A stretch of DNA of 64,000 nucleotides, from positions 8,837,598 to 8,901,597 of the forward strand of contig NC_135560.1 of the NCBI RefSeq assembly GCF_964340395.1. Reading direction: 5' to 3'. Below, piece after piece: positions 1 to 64,000 of the stretch. The notes below the pieces were generated by a model that was not told where the DNA came from, made no database searches, and saw only the letters and a program-made list of their open reading frames with translations. A program made the translations under genes and the position numbers. This stretch comes from Glandiceps talaboti. Taxonomy: Eukaryota; Hemichordata; Enteropneusta; Spengelidae. Within the stretch, counting starts at the first letter, position 1. Every line of letters starts with the position of its first letter.

Positions 1-349
1 TGAAAGTTGGAATTTTCTCTAATGATGACACCTGAGATCATTTCTTAGCCATCCTGATCTTTGCTAACAACACCACTTGTGTCTGTCTAGGAGTTGCAGG
101 AGTGAATATTGGTCAATTACCAACAAGGTTTAATAGGGTGGTCAATTCCCCCTGGTGAAAATACCCATCTTCAGCACAATTGTCAACTGATTATCCAATA
201 TATGGTCAATTCCCAAGTGTAGTAATGTCTGCAACAAAGCTGTAACTTGGTTGTAAGACTATATCAGATCTCACGCAGGCTAAACCCCTAGGGTATGGAG
301 TGTAGAGTATGTCCCATTGGTTGTCCCAGTCAATGCCAAGAAATTTTAA

Positions 350-741
350 TACAACTGCCAACATCAGACCATAGAGAATGGAACCTGTTACAAACAGGGT
401 AAGTAAACAAATGAATGGGATTACTAGTATTAATAACACTTGCATGTTGGAATGGCAGAGATTTGTATAATACACATCATAGTTTGATAAGAACAGTTTT
501 ATGGCCTCTTTTTTTTATGTGTACATGAAATGCCATGGCAGGGGAACTGGAAATTTATTTGTGAACATGAACTATTATGTCAAGTGGTAATAAAACTGTT
601 CCTATCAAATGATGGAATGCAATACAAGTCTCTCTACTTCCAACATGTTGTGCCAAGTGTTATTTATAATAGTCCAATTCATTTGCTTTATTCCCTGTTT
701 GTAACAGGTTCCATTTCACGGTCAGGTGTCGGCAGTTGTAT
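350..741. mobile_element. long foldback MITE, full-length copy
   Basis: The left arm begins ACAACTGCCAACATCAGACC and the right arm ends with its imperfect reverse complement (GGTCAGGTGTCGGCAGTTGT). The arms keep pairing inward: CCTGTTACAAACAGGG near 383-398 pairs with CCCTGTTTGTAACAGG near 693-708, and TTTGATAAGAACAGTTTTAT near 482-501 pairs with ATAAAACTGTTCCTATCAAA near 590-609. The whole element is therefore one hairpin of about 390 bp with no coding capacity. A shorter relative sits at 57288-57413. I infer a non-autonomous DNA transposon. Confidence 0.7.
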
Positions 742-969
742 ATTGTGGTCAACTCTCTGGTATCACAATGTTTGTGACAAAACTGTCGGCTGACTCGACT
801 GGAGTGTATTTGTGGCAAGTTATCAAGTCAATGGTCTGTAAGAGACGGACATTCGTACCACGCTATCAGCCAGCACTCATCGTCTGTACTATTTTGTGGG
901 ACTGTGTCTGCTAGATCAAAGGATTTAGGCCACTCCTTGAACTTGTGAAGAAGTTCAAACAGAGGTCAT

Positions 970-1490
970 TATGCAGAATAAAAATAGCGCCAATGGCGTT
1001 GTAGCACAACTTGTACAGTTTTTAAAATGTTTTGGTGAGCCATGCTAAGTATAGGTGTTTATTTGCTGGATGACTATCCAGTCGCCTATCCAACCCTGTT
1101 GTTTTCTTTGCAATATAAGTGATCATATGGCTGTTGCTATGGGCGTGGTCTTGTTGCTAGGTATATTTGCATACATTTGCATATTACTGATGGAATCATC
1201 ATGTCATGAACAAATCTTAATTTACACACACCCAAGAATGTTCCCACCAAATTTCAGGCCAATTTGCCTGGTAGTTTTTGAGTAAGTTTTTTGACCAAAA
1301 AATGACATTTTTTGACCTAAATCACATACTGTGATGCGATCATTTGCTTTGAGCAATTTCCCAACTAGACACCAAAAGTAATGTTCCCACCAAATACCAC
1401 TTGAGGCAATCGGTCTGGCGGTTTTTGAGTTTAAGTCGTCCACACACACACACATACACACACAGACAGACAGCCAGACCATATCTATAG
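970..1490 (-). repeat. dispersed repeat, copy inverted relative to 10850-11715
   Basis: Read on the minus strand, this block gives AATAAACACCTATACTTAGC, then a TGTAC...GTTGTGCTAC segment and a CATAGCAACAGCCATATGAT-type module. The same parts occur on the plus strand at about 10850-11715, where the latter module is tandemly repeated. It ends at about 1440-1470 in a short CA-rich run. A third partial relative is near 29400-29800. It is probably a non-autonomous interspersed repeat with no coding capacity. Confidence 0.6.
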
Positions 1491-1804
1491 CACTACTGAA
1501 CCATATCAGTTTAGTGGAACTAATGAAATGTATATGTCACATTCTGTTTTCATGCTTCCTGTTTTCCTTCAAATTGTTGAATTTCACAACAACTCGGCTA
1601 AAAATATTCCATAAAACTTGTATCACTTTTGTAACACGATAATTTGATAACATGACATCATAAAGACACATGACTAGCTGTGGTGTGGTTCATTCATTTG
1701 TGACAGTTGTCATATATTCTATAATTGGAACAATAGGTGGAAATGAATGAGACAGGAACTACATACTTAAAGATTAGACAGCAGATTGAAATTAATACTC
1801 CCTA

Positions 1805-2165
1805 GTTAGGCCTAAAAAAACAAATTGTGTGGTTACAATTACTGTCAATTTTAGAATAGGTGGGGTAGTTAGATTTTATATTTTATTTCTTTTAGATAAT
1901 TGTTTTCATATGCGAGTGTCTAGTTATGTAGATAAGTTTTCCGCTGTTTTCCATCTGGTCTCTGTGTTATTGGTTTCTTCCCATCAGATGTACAGACATT
2001 ACAGATTGGAAGAACAGTTTTATTTTGTCTTTTGAAGTTGATGTCAGTTTCCGCATCTACTATTTCTTGTGAGACTTCACAATTTTCAATTTTTTTATTT
2101 ATTCTTGAATACATGAAAAAAGTTTAGGGTCAGCAGTGAAAAACTAGGTGGGGTCGGGTAACCAG
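1805..2165 (+). repeat. dispersed repeat family, copy 1 (same orientation as 52882-53235)
   Basis: About 350 bp align by eye with 52882-53235 throughout. Shared blocks include AGAATAGGTGGGGTAG versus AGAATAGATGGGGTAG, CTCTGTGTTATTGGTTTCTT, ATTACAGATTGGAAGAACAG, and the 3' block AGTGAAAAACTAGGTGGGGT. Neither copy has a sustained open frame and no terminal inverted repeat was noticed. The two copies lie 51 kb apart in unrelated sequence, which fits an interspersed repeat of unknown class. Confidence 0.75.
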
Positions 2166-2679
2166 AACCAAACAACTTTTATTTAGGTCTTAGTATCATA
2201 AAAATATAACTCATAGATATACATTCAATGTAACTTATTAAAATCATATTACAATTTTGATTATTGAGAATTATATTATAGCATTACCAATTCCAGTGAA
2301 TTTTGTGACGTCATCGCTGTACATTATTACTGATAATGTACTCCGTTATTGGGCATCGCGGCCCCGGAACGAGCATAGCAATACAAGCTTATTTGTTCTG
2401 TTTCTTCATACGACTAGGTATTTTTTCGAAATGTATGTTGTTACTTATGATTGTCATTGCCACTGTTTAAAAATACAACGCATTCATGAAACAAATTTGT
2501 GTTCACAGCTGTTCATTGAAGTGTATATGTGTGTGTACGTGTACGTACGTGTGTCGCTATGATTAGTATTCAGCTTCCGGGCCGAACATGGCAGACGATG
2601 TTCAGCGCTGTGTATATTATACGTTGTTTTGCGTTTCTCGGTCTACAAATTCACTGGAATTGGCAAAACTATAAAATAA

Positions 2680-2823
2680 TAACAATAATGTACACCCTCC
2701 CAGTCCATAATGGACTCAAGCAAACTTTGCACTCCATAATGGGCTCGGCTGTCGCCTCGCCCATTATGTCGTTCAAAGTTTGCTTTCGTCCATTATGGGC
2801 TGGGAGGGCGTACATTATTGTTT
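2680..2823. mobile_element. 144-bp foldback element
   Basis: AACAATAATGTACACCCTCC at the left pairs with GGGCGTACATTATTGTT at the right. Pairing continues through CCATAATGGACT...GCAAACTTTG and CAAAGTTTGC...GTCCATTATGG. The CCATTATGGG/CCCATTATGG motif recurs four times. The spacing and near-perfect arms look like a MITE with a short central loop around GGCTGTCGCC. An outer inverted pair (CCAATTCCAGTGAATTTTG near 2287 and CAAATTCACTGGAATTGG near 2646) suggests it may sit in or beside a second, older foldback. Confidence 0.65.
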
Positions 2824-3758
2824 AAATATATAATTGTTATTGCATTTTATTGTGTCAATATTATTCATTATTCAAAATGTAAATAACATTGTTATCAATT
2901 ATCAATCTCATTTCTATTTATCGTTCCTGTTTATACTATTAGCAGATGCGCTTTTTTCTCCAGCTTGTAGGTTTTTTGTACAAACAAATATCCCCTGATA
3001 GAAAGAGGATTATTGTAATATGCAGTAGTCTAGATGCTATACATTTGCTTTGAATCTGAAGATCTCGCTACCCACGTCTAGTCAAATGGACGTATGTAGA
3101 AAAACATCCTGCTAAATTTTAAATTACCACCACCAACAGCTGTATTTAATCCAATTGGAGCCTGATGACATTATCATCATCCACACCATGTACATTCAAA
3201 CTTGAAGGTCGCATTACCATGTAAACATAATTTGCATATTAGGACCACGTTTCGCTTGAATGAATTACCCAATTACAAGCACCTGCCAATGTGTGATGGA
3301 TTACTTCTGGCGCGTGCTGTTCACACTTTTGTCAGCATGAAGTCAAGCTAGACTTTGGCTTGATTATGTTCATTTGACTAGACATGAGTGGCAAGATCCT
3401 TAGATTCAGAACAAAATATAGCATCTAGACTCAATATTATGTAGTTACAATTATAAGCTTGAGAAACACAATTTCTGTATAAGTTCCTTTGAATTTTGTA
3501 TCATTATCAAATATCTAACATCTATAAATTAGTGTCATTATTATTTGATATTGATAAGTCTATCTATATGTACAAATTATTATTTAAATCAGTCTACCAC
3601 AACTGATTGTATTATCAGTTGTCTTATGTTTTATCAGTTGTCTTATGCATTTGTGGGGGTTTTTCATGGATATTTATTTTGGCAGGATCATGGACTAAAC
3701 TAGCTTAGACCAAATTATTTCCATGGTCCTCACCATGAACTATGAGTGTAATTCTGTC

Positions 3759-4232
3759 TTTGATATGTACATATTTGTCTATTTTTTATATCTGGTGAAA
3801 TAAACAATTAAACATTTGATATGTACATATTTGTCTTTTTATATTTGGTGAAATATACATATTTGATATTTGTCTCTATGTATCTGGTGAAATAAATAAT
3901 TCAACATTTGTTATGTACATATTTGTCTTTTTTTTTTACATCTGGTTAAATAAACAATGGAACGTTTGATATGTACATATTTGCCTTTTTTACATCTGGT
4001 TAAATAAACAATTCAATATTTGATATGTACATATTTGTCTTTTTTACATCTGGTTAAATAAACAATTGAATATTTGATAAGTACATATTTGTCTTTTTGA
4101 CATCTGGTTAAATAAACAATTGAACATTTGATTTGCCTTTTTTTTTACATCTAGTGAAAAGAACAATTGAAAATTTGATATGTACATATTTGCCTTTTTT
4201 ATATCTGGTGAAATAAACAATTGAACATTTGT
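3759..4232. repeat. minisatellite, about 60-68-bp unit, about 8 copies
   Basis: The repeated unit contains TTTGATATGTACATATTTGT, a T-run, then CATCTGGTTAAATAAACAAT or CATCTGGTGAAATAAACAAT. Copies vary mainly in the length of the T-run. The overlapping minus-strand open frames in this interval are products of the repeat and not genes. Confidence 0.85.
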
Positions 4233-4679
4233 TGATACGATATTTCCTAACACTAAATACCATGAATGTTTTAAAAGATGCAAATTTGAACAAATTCTTA
4301 CAGTTCTTGTATAAAGACATTAAATCTATTGACTTGTTCTACAAAATATTTATACAGCTTTGATTTTATTTGAGGACTTATTTAGCCTAAGTATACACAG
4401 CTTTGTAAATAAATGTTTAGTATCACAAAAAATCCCACAACGAATTTAGTTGCATACTAATGACTGAAATGTAATTATAGACAGTTTAAAAGGATGGAAA
4501 CAGATAGACATCAAAGACTCAGTGCGATCATTAAAGGTTGTATTACCCAGCACAACATTCTTGTGACAGGCCTTTGTACACACAGTACGGTACTATCATT
4601 AACTCACGATTCAAATCACACTCCTCTTTATACAGTTTACAGTTTTTTTCTCACTCTCCTTTTCTCTGAGAGAGAATAG

Positions 4680-5770
4680 CAACTCAAAGAATGATAAAAA
4701 AAAATCAGGTAAAATCATCCGAGAAAATTTCAAATGAATTCATATAAAACATCTACGATATATTTTAGTCTTGTTCTTTTTTTGTCCTTTTCACACATAA
4801 TACAGCATCATCAATGGCCAACAATTCAACAAGACTTACCTCATATCATATTTTCGCTCTCAATTTGCTTTTTTTTCAAAGAGCGAACGACTCAAAAATA
4901 TTCTAAATTAAACAAGGTGAAATTATCACACAAAAATTTATATGAATTCTTAGATATTTAGTGCTCCCAATTCTTTGACCTTTGTACACACAATTATACC
5001 GGCAAATCAGACTTATCTCAAATATATCTTTCTCAATTTTCTCTTTATTAAAATGAGAACAATTCAAAAGAATGATATTAAATATTGTTAAGTTATCACA
5101 TCAAATTTCATATAAATTCTTACAGATATCTTAATTTTCTATTTTCTGGCCTTTTTTACACACAGCCATAGTGTTAAACCCATAATACAAATCTCACTTT
5201 GTCTTTCTTTCCTTTTTGTCTTTCTCAAACTAAGAACTCAAAAGAATGATAAATCAAATATGGTCAAATTGTTAAACATTTTTTCATATACTAATAAAAT
5301 CTTTGCTGTACACAATTTTCTGTGTATTTATTTATCTATTTATTTATTTTTTAATTCATAACAAGGATAAATCACAAAACAAAGTACAAACAAACCACAA
5401 GACTAATACAGACAACCAAAACACCTACCTATTTAAATATTTTTAGTAAGAATTACAAATTAAAATACGGCTTTGAGAGTGAAAGGCAGTTATGTTTTAA
5501 GAGGTATCATCAACACAAAGAAGGGTGAATAACATATAACAACGGCCAAACTATCACACAAAATTACATGTTAAATCTTGACAGATTTTGTACTTTACAC
5601 AATTGTTTTTTTCATTTTTTTTTCGGTGAGACTTACAAAAGGTAATATGAAATCAAAGAATCATAAATTAAATAAGATCAAATCATCAGACATGAATTTG
5701 TACAAATATTATAAATTACACTATTTTTTTAAATTTTTGTTTACATATATTTTTGGTGAGACTAGCAAAT
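4680..5770. repeat. degenerate tandem array, roughly 170-200-bp period
   Basis: Blocks of the form CAAAAGAATGAT...AAAT..GGT(C/G)AAATTATCACAC..AAATTT(C/A)ATATGAATTCTTA...TTTTCT recur near 4685, 4885, 5065, 5240, 5530 and 5655. They are separated by T-rich tracts with GTACACA(A/C) and TTTTTGTCTTT. Divergence between copies is high, so this is an old amplified repeat. No coding is supported. Confidence 0.5.
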
Positions 5771-6191
5771 TAGCGTTAGAATGAAAAGCAGTGATTTCTG
5801 AAATTCTTATATTACATTAATTTATTCAGTTAATGTTTCATAGTTGAAAGGCACTGGGTATTAAGACAATAGTAATCAATCATTCTTTGCTTTGAAAGAA
5901 ATATTGGAGTAATAAAAATCAGGGCAATCTATATTCTAAATCAGGAGTTGTCATTTTATTTTCTCAATATATGATTTTGTGTCTGACATAAACAAAAGGA
6001 AATCAATGAAACAATACATTTTTTGCCGTTCATGTAAATTTTGAAAATAGTTACCTAACAATCTTGTGTATTATATCTTGTTTTCTTTCCCTATCCTTGT
6101 GAAAAAAAATGTGGATGAATACACTCATTTCCCTGCAAAATAAACATTAAGGATACAATATGAAGTTGACAGGTTGATAATATTTACTTAC

Positions 6192-6530
6192 CCGTACACC
6201 GTAACAGACACCACCGTGTAGTAATTTTTCCTCTGGATGTAACCATCCCCTTGCTGGCTTGTTAATGAAACTTCCACTTTTACTCCAGTCATTGGCACCA
6301 GCGTTGGATTCAGGCACTTTTTTCTGTCGCATTCGGTTGATCATCCCTGCCATGGCCAAGAATGATGGGTGTCTGAAATTCCATAATTTCTTACGATTAT
6401 TGGGACGTCGGTGAGGGGAAGAAAACATCATAGTGTTTGCCGTAGGTCTAATTTGATGTACCAAGGCAGCATCCAGGTGAATCGGAGCATCAGATAAAGT
6501 ATCTGGGGCCGACAGCTTTGAAAAGTTCAT
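6192..6530 (-). CDS. Shc: Shc-type adaptor protein, 5' coding exon (CH2-like region and start of PTB domain)
   Basis: Shc adaptors bind phosphotyrosine on activated receptors through a PTB and an SH2 domain and recruit Grb2/SOS to switch on Ras. This exon encodes 113 residues. The ATG at 6530 is supported by an in-frame stop four codons upstream of the next in-frame near-cognate codon; the exon itself appears to start after a TTTCTAG acceptor at 6563, giving 33 bp of 5' UTR. Residues about 57-70 (MAGMINRMRQKK) sit where the shorter vertebrate Shc isoforms start. Residues about 84-101 (KSGSFINKPARGWLHPEE) match the conserved entry into the Shc PTB domain. The exon ends GTACGG before GTAAGTAA at 6191, on a codon boundary inside the first PTB strand. 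The remaining PTB, CH1 and SH2 exons are not visible and should lie left of base 1 or in unrecognised small exons. Family assignment is strong from the PTB entry motif; the paralog is undetermined. Confidence 0.88.
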
Positions 6531-6654
6531 GTTATATAGTAGTAGTGTCAATTAAAAACTAAACTAGAAAGAACCAAGTTATGAAAATCATACAGTTTTA
6601 GTTAAAGATTTGGCAAAATATTCATTGTTGGTGATGAAATGTGTCCTTTTTTTC

Positions 6655-6886
6655 AGGTGCTCATCCGAAGATCAGTTAGTTTTACAAGCAACAAGTATAG
6701 CGTTCAGGTGATGTGTACGAGCAGTAGACAGTTCTTATTTTATCCCAGAATGCATCCAACCCAGGAAGACAGCAACAACAAAGTGAATGAACGTCTGGCT
6801 AATAATAGTCCGATATCTGTAATATCACAAGAACCAAGCTTATCTTCATCAGCACCACCTTCAGGAGGAGGAAGACCACCAGAATG
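6655..6886 (+). CDS. possible terminal exon of an unrecognised plus-strand gene
   Basis: A polypyrimidine tract and TTTTTTTCAG acceptor precede an open frame of about 75 codons ending in TGA at 6884. The C-terminal half is rich in Ser, Asn, Gln and Pro and ends in a Gly/Pro-rich tail (SGGGRPPE), a composition more protein-like than its surroundings. ATTAAA near 7411 could be a polyadenylation signal. Against this, no upstream plus-strand exons were found, a second frame from the same acceptor (beginning CSSEDQLVLQ) also looks plausible but stops early, and the exon would lie antisense to Shc. I do not recognise the product. Confidence 0.25.
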
Positions 6887-7481
6887 ATATGTGACGTGAG
6901 AACAAAGTGGACTTGACATGGAACATCAAAGGTAGTACACAGAGACTGACAGCTGTAGACGTTGGCTTCAACATGAAACTCTGACGAAGACAACTGGATG
7001 AGCTAGCTAGCTCGTGCCCACTGCTACCACTAATGATGATGATGGTGACAGACTAGCTTGCCACTCCTACTCCTTCTTAGCCCTCATGAAAAGTGTTGAC
7101 TTCCGTTAGTAACACAGATAACACATATCTCCCTCCGAGCTACATATTAAAACTTGTGTAATGCACATTCCATATAAGCTTCATTGAAAACTCACAAGCT
7201 TTCACAGTATGTCAGGCACTACATCTTTTCAAAACATCAAAACTGGGAACAAAAAAGTTACCAATTACCAACCAGTGATGTAAGAATACCTTCTTTTATA
7301 CTTGATACCGTTCTATCACTATGTGACACAGATCAGTTATCATCACTGGCTATTTTCACTGATAAATTTAGCATCACGTACAACTGGCCACACAGAAGAC
7401 AAGCACGAAATTAAAGCCTACGGGATTTCACTATAAACCAGCTGGGTGGAAGAAACCAAACTTCCTGTGTGTGATACAACC

Positions 7482-7517
7482 ATATATATATATATACATA
7501 TATATATACACACACAG
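7482..7517. repeat. AT/CA microsatellite
   Basis: A short TATATATATACATATATATATACACACACA tract. Confidence 0.85.
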
Positions 7518-10139
7518 TATCCACATGGCATGGAGGCACTAGCAGGTTATCATCAGGTGAATGAAACAGATTTCTTCAAGAATGACAGCAATACTGAGGA
7601 AACCTGTCCCTAAGCCATGCTAAGTTCATCATTCAGTGAATATTACTTAGATGAGCTCTAGCGATGTGTAGTTCCACATCATCTGATTAGCTGGCTAATG
7701 ACATCCAAAAACTGCAGTCTCAGGAAGAGTGTTGATAAGCATACATTTGTATACATTCACTCATTCTGATCCTCAGCTGTATTCGGATCTACCATTTTCC
7801 TAGTAGGTGGAGCAGGTGCTTGGCTGAGGGACACTTAATGATATTGATTGTGCTAATTATGGGCAGCAGTGAAATGTAGTGAGATCACTAGAGTTACTTT
7901 GGAATCCATGCTAAGAGTATATAAACAGAAGTGAACTCCCTCAACTATGATAATTTACGATTCATGAATATGATACAGTCTTATATAGCAGTAAATCATA
8001 TTCATAAATACATAATCAATCATAGAATCTGACAAACATGCTGGCAAAAATTCAGAAAATTCCAACTTTGAAATTTGAAGACAAAATCGCAGACTTATAA
8101 ATTTTGTATAAAAAATGTGATCTCATGTCTTTTATATCAGCTTCAGACACCCCTGTAAAGGGTATTAATTCTAAATCTCAAACAGTTGTAGGTCAGTTTC
8201 TATTTCATCTTGTAATATAAGCTGCCAAGAGGACCACAGGTCTCTGCACAATCAGTCTGCATGTTGACAGCTACCCTATACACAAATCTAGCCCTGCAGA
8301 AGTAATAACATATATGTGATACTTCCGATGTACCACTCTAAAAATAGAGGCTGGGATACTGGTTGGACTGTTCCATTATTTCAGGAGGTAGATCTGCAAT
8401 TGTTCAAACTCAAAATTTATGCCTCATACCTCCCCAATTAGAGTTTGAAGTCATTTTTTTTACATCGAACTTCACCAATTCAACGATGCGTCTGGTTTTT
8501 AGCCATACAATTAGCAGTGACGTGAATGAATTTCTGTAACTTATGTTCTACTCTCCCCTCAAGATGACATTTGATTGGACCTACCTCGGATGGTAAGATC
8601 AGAATCGTCAGCTGTGATGTCAACACTTCCTCTAACGTCAGCTAAGTGTTTATCCAATCAGCTCACAGGAACCTTGTGGTTAGTCGGGTCCTAATGAATC
8701 ATAAAGAAAAACAGAGGTGGTGGACTCATTATAATAATGGCAAGGAATTTCACTAGATAGACCCTCAGAGACCGATCCCATTATGTGGCGTTCCAGTGTA
8801 ATGACCCGTATTTGAACTGTGTCTTAGATTGATACTTCTATAAGAATACTAACAGCAATTACATCATGAGTACAGCGACATCTTTTATACCCAAGAGTTG
8901 TCACTGTTTAATATTAACGCAATAGCTGACCTCATTAGTTTAACTAGTATTGCCATGGTAACAGACAAGGGGAAATCCTGTAAAAGTTATACTTACATGT
9001 AGTGATATATTACCTTGTAAAATTTTAATACAACTTAAAAACCGAAAAGATCAGCTACGTTACAATTATATGTATATGTGATTTATGAAATAGGTACACT
9101 GGTACAAAATGTAAATGTTATGGAAAAGACATGGAATAAATTGCATATTTCGTATATTTTCACTTTGAAATCATTTTTGCAAATTAAAACGAGGGTTTAG
9201 TGGCTAAATATAACAGGTTCAAGCTGATAGCATTATAAGCGGTTAGTAAGAAGTGAACTTAGTCACAGATGGCAATATAGACTGGCTAGATTAATAAAGA
9301 CAGTACAAAACAGTACATGGATCATCTCCATGGACCACCTCATGGATCATTTAATTTAAGAAATTCCAATGGTTTTCGTAAAATGTCTGTTTATTCACAC
9401 TTCAAAGCAAGGCAAGCAACAGAATGTATATGTCCTAATATTGCTTGATCTTTATATTCATCTTTATTTTGTTGAAATTGATCAACGTTTAAAATTCAAC
9501 TTTGGCCAAAATAGTGGCCATTATTTCTGCAACGGCCAAAATAATGACCAATTTTTTTTTTCAATTTTCCAATGATCAAAATATCAGTATACATTCTGTG
9601 TTTAATGTTTGCTTTGCTTTGAAATGTGAAAAAACAGACTTTTTCCGAAAACCATCAAAAATTTCAGAAATTAATCTGAAACTTAGGTGATCAATGTATT
9701 TTTTTAAAATATATATATAACTAATTGCTTTGTAGAATATGGATTTATTGTAAGAGAAGACGTACATGTATGTGCGTGAAGAAATGTCTAATTGAGGGGG
9801 TGTAAAATGTAGAAATAAAACGACAAGTACCTTCTCCTTGGTGACATTTTAATTACATTGGAAACCTATTGACCAAAGATAATCTTGTTCCTGACAAATA
9901 CTTTCTACTAAACAAAGGAAAATATTGACTTCAAAACTGATCAATAATTTAGTGAAAATACTGAATAATCAATCATTTTTTAAAATTTGACAACATCATT
10001 ACATACATGTAGATGCAAAACATATTTGGTCTCATAGATTTGCAGTGACAGTTGATCACGTAAATTTGGGACTATACTCGACCGTAAAGACTTTGAAGCA
10101 AGATTTTCCCACAATTCATTTGGGGTGACATTTGACCTC

Positions 10140-10450
10140 ATTGACAATATTTCACTACTTAGATCTGGGTCTATAGTTACATTGTACCACATAGATTTAG
10201 GTCTATTCACTATATAGATTTGGGTCTACAGTTACAATACACATTTGGGTCTATTCACTACATAGATTTGGTTCTATAGTTACCACATAGATTTGGGTCT
10301 ATAGTTACCATACAGATTGGGTGTGGTAAATCTAGTCCCAAATCTACACAGTGAGTAGACCGACATAGCTTTGAGACTATATTTGCCACAAAGATTTGGG
10401 TTTTAATATTCACTATACAGATTTGGGGGTATATCTAACACAAAGATTTG
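10140..10450. repeat. minisatellite, about 22-44-bp unit
   Basis: Repeats of CATAGATTTGGGTCTATAGT with variants (CACAAAGATTTGGG, CATACAGATTGGG) run through the interval. One stretch near 10325-10350 is inverted (AAATCTAGTCCCAAATCT). Unit boundaries are ragged. Confidence 0.75.
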
Positions 10451-10849
10451 GTCTTCTGTTGTCCATGCACATGTATATTGAGTCAGCATGTTATCAAACT
10501 GTGTCCGTTGTCATGAACATACAATGTAAACCACTGATTATGTACATGTATGCATCTTTAATACTCTGAGGCAAAAAGAAAAAAAAGGAACTGTGATTTT
10601 CCAAGAACATAGCCTCAGAAAATAGGGTAGGTAGGTCAGGATTTTATTTTACCATTTTAATTGTTCTTATTTTTGAAAAAATATTGATTCAACCCAAAAC
10701 CAAACGAAATGTCGGTCAGAATACTCCTTCTGTGATAGTATGATGAAATATGTAGATATTGAGGAAAGAAAACAGACGTACATGAAGGTCAAGAAGACAA
10801 AGAATTTCTTATGTTTTCTAATCCTTAATTCCAAAACTACAGAGCAGAT

Positions 10850-11715
10850 TTGGCTGAAATGTAACGGGGATACATTTGGGGGTGTATAGATGAAGAAATG
10901 TTAAGCATATAATGATCTCTTCAGCGATATGCAAATTGGGTGTAAATTTTGGTCAAAACTTACATACATTTGTACGTACATGTACAATTGTATATCTCAA
11001 AAAGTGCTTGGTCAATGAGACTGAAATTTGGTGGGATGTTTCTAGAAGTATTTTTCTGCAGGCTTTCTTCAAAACATTTTGATACCATTGGCCCTAGCAA
11101 CCATGACAACACCCTTAGCAACAACCAAATGCCAGTATATTTTGCTAAAATAACATCTGGTAGGCAAGTAAGCATTCAAAAAATGTATGCAAATATCCCT
11201 AGCAACCATAACCATGCCCATAGCAACAGCCAAACAGTTGTGTATTTCACAATAACAGGGATTCTTAGACAAGTGAACAATCATAAAGTGTATGCAAATG
11301 TACCTAGCAACAAGACCACACCCATAGCAACAGCCAAATGATCACATATATTGCAAAGATAACGGATTAATAAACAAATGAATAAAGTCAAAAAGTGCAT
11401 GCAAATTTACCTAGCAACAAGACCATGCCCATAGCAACAGCCATATGATGATGTATATCGCAAAGATAACATCTGGATTTCGTAGAAAAATGAACGAGCA
11501 TTCAAAAAATTATGCAAATATGTCTAGCAACATGACCACACCAATAGCAACAGCCAAATGATAACATATTGCAAAGATAACAACAGGGTAGGGATAGTCA
11601 ACTGGATCCGATAATCACTCAGGAAATAAACACCTATACATAGTATGGATCATTATGTGGATAAACATTTTTAAAAAACTGTACAGTTGTGCTACCATGC
11701 CATTAGCACTTGTTT
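10850..11715 (+). repeat. dispersed repeat with internal tandem modules
   Basis: This is the plus-oriented relative of 970-1490. It carries four to five modules of about 100-125 bp containing TATGCAAAT..(A/C)CTAGCAACAAGACC, CATAGCAACAGCCAAATGAT and TATTGCAAAGATAAC. The right end reads AATAAACACCTATACATAGT followed by CTGTACAGTTGTGCTACC, matching the other copy in inverse. The open frame at 10949-11341 comes from these modules. Confidence 0.7.
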
Positions 11716-14700
11716 AATTTGGCCTATTAGAGCTAAAGTCTGCTGACACGACTCCTACAAGACCATACCATTAAATGTACCTCCACAGGTTATTCAAACA
11801 TTCGTGTTATCAGCATTACTCTTATACCAATCTGGTCAACATCCTCAAGGACATACATCACACATATTCTCACGATACAAATGTGGTTCTAATCCTTAAT
11901 TTTAGGTTTAACTATAAAGCCATAACTTCAAGAAAAGTAATGGTAACACTAACAAGCTACTGTACTTGCAGTGCTATTAAATGTTAAGCTCTTCCTTTGT
12001 ACACATGAAACTCACATTACTTAAGAACACACTCCTTTATTCTCTTGTTCTGTTTCTTAGCAACCACAATTACTAAAATTCATCTATTATGGTGAACATA
12101 GAAAATGATATGTTGTCCAGGTCTTTGCATCCAGATTAGTGCTGTTTGGACAATTTCATATTTCATTCATGCCTACAGATTCATTTTCAATAATTTTTCA
12201 CTTTTCTTTTCAAATTGATCATTCAACAGACGTCAGTTTCCATGACTACCTTTCTAAAATTTCTCATATCGTCATGGTAACAATAGCATTATAAATATGT
12301 CGACCTTTCATTCTTAATGTATTCATAATTTGAGTCTCTCCTCCAATTTGTTTATTTTCTATGTTTTTTAACATTTGATATCGACTTCCTGTAGTATACA
12401 ATGTAGCTGTTTTACAAATTGGAGTAACGTAGGGCTCCGTATTATGGCTTAGATTGTTGTTTTCCTAAGGAAAATATCACACAAATCCTGATACTACAAA
12501 TGTATCAATATACAAAATGTACATTCTACTAGAAGAAATAACTATTATATATAAAAACGTGGACATACAGCAGAATGAACTGTATAGTTACTGGCCATAT
12601 CAAAATATCCCAACAAACATAGAAGTTACATAAATAAATCTGAGTTAAAAATAGTACTTTTAACTTTGAAAATACAACAGTTTTCATAGCTTTTAATTTT
12701 GTCTGGTGCAAATTCCCTCTGTATACAAATATGCATTATGTGAAACCTGGTGATGTAACCATCGATAGCACATCAGCAGCCTGCTGATTGGCTGAGAAAG
12801 GGGGTGATGGCTATAACCTCTAGTTTAAATACTGCATGATGTTGAAAATGTTAATTTGCATATAGAGGAGTTACTTTGGACTTCTGGTTCAGTGTCTGTC
12901 TGCCTTTGTGTTCTTTCCAGAAGGTAGGTGAAATATATTCAAGTCAGAAATACTAATGCCACTAAGGGAAGTAAGTGAAGACTTTCTAAATGTATGTACA
13001 TTGACTGAAAAAAATGAAAAAGAATATCATTCATTTGTATGTTGCCTATATTGTTAACATTGAAGGAGGAAGAAATTTATTGTCCACCTCAGGACATTGG
13101 AGCCATTTGGAATCAATAAACAGTTCACATTCCACACCAAATTTATCTTGCACATTAGTACACGTTCTTGCATTTGTTTACACGTTCCATCTATTCTGCA
13201 CATTTTAATTTACTGTTTACTTTCTCCATCTAAATACTGATACAGCCTAGTCTAGTTACTAACCATGTATTCATTTTCTACGACCTCTCTCTCTTTCTCG
13301 GTGTATAGTCAAACGGACAAATTCTACTGAAAATCTAGTCAAATTTCTTGCTGGGGACAGGGTGAACAGCGCATGTCATTGTCAGTAGTAATTCATCACA
13401 CAGTGACAGGCAGTCTCAATTCATTCAGTTTACTACGAAATCAACCACCAGTTTGAAAGTAAGTCATGTGAGGACACGCAATAACATCATTACGTTTATA
13501 TCAACACTCCAATAACATTAAACTACAGCTGTAAGAACAGAATGCTATACGTGCTACATAAATCCATTTGACTATAAGGTGGAGATGATCATAGCACGTA
13601 CATGTATAGTTATTAGACTAGATACAGCCATACAAACATTGACAACATGTTCATTCTTGAAACATCTATGTTTTAACTATTATTCAGGGACTTTATCACT
13701 TCCAATATTTGAAATAGTAAGCACACACTTGCTTTTGCTTTCCAATGCATGGGAACTTTAAAATGACTTCACGTCACCTTGTAATGTACAAACTATTCTA
13801 TTCTAGCTATAAACTACGATGTTATTTGATTCATGTTTTCCTATACTTCATATGGGTCTCCTCACAAATTCTCCAAACGCAAATGGAATGTAAACATCTC
13901 ACAAAGTTAAAATACTCTACAGCTTCAAAATCACGTCTCACAATTCTTGTTCCAAGATAAAATGTTCCAGAACTTTTTCTTTTTTTGTCTTCATTCAAGG
14001 TATCATCCTTCATTAAACCCCAATGTCTGAATCCCAGGTTCTCACATTTTTATCATCGTATCAAGGGAGCTACAATGATTACGACATAGATAGGATAGGA
14101 TCGTTCTTTCCATTAAGACCAATTTTTATACCTCGGCAGAAGACTGCTAGACAACTTTCTCACCCAAAGTTTAAAATTAATCATATCCAACATGTGTCTC
14201 ACAGTTGATGTATTTATTCAAAGACAGTTTTTTTTTCAATGGCTGATAATTTTTTCTAGAAAATGAATTCTGATTTTGAAAAAGAATATCTATGACCCAC
14301 TTCATACTAATTGTAGCTTTAAATTTTCAAGAGTTCATGAAGTCATTTCCCATGAGCTTTGAGGTCATCTATTACTTTTCAAAAAAATATTTACATAGTA
14401 ACTATTGATGTACATTTGTATTTGTACAATGGAATTACGGTCACAACAAAAAATGTCCTCATCAGGCATTTGACATTTCAACTTTTTAAAGCTGATCATT
14501 TCATAAATTTTATTTCTCAGAGTTTCCAGGAATATCTATGGTTACGCAGGATGGTTTTATTTTAATCCTAAACCAATCACCCACTTCAAATAAAGAGTGA
14601 TCATAAACCCAAACTTTGACTTCCTTGTTAAATATCACTGATATTCTATACACGTATGGCATCGTCATAAAAAACAGCAGGCTTCTTTTGCGGCAATTTA

Positions 14701-14884
14701 CAACAGGCGCCACCAGGAGGCTTGATTTTTCTCACTGCACCACTATTCCGGTAGACATGTGATGCTCTGGCTGGCAAAGAATGGTGCATGGTGTAGTGTA
14801 CTGATGTATTAAAACCAAGCTATTTTCAAACATACATCAACATTTTATGACTTGGAATGACTGAAATGCAAGTAGTATAAAACA

Positions 14885-15115
14885 GATGGCGCATATAACA
14901 AAAGGTAGATTTTACACCACATGGCGCATGTACAGGCAACAGACGGTAGATTTTACACCACATGGCGCATGTACAGGCAACAGAGGGTAAATTTTACAGC
15001 ACACCATCACGGCTCATATACAGGCATCAGAGGGTAGATTTTATACCACATGGCTCATATACAGGCAACAGGCAACAGACGATAGACTTTACACCACATG
15101 GCTCACGTACAGACA
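14885..15115. repeat. minisatellite, about 42-58-bp unit, five copies
   Basis: Units contain GGTAGATTTTACACCACATG followed by GCGCATGTACAGGCAACAGA or GCTCATATACAGGCA(A/T)CAGA. Copies differ by point changes and one short internal duplication (GGCAACAGGCAACAG). Confidence 0.85.
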
Positions 15116-16339
15116 ATAATTATGTTACAAAGACATGAAAGATATGAATGAATCTGATAAAATCAGATGATAAGTACTTGACTTGTTTTATTTACTGTAT
15201 TTCACTTTTACTGTGTTTGTTCTTGATATTTTGTTTTGTTTTTATGGTGGATGACCAGTCTTCTCTGTCAAACACAAAGGACTTGAAATATACAGTAGTC
15301 ACATGGTAAAGAAGTCAAATAATGTCTTCTGGATGTAAATTAACAACTATAAAGAATCATTTTCATTATCACCAAACTATAGCTACATTCATTCCAGGAT
15401 AGGTATTTGTTTTATATCCTACTACACATATGTACTACATTTGACACAAAAAACAAATGAATTCCCATTATACGCCATAGAGGGCAATATATCACTACAC
15501 TTGCTTGGATTCTGAGGACTGTAGTTTATTTCCTGTTGTCCATATTTGCTTTAAATTCAGAATATGTGACAATTAATGCTACTGTTTAACCATTAAGATT
15601 TTGTTTTGCTTATTTCCTGGTTAACTTGTTTATAACCATAGCATCCTACACCAAGGGTGTCCACACTAAATTGGTTATAAGTTTATGGTGAACAAAACAA
15701 ATGCATCTACAACAAAGAAAAGTATTAATAAAAACTCACAAACATAACAGACATGAACAACAAAGTAAGTCGTTACACATCGTTGTCAATGACTCTATGC
15801 AATAAACAGTACAACACATTTTTCTGTATATAAAAGTCACTCATTTAAATATACATGTACTTAGAAAGAGTTACACCTAAGTCAATCTAAGTACAGGTAT
15901 CATGAAGGTCATAAAAGGCATGAGTAAAATTAGTTTTTGCGTAAAACCCCCCCACACACCCCACCCCCAACCGTCAGTCGAAATCGAACATTGTCCACAA
16001 AAACAAATTAAAAACTAAAGCTTGTCTCGCATTAATATATCGTTTGATTTGATTGATTTAGAAGTCACCTAAAAACGTTTTGTTTCTTCAAAATTTTGAG
16101 GAAAAACGTCATTTATATAACGAAATTTCGGGCTACGAATAACTGAATACGTTCATCACTTGCGTCTCTATGTTTATATATCTACCGACATCATGCATCA
16201 CGCCACGTGTTGCCGAACATTGCGATTTCTCAACTCAACCCCATCATTTAGGAATGTTACTGTACTGAGAAACATAAAAAATTAGTTGTTGTTTTAGAAT
16301 ATATAAAACAAATCCCGTTATTCGATGATATAAAAGTCA

Positions 16340-16414
16340 AAACTGCACTTCCGCAACCCGGAAATTCAACAGCATTTCTTGGCCCTACCATGGCCGCCCG
16401 CCAAGCGTGAGCTT
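16340..16414 (+). promoter_or_regulatory. orphan promoter-like spot with possible non-coding first exon
   Basis: In otherwise AT-rich DNA there is a short GC-rich patch with facing ETS-like sites (ACTTCCGC and CCCGGAAAT), followed by CCATGGCCGCC, which resembles a YY1 site at a transcription start. A strong donor (GCTT before GTAAGTTG) follows at 16415. The ATG at 16389 opens only six codons, so any exon here would be 5' UTR or non-coding RNA. A second donor-like site follows ATGGAAG at about 16645. No downstream plus-strand coding exon was found before HAUS1 at 32.6 kb, so the target is unknown. Confidence 0.35.
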
Positions 16415-17576
16415 GTAAGTTGTACTGTTAGTTTGTACTGAATATTGAAACTTTGATTTCGTGCATATCTTATTGTTTTTTTTTAATGAATATCGCCCAT
16501 GAACTTGCACTCATAAAAACATGTGCAGTACTAGTTTCATCAGCACATTACTGGCTGAGTACGTGGTTTTCTTTGACGATCGAAAATTATGACAAACTAC
16601 GATCAACTACGATAGAAGACGATGTCATCATTGGAAACATGGAAGGTGAGAATCACTATCTATTGTGTGTTGGCGATAAAAAATTATGTGTATCTACGCG
16701 TAAAGACGACATCGTTAAGGGAAACAAAGAAATGTAAACTTATTATCTATTGTCAGTTATTCATGAACCTGAACACCTCATTATCTCCCGTTTCTCGTAG
16801 TACATCGTAGCTACTAGTAGTTACTAGTCTTTACTCGTAGCGACGCGTAATTACGATGCTTTTGATTTCGATGACGCCCCTTAGGGAGATAGAGGAACAT
16901 AAATAAACAACTTTTCTTTCACAGCCTGTTGAACCCCTTACCACTATTACATTTTGTATCTGTGACTAATAGGTCATGACGGTTTATCCGGAAAAGGGCA
17001 ATGTACATGTATCTCCAGTTTGGAATTTGTGATGTCACAGATGGAGAAATCAAATACCAACAACATATCTACTTTAATATGGTTCTCATTATTGAACAAT
17101 CAACAGTACATTTAGTGAGCTGACATGTCTGTAGGTGTATTATTAGCAGCCCACACAACGGAAACTTCAACTCCTACGCTATGGATCATACAGGGATCAA
17201 ATGTATTGACTTGCGTTTTAACCTTTAGTCTTGATGTTTTTAATGGATGTATATGCAGTGACTCTAAAATCAAATACTGATTTACAACCCAAAATGTTGC
17301 TTCCCTGCGCGGGAATCATATTTTGTATATTACAAGTCTATGCCATTAAACCATACACAGTAATAGGTGAAGAAGAAGTCTTTTTTACTAAAGGTTGGGG
17401 AACCCCGGTAACAGAAAGGGGGTAATATGTTAAAACTGGCATAGATTCCAATATATTAACCATAATCTTGGTGAGAAACCCTACTAAAATGATGGGAGTA
17501 CTCAAGTAGATTTTACCTGCTTGCTATCTTCAACAAAAACACTAAGAAGGCCGATTGATGTAATAGCTGAAATATA

Positions 17577-17856
17577 CGTGAAACAACACAAAGTCTGTGT
17601 TTGCAACTCAATAAATTTTAAAAAACTAAAAAATGTGTAAAAGGTTTGTTATTGTACATACATGTACATTTTTGTACATGTACACTAACAAACATTTGAC
17701 ACATTTTATCATTCTTTTACAATCTATTGAGTTACAAACAAGGACTTCACATATGTTGTTTCACATTGATTTTTCAAGTAGAAAGCCATGATAAAATTGT
17801 TTTATAAATTAAAAATCCAAAATAATTATCCAATCTGCATCCATATGGCCACTTTA
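17577..17856. mobile_element. palindromic Tc1/mariner-like MITE, left-truncated copy
   Basis: The right end CATCCATATGGCCACTT followed by TA matches the ends of the intact copies at 40871-41206 and 62350-62695. The centre carries TTGTACATGTACA-type palindromes between TTTGTTATTGTACATACATG and ACTAACAAACATTTG arms. The left terminal 60-70 bp are missing or diverged: the element begins near GTGAAACAACACAAAGTCTG. Confidence 0.75.
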
Positions 17857-18171
17857 ATATAAATGATAAAATAGCAGCAAACAATCTCTTAGACAAAACT
17901 TCAAGACATTCTATTTATAGCGCAACAGAAACTGAATCAGATGTAGTCAGTATGACATGACATGTCACATCATCCTTTTAGATACAAGTAGCATTTCTAA
18001 TTAAACTGAATTTATTCCATCAGAAAGTGAAAACAAAATGTACAATCTTTGAAAATAACAGAAAGATTCTGGTTTAATAGGGCCATTGAAATAGTTCCCT
18101 AAGAACAAATCAAAGTCCATGGTCCAGATATACATGTAAGTTATTAAAGGCAAATTTGGGTTATAAGTTAT

Positions 18172-18372
18172 AACAACAAAAATACATTATTGTAAATAAT
18201 GAGATAGATATATGTCAGTGGCAAAATTATATAAATATATTTATATGCCCTCTCTGGATCTAACAACAAAAATACATATATTGTAAATAATTATGAAGAT
18301 AATGTTGGTGTCAACAATAATGTTACATTATATAAATATATATAGGCACTCTCTTGATCTAGCAATATAAAT
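18172..18372. repeat. tandem duplication, about 95-bp unit, 2-3 copies
   Basis: AACAACAAAAATACAT(A)TTG, TTATATAAATATAT and GCCCTCTCTGGATCTA / GCACTCTCTTGATCTA recur in the same order. A third, shorter start is at AGCAATATAAATATG. Confidence 0.7.
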
Positions 18373-20040
18373 ATGATAAACAGATACACACAAAAATAGA
18401 AGTACAGCGCCAAGTAAGGTCATTCTATCAAAAGATACTGTTTTAGGTTTGCCTAAATCTATGTCATTCTATTGTCATGGGAACAGAATTACGAGGTTTT
18501 AGAAGCCTTTCCATAGTGCTGAAAACCACAATACAGCTTATACTCTACAGCCAATGATGTGAGTGCCCTTCACATGTTCTATAATGTATTTATATATGAT
18601 ATAAACACAAAGGTAGTCCATCTCTCTGTCCGAGTCACAGTCACCTGTATTGTCACTATTCATTCAAAAGAAGTCTTTCAAATCCTATAAATATCCTGGT
18701 GACTATTTACTCAAAAACTTTACGATTAACAAAGAACATTCTCTGCTGTGCCTGACACCTGTAGGCACCCATACAAATTATTATACCAACAAAACATACA
18801 CTATAACAAATACAGTACATGTACAGTACATGTATATGGTTAGGGCGGAGTAACGCAATGCATCTTATACAAAAATGTAGTCTACAACAGTATATAAAAT
18901 AGCTCTCACTTCACCTCTGATTCTGCCTTAGTTTAGACTTCTTATTGTCATCACTTTCCCCAATGAAAACTCCTGCTTCCATACTGGAATATTGAATTGT
19001 GATGTACTATTAACATTATAGGTAACATTTCTAACAATTTTGACTGTAATAAAACTTTTAGCTTGAAATAGTGAGTTATACCTATCAGCTATATTGTACT
19101 TTCTTCAACAAGAAGATCAGTGATTATAATCCAAAACTATTCATCAGCTTGGGGTAGATCATATGAATTACAAAATTACAACACATATGTATAATTCAAC
19201 TAAATATAAGAACTCAATATGTTTTAATGAAGTTGAACTGCTTCTGTGTTTAATACACATTTACAGTACACGCAGACTGCCCATATTCCTAACCTTGTGA
19301 CAATGTCAGATGATAGAAATTCATTCCCGATACCCAACTGTTCAGATAAACGGTTTACTGGAAGAAAACAAAGGCTTGATATCAAACTTCACTCTCCAGC
19401 TGATCCATATCCTATGCAGTTTGTTGTGCCAATACATGTAAAAACCGTACAACTTCAAAATGCAGTCGGAGTGACTATGTTATTTCACTTTCTAATAAAT
19501 CACTACACAACAAGGTGACATGGATTCCTTACTAATTATAGGGGACTTTCATTTCCTTCAGTTATTGTACTACAGGGACTGCATGGATTCCTTTACTTCC
19601 TGTTCAATCAATCACTTCATGAAATAAGAGAACACTTTGAGGTCCATCTCCTATATTGACCTGCTGAGGGCAGTATATCCATTTCCTTGATCGGCTGTTG
19701 TCAAAAGAAAACATTTCTCTCCACCCTCTGTGACTCAACTGATACATGTAAGTCACGGTGTGTACTTCTATTGAATGTAGTTGGCAAGCTGTGACTTAGT
19801 TAAACATTCACTCTCTTCTCTTTTCAGTACAAGGTTCCGACTAACACATTTTTAGGATGTCAGAGTTCATATTGAAGAACGTCTACATTTGGTGATTTGT
19901 ATAAAATGAACATGGTTTTTTCCCATAGTGAACCCTGATCTCATGCAACTAAGCCAAATTAGCATGTCTGTCTGGAGCAGAAAGGTCTGAATTGGAAATT
20001 GCCAGTCAGTCTCAGGTGTAAAAATGTAAGACATTTTATA

Positions 20041-20500
20041 ACAGCTGATCTCGGTGAAAAGAGTTGTTACCTGGCCAATCACTGAGTTGTAACAGTTCAG
20101 TGGAACTATTTGTAGCCTGCCAATCACTGAATTGTAACAGTTCAGTGGAACTATTTGTAGCCTGCCAATCACTGAATTGTAACACTTAAGTGGAAATATT
20201 TGTAGCCTGCCAATCACTGAATTGTAACACTTAAGTGGAAAGAGTTCTAGCCTAGTCAATCACTGAGTTGTTACCTGGCCAATCACTGAGTTGTAACAGT
20301 TCAATGAACAAATTGGTAACATGGCCAATCACTGAATTGTATATCAGTTGAGTGGAAGAGTTGTACTGTCAGTCCCTGAACTGTAACAGTTTAGTGAAAG
20401 AGTTGTATCCTGGTCAATCACTAAGTTGTAACATTTCATTGTAAAAGTTGAATGGAAAGTGTTGTAGCCTGGCCCATCACAAATTGTAACAGTCAAAGAA
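20041..20500. repeat. minisatellite, about 57-bp unit, about 8 copies
   Basis: The unit contains CCTGCCAATCACTGAATTGT, AACAGTTCAGTGGAA and (C/A)TATTTGTAG. Copies toward the right are more diverged (GGTCAATCACTAAGTTGTAA). The minus-strand open frame across it repeats a CYNSVIG.LQI peptide and is a by-product of the array. Confidence 0.9.
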
Positions 20501-20954
20501 ACATATTGTACCTACAGCATGGCAGTCATATGATACATGGTGAAGTATCTCAACAAACACAAATTCTTCCTGCACAAGGCTAATATATCTCATCCTTAGG
20601 CTATATTGTAGTTTCCTATTGAATGATACACCAGACATATTGGTATAGTGTTATACTGGGAATGTGTCAGGTTAATTTCCTGCTGGAATAACAATCCCAG
20701 ACTTACAAGTATTGTACTCATAACCAACATGACAATACTAATAACGGTACTATATTATTATAGTACTTTTTGATGACTTTTAGTTGTTATCAACATTTAG
20801 CCTCTGTGATGCAAATCTAAATCCAAAATACTGACTGATTGGGGAATGCATGAAAAACCATAAAAATCAAACATGCAATCTTGCTATTTATTACGAATGT
20901 TCAATATGGCCTAGGGATAAATTCTCACTCAGTATGACTATCACTTTCGTTCAG

Positions 20955-21375
20955 CAGGGCTTGTGGAAAATTCTAAATGGTTCAGCATGGCCAGGGGAGA
21001 AATCTCAGTTTGGTTCCGAATGGCCATAGGAGAATCCTCAGTTTGGTTCAGCATGGCCATGAAAGAAATCTCACTGTGTCTCAGTTTGTTTCAGCATGGC
21101 CTAAGGAAAACTCAGTTTGGTTCGGTAGAACTCTCAATTTGGTTCAACATGGCCAGGGGAGAATTCTCAATTTGGTTCAGTATGGCAGAGAAGAACTCTC
21201 ACAATGGTTCAGCATGGCCTGGGGAGAACTCAGTTTGGTTCAGCAGGGCCTGGGGAGAACTCTCAATTTGGTTCAGCACAGGCTGGGGAGAACTCTCATA
21301 TTGGTTCAGCATGGCTGTGGAGAATTCTCAATTTGGTTCAGCACGGGCTGGGGAGAACACTCACCTCAAGACTGC
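20955..21375. repeat. minisatellite, about 32-33-bp unit, about 12 copies
   Basis: The unit is close to TTCAGCATGGCC(A/T)GGGGAGAA followed by (T/C)TCTCA(A/G)TTTGG. Because the unit is near 33 bp, two reading frames stay open for about 155 codons and give W-F-S-M-A type peptide repeats. There is no supporting ATG context, splice site or domain. Confidence 0.9.
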
Positions 21376-23866
21376 ACCTTGGTTCTTAAGCATAGCCTCA
21401 GGCCAGGAAGAGAAATGCTCCTTGATCTGAACAGTACAGTTCATACATTTGAGTGGTAACATGACAAGGAAAGGTTAAATAGCATTGTTTTCAGTTACAA
21501 TCTTTGGCCTATGAAATCATCACAAACATACATCACAAAAATACAATGCACTACATACATGTATGTTCCAAAGAACTACCGAGGGTATATGATATTTGAC
21601 CCCCAAGGACAGTGCACCATGGTGTCCACCATTCTCAACATGAGAAGGAGTCATCGTGTTTTTTTTAAAGTGAAAAGTTCACATAGTTATTAGATGAATG
21701 TATTTTTAAAACCATGATTTATTTGTTTATTACAACATATCATCTTTCACAATGCTAGCTGTAAAGTAAATGCAATGAAACTCTATACAGAACAGTACCA
21801 TAAAGTAATGTCCCTTGATGAGGCATGGCATGTAAAAGTGAAAATAAATAGCATTATACATACTGTCATCTTAATAGTCTTTTAATTGAACTAGTACATC
21901 TATAAATTATTCCAACAGGAAATTAACTTTTACTTCACTGAAATTGTCAGTACTTTCTAGAATTCAATCTAAAATATTATACTGCAACAATAACGAAAAA
22001 TGAACTTATCATTTGTGTACTTATGAACTGACTTTTTTTTTTAAAGAGAAGATTTAACTTTCATATTTTTCAATTTTGTACATTTGAAGACTGGCACACA
22101 TAACGTGATTAGTTTTTGTTACACAACCAAGGGTTTTTATTACTAATAACTAATGAATAACAGTTCACATGTTCAGGTTGACGGGCTTTCTCAAACTGTC
22201 TGTTTTCCTGGCTTTACCATTATAATTTACCGACCAAAGAACGTTACACTGTAAGATACAAATGTACACTGTTTTGTGCAGCCCTATCAGGCTTCTAAAC
22301 GACATAAGTGTTTGCTGATAGCCATGACACTAATGTTGTATCTTACAGACTGGATGACCATATGTATAAGGGATAGAACACATAAAACTGAACTTACTGA
22401 GTACATTTGCACCAATGATAACTGAATGTGTGAATATCAAAATTAGGAAATAGCTGTAGATTATTTCATTTTATCAGTATACCTTAAACTAGATTTTATT
22501 GTACTTTTGCATAATGTAAAAAAAAAAATACGACAAAATATCTCATACTTATTATAATGGCCCCCAGTTGGATTAGGATTATAATCCAAGAATGAAAACA
22601 GTTTTCTGACAAAGCCGTAGAAAAGTTAGCCTGAAAGATCCAGGCGTTCCATCCACTTATATAATGCGTTCTGTCTGGGATAGTGAGTGGTTAATTAAGC
22701 AAACCAACAGCTGGACCTTTCAGATTTAGAAAAGTTGGTCCTACAAAACAGAATGGTCCTATGCAATCCATATGGCTTCACTGATAAAGATAACACTACA
22801 TACAATGTATGTGAGAACCTGAGATTGAATCCCCAGAGGTCGCGGCCACTTTTTTTTTCCCTAACCTTCAATACTCTAAGTGGTTCACCCGCTTCTTTAT
22901 AAACTATACTTTTCACTTATAATTTCCAAACAATATCTTTTAATACTTATTTTGATTATGTACAGTGCTTCATTTACCGTCTGATTCTGGATCCTATCCT
23001 ACACTCTTTTTTTTTCATGTTTTGAAAGTGGTGGAAAGGATCTAGGAACACATGGCATTTTTGTCAATATTTAGGTTAAACTTTTAAATGCACTGCTTGC
23101 AAATAAAATAAACAGTTTAAAGTTTCCAGTTCAACTCATCAGGACCTTTGAGTGAAGTCTGACTAAAATATTGCATGCTTTGTATCAACACATCACCAAC
23201 GCTAATATAAACACTATTCTCTAGATCCTAAATCTGTAAAAATCTGTTGTAGAAATACAGCTGGATTACTTTTGTTATTCACCTCTTTCCTTTATATATT
23301 GTCATTTCTGTTTTATTTTTGGTTTATTTTTTTGTTTCAAGAGAGTATGCTAATTCCTATGTACAAAGAGACATTTACTACGGGAACAAAAAAATCAAAA
23401 CTGGACAATAATAAGCTATATTCCTATAACAGATACAGATTCCTTTTACACATGTACTTTCATATCATAACATATAGTTGGACTATAATGACTATATCTT
23501 GATATGATGGCCATACTCTTATCTGGTCATATACACAGTGTACATCATTTTATTTCATGTTATTTCATTTTTTTACATTATTTTATCTCATTTTATTTTT
23601 TTATTTTACATCCTGTCCTGTCTTTTTTTTACTGGCTAGGATGTTATGCTAGCATTTGTTGTACAGCCTGGCCTGTTTGGGGAAATTATAACCACCCACT
23701 ACAGAATATGATCAATAAATGAGTTTTTAATATTGCTTGAGAAGAGAATAATGACTGTTGGTAATCTTTCGATGATCAATATTAGAACTTTCAAACTTTA
23801 TCATACTATACACATAGTCTGTCTATTACATGTATTATATTTTGTTGTATTTTGTTGTATTTTGTT

Positions 23867-23882
23867 GGGGGGGGGGGGGGGG
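23867..23882 (+). repeat. poly-G tract (16 G)
   Basis: An uninterrupted G run after three TTTTGTTGTAT units. Confidence 0.9.
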
Positions 23883-24744
23883 ATCCCAGAATGTTATTTT
23901 ATTTATTATTAATTATATGTACATAACATGTACATAACCATGTAATACAGTAATCCAAATGTAATCTACTAATGTACACTGTACAGTGCACACTGAGGGT
24001 GTAAATGTAGAATAGATCTCAGCCATATAGTCTCTCAGTGCAAATACATGTACACTGGCATATAAACATACTTTCAACAGAGCTACATGGTAGTACAGAG
24101 TTCTAGATCTAATGCTATTTCGTTAACTAAAATAGTATTTACAGAGATGTTACAAAGAAGTCAGGACAACTTTTAACAGTTTAGGTATAGTAACGTAAAT
24201 TTTACCTTAGTTAAAAACCGCAACGATACAATCAATTCTCTAAACTAGACAAAAGACAATTATAAACAACTTTTTTTGTCTAACTACATATGTGAATCAT
24301 ATTTACAGAAACTGCACAAAATGTGTTGGTGTTTTATATGATAGTCAAAGTATCTAGCTAAATAAACTAAACAAAAACTATACCATTAACCTCTTTTCAG
24401 TTTAGTTCTGTAATAAAACCTAAAATAAGTAGCTGCAACACTCTACATGTAAATACAGAAAACATTCTCACGGTCCAGGGAAATACAGCATTGCAGGCCC
24501 ATAAAAGTTGTTCAAACAGTTTGTATAATTCAGAATATATTAGCAAAACAGACAGGTCAGATGCACTTATCGTGTAAGTTTAGTAATATAAACCTTACTG
24601 AGTAGACAGAACACCGCCATCAGCCTAGAGGTTATCCGTGGTTTTGATGCCTATCTTTCCGTTGCTTTGAATTTGTCTCTCTCTGTGGCTTGAATCCTTC
24701 AAAGCCATGCATAGCCTCTATACATCATCACCATCATCAACATG

Positions 24745-25572
24745 CCAGGGTATGAGTATAAAGTTAGCCTCAGATTCAGGATCAGATTCACATTGGTGGA
24801 CAATCTGAGGACAGTCTCATATTGCACCTCAGGTTCAGTCTTAGACTGTCGACAGTCGCTCGCGCCTTTTTCCCTACGTTTTATCTAAACTCCGGTCCGG
24901 CGCAACACTAGTAATAGTATAATCGCAAACTGATATCGAGGGCCGTATTGCGAAGGCTCGGGCCTTCGGCCCTCGACCTCGGGCCTTCGGCCCTCAATTT
25001 GCGATTAGACTAGTGTTGCGCGGGATCGGAGTTTAGATAAAACTTTGGGCAAAAAAGGCGCGAGCGACTGTCGACAGTCTAGTTCAGTCTCTCATATTTG
25101 AAAATCACGATAACATCAGAAGAAAAGCAGTCAAACAAGAAATTATACTATAGAGAAAATAGGAAACTGCTCACCCATCGTAAAATATTATTTCTACAGA
25201 CTTTTAAATAAGACTAAAATCTTCTTAATCAGCCGCAATGTAGATACATCACTGGAAAAGTGCACCCACCAACAAACACATCAACTGAACTTTAACCTCT
25301 CAATAATGTCTTCACGACAAACTTTTACCTCTGATTTTCAGGTAATTTCCCCATGCAGGCTGAGACATCTACTCTCCCATCAAGTGAGAGTGAAGGGGGA
25401 ACATTTCCTGTAGTCTGGACATTATTTCTAGTTTGACTGCTTTTTACTTGTGTTATTGTGATTTTTTTGAATATGAGACTGATCTGAGGCTCAATATGAG
25501 ACTGGCCTCATATTGTCCTCCAATGTGAATCTGATTCTGAATCTGAGACTAACTTTATACTCATGCCAAGGC
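24745..25572. mobile_element. outer foldback element interrupted by a second element
   Basis: The left arm (ATGAGTATAAAGTTAGCCTC...AGATTCACATTGGTGGACAA, about 24750-24820) pairs with the right arm about 25485-25565 (TTGTCCTCCAATGTGAATCT...ACTAACTTTATACTCAT). The arms pair over about 85 bp and both contain CTCATATTG modules. The 240-bp element at 24842-25081 lies just inside the left arm with its own target-site duplication, so it inserted later. No coding capacity was seen. Confidence 0.75.
24842..25081. mobile_element. 240-bp MITE with 9-bp target-site duplication, nested
   Basis: Terminal inverted repeats start TAGACTGTCGACAGTCGCTC and continue past GCGCCTTTT and GTTTTATCTAAACTCCG on both sides. 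Both ends are flanked by the 9-bp direct repeat GTTCAGTCT (24833-24841 and 25082-25090). The centre has two copies of CTCGGGCCTTCGGCCCTC and is strikingly GC-rich compared with the flanks. A 9-bp duplication is typical of Mutator-like transposons; this element would be non-autonomous. The very similar arms suggest recent insertion. Confidence 0.85.
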
Positions 25573-25661
25573 ACCATCAATACAGAAACACAGGGAAATA
25601 CAAACAAATTCAGGCTCTTAAAGTTATTCAAATAGTTTGTTGCATATTATATTTGCTAACT

Positions 25662-25772
25662 TAAAGTGGTCATATGGATGAGTATTGAGTATTTATTTTG
25701 GATTTTTAATTTATAAAACAATTTTATCATGGCTTCCCACTTGAAAATTCAATATGGAACAACATTGACCAG
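25662..25772. mobile_element. palindromic MITE, left-end fragment
   Basis: TA followed by AAGTGGTCATATGGATGAGT and TTTATAAAACAATTTTATCA matches the left third of the copy at 62350-62695. It diverges after about 25770. Confidence 0.75.
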
Positions 25773-28700
25773 GTCAGCATTTTAAAAAGAATGATTACTC
25801 AGTTTTCTGATGGATATTAACATGTATATTATTTCAAATGAGTCCAAACAGTTGTTGAAAGACCAGGCACTTCATGGCAGACCCCCTCTGAGATGAACCG
25901 CACATATCAACCATTAAACTAAGTCTAATAATATGAGTATGTACTACAAAGGTTGCTATGATTTGAAATAATGACTTCCTTTCTAGAATTGTGCAATCAA
26001 AAAATGAAATTTTATTAAACTGTTGTAAGATATCTGACTGAAATTCACACTCTTAAGGTCAAAGGTCAGATAAGTAATTGACACAACCAATTGCATATGA
26101 GATCAGAACATGTTCCACATATGTGTCCATTAATTAATATCAAAATGAAATACTAGTATTGTGGCTTGAGGTCAATTGATTTTTATGAGAGTAGCCTGGT
26201 AAAGATATTGCCAATGCATGAATGGTGTGTGTTTCATCTTTCTCCAGTGCTCCACTCACTCATGGCTTTTCAATGACTACAAAGTTTAATTAATATAATG
26301 GCGCAGTGATGACAACAAGCCTTACATGTACATCTGTTCTTTACAATCGTAACACAAGATTACGTCTTAGAATCTCAAAAATGGAAAGAGAAAACTCTTA
26401 TTTCTGAAGCTTCCATAGGACAAGCCAGATTTCAATTTGAAAAATTGTGGCTATCAAAGTGCACACATAAATCATGCTCATCTAGTGAGTATTACATTCA
26501 AGACACAAGGGACACTATTTTTATCTCGATGTTAAATTACACGAAACTTGTCTGGTCTTGTATTCATCTTGGATTGTGGTCTGAGGTATAGCATTGACAG
26601 GTTTACATGTACATGTTACATGTGTGCATTTCTGTATGATTCTCAAACCAATGGCAATACTTGGATGCATCCAATCATTGTAGCACTGAATTACATATTC
26701 GGTTTTGCCTTGCTGTTTTGTTGCAGGTCTCATGGTTACTAGCAAGTTAACCCCTTCAATACTGAAAACATTCCCGCCAAAATTGTTTGGACAAAATTCT
26801 TGTTTTATGTAAGTTTTTGGCATATATCAACTTCATTTTAGACTGGAATTAAAGAAATGTTACTTCCTAATAAAGTAATATTACTGTAATTATGAAAATA
26901 TTCATATAAATTGGGTTCCATATTATTTAAAACTCGTCTCTAGTCATGAAAGGGTTAAATAAATTTCGATAAATGATGGACTAACTATTAAAACGCATGT
27001 GTATACTATGCTTCATGTGCCACAAAAGCAACCAAACACAATTCTGTTCTGGCCAGGTCCATCCATTTAAAGACACATGGTCTACATCTGAATTTGTTTT
27101 TTCTACATGTATATTGCTTTTAAATATTTTTTCCGGATTTACTGAAAATGATAAAAACATTAGTTATTGTAACAAAATCTCTGATGATCATGTGTGTATA
27201 GTATTAACACAGACCGTGGAATTTCTCCAGGGTCTATATATTGTTTAAAACGGGGCACAAAAATTAGTTCTGTGAAGTAGTTATTTCTATTTTACACATT
27301 TTACCACACTTGATTGACACAAATACTGAAACGTAGAAATTTTTGCTAAAGACTTATTTTCGCTTATTTCACTAGAAAACAAATACGTGAAAATAAGCAG
27401 TGACTAAAAAAATGCCCCTTTGTAAATAACACAGTGCAACTCAATGGGCTTAATAATTAGTAAACATTTAGTCACTGAGAACGAGCTGAAGACTATAAAA
27501 TCACAAGATTTCCTAGTGGCGAAAATATCTTGGTTTACAGAATACTAAGCGTAAAGCACAATAAGTCATATTTTAAACCAAAGCTATTATTTTTAAGTAA
27601 TGAATATTCATCTGCAATCTAAGGTCACTGGCCTATCTGTTTTTAATGGAACAACATATGTCAACCTAAATAATTACAGTGGATCAGCAAATGTGAACAG
27701 TCTGGCTAATTATGTAAAGTAAACAGATGTAGCAGTACTTTTGTTACATACCAGATATAGTTTATTTAACTAATGGATTCAACTGATTTCAAGTGATATC
27801 ATTAGACAAGGAAATGGTCTGATCTGTAGGTGGTGCATGGTGTACATGTACTTACACAGTTCAAGTGTTATACATGTATTGGTACAGGTCCAGGTAAACA
27901 ATCAAGTAGAGTACATTTGTATCTGCATGGCAATATGACCCTTTCCGTTCCAGGACAATTTATGTCGTTCAAGGACAATGTAAGCAATTTTTTAGTTTTA
28001 ATCTGAACTGGACCTTGAATTTCAACATAATCCAAGACCAAGGGATTCAAACATTGGTCATTTTAATTGTTAAATGTTCATCTAAATGAGAATTAGAATG
28101 ATGCTTATGTATCTTATACTAACTTTAATACACTCGTTAGTTTGTACTTCCTCCAGTCCTGTACATAAAGTTGTTTTTCACAAACACAGACATGTCTTTT
28201 TGATATGTAAATACTTGCTCTCTGCTTGACTAACTTTCACCATCATCAACTCTTTTTTGTGATGTGACAGTATTTACATATTTGCAGGCCTTTAAATTCA
28301 ACTTCTACATGTATAGCTTGGTAGTCGGATTTAGCCAAGTGAACTGTGTCAGCTACAATTTCTATTAACTTACATTGTCCACCATGCAGACTACCACCAT
28401 GTAGTAGTCTATATGCCCTGGACTACTGCTACAGTGCTAGTCTGAAAGGATAAAATAACACTGAATTTCTCATTGTAGGCATGGTTTTCCTCTCTGTTTG
28501 ATGATAGAAATTAACCGTACTTGGTTATGAACTTAAATAAAAAAATTTTCTGTTCTGATTGTCATACTACCGTTAGTACTTCAAAATGTAAAATATGTTT
28601 CAAGTCATATCTCTCCCCATCTCCTCCTCATCCCATCCAACTCTCTTGCCTCCCCTATCCCCCCTCATCCCCTTCACATACCCCATCCCATCTCACACAG

Positions 28701-29399
28701 CTCATCCCAACCCATCCCCTGGCCATTTAGATACAGGGTCTTACCCTTTGATCGCTTAAAAACAATAGAAACTTATCCAAAAAAACAATAAATTATTTTG
28801 TTGGCAAATTCTTGTGCCTCTATCATTACATTCTGGGGAGAACATTAGTATTTCAGTTTCAATTAAACTGACAGCTGGGTATGTAGGTTACATATGTTAC
28901 AGCTGGATTCTAATACCAAGGGATTGTACATGTATAGTAATGTAAGTATTGTACAACTTTAAATCACAGCTGTTATCGTTGTCACTGCCAACTATTAGTG
29001 ACCTTTCAGTTTCAACCCTTCAAATATATCTACCCTACATTAGTATCTGTAGAAATCTGAAATACAGTATTATATAACAGCGCTCATTTTAAGATATTTT
29101 TTATTTTAATTTCTATATATTTTTTTTTCATTTTCCAGGTTTATTTTTTTTTCTTAATTCTTTTTAATTTGTTAAAATTTAGTGGTAGTTAGAGTAATGT
29201 TACAGGTACTAACTTAGCACCAGCTTTAATAATCCCAATCTTTTACTGGTACCGTATGTCATTTAATGTTTTAATGTCTTTCAGCATACTCGTATATTTA
29301 TCAGGTCTAATGTGATTGATTGTAAATATTTCTGTATTTCTATGCCCCACTTCTGACTTTAATACTTAGTAGTAATAAAATTTAGCAAATAAAATAACG

Positions 29400-29691
29400 G
29401 AGATAAAATTAACACCAATAGCATTGTAGCACAACTGATATACTACACAAATATATGTAATCAACACCTATGAATTTGATTAGAACTTTAATTTCTAAAA
29501 AAAAAATACATGCAATATAGGTAAGTAACATCCAGAATATTACCAAGACAAAAGGACTTTTAGAGTTTAAGTTTTTCTACCTACTTTCAAGACACACAAA
29601 GTATCATCCTCACCAAATACCATGGCAACAAGTCCAGTATGTTTTTTTACATTTATGTCATTCACCCTCTAACCCATCTAACCCACAATAT

Positions 29692-29761
<70 letters not shown>

Positions 29762-29800
29762 ACACACACACACACACATTTCACCTATCTATGCCTATCT
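29400..29800. repeat. partial dispersed repeat ending in a CA microsatellite
   Basis: ACACCAATAGCATTGTAGCACAAC resembles the GCGCCAATGGCGTTGTAGCACAAC block of the 970-1490 repeat. A long (CA)n tract with one CATA interruption runs from about 29691 to 29779. The shared microsatellite position at the end of two copies suggests it is part of the element. Confidence 0.55.
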
Positions 29801-31505
29801 ATTGAACCTTAGTTTGAGTTCAGCTTTTATAAAAATGATGTGAAACTTATCAATATATGATTTAATGCTCATAATTCTTGATAGTTTCAAAACACATGTT
29901 TACAGAAGTAGCATTTATTCAGTTCTGGTACCTGGTTCAAGTCACACAAAAAAGACACATTAGTAGGCTGTAGTTCACATCCTTCTTACAGTGTTTGATT
30001 GCAAATAACACCATGTTATCATCTGTTACATGCAAATTAGCAAATAATACTAGAGAAAGCAGTTAACACTTATTGATTCCCTTTCAAGTTTCAAGAGGAA
30101 AGACCATGCAAATAATAAACAGAGCAAATAAACAGAGCTCACTTCATTGTCACAAATTGACAATAGTTTTTAAAAGGATTTGAGCAAGAGAGTATAATAT
30201 TTACACTTTTGACTTGCTATGTTGGCTAATCAAGTTGAGACTCTCAGTGAGTGTTACTTTCAGTTTTTGACAAAGCTGGTCTATCTTTTCCCAAAACTGA
30301 ATAAATTAGTTCATTTTTACCCCAAAATTTCCTAATCTTTTTTGCTATTTACACTGGTTTTGTTCTTCCTCTAAAGTTGCACCCAAACATTTTTTTTATA
30401 ATTAAAGGCTGTTTGTACATGTATGTATTTCTACCCCTGTCAACGCAAACAAATGAGATCCCAGACAGACTGTATGTGAACAAGATAACATACACTGACC
30501 CCTCTTGCGATATCTCTACATTGTCTTGATGCAATCATTACATTTCAAAAACCATTAATATTAACAATTCTTTAATATCTAAATCTCAAATACACAACAA
30601 AGCTTGCATATAGCATGCTAATTTGTCATTTCCTAATCCTACATGTATCGTCAACATTCTAGCACCAACATTTTCAATATAACTTACATTACAGTAAATC
30701 TCATACAGATCAAAGTTCTAACAATACATGGATTTATATGTAAACACACATACAACATCAAGTGTACATCTACAGCACCACTGTGTGAATTGTTAATGGT
30801 GTTAAGGTACAAGGCAAGTACATGTAACCTCATAAATGATATCAAATGATTGCTGTTTTACCCCATAAGATATCTACTTCTCTCTCTGTAGTCTGTCAGT
30901 ACATAAAACAGAAACCATATCTTGCCTTGGTTGTGGATGGATACCCATTACATTTAGCTTTCCATTTCTACCTTTTAACCTTTTTTTGTTTTGTTTTATT
31001 TTGTTAACTGCAACTTAGGATCAGTTTCTTTTGCTTACTACAATTTTTGGGGGAATCTTAGTGTTTTGGCCTTCTCCTTTGTTTTCTAATGTTCCATATT
31101 GAATGTCAAATCATACTTAACCTTGACTAGCAAATTAGTATTTCCTGACACCATCAAGTATCATTATTACAAGATATGATATGATATCAGGAATTGATAG
31201 CAGTATTATACACACCCAAAAGCATGTCTCTCATAAAAGATTAGTTATGGAAAAGCCATCAACATTCACTGTTCCAACTTGTACACGAGACCTTGAATTT
31301 GTTTGCATTGAAATTTCTATGACAAGTGCAATTGGATATTTCCTTTCCTTTCTTTGTATTTTATTCTGTAGTTTCAAAAGTTTGGGATGACAAATCTAAA
31401 TTTACTGCTAGTGCTAGTAGATATATGACATACTTGACATAAATAAAAGTATTTTCATAAAATGGCCAAACAGAGGAAGATGTTGCTCAAACACCTGAAG
31501 ATGTA

Positions 31506-31629
31506 TAATCTAGTTCCTGACGACTGTGTTCCGATTTTACCTTACGTTATCTTCACACATTACATTTATCACAGTAATGTGAAGATAACGTAGTGTAAAA
31601 TCGGAACACGGTCGTCAGGAACTAGACTA
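31506..31629. mobile_element. 124-bp MITE with 9-bp target-site duplication
   Basis: Inverted ends TAATCTAGTTCCTGACGACT and, on the other strand, TAGTCTAGTTCCTGACGAC continue through GTGTTCCGATTTTAC and TTATCTTCACA. The flanks carry the direct repeat GAAGATGTA at 31497-31505 and 31630-31638. This is the same duplication length as the element at 24842, but the ends differ, so it is a separate family. Confidence 0.85.
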
Positions 31630-32072
31630 GAAGATGTACAAAAGTCGTGTGCCAGATGTTACCACAAAATTACAACTTGAATTTTTGTAATAATTTTACA
31701 AGTCTTACAGTGCAATGTCAATGTGTACTATAGACACTAATATAATTTGTGGCAAATTGAAAGATTGAAACACATTTTAATGATTTATCTGTGGGATATT
31801 TTCCGGGGACGTTTCATATTCATTACACAACTAACTCTCTCCGTTCGGTGAAGTCATGCTACAGTCAAGTTACTTTCGTTCATAGTCACTTGAGACTACG
31901 ACACGACGCAATACAAATTGAACCGTTGCATCTGTCTGCTACGAATGCTCGCACACAAATTTGCAATGTATTTACATTCTCTGCTGCTTGTCAAGTCCCA
32001 GACAATCAAAACACAAGATGACCATGACAGATAGACAACACCCACAAACACTAAAAACGTCTCGGAACTTAC

Positions 32073-32586
32073 CTGGAAACCCTTCCTTCTGACGAGGGCA
32101 GATCTATCGTCGGAGAAAACGACCACTGGTTAATCAAACTCTAAAGCACACACAGTTACTTCCCACTGTAGTCAACACGGAAATGAATCTGACGCATCGG
32201 ATCTGGGTCAAGGAAGAAGTAAATTATCAAAAACTTGAGGGCTCCAACTCGATCAAACTTTCATTATTATTCAGTGTTTTTTCCGAGATAATCGAGTTCT
32301 CAGTATTATTGTTAACAGGTTTGTATATGAAAAGTTTTTTTTGGTAAGTTTTATTGATTCCACGATATGTGACAAAGGTGGATATTTTGTATGCCATATT
32401 AAAATATCAGGTTAGGATAAGGATGAAAGTTAAATCTCGTAAAGTCTCGTCAGTTCTCATCTAAATAATAGCGCCATGTTTTGATTTCACTGGACGGAGA
32501 AGATATCTTGTATGTGGTACAGTGACATACATCTCTTTCTGGAAAACTTGTGTCAATGAATTTAAGTGACTCTTTCTCCGCTGAAG
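32073..32586. promoter_or_regulatory. probable divergent promoter: HAUS1 (plus) and a minus-strand leader exon
   Basis: On the plus strand the HAUS1 start codon follows at 32587. On the minus strand a strong donor, TTTCCAG before GTAAGTTCC at 32072, ends a candidate non-coding exon reaching to about 32150-32200. The interval is locally richer in CG dinucleotides than its flanks. The minus-strand leader could belong to Shc, whose first coding exon at 6563 is preceded by an acceptor on the same strand; that link is inference only. Confidence 0.45.
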
Positions 32587-35500
32587 ATGTCGGCAGTAGG
32601 CGAGAAACATCGTAAGGTAAGTTCATTGATGTATTCGCTGAGCTGAGATCACTAGGCTCCCCATCCACCACAGGCGCTTGTGTACTATGCTCGCATGTAA
32701 TTTGTAAACTCTATTCAAGGTTAATAGTTCTAGTAGTAGTACACAATATTGTCGTTATTAGGTAGGCATTGATGGGTGACGGTACTTTCTGAATATTCTT
32801 AAATACCCATTACACAAATGTGTTGCACTCGACCATCCTTGAAGTTGAATAGAACCTTAGCCCACAAGTGACTGTGCCCCAGACTCTCCCAAAACACGAG
32901 TAAATGTAAACAAAATTATCAAACAGCGTTGGAAAAATAATTACACCATATTTTACAGTGTTTGTTTACTGTTATTCACATGTGTTACCACTTACCAAAT
33001 GACAATGGATGTATTATTAAAAGTAATTACTAATTTTAATAGTATATAGGCTAGCTCTATGATATTGATAAGAAGAATTCAATAATTCACATTCTAACCA
33101 GGGGTTCTACTTCCATGTTCTAACATTCTCTTCTTTAATATACATATGTAGGTCCAAGTTTGGCTTGAGAATGTCTTTGCAGGTAGTTCAGTCCCTCAGT
33201 ATGAGATCAATACGAAAACAGTCAATTGTTTGTATGATCTTATGCAAATGAATGAGAAGAGAGATATGGAGACACAATTAGTAACTGATGATTTGAATCA
33301 GAAAGCAGCTGAATATCACCTGGAGGGTAAGTTTGTCACAGTCAGTATTCTCCTTTGTAAGACTGCATTTTGTTTTTCAAATGCCTGCTATTGGTAAATT
33401 GTTGTATAAGTTTAGGCAAATGTGAAGATCTTTAATGTGTGCAGTGCACTAGAGCCACTGACTCACCATGACAAGCTCCAGGCCACCCAAATTAATCTTT
33501 TAACATAGCCTTGTACACCATGTAGGTAAACATACGATATTGCTGGATGGAAATCAATGAATTTATATACCAGAAAAGGGGGTTAACCCCCACCACCATA
33601 TAGCTGGGTTGATTTTACCAATGTATGACTGTTCTTTCCCACACACCACTGTAGTCTGACTGTAGTACGTACTGGTAGGGATGTTAGTTACACAGGTTTA
33701 TCCAAAAGCAATCTTGTATTATTTCAAGAATGAATCAAATGTCAGTGTATGATATGTTTATTTCCTTCCTACTTTTTAAGCTGTAAGGTTGGCAGGCATA
33801 CTCCACAACATGGGTCTTTCCACTACTAAATTGTCCAAGTCTGGTTCAACCAGTTTGACCACACTTGCCACTGTTGCACTGACATTGGAATTGAAGGATG
33901 GTTCCATGAGCAGGTATGTTGTATTTCTGTATTTTGTTTTCAGACTGTTCTACTGTTCTCTTCATTGCCTTCTCTTTTTTCAGAGGTTATACAATTATAA
34001 ACTTGTTTAATACAAGACTTAGATTTCATAGACTCTGGGGTCATAGTATCAAATGAAAAGTTCTATTCACATTTTTTGGAAGCAAGTCTCAAATTTTCAC
34101 TGACGTATTGTCAGGGGTGCACTACTATGGTGTACTAATCAGGTGCCAGCATCGAAATCCTAGCTGCATCACTCCAGCTCATTCCACACATCTCATCCGA
34201 GAACATGATAACAGCCCATTGTAGTACACCCCTGACAATACTGAGGCATCAGCAAAAATTTGGGGTTCACTTCTAAGAAATGTTTTGACTTGAGTCTTTG
34301 AGTTGAAATTTACATTTTATACTATAAACTTGTTATTCTCACCGTGATTAAGTACATGTATGCCAGCTTGAATGTGTTAAGAGTCAACCGTTTACACCTA
34401 TTTTTGCCTGACAGTACAAAAGTTAGTCAACAAAATTTATGTAAAAGATCTTCAGTTCCTAAAATTTATATCACTTAAAAAATTAGAACTGTCAAGTTTT
34501 GTTGTGAAATTATGGAAAGGGATAATTTCAAACCAAAGTACACTGAAGTGCAGAATGATTCTGGCATGGAGAGTCTGTCAAAAGTATGTATTTGAATAAC
34601 CTTCCAAGTAGCCAAAGTGTACTATCCAGAAAAGTTGAAAATATAAACCTAACCCAGGAACTTTGCAATCTGGCTTGACAGTTTTGTTCATCAACTCTGT
34701 TGAGCCATCATTGACAATAGCCAGGTAGCCAAGTTGTTGGGCTAATAGTAATATAAACTAGTTTATGGTGGATTAAGAAATGTAGTATTTGACAGCATCT
34801 ATTTCTATATAGGCCAACTGAACACCTCAAACTTGCAAGTTAAAATTCTTTCTAGGCAATTCAAGTTTTGGAGTAGGGTAATCTTCATTAGAAAGAATAT
34901 TGTTGATCATTTGTATAATAGTAGCCTTTTAGCCAATATCAATTACATATCATAAAATAAAATTTATTTTTATTTTTCCAGTTACCTCGTTGGCTTAACA
35001 GAACTTTCAAGAGAGTCAATGATCACTGGGGAAGCAAGACAACAGGAAAAAGAAATTGCTGATGAACTATCTAGGAAGACACAAAATGCTTTGGTCAAAT
35101 CAAGTCACTTCAAAAAGTAAGTGTATTTACAGCCCATTTCATGTTAGTGTTCACTGGCTCTGTTTGATACAATTTGGCAGAAATCAATAAGAAACTATAC
35201 ATGCTACACTTTGAAATAACAAGATTGAATGAATACAGTGTCTTGCTGTAGTTTGTGTAAAATGAAATGAAAATGTCACCATACAGACATCAAAACATTG
35301 ATGACCATTGGTCAACACCTAGTTTCAGTACGTTTAAAATGGTTTATTTCATTCAGACAAAATGTAGCAAGAAATTGCAATCTTGCTATCTTTAAGTGTA
35401 GAATGTGCAGTTTCTTAGTGGTTTCAGCATGGTTGTATCAAACAGAATAAAGGCAATTTGGAACGTTTTGACTCATATTTCAAGCACTGCAGAACCAGTG

Positions 35501-38500
35501 ATGTAGACACGAGTTGACGTGATATAGAATGACCATACATAATCCATATTATTTGTTATTAACAGAAAATAACTTGGCTTGTGGATGGTATAGTGTTCTG
35601 TAGCCATTACGAAAAAAATATTACAGTTGTAAATCGATATGAAGGTTTAGCTCATATTACTAGCAAATGACCCAATTTTAAGATCATAAATTTGACCTAA
35701 CAGCTTCTAATATTCCTGGAAAATGAGTGAATACTAACATACGGTGTATGTACTGTGTAATTAATTAGATGAGATATTGGCCACATAATTAGTGTTAATA
35801 TTACTACACCATTATTAACTGAACTATATACATTGTAAGTAATGTACAGGAAATAAAACAGGGTGTGACATACATAAATTTGGTGTCAGTCTCCTATCTC
35901 TTACCATGTGATGACTTACAGGCAGTGTGTCCTCTAAGCCAATTTGATGTGCCACTGATACACAGATATTTCTTGCGACACAACCAAAATTTGGTGTTTT
36001 TCACTTCCTAACAATGTGTTGAATCACAAGAAAAGTACTTGTTATTAGTTTGACCAACAACAAAAAATCTTACCTTTCATGAAAGGGCACACTGCCACAG
36101 CATGGAGTTAAAGCCTCTAACATTAACCACATATATTTTATATCACCAACCAAAAGAAGTCCACTATCTCCTGTGTCCATAACCTTAACAATATTTACCT
36201 TTCATAATCATGTCGAAAATATTGAAAGAAAATATCAAATTTCTATTTTTAGAAAATTGAAGCCATATTTATACTCAGACAATAACTGCTGAATTTCATC
36301 TTCTTTCAGATTTCTACACGCTTTAGAAGAAAAATCAGAAGATGAAGAACCAAAATTAAAACAGAAATGTCAAAATGAAGGATTTCTTCAAGCGAAAGCA
36401 AAGCAATACAAGGAGAGACTTCAATACTCAAAGGTACAAATGCAATCACTGTGTTAACAATGTACATTTAATATGACATATTCTACTTATCGAAGTTCTG
36501 GCCATTTCACTTTTAAGGATCACTAAAAAATTTGGCAAAGTGAGGGTTAAAATTTGGTCGTTATCACTGACTGTATGGCCATACATGAAATCATGAACAA
36601 AATGTGTGTTAAAGAGCATTACAGTAGTGATTAGGCATGTTTTATTACTGGTTTGTGCTGATAAAACAGTACAGCAAGCACAACACTGAAAATTAGTTGT
36701 AAATTCTTGTCTGCTTTCTTTATTATTTTCTTATTTCAGGCCATCAAGATGTCCCATGAAAATATAAAAACATACAAATACAAAAAAGAAAGAATAAATA
36801 TTAAACAAGCAACTATCTTGTACTATACATGACAATCCTATAATTTCACCAAAAGTTAGAAAGAAAGTATGCGTCTGCGTCAATGCAGATTCAAATTAAA
36901 GTATTGTTACTCTCTAGAATACATCTGTTAAATGTATACATTAGCTTTCGGTGGAGCAATGTAAAGTTCAAAATATTTCTGGTTACACAGATATTACTAA
37001 TGCTGACTGCACCTCTTAGATCAAAGACTAACCACATTGTGTTATTATATGTCACTTTTAAAGTATCCATCATTCTAGTACTATAGTTACACCAAACATT
37101 TAAACATTATGCATTGTATAAAAAACTTCTAAAAAGTGTGCATTTCATTTATGCTACACAATTCAATTTTTCTGGCCCTCACTTCCAGCCTCAAAACATC
37201 TTGCAAACAGCACTCCTAGAGGCCAAACCATGAAATGTTTTATCTCAGAATATGTCAAGATATCTAGCAACAACAAATAGTTCTAAGCTATTATTGTGTC
37301 CAAGGGACCAAAATTCAATTGTGTATCCAATATGTAATAGAATACTTCTATAGTTACAAAAATGTGTCTAGTATTTACATTGATAAGTTGTGACTTTGTT
37401 TTTTGACACAGGATAAGCTGAATGGAAGTGGTGTAGATGCATCAATATACCATGACAGCCTACTAAAGAAAGCTGAGGTACCGTAAAAGATGTTCAGTAT
37501 TCAATTTTTTTAACATTGTTGAGCGCTTATTGTATCTGAAAGGCCAGTGTCATAGTAGGATTAAAATTTGAGTGTTAAGAACAGTTTTGTGGAAGAGATA
37601 TAGAAACACGTGCTCGTGCACAAAAGAATGATTCTGTTAATACTCTACTGATACAGGTGTCGTCGTCCCAAAACTTGGGATTGAAACATCAATGTTTAAG
37701 CAAAAAAAGTGTTGTGTGTCTTGTTTCTTGACAGTACATGCAACACTTGTAGATTTACACATCCTTTGTTTTCTTCAACCATATTTGAATTCACCCATAC
37801 ATAGCCACTATATTGTATCATAGAGAGTGGAGGAGAAATTCCACTGTCTATGATTGTACATAGCTCGGTAGTCTGTCAGATACACCATGTTTAATAGGTG
37901 CCCTCACCCATCAACCTAACCTTCTCACAGTCATAAGGAGATGTGCTGAAGGTCAGGCTAGTGAAATAGAAGCAGTGTTCTCTGTAAACAAGGTAACAAG
38001 GGCTCCAAGCTATCCATTTTACACAAACATTGTTATCAAAACATGATCCAAGAACCCATCTATTGTTTTCCTGGTCTACAACTGATTTCTGAGCTCTTTT
38101 TGAAAATAATCTAGAGAGAACACTGCTTACATATTTAATGACTGTACAACATACTAGTATTTGCTGTTGCTAAATTTTATTGATATGTATTACTAATGTC
38201 AGATAGCAGCCAGACTAGTAGTATATCCCAAAATCCAAAAGTTGTAGTTATTCCTGCAAATTTTCTTTAAATTTTTTTTTCATAGAATAGCAGAAAAAAT
38301 GATTACTTTATGATGATATTTTCTGTTTTTGAATAGGAGTTAAAAGAGCTAAAGAAGCAAATATCACCATTGCGGGCCAAGCTAGATACTTATCACCAGC
38401 TACCAGCTGATCCATCTCTAGCACAAGTCAAAGTTGAAGAAGCCAAGAAAGAGTTGGTGGGTTGTACTCTACAATATTATGGTTTGATGTGATTTCTTCA

Positions 38501-40193
38501 TAATGATTTCTGAATTACTTTTTAGGGCAGGAGAGTAAGAGTATTTTACTAGTGCATAATATGATAGTTACAGCAATAGCGGCTCTTCGTCAATTTATCC
38601 TTTCTAAAATTCTGTAGCTAGCCCCTCAGCTTCACTGGTCACGTCACAGACCTCAAGACTGTTGTAGGGTCCATTTCTCCCCATTTCGTTGGTTTCTAAG
38701 GTAAACTGCAAAGTCGAAATATATCTTCTAGGATGTGCACCATCTCAGATTCAGAATACCATTTGCCTTTACTTGGTCTTGATCATGTCTGTCTGGACTT
38801 GTACCAACACTATAGGTGAAGTTTCATTGATAGATCTGATATACGATGGATGGCACACATATCACTTATGCTGAATTGGCCATATGATTGATGTACATGC
38901 AGTTGATTGAATCAAATTTTCTGCATAGTTGTACCTGTGTGGTTTGTCATGGTAAAGCCTTGTACAGGCAAGCAATGTGTGTTGTATATTAGGTGTATAT
39001 GCACTGCATGTTAGGTGTGCACATTTTGTAGTTGTTCGTAAGTGTTTGACATAGAAAGGCCATATCTATGCAAGCAATACGCACTGCAGTGTATATTGGG
39101 TGTGCACATTTTGTAGTTGTTCCCAAGTGTTTGACATAGAAAGGCCATATCTATGCAAGCAATCTACACTGTATGTTGGGTGTGCACACTTTGTAGTTGT
39201 TCTCAGGTGTGTTTGTCGTAGAAAAGCCATATATATGCAAGCAATGTGCACTGTATGTTGGGTGTGCACACTTTGTAGTTGTTCCCTCTTTATTTGCCAT
39301 GGAAGAGCCACATATATGCAAACACCATGTATTGTACGTTAGCTGAGCACACTTCATAATTGTTCCTAAGTATGTTTGTCATGGAAAAGCCATGTATATG
39401 CAAACAATGTGCACTTTGTAGTTGTTCTCAGGTGTGTTTGTCATAGAAAAGCCATATAATGCCTGTAATGTGTGTTGTACTTTGGGTGTACACATTTTGT
39501 AATTGTTCCCAAGTGTTTGACATAAAAAAGCCATACATGTATATATATGCAAGCAATATGCACTTTACGTTAGGTGTCCGCACTTCTTAGTTGTTCCAAG
39601 TGTGTTAGCCGTGGAACAGCCATATATATGCAAACACCAAGTGTTTGTCATGGAAGAGCCATATAATGGCAACAATATGTGTTGTGTGTTACATGTGTAC
39701 ACTTTCTAGTTGTTCCCAAGTGTGTTTGTCATGGAAAAGCCATATATATGCAAACACTGTGTGCTGTACATTAGGTGTGCCCACTTCCTAATTGTTCCCG
39801 AATGTGTTGGCCATGGAAAAGCCTTATATATGCAAACACTGTGTGCTCATTTCCCAGTTGTTCCCAAATGTGTTTGCAATGGAAAAGCCATATGTATGCA
39901 ATGTGCACTGTAGTGTATGTTATGTGTGCATATTTCCTAGTAGTCATACCCTTTGGGCCAAGTGTGTTGTTTGTCATGGAAGAACGAAATATATGCATTA
40001 AGTGCACTGATAGTGTTATGTGATGTTTAGAGTTTGTCAGGAACAAGCTAATAGAGTAATATTCAATTTCAGAAGCAATGTAACAATATCCCCATGTAGT
40101 CTGCACATCATAACAATTATCTCATTATTTTCTTGTTTGCAGGCAACCTTAGAGAGTGAAATATTGAAGGGTATCAACCTACTGACACCATAG
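32587..40193 (+). CDS. HAUS1: HAUS augmin-like complex subunit 1 (complete, 8 exons)
   Basis: HAUS1 is a coiled-coil subunit of augmin, which docks on spindle microtubules and recruits gamma-tubulin to nucleate branches. Exons: 32587-32616, 33152-33326, 33781-33913, 34982-35116, 36310-36433, 37412-37477, 38337-38456 and 40143-40193. All introns are GT-AG and all junctions keep frame, giving 277 residues against 278 in human. Family marks are VPQYEINTKTV near residue 21-31, the DDLNQKAAEY block near 57, SGVDASIYHDSLL near 205, and the best conserved stretch PADPSLAQVKVEEAKKEL near 242-260. The protein is predicted almost entirely helical, with an acidic-basic linker (EEKSEDEEPKLKQK) in exon 5. 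The start codon lies in exon 1 after an upstream ATG-TTT-TGA micro-ORF. The third intron holds a foldback and the last intron a large minisatellite. Identification is by remembered family similarity over the full length. Confidence 0.95.
34106..34240. mobile_element. foldback element in HAUS1 intron 3
   Basis: TATTGTCAGGGGTGCACTAC on the left pairs with GTAGTACACCCCTGACAATA on the right. The flanks CTGACG and CTGAGG may be a weak duplication. Confidence 0.65.
35160..35445. mobile_element. foldback element in HAUS1 intron 4
   Basis: The ends CTGTTTGATACAA and TTGTATCAAACAG are perfect complements. Pairing resumes inward at AAGAAACTATACATGCTACA and TGTAGAATGTGCAGTTTCTT. No clear target duplication. 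Confidence 0.65.
37970..38128. mobile_element. short inverted-repeat element in HAUS1 intron 6
   Basis: AAGCAGTGTTCTCT on the left pairs with AGAGAACACTGCTT on the right; the interior is unpaired. Could be a solo MITE or a chance pair. Confidence 0.45.
38960..40020. repeat. minisatellite, about 70-90-bp unit, about 11 copies, in HAUS1 intron 7
   Basis: The units contain GTGTGCACA(C/T)TTTGTAGTTG, TTCCCAAGTGTGTTTGTCAT, GGAAAAGCCATATATATGCA and AGCAATGTGCACTGTATGTT. Copies differ by substitutions and whole-module losses. Several paired open frames on both strands here are by-products. It ends about 120 bp before the last HAUS1 exon. Confidence 0.9.
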
Positions 40194-40542
40194 CCTTCTC
40201 ATATCCATGTCTTCACAGACAAAAACTGACCAAGGTTTATGTAAAAGATTCCATGTTCCACCCGTCATGTGCCATGTACAGGTCACTCATAAGAAACTTT
40301 GGATATGCCGGCCTTGGACAGAAAAGGTTTCTTCATAATGAAAGGGACCAATGGTTTTGAAGAGCAGAGATATACATGCAGAGTGCATTTGCATCATTGA
40401 TCACATGTACAGAAAGAAACTGTCATGATCTCCTTTTGCAGCACATTTACTTTGTCTATCAGCTCATCATCAAGAAGTGGTACTTTATATTTGTGAGATA
40501 GCCTTGTAGTAAGACTTTGGATCTGCATTTTGGGGGTTGCTG

Positions 40543-40548
40543 AATAAA
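40543..40548 (+). terminator. HAUS1 polyadenylation signal
   Basis: AATAAA about 350 bp after the HAUS1 stop codon, followed by a GT/T-rich stretch (TTCCTCTGTCAGTTGCTTTT). It marks the likely transcript end. Confidence 0.6.
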
Positions 40549-40870
40549 GCTGAAAGATGATGAGTTCCTCTGTCAGTTGCTTTTACAGTAAGTAGGTTAA
40601 CCCAAGGGTCTAGCAGCTAGACTACTTGTGTTGTAAGACTGCTGTCACTTTTGAGCTTTTGCCATCATGTTGAGGACATGAATAATGCTATTTCAGTCTT
40701 TGAAACTGAATGCAGTAACAATGTAGAATTGTACTTACATATAAATCCAAACAAATAGAAAACTATTACCCTTTGGGAAAGTTATGTTATTTACAAAAGA
40801 GACATTCTGCTAGACTTTTTTTCCAGTTTATTGAAGGAAGTGTAAGGAACAGTTCTTTCTTAGAATGTTA

Positions 40871-41206
40871 AAGTGGCCATATGGATGATAATTGGATAAG
40901 TATTTTGGATTTTTAATTTTATAAAAACAATTCTATCATGGCTTCCTACTCAAAACAGTATATGCCAAGTCCTTCTTTGTATTACTCCAAAAATTGCAAA
41001 AGATTAATAAATGTGTTTGTTATTGTATGTACAATAACAATTTTTTTTTTACACATTTTTTTAGCTTTTTGCAATGTAATGAGTTACAAACACAGATTTG
41101 GTCAATGTTGTTTCACATTGATTTTTCAACTAGAAAGCCATGATACAATTGTTTTATAAATTGACAATTAAAAATAAATACCCAATCCTCATCTATATGG
41201 CCACTT
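40871..41206. mobile_element. palindromic Tc1/mariner-like MITE, intact copy (336 bp)
   Basis: It starts AAGTGGCCATATGGATGA and ends TCATCTATATGGCCACTT, flanked by TA on each side. The two halves are reverse complements almost to the centre, including TTTATAAAA.CAATT.TATCATGGCTT against AAGCCATGATACAATTGTTT. A transcript would fold into a hairpin of about 165 bp. The TA target fits Tc1/mariner-type transposition. It lies between the convergent ends of HAUS1 and the minus-strand gene at 41478-46798. Confidence 0.88.
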
Positions 41207-41477
41207 TAATAATTTACATGACATTTTAAATACTGTACAATTATGTCACTTTCAAGAGCCTGCAAGAATAAAAGTGTACATTTTTGGAATTTCTTAAAAC
41301 GTTTCGCATTCAGTCTATGCAAATATTTTTAGATAAGACTATATCGTCTGTATTTCAACATGAAAGTCTATATTGGAGTTTTAACTTTAGAAATTTAGAT
41401 AAAGTTAAAATATCTGAATTAAAAAATACAACAATGGAATAACAATAACACAACAGAAGTCCAGTGTTGTTCTGTAT

Positions 41478-44400
41478 TTAGTCTTCGATTTGATGCCTTT
41501 GTGGTCCACAGCTGCTTACTGGTTGTAGTGGTGAGTTTTCAGTATTTTCATTACCATTCACTCCACTAGTCATTACTTCATCCTCTGGTGGGTTTGGCAT
41601 GTATTGAAAGTTAAGCAAACTTCTTAATACTACTAAATCTTTGCCGACCAAATCACCAGCTTTTGTTTTACATTTAATTTTCCTCTTACATAACACATGT
41701 AAGTTGTAGTAGTCAATTTATGTCACAGGGTTAACTTTGATGCTTTGAGCCGTATTTACGATAAAAATCACAAAGTAAATGAAAACACACATTTTGAAGG
41801 AAAAACTGGCAAAAGACATAGTGTAATAATTGTAGAATAAAGTGCACAGTTGACTTATTTTCACCAGTTGATATAAACTGTAATATGCAGCATATTAATT
41901 GAAAATAGCATGAATCTTAAGCCTGCAGCTTTCAGGAAATAGCACCATCTAGAGTAGGTAACATATTGCATATGATATACCATTTAAATAAACCAAGCCC
42001 ACTCCTAGTAGACAGAAGCTACAGTCCCTTCCCTTTAATTGTTTTACTTTTGTTTGACTAATTGATGATATTGAGTTTTAGTCCCCCTATGGCCGGCCAT
42101 AAACCCCAGAAGCGACTATTGGTATTATGGTTCTGTCTGTACACAGCTCCTTCTCTGCCATGCCTGAGGCAATTTTTTTAGTCACCAAGGTGTCAAATTT
42201 GAATGAAATTGATCATTACATGTCAGTCAAGAGATATGACCGTGTACAGCTGCCCGGATAGAACCACTTGTAGTTGCCACTGCTGAAAAGACTAGTGTCT
42301 TACAACTTACCACCAAGTTACGTAGACACTTATAGGGAAAAGGATATATCATGACTGCATGTCTGATGTCCACTATCAGCAGGAAACTGTATCAGTGTAT
42401 GTTCCTGATTGATACAAGTGTCAAACATGTCTTCTTTTTTCATCCAAAAAGATGCCTATGATAAAGATGTATAAAATTAGCAAAATCACACTAAAAGAGT
42501 GTTTAAGGGTAAACCATTGAATTGGGGGGGGGGGGGGGAATTGGACCCAATGACAAATTTTTTGTCATGTAGTCAATTCACTTGGCACTCTTGTGGCTCA
42601 GGAAAACCTATGGTATTGTGTCAGATGTATGTAACGAGTGCACACGAATGAACACAAACGACAGTAAATGTAACAGCCAAAAAGAAATGCCTTGTACTCT
42701 ACATCGGATTTTAATCAGATTGGGTATGAGTTAACATAGTGACAGCGATGCAATGCATCATATTTGTCAATAAACAAAGAGCAGTTTACCCTGGACATGT
42801 GTATCTGCTGACCTCTGACCTTAAGTGTCATTGCTTTCAGTTTCAGATAATGTGACATTCAAATATGAGGAAATATTGAGATTTTCAATTCCCAGGTCTT
42901 TCATATGTTCTAGATAGTGTTAGAACTTAGACAAGTTACAACCTCTGTATGACTGCTGTTTGGTGTTATTTCACACACATTCACCCTCTTTCAGTAATCA
43001 TTACATCAATCTGACTAAAATCTGATGAAGTGAATACTTGATTTCTGTATTTACCTCTATTTCCTAATTTTCTGGTCGTTTGTTCTTTTTGTTCAGTGAG
43101 TGAGCACCTATTCCTACATCTGACAGGTGTTCACGTTAAAATCCTGTGCATTGAGTAACCCACTCAACCAATGAGAATGCATCTTGCATCGAAAACTTAC
43201 AAGTACAGTACCTCAGCACACTTTGTTCCAACAGAGTTCGAATGCAGAGTCTAAGTGCAGAGTTCAGACAACGGTGTTATTGAAATTGTCTTAGTGGTTC
43301 TGTTTGTTTTCAACTTCAATTCTGGAGTATTAACTGTAAGGGGATTTTGACAGATTTGAATGTGAACTCGAATGTTAACGTATAAGATGTAGGAAGGGGT
43401 CGTTCTTTCACTCTCAGCACAACAAAGTTGAAAGCACATGAAGGAATTAGAGGTAAATAAATATTTCGAGCCATATTCACTACATCAGATTTTACTCAGA
43501 TTGGATATACATGTACTCAGTAATTAAGTGCAAGGCTTCATTTACCTGATCATAGAAGTGAGGTACACTTGCATTTGCTGTGGAAGAATCTGAGTACACT
43601 AAAGGACTTTGCTGCAGGAAGTTTGGCATCAATGGTGAATTGGTAGGTACCTATCATGTGACAAATTATAATTTTCAGAGATTATAACATGTATTTTCTT
43701 AATATGTGTTGTAATAAATAGTGCAACCAGACATTCTTGCAATATGCATAATATACACACTTGCTTTGTCACTACTTGTCCTCAACTAGTAGAGACAAAA
43801 CCCCTTTTGTTACTAGTATATCCTGCTTGAATAACTAGAAATATTGGAGAATAACCTAATTATACTTGTACAAGCTCAATTTTGGAAAATGAAAAAACAG
43901 TAATTCTGAATGTTTTGACTTGCATTGCATTGCAAGCACTAACAAACAATGGCGTAGGTGTATATTTTCATTATGTAAAATGAAAAGGGTTTTACCTGTA
44001 AAAAAACTACAATTAATTTGGCTTGCACCTGGTTTATTTTTAACAAGATAGGACATTCTATACTGAACTTCACAGTGAACTCATATTTGGGTTTTCTGTG
44101 CACCTATAATTTCATTGCCCCATTTGAAATTGACCCTATATATCCACTTGCCTGTTGAGAGAAACTGCTGAACACCCCTTTTTGGTCTTCAAATATTGAG
44201 CTGTTCATATCAAGTATTGCATTCCCTTCAGAGCTTTGACTGTTGACACCAAACATTGCACAGGGATCCGATGTGGTGGTCTCCTTTCTTTCAGTCAACC
44301 AGTTTTGAAGCAGAGGTTGGTCTGTATCTATTTCTCTTCTTCCTCTTAATGATAAAGGAAGTTCTAGAAAGTCATCTCTAGTGACTTTCACTTCTCCTTC

Positions 44401-46798
44401 CTTAGGCAAGCCTGGGTTTCTTGTCCTAATCAGGGCAAAAGATTGCGTAGAAATGCAATCAAGATAAGAATTGAACACAAAGTATTGTAATAAACCAGTG
44501 CTTTTTCATGACTTCCCAGATATGTAATATAATACATATAATAAATAATTGTCAGGGATAAATTTACTTTTTTGTTATTAAAGACCTATGACAATCAAGA
44601 ATTGATGACTTTCATTCCTAGGTAAGTTTGGGACACAAAATCTTAGTTCACAGAGTTTTCATATTTCATTAGTTCTAAAAACAATTATGGTTACATACAA
44701 TGTTAGAAGATATTCTCCTTTGAATTCACTACATTTAACGAAAACTTGGATGCTAGATAAGATAAAAATGTATTGGTTTTATTCACTTTCCATATCAGTA
44801 TGCAGCTGGGATTCAATCAGAACTGAGGCAACAGTGACATGCATGCCTTCATAGGTAACTTCTGTAAAATGTATTGTCGACTTACAATAGAAAGAGTTGA
44901 CAACATGTTAAACTGAAGTTGCCTAGCAAAGTCTATTTTGATGATACCATTTCCATATGGAGTGAATGAAATCAGTGCATTTTATCTAATTTAACATCCA
45001 AGTTTTTATATGGTGAATTCACAAGTATCCTTTCCCTTTTATAAGATTTTTAAATCACCAACAAACAACCAACAATTTACATTGCATTATTTATGACTCA
45101 CCAATCAAAGGCAGCTTGTTTTCTTTTTAGTTGTGCTATGTGTTTAAAAATATCTTGAGTTGTTGCCTTCTTTTCCTTGTTTCTTGTTCTTAATTTTCTT
45201 GGAGCAGGCAAATCTTCTCTAGCCAGATTCAAAAGATCTAATGTAGATTTTGACGTGTACCCATCTCTAGTGACTTTCCTACTTGCCAACTGAAACAGAT
45301 TGTGAGAACTGGAGAATAAGTGGCAAGGCCCAGTCTGTCTATCACTGTGACCTAACCAAGGATTGCACACTGTTGAATCAATAATGAACCAAATAATCGC
45401 TTTGGTTCCAAATGTACAAAATTATGGAAGTGTTTTGATAATGCAGAATAATACGAACTGTGTTGATTTAAATGGTATACACGACTATTATCAAGTTCTC
45501 TTCAAAATTTAGCTTTGCAAATATTTGATACAATCTGATTAAAATCTGATGTGGTGAAAGCTGCTAAATGTTTTATTTACCTCTATCTCCATCGTTTTGT
45601 GATGTTTGTTTTTGTTCCAAGTGATCGCCACCGTGGGAAGGCAGCGATCACTCAGAACAAAAACAACGTCACAAAACGATGGAAATAGAGCTAAATAAAG
45701 TATTTAGTCACTTTCACAACATCAGATTTTAATCAGATTGATATTTGATAGTGCTAATGAAGGGTTTCTAGAATGTCTTCTGAACATGAAATACTTGTAC
45801 TTTTACATCAAGTAATTTGATCTTGAGCTTGAGATCATGCAGGTATTCTTGTTTTGGCAAAGTTTCTTGTCGCCATGACAGCAACACACATTATGTAACA
45901 TATGAAAAAAATATTCACTTACCAGCCCAATTTTTTCATCTAGACTTCTGTTACTGCTATCAATTAAATGAGACCTGATTTTGAATTTAAGAATAAATCA
46001 TGTGATGAATTTCATGGTTTTAGAGATATTGTTTTAGAGATATAATTTTGTAATATATATTATGTAATTATGTGAACATATCTGATGATAAATATAAAGT
46101 CCATTATTTGTTTCAATTGTCTTTCCGATATTTCCAATAAATTTGGTAATATGTTGTATATTTTTTTCTATTTTCACAAAATGTCCGAGAGGAATCAAAA
46201 ATTTCTGTAAGGTTAAAATACTCACCTCTGTGTAAGTAGTTGCTCAAAATTGACATCACTGGATCTTGTCTTCTTTTTTGTACCAGTTAGTTCCTGAGAT
46301 TCCTCATGTCTTTTGACTGTATTGGAAACTCTAAAAACAATTGATAATGAAAACGAGGAGAGAAAACTACGAATGTCATTTGTTTTCATGATGGAGAATA
46401 GTAGATGTCTTCATCGGTTTTTTAGTTTTACAAATAAAGTGGTGCTATTATTAGTATTACTCATTTCTCTTTTTGCAGAGCTTGATGGAAATATTCTAAA
46501 TTTGGTTAAACATAAAGTTACTGTGTAGTTTGGATAATATTCCAAGAAAAGTTTGACAAATACTACATATAAGTTATACAACTCCGATAAAAATGTCTTG
46601 TTCTTATAAATATGGTCAAAAATCATGTTTTCACCAGCTAGATTGATGTTTTGTATAAATGTACTCTTTCTAAAATGGCCTTTCTTACCTCATAAACGGA
46701 AGTGATGTTAAATGATCTGTCGTTTCGGATTTTTTATCTAACCGATCACGCTGTCTACTGATTTTGGACGGTACGTGTGCCGACTGATTTCCGAACAT
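41478..46798 (-). CDS. unrecognised basic protein, 327 residues (complete, 7 exons)
   Basis: I do not recognise this protein. Exons in coding order are 46798-46689, 46330-46226, 45956-45923, 45289-45102, 44425-44152, 43611-43546 and 41684-41478. Every junction keeps frame; five introns are GT-AG and the one after 44152 has a GC donor (CAG before GCAAGTGG). The product starts MFGNQSAHVPSKISRQRDRL, is Lys/Arg/Ser/Thr-rich, and has no membrane segment or signal peptide. Exon 4 holds a basic, helix-prone segment (KLRTRNKEKK...HIAQLKRKQAAFDW). The phrase KVTRD occurs twice (exons 4 and 5), each followed by a Leu-rich hydrophobic patch, which may be a short repeated motif. Exon 5 is followed by a Ser/Gly/acidic tail. 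The composition suggests a disordered nuclear or cytoskeletal scaffold protein, but that is only inference. The start ATG lies about 100 bp downstream of the small ORF at 46900-47142. Confidence 0.8.
42524..42538 (+). repeat. poly-G tract (15 G)
   Basis: An uninterrupted G run in the last intron of the 41478-46798 gene. Confidence 0.9.
42630..42721. mobile_element. right-arm remnant of the CAATCTGA foldback family
   Basis: CTACATCGGATTTTAATCAGATTG matches the right end of the element at 45531-45740. No left arm is recognisable. Confidence 0.45.
43007..43503. mobile_element. CAATCTGA foldback family, long diverged copy
   Basis: The left end CAATCTGACTAAAATCTGAT...TATTTACCTCTATTTCC pairs with the right end GGAATTAGAGGTAAATAAAT...CATCAGATTTTACTCAGATTG. 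It is longer than the copy at 45531-45740, with extra internal sequence. It ends about 40 bp before exon 6 of the minus-strand gene (43546-43611). Confidence 0.7.
43780..43847. mobile_element. partial copy of the CCTTAG foldback family
   Basis: CTAGTAGAGACAAAACCCCTTTTGTTACTAGTA...AGAAATATTGG resembles the right half of the element at 58543-58672. Confidence 0.45.
45531..45740. mobile_element. CAATCTGA foldback family, 210-bp copy with 10-bp duplication
   Basis: The left end CAATCTGATTAAAATCTGAT pairs with the right end ATCAGATTTTAATCAGATTG. Inner arms pair through TTTATTTACCTCTATCTCC and CATCGTTTTGTGATGTTTGT. The direct repeat ATATTTGATA flanks both sides (45521-45530 and 45741-45750). Duplications of this size fit Mutator-like mobilisation. 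It sits in an intron of the minus-strand gene. Confidence 0.85.
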
Positions 46799-46899
46799 GG
46801 CTGTGGCACGTACTGGCTATGAACGTCAACTTTGAGTAGTACACTTGTTCGACTGTACTGATCGGGGAGAGTGTGAACAACCAGCTACAAACTTGTAAT

Positions 46900-47142
46900 T
46901 TAGGGATGAGTATTTACAATATTTTGATCGATATTTCTCCTTGCACCCTCAGTTGTCACTTCTTCACTGTCAGTACTACTGTGGTAGCAATGTTTGAGTA
47001 AAATCAGCCAAATCAAAAGTATGGTAATTGTTCCATACAGAAAATGTACACTAGAAAACTTGTAACTTTCTGGGACATCGATCATGGCATGCAGACGACA
47101 GGTCACTCGCTGAAATTGTTCCTCTGCGATGACGGGAATCAT
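46900..47142 (-). CDS. small single-pass membrane protein or upstream ORF, 80 residues
   Basis: An ATG at 47142 opens 80 codons on the minus strand, ending TAA. Residues about 33-50 (HFLYGTITILLIWLILLK) form one clear hydrophobic segment. It is preceded by a charged N-terminus with two Cys-containing short helices and followed by an acidic Ser/Thr tail (SSTDSEEVTTEG). There is no signal-peptide arrangement at the start. It lies on the same strand as, and 100 bp upstream of, the ATG of the 41478-46798 gene. It may be a separate single-exon micro-protein gene, or an upstream cistron in the same mRNA. A donor-like ATTGTAAATAC near its end would allow a different C-terminus. I do not recognise the family. 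Confidence 0.4.
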   Translation of the reverse strand: MIPVIAEEQFQRVTCRLHAMIDVPESYKFSSVHFLYGTITILLIWLILLKHCYHSSTDSEEVTTEGARRNIDQNIVNTHP

Positions 47143-47254
47143 GCGCAATTTTGTTCCTCGCTGTTTCCTTTCTAGTCTCTCTGTATATTGCCAGTAGTTC
47201 GTAACAACTAGGGCCTTCTTTCAGACGGGTTATCCGAGAACTGTCAGTCTAGTA

Positions 47255-47280
47255 TGGTTGGTTGGTTGGTTGGTTGGTTG
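47255..47280. repeat. GGTT tetranucleotide microsatellite
   Basis: Six or more GGTT units close to the proposed start of the minus-strand transcripts. Confidence 0.85.
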
Positions 47281-47539
47281 ACAACATCGGAAAAACAACG
47301 TTATGTCGTTGGCGGTTGTTTTTTCACAGACCGAGCTGACGATAGCTGCATCTACTCTATTCACAATAACAAATATGTTCACACATAGTTACTGTAGACA
47401 AAAGTAGTCTGTTAATAGTGATAGTCATGCTAATCCAAAATCCATTCGTCTAATGAAATACGACAGATCTAGTACACATTGTACAAAGTGGTTTTACACG
47501 TTACAGTTACACTTCTAAAGCCGCCAGCTAGCTATCACT

Positions 47540-47700
47540 GTAGGATAGGATCAGGAGCAGACCGAACTGCACCGCGCCGGGTGACGTGACAGATCGTGAC
47601 GTCAGGAAATTGGTATATTGTGATTGGGTTAAAGTTACCCGTATTACCCAAACCGAACGACCAATCATTTACAAGTAATCATCGCGCCTCAGCTCCCTAG
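47540..47700. promoter_or_regulatory. promoter-like cluster with CRE and CCAAT motifs
   Basis: A locally GC-rich patch holds two CRE-type sites (GGTGACGTGACA and CGTGACGTCAGG), a reversed CCAAT (GTGATTGGGTT) and a direct one (GACCAATCATTT). It lies about 400 bp upstream of the small ORF and the 41478-46798 gene on the minus strand. On the plus side a donor-like ATGCGTATG before GTGAGACG at about 47741 could end a short divergent exon. No plus-strand coding follows. Confidence 0.45.
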
Positions 47701-48693
47701 ACCTGGTCTATGAGAAAAACCGGTCCCAAGCACAGGCAGCTATGCGTATGGTGAGACGTAAAAATGTTTAACTAAACGGCCTGTTGAAAAACCTGGAGGT
47801 ACTCGGACTCCGTTTCCTAACTTGTGTTCATGGAATTATGCAGTTATTTGTTATTTTACACTTGTCATATTATCGGTAAAAACATTATTGATGATTTGTT
47901 CATCATCGGTATCAGTACAGCAGGCTTTCGGCACAATTCATGTTTGATTGGGTTACCTCAGAATTAGATTGAAACTCCTCAACAGTGGCGACCATAAACG
48001 GAATAATAAGTAATCCCCTAAAGCTTCTGTTGCATTTTTAATACCAATTGAAGGTGCACAAGAGTCTTGGATTGCTAAGTCTAGTCATGCAGTGTATGCA
48101 TACAGGAAGTAAAAGCTCTCATTCACCATTCACTAGTATCTCCAGATATCAATTCATGTTCACCAAATCGTAATTCACAATTTACCAGTAAATCTTGTGT
48201 AAATTCACCAATATCAGTACAGTAGTCCCTAGGGCTATTTAATTTCCAATCAAATTGAGGGAGGCGTAGTCCACAGGGTTTAGTGCAATCAAATTGAGGG
48301 AGGAGGGGTAGGACTCCAGTGGTTTGTATAAGATATAACAACACTGATACCTGTTCAGTTATTTGTTTATTTCATTATGAATTTCTGTACATCTTTGTAC
48401 AAGTCATCAGATAGTAATTGTAAAAATTTGTATATTATTACAAGGTAGATCTCCTCTAATCTCCAATAGTTTCAAAATGTAAATGTAAGGGTCAGTGTGT
48501 GAAATAAACACCGGAGGGTTGAGTACACTACAAGTTTAAAATGCTACTACATGTACGTATCACATACTTCTAATAATTAAAAGTACAAAATCTTTAGCAA
48601 TTTATCAATGTCTATTGTCTATCCATATAGAACATCACGATTCTGTTGTGTATACTAGTAGTATATATTGAGGTGGTATAGTTATATTATTCC

Positions 48694-48818
48694 CAATATT
48701 TCACTTTATTCTGCCAAAAAAATACTCATGACCTAAGGGGTTTGTGACTACTCTTGTCTAGTGACTCGTAGTGACAAGGCCCCTTAGGTAATTCATAGTT
48801 TGAACAAATAAAAATATG
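48694..48818. mobile_element. CCTTAG foldback family, copy 1
   Basis: CAATATTTCACTTTATTCTG...ATGACCTAAGGGG pairs with CCCCTTAGGTAATTCAT...GAACAAATAAAAATATG. It shares ends and the ACCTAAGGG/CCCCTTA core with the copy at 58543-58672. No coding capacity. Confidence 0.7.
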
Positions 48819-49139
48819 TCTAAATAGCTTTGGAATATGTTGTGATTTAGCATATTGCATAACTTAATGTTGTGATGAGCAATGGTACCAATACATTATT
48901 TTGTTGTGATTTTCATTTTAATCTTTGGGTCTGATAAAGTTATGTCATTATTCTCAAACACATGATTTTTTTTTCAATAGATAACACTCTTTGCTGTGCT
49001 TGATGTTGATCATTGAAAAGATTAGATTCCAAAACAACTCAAACTATGCCTATTTGAAATGCATAACTTTTGTCAACTGAAATAATTTATGCAATGTAAA
49101 TGGTTTCATTTTGGACCAAGTGTTGCTCTCTGCCATCTG

Positions 49140-49141
<2 letters not shown>

Positions 49142-49228
<87 letters not shown>
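49142..49228 (+). repeat. (GT)n microsatellite
   Basis: About 43 perfect GT units. All overlapping Cys-Val and His-Thr reading frames are artefacts of it. Confidence 0.97.
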
Positions 49229-49232
<4 letters not shown>

Positions 49233-51010
49233 CACAAACACAGAACACACAGGACTTGGAGAGTATATACATGTGGCTGGTCGCTACAAAAGAAGCTTGG
49301 TTAACCAATTTCGATTTCAGACAAAATCCTAGAATCACCCTTTACTTTGGTATATCCCTATAGCTGTACTAGTACACTGACAGAATGGCATGTTTCACTT
49401 TTTTCTTGCATAATAACACATTTTGTAAAATACACAATACAAAACAGACTCTAAGTTGGACGTAGAAACTAGGAACCTATCATAAATTTCTTCTTCTGAG
49501 GTTTACAATCAAATTAACCTGTACTTGATGATAACCCTTGATGAAATACAAAATATAACAATTAATATACAATATATATACTACTATTAAAACTGAACAT
49601 TACATAAAATAATTTTGTCCAAAAATCACATATTTCTACAAAAAATGTAAACACATTAAAATGGATAAGGAAAGCATGGTGAAATACACATGCTGTAAAA
49701 TTCTCGCAATGTAATTTTAAAATATATGAAATGTACAATGGATTTGAAGACATTAATTAAGACAGAATTCAAGCCGCATTGTGTTAGGAAGACCCTTTGC
49801 AAGTAATATACAAATGAATGAAAAATATTCATTGAAGCCCAGTTTCTGTGGAAGAAAATGTACAAAATGAGATTGACACAGCCTTTATGATTTTGTTCAA
49901 TTTTTGCCAAAGTTCATATATCTATCTCAAATGCTTGATGTAATATTTACATTTATTTAGTACACAACAAATTCTAGAGCTGTGGACGGCTTGTGGCAAC
50001 GCTGGAAACTGCAGGACTTTTGAACATAAAAATTACAAATAAAATAATTACAAAGAGTTTGGGTCAATTCAGTTATTCTTTTATACCTGTAAAAGACATA
50101 AATTATTGAACACAAAATAAATATCTATCATGACAAATATAGAGAGAATGAAATCAAATGGACTGGTGGAGTTCGGACGGAAGAAAATTTAAGTAATGTT
50201 ACATTTCACAATTGAATGAAATTTTCAATAAAGAGAAATCAACATCAAATTGCATAAACTGAAATTGACATACACAGAATCAAAACAAAACCTGGAGTAG
50301 TGTGTATTCTATAACATGGTGAACTATTCAGGTTAAAAGAACACAGTCTGTAACTTTGCTGTTTTTTATGTCTACTTTTGTTTCATTTCAAATATCCAAT
50401 ATCCCAACAAACTTAAAATGTTATGAGAGAAAATTTCTGCTCACAGAGTCAAAACATTTCTTGGAAGGCAATCCAAAATTTTCCCTGAATTGTGTTGAAT
50501 TATGTTTAGCGTGTGACGAGCTCTCACAATATATTCAGAGATGTGATTGGACTAAAATGATGCAACTTGATGGCATAATGTTTGCATACCATTGGCAAGG
50601 TTGTGAGTACCATGCCTTTTTGTGCAGACAACCTCCTATATTATGTTGTGTAAACTAATATTATATTTTACAATGTAGATCTATGTTTTATGTATATACA
50701 TTTTATACACTAACTGCCACCTTAGAAACAGAAGCCAAAGTTACAGACCATCACACTTTTTGTAAATAAAGCTACCATCTTATTTCAAAATATCAGAATA
50801 TTATTCTCTAAAATACTTTTTTTTTATTTCAAACATGATTGCATACAGAACTGTGAGGGATTGCACTGTGACAATATTACACATAGCAGTTTAATAGAAA
50901 ACCTAGCACACTTTATAACCGCCTAAGAAAGCGCCCTCATTGTCAAAAGAATGTTTTCTTTTGTTTTGATACATATCCAATTTCTCTAGACTATTGCCTT
51001 TTTGAATGTA

Positions 51011-51016
51011 TTTATT
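51011..51016 (-). terminator. candidate polyadenylation signal of the kinesin gene
   Basis: AATAAA on the minus strand about 135 bp after the kinesin stop codon. A second one lies near 50823. Confidence 0.5.
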
Positions 51017-51150
51017 CTTTTACATTCAGGATTGTTGGCAATGAAGAATACTTAGGATCAAAGTTGAAAGGTTAAAGGTCAAACATTTCAGTCTATACTT
51101 GTATTACTATATATGATTTCATATAAAATACTCTCTCTGTATATTTCTCT

Positions 51151-54100
51151 CTATTCCTCCTCTTCCACTGATTCTCCTTTCTTTAGTTTGGCAATTACCT
51201 GAAATGTACAAAAAATTCATAAATGTAAAACTGAAAACACAAATTTCAAATTGGCTTTGCTGTGCTTGTCACTCACAACTGATGATAGGGAAATGCTCTG
51301 AAAGAGCAAGATTTGGAATGAAATTATTGTACAAGATGGAAATGATACGCTCTATGAAGCACTACCAAGATATCATATAGAATTTTTGTACATTAACAAA
51401 TAATATGTCTACATATCAAATTCCTGCATTATTGGACATTAGATGTTCACATAGCACTGAGCATGAAAAGATGAAAAGGTTGACGCAACATTGACAAATT
51501 GAACCATATGAATTAGACACGAATTACACACACACACACGCATACACGCATACACACACACACACACACACGCACGCATGCTTGCACAGTGTACAGATGT
51601 TGTTAAACATAACTTACATCCTTTAATCTTGCAATTTCTTTATTGTCTGCATTCTTTGAGGCATCATTGGTGATCAGTTTGACTCTCGATGCATACCTGT
51701 ACATGGAAATAAACATTTTAATAAAACTACTCAAAGCTCAGACACAGACAGAGTTATCCCATTTGGATAAATCAAGTACAAGTTTGTGTTCTTGATTAAA
51801 GTCTGTTATGTCAACAATATATGGTAATAAATAAAGAATTTAAAGATACACAGTTAATTATTCAAATTTGCTATATATTTGGCAGTTTGCTCAGCTGAGA
51901 GAAACTCAATAATATATTTTATTTTAGATCACAATTTTGAAAACATGACCTTTCCAATCACAAGTATTAAAGAAAGACTAAATTTATAATGCATTTATCA
52001 TATTTGCTAGAGAGCAATTTTCCCAGACAAGTGAGCAAAACTGAATAACTATTTGTAATCCTGATCATTTTCATGAAATAATGCAATTTTCTAAGCACAA
52101 GTGACTGAAATTATACGATATATATCATATTTTCTACAACTTTCCTGACGTAAACTGATGACGGTGTACTTACGTGAGTGATATGACAGTTTCATCAGCA
52201 TTGTAATCAGCAGGTGAAATGTTAACAAACATAAGTGTCTTGGCGTTACCACCTAGTGAATCTTGCATAAGTAACGTCAGTTTGTTATTACGGTATGGGA
52301 TGAATGACTGGTCACTGGACAGTGCTGATATCACATCTCCAAGGGCACTCAGAGATTTGTTGATAGACTGGGCTTCCTGTCAAATAACAAGCAAATAAAC
52401 CAGTGTGAAAACTCTAATAAGTTTTTTCATATATTTCCTAAGATTTTTATCCTGACTGTGATCAAAGTCCACATTCAATTGAACATTAATTTCAAACTCT
52501 TAAACAATCTGAATTCTTTCTTGATAGACAGTTGAGGCTGGATATGGGTTTGGCAAATCATTACATGAATGTGAGAGGGCACTGTCACCCATTGAATTAT
52601 AATAAGAGGCAAATGCGGATGTGACACTGTTCATATATTTATAATAGAGTATATAAAAAATGTCAATGATGTCAGAAAGTACAAATGCTTTACCTTCAAT
52701 TGTTCAGCTGATGCACCAGTCTTTGAAGCACGTTCACTTCCAGCTAAATCTACTAAGCTTAGCTTGCCTTTAGTGACAGTACCAGTTGTAAGATTAGTAC
52801 TCTCAATGACTATACCAATGATAAGATGAGACCTTGAACTCTCAGCATTCATCTCTGAAAAAGAAAATTGAAAAAAAAAATTAGGCCTAAAAAAATGTGT
52901 GGTTTTGATTACGCTCAATCTTAGAATAGATGGGGTAGGCAGGTTTTTTTTGGTTTTTTGTTGTTTTTTGTTGTTTTGTTTTTTTCCCATGTGCAAGTGT
53001 CTAGTTCAGATAGTTGTTTTCCTTTGTTTTCCATATGGTCTCTGTGTTATTGGTTTCTTCTCATCAGATGTACAGCCATTACAGATTGGAAGAACAGTTT
53101 CATAGTGTCAGTTTATGCATCCACTATTTCTCGCAAGATTTCACAATTTTTGCAATTTTGTTATTTTTTTCTTGAACATGTAAAAAAAAGTTTACGGTTG
53201 GCAGTGAAAAACTAGGTGGGGTCGGGGTAACTGAAATGAAACTATTTTTTTATATGCCTAATAGAAAAATTCACCAAACAATTTCCCCAAACTGACACAA
53301 TGCCATCTTGTCAGATTCTACATAATTATTTGATTTACTAGCTTAGGACTTCATCTATGTAATGAGCTTCACCATTGGTTCCTTACAGATGTCATCTTCA
53401 ACCTTATTGGTTGACTTAAGTTGAACTTTGACCTTTGATCTGCAAATAGCAAAGTTGCTGTCACATTGCATACAAATTTCTCCTTTTTGCAGACACAGTC
53501 TGATTAAATCCGGGGTTAAACATAATCTTTAGCATCGAAAAAATAAATTTGAAATTGGTCATATATGGATCCGATAATGTACTTCACGGGAAAATTTACA
53601 AATTGAACTTTGGATTGTGATTAGAAACTAAATACCATGTTTAATAAATATTATTATCGCTCACCAAAAATGTTCATCAGCTTGGTAAAATCAAATGATT
53701 TACATTGGTTATAGGGTACAAGCAAGACAGATCAAAAGCTCAATGCTAAAAATGTTGAACAGCTAGTTTGTTAAAACCTATGTAAAGCAAATACTATCGC
53801 TATTTGATAAATAGTATAAAGTTAACTTACTTGTGGAAGCAACGTGTCTATTCCTAGAGCCTTCTTCAAACAATCCAAATAACTCCTTGGAATTGTTTGC
53901 GGATTGTACAACAGCACCTTGCACAACAACCATTCCTTTCTTGTCCTTCTTAATGTCAAGTTTAGCCTGTCAAAATTGAAAAAAAAAACATTGTTCACCT
54001 GTTTACTTAACAACATTCATAAACTATTTGTCAGATTCAATGTCATCGATTCTCCACTGCAGGACATCTAGGTAAATATAAATGTGCTGAAAATGTTACT

Positions 54101-57100
54101 CTGGTAATTTAGCCTTCGGTTTTCTAAGATAGACACAAACTATAACAATTGTTGTAACATGTTGATACAACAGTGATAAGCTATTGAATAGACATTGGTT
54201 TGATTATAATCTCAGTAGGGTGACATCACAGAGTTTTATTGACAGAGTTCTATTAACTTGCAGTGTACTGTTTTAGGACTTCCAATGGTTACACTATCTT
54301 GATTACTGGGTGATTAGAATCACACAACAGAAGAACTACTATCACCTACTTGTGTAGTCTACCACATTGAAGAACAATAGATTTAGTTTGTGTCTATCTT
54401 AGTAAACCGAAGGCTGGATTACCAGAGTCGTATGTTAGTCTCTCGAAACCTCACTCTGACATGTATGATAAGTTTGAAAATTTGATTGTACTTTCAAACA
54501 GTTTAGTTAATTATAGTGTAAGAACAAAGTTGTGTGTACATTGTTGTTGTAAAAAGAACTAGCGCAAAAATGTAAATATCAGGTTTTGCTAACTTTGAGG
54601 CAAATCATTGCTGAAGCAGAAGGAAAGCATTGAAGTCAGAATGCTTAGATTCTAGGTTAAGATTTTGACCACAGGTGAGTTTGTTTTTCACCACAGTTGC
54701 ACTAGCCCGTTACAAATGTACACACAAATTGTACCATCATTGTCTTCAAATCATAACAAATCACTACCCCTGGTATATTACTCACATCAGCTGTAGTTGT
54801 GTTATACAGGTCTATCAGTTTGTCATTGTACAACTCTAACATGTAACTGGATACCGTAAAAGAATACTTCTTCCTGAAAAAAACAAACAAACAGACAGAT
54901 TGAGCCACACAATGTTGCCTCTCGTAATTTGAATTTCAGTATTTTCACCATTTCTAGCTCATAAAATAATTTGTATAAATTTTGCTGATAAAACAGTACT
55001 TTCATATTGCTGGCCAACTCGTGGGTCAATTTGCTGGTCACTAAAATTGAGAATTTGTACATTTTTTTCATATATTGTTCAACCACTGAACATCTGACAA
55101 CAATGTTCAACCATTGAATAATGTATTTCTACTATCTCCCATGATGCAATAGCCCATAGCAAAGATACCCTATAAATGCACAAGATCAATTTGATGTTTC
55201 TCTGAAATCACAACTAATTGTAGGCCATGTAAAATCATGAAATGATTTTCCAGAACACATGTTTTATGAAAATGGCCCTATTTCCTGGATTGGTGATTCC
55301 CCTTTAAATATAAAATTAGGGAATATCACCAATGATATTCTGACTGTGAGTAACAATAATTCATATATGTACAGTTCAAAGCTTTACAAAAATAACTATT
55401 TTTGTTTTACCTGCAAGAACTGTCGTTTTAATTTCCCCTGGTGGGATGAATAAAGTAATTCTGATTCTGATTCTGAACTAGACTTACTTGTTTTCCTCCA
55501 CAAGATCAAATATTTGTTTGAATGCCCTTGGTGCGATACCTGGGAACTGTTGGCTGCTGTCTCCAATCATGGTAAATGTCTTACCAGATCCAGTTTGTCC
55601 ATAGGCAAATATACATACATTGTACCCATCAACGGCTGACTGAATCAGATTCTGTCAATAACAAGAAATACAAAATTATAAACAAATTTTGCTAAACATG
55701 GCCATTACTCATGATAGAGACACACGAACAACACTCCCTGGAGATCTGGTTGACTGACTGTAAACAGCATCCTCTAGAGATAAGATTGATATTTTTATGA
55801 ACAGCGCCCTCTAGCGATATGGTTGCCAGCCAGGTCTTGCAACTTGTTCTGTGTTAATTTGCAGTATCCATTTTTAAGTCTTGGTCAATAATTAATCCTT
55901 GAAAAGCAAGCACACACCTTTTCTTGAAATTCTGAGTTCTAAATTTTACTATGAGACTGAGAGAAGGATTGAGACATTCTGTATTTGTTTCAGGGTACCA
56001 CTTACATTGCTATCTTCAAACACCTTTTCTTGAGTTGATTCTGAAGTGAAAATTTGATCATACTGAAATTCCTTCGTACCACGACTGCTTGTCACCGATA
56101 TGGTATACTCATCAGGAGACTTGATCACCGAAAAGTTACCCTAGAAACAGAAAAAAATACCATAGTAACCAGAAACATAGGCAGTGATCATGGTTATGGT
56201 ATACTCATCAGGAGACTTGATCACTGAAAAGTTACCCTAGAAACAACAACAAAGTCCACAGTAACCAGAAACAAATGCAGTGATCATGATTAGGGTATAC
56301 TCATCAGGAGACTTGATCACTGAAAAGTTACCCTAGAAACAACAACAAGTCCATAGTAACCAGAACAAATGCAGTGATCATGGTTAGGGTATACTCATCA
56401 GGAGACTTGATCACTGAAAAGTTACCCTAGAAACAACAACAAGTCCATAGTAACCAGAACAAATGCAGTGATCATGGTTAGGGTATACTCATCAGGAGAC
56501 TTGATCACTGAAAAGTTACCCTAGAAACAACAACAAGTCCATAGTAACCAGAACAAATGCAGTGATCATGGTTAGGGTATACTCATCAGGAGACTTGATC
56601 ACTGAAAAGTTACTATAGAAACAACAAGTCCATAGTAACCAGAACAAATGCAGTGATCATGGTTAGGGTATACTCATCAGGAGACTTGATCACTGAAAAG
56701 TTACTATAGAAACAACAAGTCCATAGTAACCAGAACAAATGCAGTGATCATGGATATCATGGTATATTCATCACTGATAACATGACAACACATTATCACC
56801 ATGCACTGATCGTGTCAAAATAATATAACAAACTTTCACAAAGGCAAGAAAAGCATAACTTACTCTGCCTAATTCGTCTTTACTCAATGGTCTTGAACGG
56901 CAATATACACGGATTTTACCCTTCATATCTTCAACCATATTGTAGTATTTCTTTCTTAATACCTAGTACACAATGGAAAAGTTGAACAATGCATGATATA
57001 ATTTATTTATGTGTTACGTGCAAACATTACTATCTTAATGGTACACTTCAAACTCAAAATGGAGTAAAAAACTTTAAAAATGTAAAAGAAAATGTCTGCC

Positions 57101-60100
57101 TAACAGCAGAAGACAGTAAACTGTGCAGAAACACAGACAGCATGGATACAATTTGTTGCTTGTGCCAGTGTCTCTTGCAGAGGGTGGTTTATCAAACAGG
57201 TACTGCATGAAAGACAGCACATGCACATCTCTTTCAATTTTAACAGACAAAACAAAAACATGCATTATATCATGATTGTACACTACATACAACTGCTGAC
57301 ATCAGATTGTGGATGAACAGAACCTGTTACAAACAGGGCAAGTAAAGAACTTATTTACTTTCCTTGTTTGTTACAGGTTCCATTTGTCCACGGTCTGATG
57401 TCAGCAGTTGTATGAACTATACCATGCAGACACATGCAATAAATCTATTCTTAACAACTGTATTACAATGTACATGAATCACCCTTTGCAAAAGAGAGAC
57501 ACAAGCAACAAATGTATCTGTTCTGACTTTTGTTTCTGCACAGCTTACTTTCTGCAGCTGTATTAAATCAATCTATCCATAAGTACTCAGATTGAAATTT
57601 AAGATCAGTACATATGTACATGCATGTACATTATACACAAGAGACTTACTCTTTCACTGTTCCAATTGTCTGTCAGTGATTTGTTTTCAGAATTCAGTTT
57701 CTTGACCTCAGCTTCCAGTGATGTCACTTTCTCAGCTGCAGCTATACCTTCTTTAGCAGCAACACCCAGTGCTGCCAACTCACCATCTAGTTTTTTGGTC
57801 TGTTCTTGGGCTACAGATAACTCCTGGGGTTTTTTTTCAAATCAAATTTTGCACACATTAGCATTGATGGAAACATGAACAGAGTTACAAGAGGATATGG
57901 CATTTAAAAATAATTTTAGTTTTTATATAGTGCTTCCCACACAATGCTCAAATCACATTCAATTCACAGTTATTACCCCTGGGCATGAACCTATAATAGC
58001 ACATCAATTACTTCAGCCCTTTATAGTTCAACTCCCTGGGGAACATACAATCCATTGCAGCCTCTAAAAATACATAGGATTAAAGCATTCACATTGCACC
58101 CTCTATCCTACCAGGTTTCCAATTATGCGGCTGGGTTGATATCGTAGTTCAAATCTTGTCTAAATAATTTAAGGATTCAGAAACGAATGGCAGTAGTGAG
58201 GCTTTGACTGGCAACTTGCAGATTCCAAGACATCCACTCTAACCATTCAACCATCATGACCCCAAAGTGCAGTTTAAATCATATCAAATTCTATCAAATT
58301 CTCTATGTGACACCTAAAAATAATTTTTCTTGCAAAGTTAATAAAAGACAACATTTAAACATGTATATCCTTATGTTCTATTATACCATGCACAAGCCAG
58401 GTTCAACAAAAAATATGGAATATACAGTCTGGTCGTTGTACGTCACGACAACGTGCATGACAAGTCAAAACACCCAAAATTGTTATTACTTTCCCTGATT
58501 TTTCTTTGATATTACTGGTGCTGGTATAATTATGTTACTCTCCAATACTTTTCTTCATTCAGCCAGAAAATACTCGTGACCTAAGGGTTGTCACTACGAG
58601 TTGGTTGACGAGTAGAGACAAAGGCCCCTTAAGTCACTCGTATTTTCCTTGGCTGAACAAAGAAAAATATTGCGGACTAACATCAAATTTCTTAATTTTC
58701 TTTCATTAGGTTCTTATTAGATTACTTACTTTCTTCAGTGCAGTTAGTTCTTCATCTAACTCATTAGCTCGTTTCTGCTCCCTTTCAAACTTCTTTTTCT
58801 CTATTTCCAGTTTTTTCTCCAACTCTTTAAGTTGTTTATCTGCTTTCTTTGCACTTTTCTGAAAGTGACAAGAAGTCATTGGTAAAAAGGTGCCATCAGA
58901 TGATCAAAGTTGGTGACGAGGTCCACGGAAACACATATTGAAATAACATCAATCTTGAGTCTGAAGGCTAAATTTTTTTTACAATATTTTATCCTGGATC
59001 CTTTTCTGGAGTAAAATCCTGGCACTTTAACAGTTTTTTTGAATATTTCTATAAATTGGCTAAGGTTTTCCTTATCTTTTTTTGAGTGTAGGTATTCACA
59101 CTGTTCAACATCACTTCAAAGTTAAGTCTCCTTGTGGCCACTTTCATTAACAACACAAAATGTTTACCGCAACTGATTTCCTTTCCCTTCCAAATTATGG
59201 TTCAGAACCCTTTGAGAGGTATAACTACCTTGGTGTCAAATATTTTCCATCAAGTGCACATTACTGATATTATGTTCCTTGGTGAAAACACAAAGTTTGG
59301 TTAAAATTCAATAATTTTCTGACAACTTCATTCCACAGTCATTGTACTTACATCTTGTGAGGCAGCCACTCTAGCCTCCTTGGCATCTTTTTCAAACTGT
59401 TTTATCTTATCCTGATCTTCCCGTATCTGTTTTTTCATCGCTGTCACTTGTTCCTGTAATTTCTTCACTTTAACATCATCAGCAGCACCAGACTGTGTTA
59501 TAAATTACAACAGAATTACAAACTAGAAATGAGAATGCTTGACTCAAAATTTCACAAAGATGGCTGATTCTGTTGTTTACTATCTATTGTATTACGATGA
59601 CCATCGATCCTTTCAAACTATATCAATTTCAATATATCCCTTTGAAAGTATATTTAACATGCCACAATCAGGGATGTCACTAATTTCAAAACTAGTCAGT
59701 TAAGTGAGCAAAGCAGATGGTAACATCTGTGAATGAGACCCATGAAAACTGCCCATCAGTGGTGGAAACAAAGAATCTTTAAACAAATTTTTAAAAAAGT
59801 AGCCGGCAAAACACTGCTGAGAAGGCGGTTGGTTTTGCTGGCTACCGGCCTTTATCTAGATCCCCGGCTATTTGCTGGGAGTAATTCAAGGCACAATTCT
59901 TTTTTTAAATAAAAAAAATTTACAATTTTTTTTTTCAAATTTACAAAAAAATGAAAAAAAATACAATAAAAAAAGAAGAAGAACTAATTACCAACCTGGT
60001 GAACATATTTACGGATATATAAATAATTTTATTTTTTACCTTGGCACCTCTGGCAGCAGCTGTACCTCCAGCAGCAACAGCAACTTGTAACTCTTTGACT

Positions 60101-63100
60101 TTCTTTTCTAATGCTTTAGATCTGTTCTTCTCTTCATCAGCCCTTGCAGAAGCCTTTTTATCTAACTGCCAGGCCATCTCTTTCATTTCCTTGTCTTTAT
60201 CTGCCATCTTTTGTTTTAATTTATCCTACAAGGCAATCAAATTATTACATGTTAGAAATGTGGTGATGAAAGAAAATTAACAGCTGTGTACAGGTTTTGT
60301 AGAATTAATAAAAAAAATGTTGAGAAAAAGCAACTACTTCTTCTTGTTCAAATTGGTCATAAACAAGTCTTAGTATTAAGGCTAATATCATATCTATTTC
60401 ATTTTTTCAACTAGCCACTAAAAATATGAAAATTGAACATTTTAAAAATGAAAATTTAACATTTTAAGAATTATGAACTGAATACTGGGGGTGTGATCAA
60501 ATATTTGACCTTGAGGTAAAAGACACACATCGTACCTGGTGACCTCTGTTGATTTCTCTTTCTTTGGCCAATGACTGACTTAAATTAGTCACTTTTGGTT
60601 TTATTTCGTCTAATTCTGCAGTCTTTGCTCTCACAGCTTTGTCACTAGCCTGCTTTTCAGCCTCCGCTTTTTTCTGTGTAAAAAATAGAAACAAAGAGAG
60701 TTAGACTATGTATCAACTTCTGGTCTTGCTTTGGCCCAAAAAATTTGCTTGTTTTTTGTGCGACATCTTTAGCTCTTTCCTAATGTATTGTTTATTTGAT
60801 GGCTGTAAATATATCATACCAACATCAGCTGTACACTTGGGGGGAGGGGGGGGGGGGGAACTGCTTAGAATTCAAAACAAACCATGTTAATGTACACCCC
60901 AAAAATAGAAATATTATAAACATTCATATTTATCTGACCAGGAAAGTTCATCTGTAACTGGTTTCCAGAGACTATAATGTATGCATAATTAAGTCTTAAT
61001 GTATTGCGTTAATACAACATTTCAGAATTTCTGTAACCTTTAGAGTCGAGTTTGTTGAGACCCATCTATCCACTTTTTCATTTGTGTTTATACAGTATAG
61101 TTACAAAAATAGTATTTATTTTATGAGAATAACTAAAACGTGTCTGATTTGAAAACCTGCAGGTTTACATTTCAACATTCTTCTCTCTTTTTAAAAACAG
61201 ACAATGTTTTACATCTAATGACTCCCATGCTGTATACCCACTGTACAAGATTTGACACAAGACTCACCAATTTTTCTTGTAACTTCCTTATTTCAGCAGC
61301 AGAGTCTGGAGGCAACTTCTTAAGTTTTTCTTGTTCAAGTTCATCGATCTTTTGTTTGGCTTCACTCAAATCCTGGAGAAGGAAAAAAAATCAGTAACTC
61401 CTAATAGACAAAATCATAGCTATACTATTATGGTGACCCTCATTACTATGGGTCAGTCGGTCAGTCATTTTAAAAACATTTTTTTTAAATTATCTTCTTA
61501 ATGTTTCTCTGCCTCTCCTTTTTCTCCTCTCTATCTTCTTTTTATTGGATTCCTGGTAACAAGTCCTTTCCCAGCTTCTCTACACAATTGTCATGTTCTC
61601 AGCACAACTTTAAACAAAGTTTTAAGTTCATCTTGTTGGGCTAGTTTTGTGAACAAGTGTCATTGCCACCACCATGACTGCAGATGATGTCGACAGTCTA
61701 GACACTTGCTTATTCTTGCTAGAGAGGGCGCTGTTCCACAAGATATCATAAGTGGGCAAAAATATTCATTTTTTTATTTTGATTTGTTTGAAAATTTGGG
61801 TCAGGTAATGAGAAACTGAAAAAAATAGGGACACCTTTATTTTTATAAGAAATTGATTCTGGTTTTAGAGCATGGCTTATCCACAATTGTATATGGTTAT
61901 TTCTGAAATATTTAATTTGTGCTCACCTTATCTTTGGCTTTGAGTTCAGCTTCCAATTGTTTTTGCTTAGCCATCAATTTCGCTTCAAGTTCAGCTGATT
62001 GACCAGAGACATCTCCACTGAGCCGTTCTAACTCTAATTTCAAGTCTTCAAGTTCTTGTTTTGTCTTGCCGTGTTCAAGTTTTTCATCTCTTAATCTAGC
62101 CTCTGCATCATCTACCTGGGCCTGTAACGACGTCATCTGATCTCCTAACTCCTGTTGGTTGAAGATACAATAAGAAGATATCAATGACATATTTTGACTT
62201 TTAAGTCACATCGTAGCTTAGACTCTTCAATTGGTTGATTTAGGCTGTGTTTTCTTATTTTAGACTGTGTATTTACTCACCACATATTTGCCCCACCAAT
62301 CTGTACTCACACCTAGAATTACATTACACTTTCACATAACAACAACTTAAAGTGGTCATATGGATGAGTATTGGCTATTTATTTGATACATGTATTTGAT
62401 TTATAAGATAATTTTATCATGGCTTCCTACTTGAAAAATCAATGTGAAACAACATATGCCAAGTCCTTGTTTGTAACTCAATAAATTGTAAAAGATTTAT
62501 AAATGTGTAAAATGTTTGTTGTACGTACAATAACAAACCTTTTTACTCATTTTTTTTAGCTTTTTGCAATGTAATGAGTTACAAACACAGACTTGGTCAA
62601 TGTTGCTTCATATTGATTTTTCAATTAGAAAGCCTGGGTAAAATTGTTTTATAAATCCAACATCAATACCCCAATCCTCATCCATATGTCCACTTTAGCC
62701 CACTTGTAGATGCATCGAAGTCCATCCTGTAATCTTTTTCTTTTCTAATTCAGTAATGGTGCCACCAAGTAAGGATTTGCAGCTAATGCTTCATAAAATA
62801 TAGACTCATAATTCAAATAACTTATTGGATGTTGAAACAGGACAGAGCTGAAATCAACCAAGTGAAGGATCTAGGCTGGTATCATAGAAATCTAAAACCA
62901 CCAGTTAAATCTCCAGGGTACATAGCTTTCAATGTATATATCAATACACAGGTTCATTTTACACTATGTAACATCTCACCTCAACATCTTCATCTAATGC
63001 TACAGCAGTAAGGGCTAAAGCAGCTGCAGGAGCAGCTGCACCACCACCACCAGCTGCAACACCAACAGCTAAACCAGCACCACCACTAACAGCAACTTCA

Positions 63101-64000
63101 CCAGTGCCAGCAACACCTTCAATTTGTAATCTTTGCAACTCTTCCTCCAATTCGTCCACTTTGTCTTCCAAATCAGATGTCTTGTCTTCAAGTTCAGAAT
63201 TCTTATCATTGAGAGATTCATTTTCCTCTTCAAGAAGTTTGATTCTGTCTTCAAGTTCTTGCATTTCTTCGGCACTAGCACCAGTTGCAGTAGCTCCTAT
63301 AAAAAGTGCAAGTAGGTCACACCATTGTCAAGTTATCAGAAAAACAAAACAAAAGATTGTATAGTTTGGTCACTAGGAGTGCTGTTCACAAGCAGCAATT
63401 GGACCAAAAGTTGAGTACTATGGCCTAATTGGTTTCAAGTTGGCAAAAGTTGTTTCCAGTGACCTAAAGCTTAAGCCACATTTTGCTGACATCCTTATGT
63501 ACTGTCATCTGATCTTAGCCCTCACTTTTCCTTATGTGGAGTGCCCTCTTGTGATACTTCTTTCAAAAATGACTGCAAGGTGAGTAACTGGACCATGGCA
63601 TACTCAAAACTTGTACTATTACAAAATTCTAAATTATATTTGTAAGCCTTGAAAGATTCACACCTACTTCAGTACCTCATCACAAGCATTGAACATTAGG
63701 CATGTATAAAGAAAACATTCAAACAGCTGCAACCATCCCTAAATTGACTGAAACTCCCACCCCCAGTGATTACATAACAATTAGAAATTGACCTCCGACA
63801 ACCCTGCACCCATCACCCTGCCCCACCCACCCGTGATTACATAAGAATTATAAACTGACCCACCACCCCACCAACTACCACCCCAGTGATTAATATAACA
63901 ATTAGAAACTGACCTGCTACCACAACTGTAGCCATAGACAGTGTACCAAACTCTTCAGGTATCTCTCCTGTCTTCATCATTGTCAGGGCAACGATGTCTG
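51151..64000 (-). CDS. C-terminal-motor kinesin (kinesin-14), KCBP / kinesin-C type; 3' 18 exons, 5' end outside window
   Basis: A predicted minus-end-directed, calmodulin-regulated microtubule motor. Exons in coding order: 64000(open)-63914, 63296-62980, 62151-61927, 61372-61268, 60673-60536, 60225-60040, 59492-59352, 58858-58730, 57823-57650, 56962-56864, 56140-56006, 55651-55488, 54873-54786, 53966-53831, 52854-52694, 52376-52174, 51696-51618, 51198-51151. All GT-AG, all in frame, about 870 residues. Exons from 63296 to 57650 encode a long charged coiled-coil stalk. The motor begins at [17 protein letters not shown] (exon 56962). It has the P-loop [11 protein letters not shown] (codons 55577-55600), switch I NAESSRSH, switch II VDLAGSE, and the [14 protein letters not shown] and [20 protein letters not shown] blocks. 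After the motor, [18 protein letters not shown] resembles the neck-mimic and calmodulin-binding helix of KCBP, then an acidic EEEE end. Plant KCBP also has N-terminal MyTH4-FERM domains; whether this one does cannot be seen. The KCBP-type call rests on [19 protein letters not shown] and the tail. Confidence 0.93.
51528..51582. repeat. CA-rich microsatellite with CGCA interruptions
   Basis: (CA)n interspersed with CGCATA and CGCACGCATG in the second-last kinesin intron. Confidence 0.85.
52882..53235 (+). repeat. dispersed repeat family, copy 2
   Basis: It parallels 1805-2165 over its full length in the same orientation, with shared blocks AGGCCTAAAAAAA, CTCTGTGTTATTGGTTTCTT and AGTGAAAAACTAGGTGGGGT. 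It carries an expanded T/G-rich tract (GTTTTTTGTTGTTTTG) not present in copy 1. It lies in a kinesin intron next to exon 52694-52854; its left end is within 30 bp of the exon's acceptor. Confidence 0.75.
54096..54432. mobile_element. foldback element in a kinesin intron
   Basis: Left arm TACTCTGGTAATTTAGCCTTCGG...TAAGATAGACACAAACT pairs with right arm AGTTTGTGTCTATCTTAGTA...CCGAAGGCTGGATTACCAGAG. Arms of about 45 bp enclose a partly paired centre. Confidence 0.7.
56141..56745. repeat. tandem array of a splice acceptor plus exon start (about 94-bp unit, six extra copies)
   Basis: Each unit repeats the first 40-45 bp of the kinesin exon 56006-56140 (minus-strand GGTAACTTTTC(A/G)GTGATCAAG, then TCTCCTGATGAGTATACC) together with its acceptor (TTTCTAG). 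A linker follows, carrying TGATCACTGCATTTG and GGTTACTATGGACTTGTTG. Copies of GTTACC or GTTACT on the plus strand fall at about 56135 (the real exon), 56231, 56327, 56421, 56515, 56609 and 56700, so spacing is 91-96 bp. The two rightmost copies have TTTCTATAG instead of TTTCTAGG. None has a donor in the right place, so these are acceptor copies and not complete exons. Confidence 0.92.
57288..57413. mobile_element. short foldback MITE, deletion derivative of the 350-741 family
   Basis: CAACTGCTGACATCAGA at the left and TCTGATGTCAGCAGTTG at the right are perfect complements. The inner arms are GAACCTGTTACAAACAGGGC and CTTGTTTGTTACAGGTTCC. It lacks most of the central part of the 350-741 copy. 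It lies in a kinesin intron. Confidence 0.85.
57915..58260 (-). mobile_element. tRNA-derived SINE
   Basis: Read on the minus strand it begins GGTTGAATGGTTAGAGTGGA, which has the form of a tRNA A box. About 35 bp later comes GCCAGTCAAAGCC, which resembles a B box. A unique body follows with TGTTCCCCAGGGAGTTGAAC, then a tail TTGAGCATTGTGTGGGAAGC leading into ACTATATAAAAACT, the type of 3' end shared with partner LINEs in many animal SINEs. I could not find target-site duplications, so it is probably old. A Deu-domain type body is possible but not proven. Confidence 0.7.
58543..58672. mobile_element. CCTTAG foldback family, copy 2
   Basis: CAATACTTTTCTTCATTCAG...CGTGACCTAAGGG pairs with CCCCTTAAGTCACTCGTATT...GAACAAAGAAAAATATTG. 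It sits in a kinesin intron, about 60 bp before exon 58730-58858. Confidence 0.75.
60839..60858 (+). repeat. poly-G tract with one A
   Basis: G-run interrupted once (GGGGAGGGGG...) in a kinesin intron. Confidence 0.85.
62350..62695. mobile_element. palindromic Tc1/mariner-like MITE, intact copy (346 bp)
   Basis: It starts AAGTGGTCATATGGATGAGT, ends CTCATCCATATGTCCACTT and is flanked by TA on both sides. The arms are complementary to near the centre (TTTGTTGTACGTACAATAAC). Same family as 40871-41206, 17577-17856 and 25662-25772. It lies in the kinesin intron between exons 62980-63296 and 61927-62151. Confidence 0.88.
63762..63914. repeat. triplicated 5' splice-site region in a kinesin intron
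   Basis: A block read on the plus strand as GTGATTACATAACAATTAGA then AA(A/C)TGACC occurs three times (about 63762-63793, 63832-63860, 63883-63914). It is separated by C-rich spacers (CCCCACCCACCC and the like). The rightmost copy contains the real donor of the exon ending at 63914. On the minus strand the spacers are GGG-rich. Confidence 0.8.

Follow-up and report, generated by a model that had tools for sequence, protein, structure and literature searches.

A minisatellite across an exon edge of a kinesin gene: six decoy acceptors in a probable 'mirage' array

Why should the intron in front of a motor exon carry six further copies of the start of that exon, each with its own 3′ splice site, and what would splicing make of them? 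The question is raised by a minus-strand gene in the 64,000-nucleotide stretch of DNA analysed here (the window). The gene, which encodes a coiled coil and a C-terminal motor, begins at 63.3 kb or farther upstream and extends to about 51.15 kb. We placed its splice sites by hand, 17 acceptors and 16 donors. The protein encoded by exons 9–11 (window numbering) has the plant KCBP kinesins as its nearest known structures (3h4s, E = 2.1e-38; 1sdm, E = 3.1e-35) and matches the Pfam families Kinesin and Microtub_bd; by these similarities, the gene is a kinesin-14/KCBP-type motor. The answer that we hold with considerable confidence is that the copies belong to a 'mirage' minisatellite lying over the edge of exon 10, which would have begun by unequal exchange, is tolerated within the intron and leaves the last acceptor, a7, to give the productive mRNA.

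The array itself is easily delimited. TRF reports a repeat at 56102–56753 with a period of 94 bp, 7.0 copies and 96% matches. The motif formed by the acceptor and the exon start occurs seven times, in six units and at the exon (56705, 56614, 56520, 56426, 56332, 56236 and 56140), with spacings of 91, 94, 94, 94, 96 and 96 bp from the distal end towards the exon. The 20-mer GTAACTTTTCAGTGATCAAG, allowing up to three mismatches, has seven matches in the window and none in 100 shuffles, which excludes chance. Every unit carries a 3′ splice site and 38–39 bp of the exon start. A 38-bp core, GTAACTTTTCAGTGATCAAGTCTCCTGATGAGTATACC, is the same in all six units and differs from the exon by one synonymous base (TCA versus TCG, two serine codons). 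For the intron part of the unit the count is likewise seven, so that intron and exon parts are equal in number, and the final exon part is the real exon (Table 1).

Table 1. Features of the array and its surroundings, in the order in which they are transcribed
Feature	Position in window	Strand	Description
Exon 9, upstream	56864..56962	-	donor AGA/gtaagt; array-bearing intron starts at 56863
15-bp near-match to exon 56114-56100	56759..56773	-	14/15; candidate homology for the first unequal exchange
Seventh copy, intron part only	56706..56754	-	runs into decoy acceptor a1 (TATAG)
Unit u1	56615..56705	-	91 bp; tail runs into decoy acceptor a2 (TATAG)
Unit u2	56521..56614	-	94 bp, first base differs from u3/u4; tail is decoy acceptor a3
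Unit u3	56427..56520	-	94 bp, identical to u4; tail is decoy acceptor a4
Unit u4	56333..56426	-	94 bp; tail is decoy acceptor a5
Unit u5	56237..56332	-	96 bp; tail is decoy acceptor a6
Unit u6	56141..56236	-	96 bp; tail is the true 3′ splice site a7
Exon 10, genuine	56006..56140	-	135 bp, phase 0; KCBP-colinear join, Pfam Kinesin

These results bear out much of the first-pass annotation of this DNA, which had proposed a six-fold copying of the acceptor and exon start and had staked that proposal on the homology of the units to the exon. The ladder of acceptors that it placed ahead of the true exon is likewise found, as six decoys (a1–a6), and the acceptor types are as it described, with TAGGG at the five sites nearest the exon and TATAG at the two farthest. 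Array sequence is present at 56745, where it had put the end of the array, while the true upstream end lies slightly farther out, at about 56754. Copying of this kind is confined to one of the splice sites tested: when 33 splice edges of the gene were compared with the window by BLAST, neighbouring copies were found only at the exon 10 acceptor. Two other edges gave one extra match each, of 18–20 bp, and one of these is the edge's own stretch on the other strand.

The AG of a7 lies at 56142–56141, just upstream of the exon, and the donor at the other end reads AAT/gtaagt. When we joined exon 9 to exon 10 ourselves, the protein across the join (...DELGR followed by the start of exon 10) aligned to KCBP without a gap, and the exon edge at 56140 is therefore most likely right. 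Since the exon start is colinear with the KCBP kinesins, the genuine exon, rather than an intronic copy, would be the likelier source of the repeats. The earlier suggestion that the copies originated at the exon edge agrees with this.

How the first copy may have arisen is suggested by the two ends of the array. The intron part of u6, the unit that adjoins the exon, is the most diverged of the units, and at the exon–intron joint u6 (ATACCATAACC) is the most exon-like (exon, ATACCATATC; u1–u5, ATACCCTAA). The intron sequence TGATGAATATACCAT, which lies immediately before the array, matches the exon sequence TGATGAGTATACCAT at 14 of 15 positions, a match reached by 3 of 5000 shuffles and by 3 of 2413 window controls in a test that was picked after the match had been seen. 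Beyond these 15 bp the intron continues with GATATCCATGATCAC and the exon with ATCGG. From this one sequence we infer that the exon-like TGATGAATATACCATGATATC of the intron may have misaligned with TGATGAGTATACCATATC of the exon, and that exchange would then have joined exon to intron; the predicted product, ATACCATATCCATGATCAC, is one base away from u6. The result would have been a short tandem duplication across the intron–exon edge. Later unequal exchange or slippage could have raised the number of copies to seven, the middle units then being multiplied and homogenised. We considered and rejected an eighth, decayed unit farther upstream. Aligned with gaps to the unit, 56857–56754 scores 32, a value also attained by 541 of 2000 shuffles and by 73 of 1207 controls from the window, and without the tail 650 of 2000 shuffles do as well; the 15-bp ungapped match alone survives the chance test.

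The two distal acceptors deserve a separate explanation. Their change from TTTCTAGG to TTTCTATAG had been taken as decay, which is doubtful, since the acceptor keeps its AG and an inverted repeat is completed by the joint change of GG to TA. The sequence CTAGGGTAAC has become CTATAGTAAC by two adjacent changes, and with GTTACTAT, at a spacing of 15 bases, it now makes a perfect inverted repeat of 8 bp. Of the 720 adjacent double changes possible in the 81-base stretch tested, 8 reach that inverted-repeat score. Quasi-palindrome mutations that extend the identity of the arms are, in the cited account, generally attributed to template switching (PMC3820800). A templated mutation would thus explain TATAG at least as well as decay, and is the more specific account. 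The a1 and a2 sites also have a 3-bp difference in common, so the TATAG of both probably descends from one event.

What would happen if a decoy were used can be read from the frames. The first-pass annotation had argued that units of 94 bp, not being a multiple of three, would mostly shift the frame and that combinations of units could restore it. The statement on length is true of u2–u4 but not of u5 and u6, which at 96 bp keep the frame. Joined to the donor at 56863, a1 and a2 would produce TAA at the junction. The a3 and a4 sites would add 380 and 286 nt, with a stop after 32 codons. The additions at a5 and a6, of 192 and 96 nt, would keep the frame but meet a stop after 31 codons, the TAG of the next acceptor. 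Direct splicing hence gives a premature stop with all six decoys, for which the frame-restoring argument does not hold, and such transcripts would presumably be lost to nonsense-mediated decay (NMD). Cassette exons, made from a decoy acceptor and a GT within the array and then spliced to a7, stay open through exon 11 in 10 of 181 combinations, and the donors of these ten are all poor, scoring -1.4 or worse with a donor matrix. With the best donor, G/GTAACT, none of 14 cassettes is open. Frame-keeping cassette exons would seem to exist only on paper.

The strength of the sites can be compared as well. The pyrimidine run of a7 is the longest of the seven (9, against 5 in the decoys). With a matrix built from the 16 other acceptors of the gene a7 scores 9.9 and the decoys 2.2–3.9, and with a general acceptor matrix the values are 10.8 and 5.2–9.1. 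Five of the 16 genuine acceptors, however, fall below the best decoys (3.91), and a low score is therefore no bar in itself to the use of a decoy. A branch-like motif (CTAAC or CTAAT) lies 51–54 nt upstream of each of a2–a6, whereas a7 is without it; CTGAT is found 68 nt upstream of a7 and 65–68 nt upstream of a2–a6. The AG-free stretch measures 60–63 nt at a2–a6, is similar at a7 and reaches 70 nt at a1. Given their branch-like motifs and AG-free stretches, a2–a6 may compete with a7. Beside each TAGGG acceptor there is also a donor-like AGG/GTAACT, which scores 2.9 with the donor matrix, above 3 of the 16 real donors. Overall, acceptor strength favours a7, and the decoys may still see some use.

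Our preferred view is that the array remains intronic, that productive mRNA would come from a7, and that the array probably has no function today and is harmless ballast, most likely neutral. The premature stops could instead be the point of the arrangement: a share of the pre-mRNA would be spliced to the decoys, stopped and destroyed, and copy number would tune the output of kinesin. For this it can be said that a2–a6 all combine the AG of an acceptor with an AG-free stretch and a branch-like motif, that all six decoys lead to a premature stop on direct use, and that the length of an intronic VNTR in ABCA7 is described as correlating with exon skipping and lower expression (PMC5954066). Stops are to be expected anyway, however, where TAG acceptors lie in a phase-0 intron. 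Moreover, the pyrimidine tracts of the decoys are weaker than that of a7 and the cited passages on lancelet mirages report normal splicing. We regard regulation as improbable. The same low probability attaches to a broader proposal, that competition among the seven 3′ splice sites, of which six lead to a stop, would form a copy-number-dependent dial setting the share of kinesin pre-mRNA that is decayed, and that exon-edge arrays would be spread beyond lancelets as a source of variation in expression.

We give less credence again to the idea that the decoys are hidden in local RNA hairpins under selection. It was suggested by folding predictions, in which the AG of a1–a5 is unpaired with a probability of 0.07 or less in all six contexts, against medians of 0.32–0.45 for the 16 other acceptors, and in which none of 200 shuffles folds as well as the a1–a2 stretch. 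This comparison is post hoc, and the near-identical units amount to about two independent cases. Of 200 shuffles, 16 fold at least as well as the single-unit stretches and 31 at least as well as the a6–a7 stretch. The decoy a6 is predicted to be as open as a7, both being 0.03–0.70 unpaired and in the range of other sites, and values of 0.16 or less in all six contexts are also predicted for 3 of the 16 genuine sites. When the junction base is reverted a3–a5 stay buried (0.03), and a6 becomes buried with 41 of 384 single changes made around it, so the buried state is easily reached by chance. Least probable of all, in our judgement, is an assembly artefact, with fewer units in the real genome. 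The identical u3 and u4 would be hard for an assembler, and one lancelet mirage is described as having been assembled aberrantly in a draft (PMC3087553). The six units nevertheless comprise five distinct sequences, which supports the reality of five or more of them, provided that the differences between them are neither errors nor alleles. With its clean series of 3′ splice sites that are almost the same and share an intron, the array is a natural case useful for the study of how the spliceosome chooses the right site.

The window holds eight more tandem arrays of at least 100 bp with units of at least 25 bp (TRF rows merged), at 3882–4231, 10185–10322, 11176–11582, 14897–15116, 20061–20433, 20978–21363, 39000–39415 and 39641–39901. 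In a region so rich in minisatellites, one across an exon edge is less surprising. At 20921–21430 on the plus strand, a 33-bp array, whose unit is a multiple of three, keeps open a frame of 169 aa that has no Pfam match and is probably a chance open frame. Long CA/GT microsatellites are found at 29693–29778 and 49142–49232 (43 and 45.5 copies, 97% matches). The neighbouring kinesin intron has a near-perfect hairpin at 57275–57425, with 75-nt arms that are 81% complementary and 1 nt apart, possibly a small inverted-repeat element. Seven more open stretches, picked by eye out of 203 as candidates for other genes in the window, had no Pfam match at E 0.01, and an exact 25-mer of the array unit had no matches in viral contigs. 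The GC content of the window is 34.6% (33–36% in 8-kb blocks); that of Branchiostoma is near 41%, so the DNA may come from a lineage other than the lancelets.

Tandem arrays that span an exon edge are known as mirages in the lancelet Adh3, globin, TnC and PGBD5 genes (PMC3087553, PMC3902484). The kinesin array fits this description in two defining features: it is a tandem array of minisatellite-size units (94-bp period, 7.0 copies), and its unit lies across an intron–exon boundary of a real gene (the 38-bp exon core in six of six units, beside a kinesin exon). The mirage of the globin gene BflGb6 has the same layout, with six units in one haplotype; in the passages cited, splice signals are present in many but not all copies, and concerted evolution acts within the cluster with its edges excluded (PMC3087553). 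The kinesin array has a similarly homogenised middle, in which u3 equals u4 and u2 is one base off, while u6 has diverged most in its intron part. The BflGb6 unit, of 150–160 bp in a globin gene, differs from the 91–96 bp units of the kinesin gene. The repeats described in lancelet PGBD5, Adh3 and TnC include splice sites, as here; those of PGBD5, at 60 and 108 bp, are imperfect and overlap exons 3 and 4, unlike the kinesin array (PMC3902484). Lancelet Adh3 data and globin RT-PCR suggest, in the cited text, that regular splicing is undisturbed by mirages (PMC3087553), and the Adh and TnC mirages are cited as making no aberrant mRNAs (PMC3902484). Among the matches listed from the open-licence literature, none described a mirage in a kinesin gene, and none a mirage in an animal other than a lancelet. 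If the host is not a lancelet, this array would show that mirages are not peculiar to that group.

Parallels extend to other systems. In human internal tandem repeats a minisatellite expands at an exon–intron boundary, as here, although the novel introns described there are deduced from transcripts of recent paralogs, whereas the kinesin array is known from genomic sequence alone (PMC2812944). Intron gain by tandem genomic duplication, as outlined in the cited work, also copies sequence bearing splice signals in tandem (PMC3443670), and in NMD-sheltered intron gain stop codons would send mis-spliced RNA to NMD, as they would here (PMC2809761). Both of these systems make a new intron, whereas the kinesin intron would have been lengthened. 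In the kinesin gene, the exon 9–10 join, as we made it, has no insert relative to KCBP, and G/GTAACT cassettes are open in 0 of 14 cases. Finally, the units of the ABCA7 intronic VNTR each carry a splice site, as in the kinesin array; its 25-bp units are described as having a donor site and a measured effect on splicing, whereas the units of the kinesin array have acceptors, read from the sequence alone (PMC5954066).
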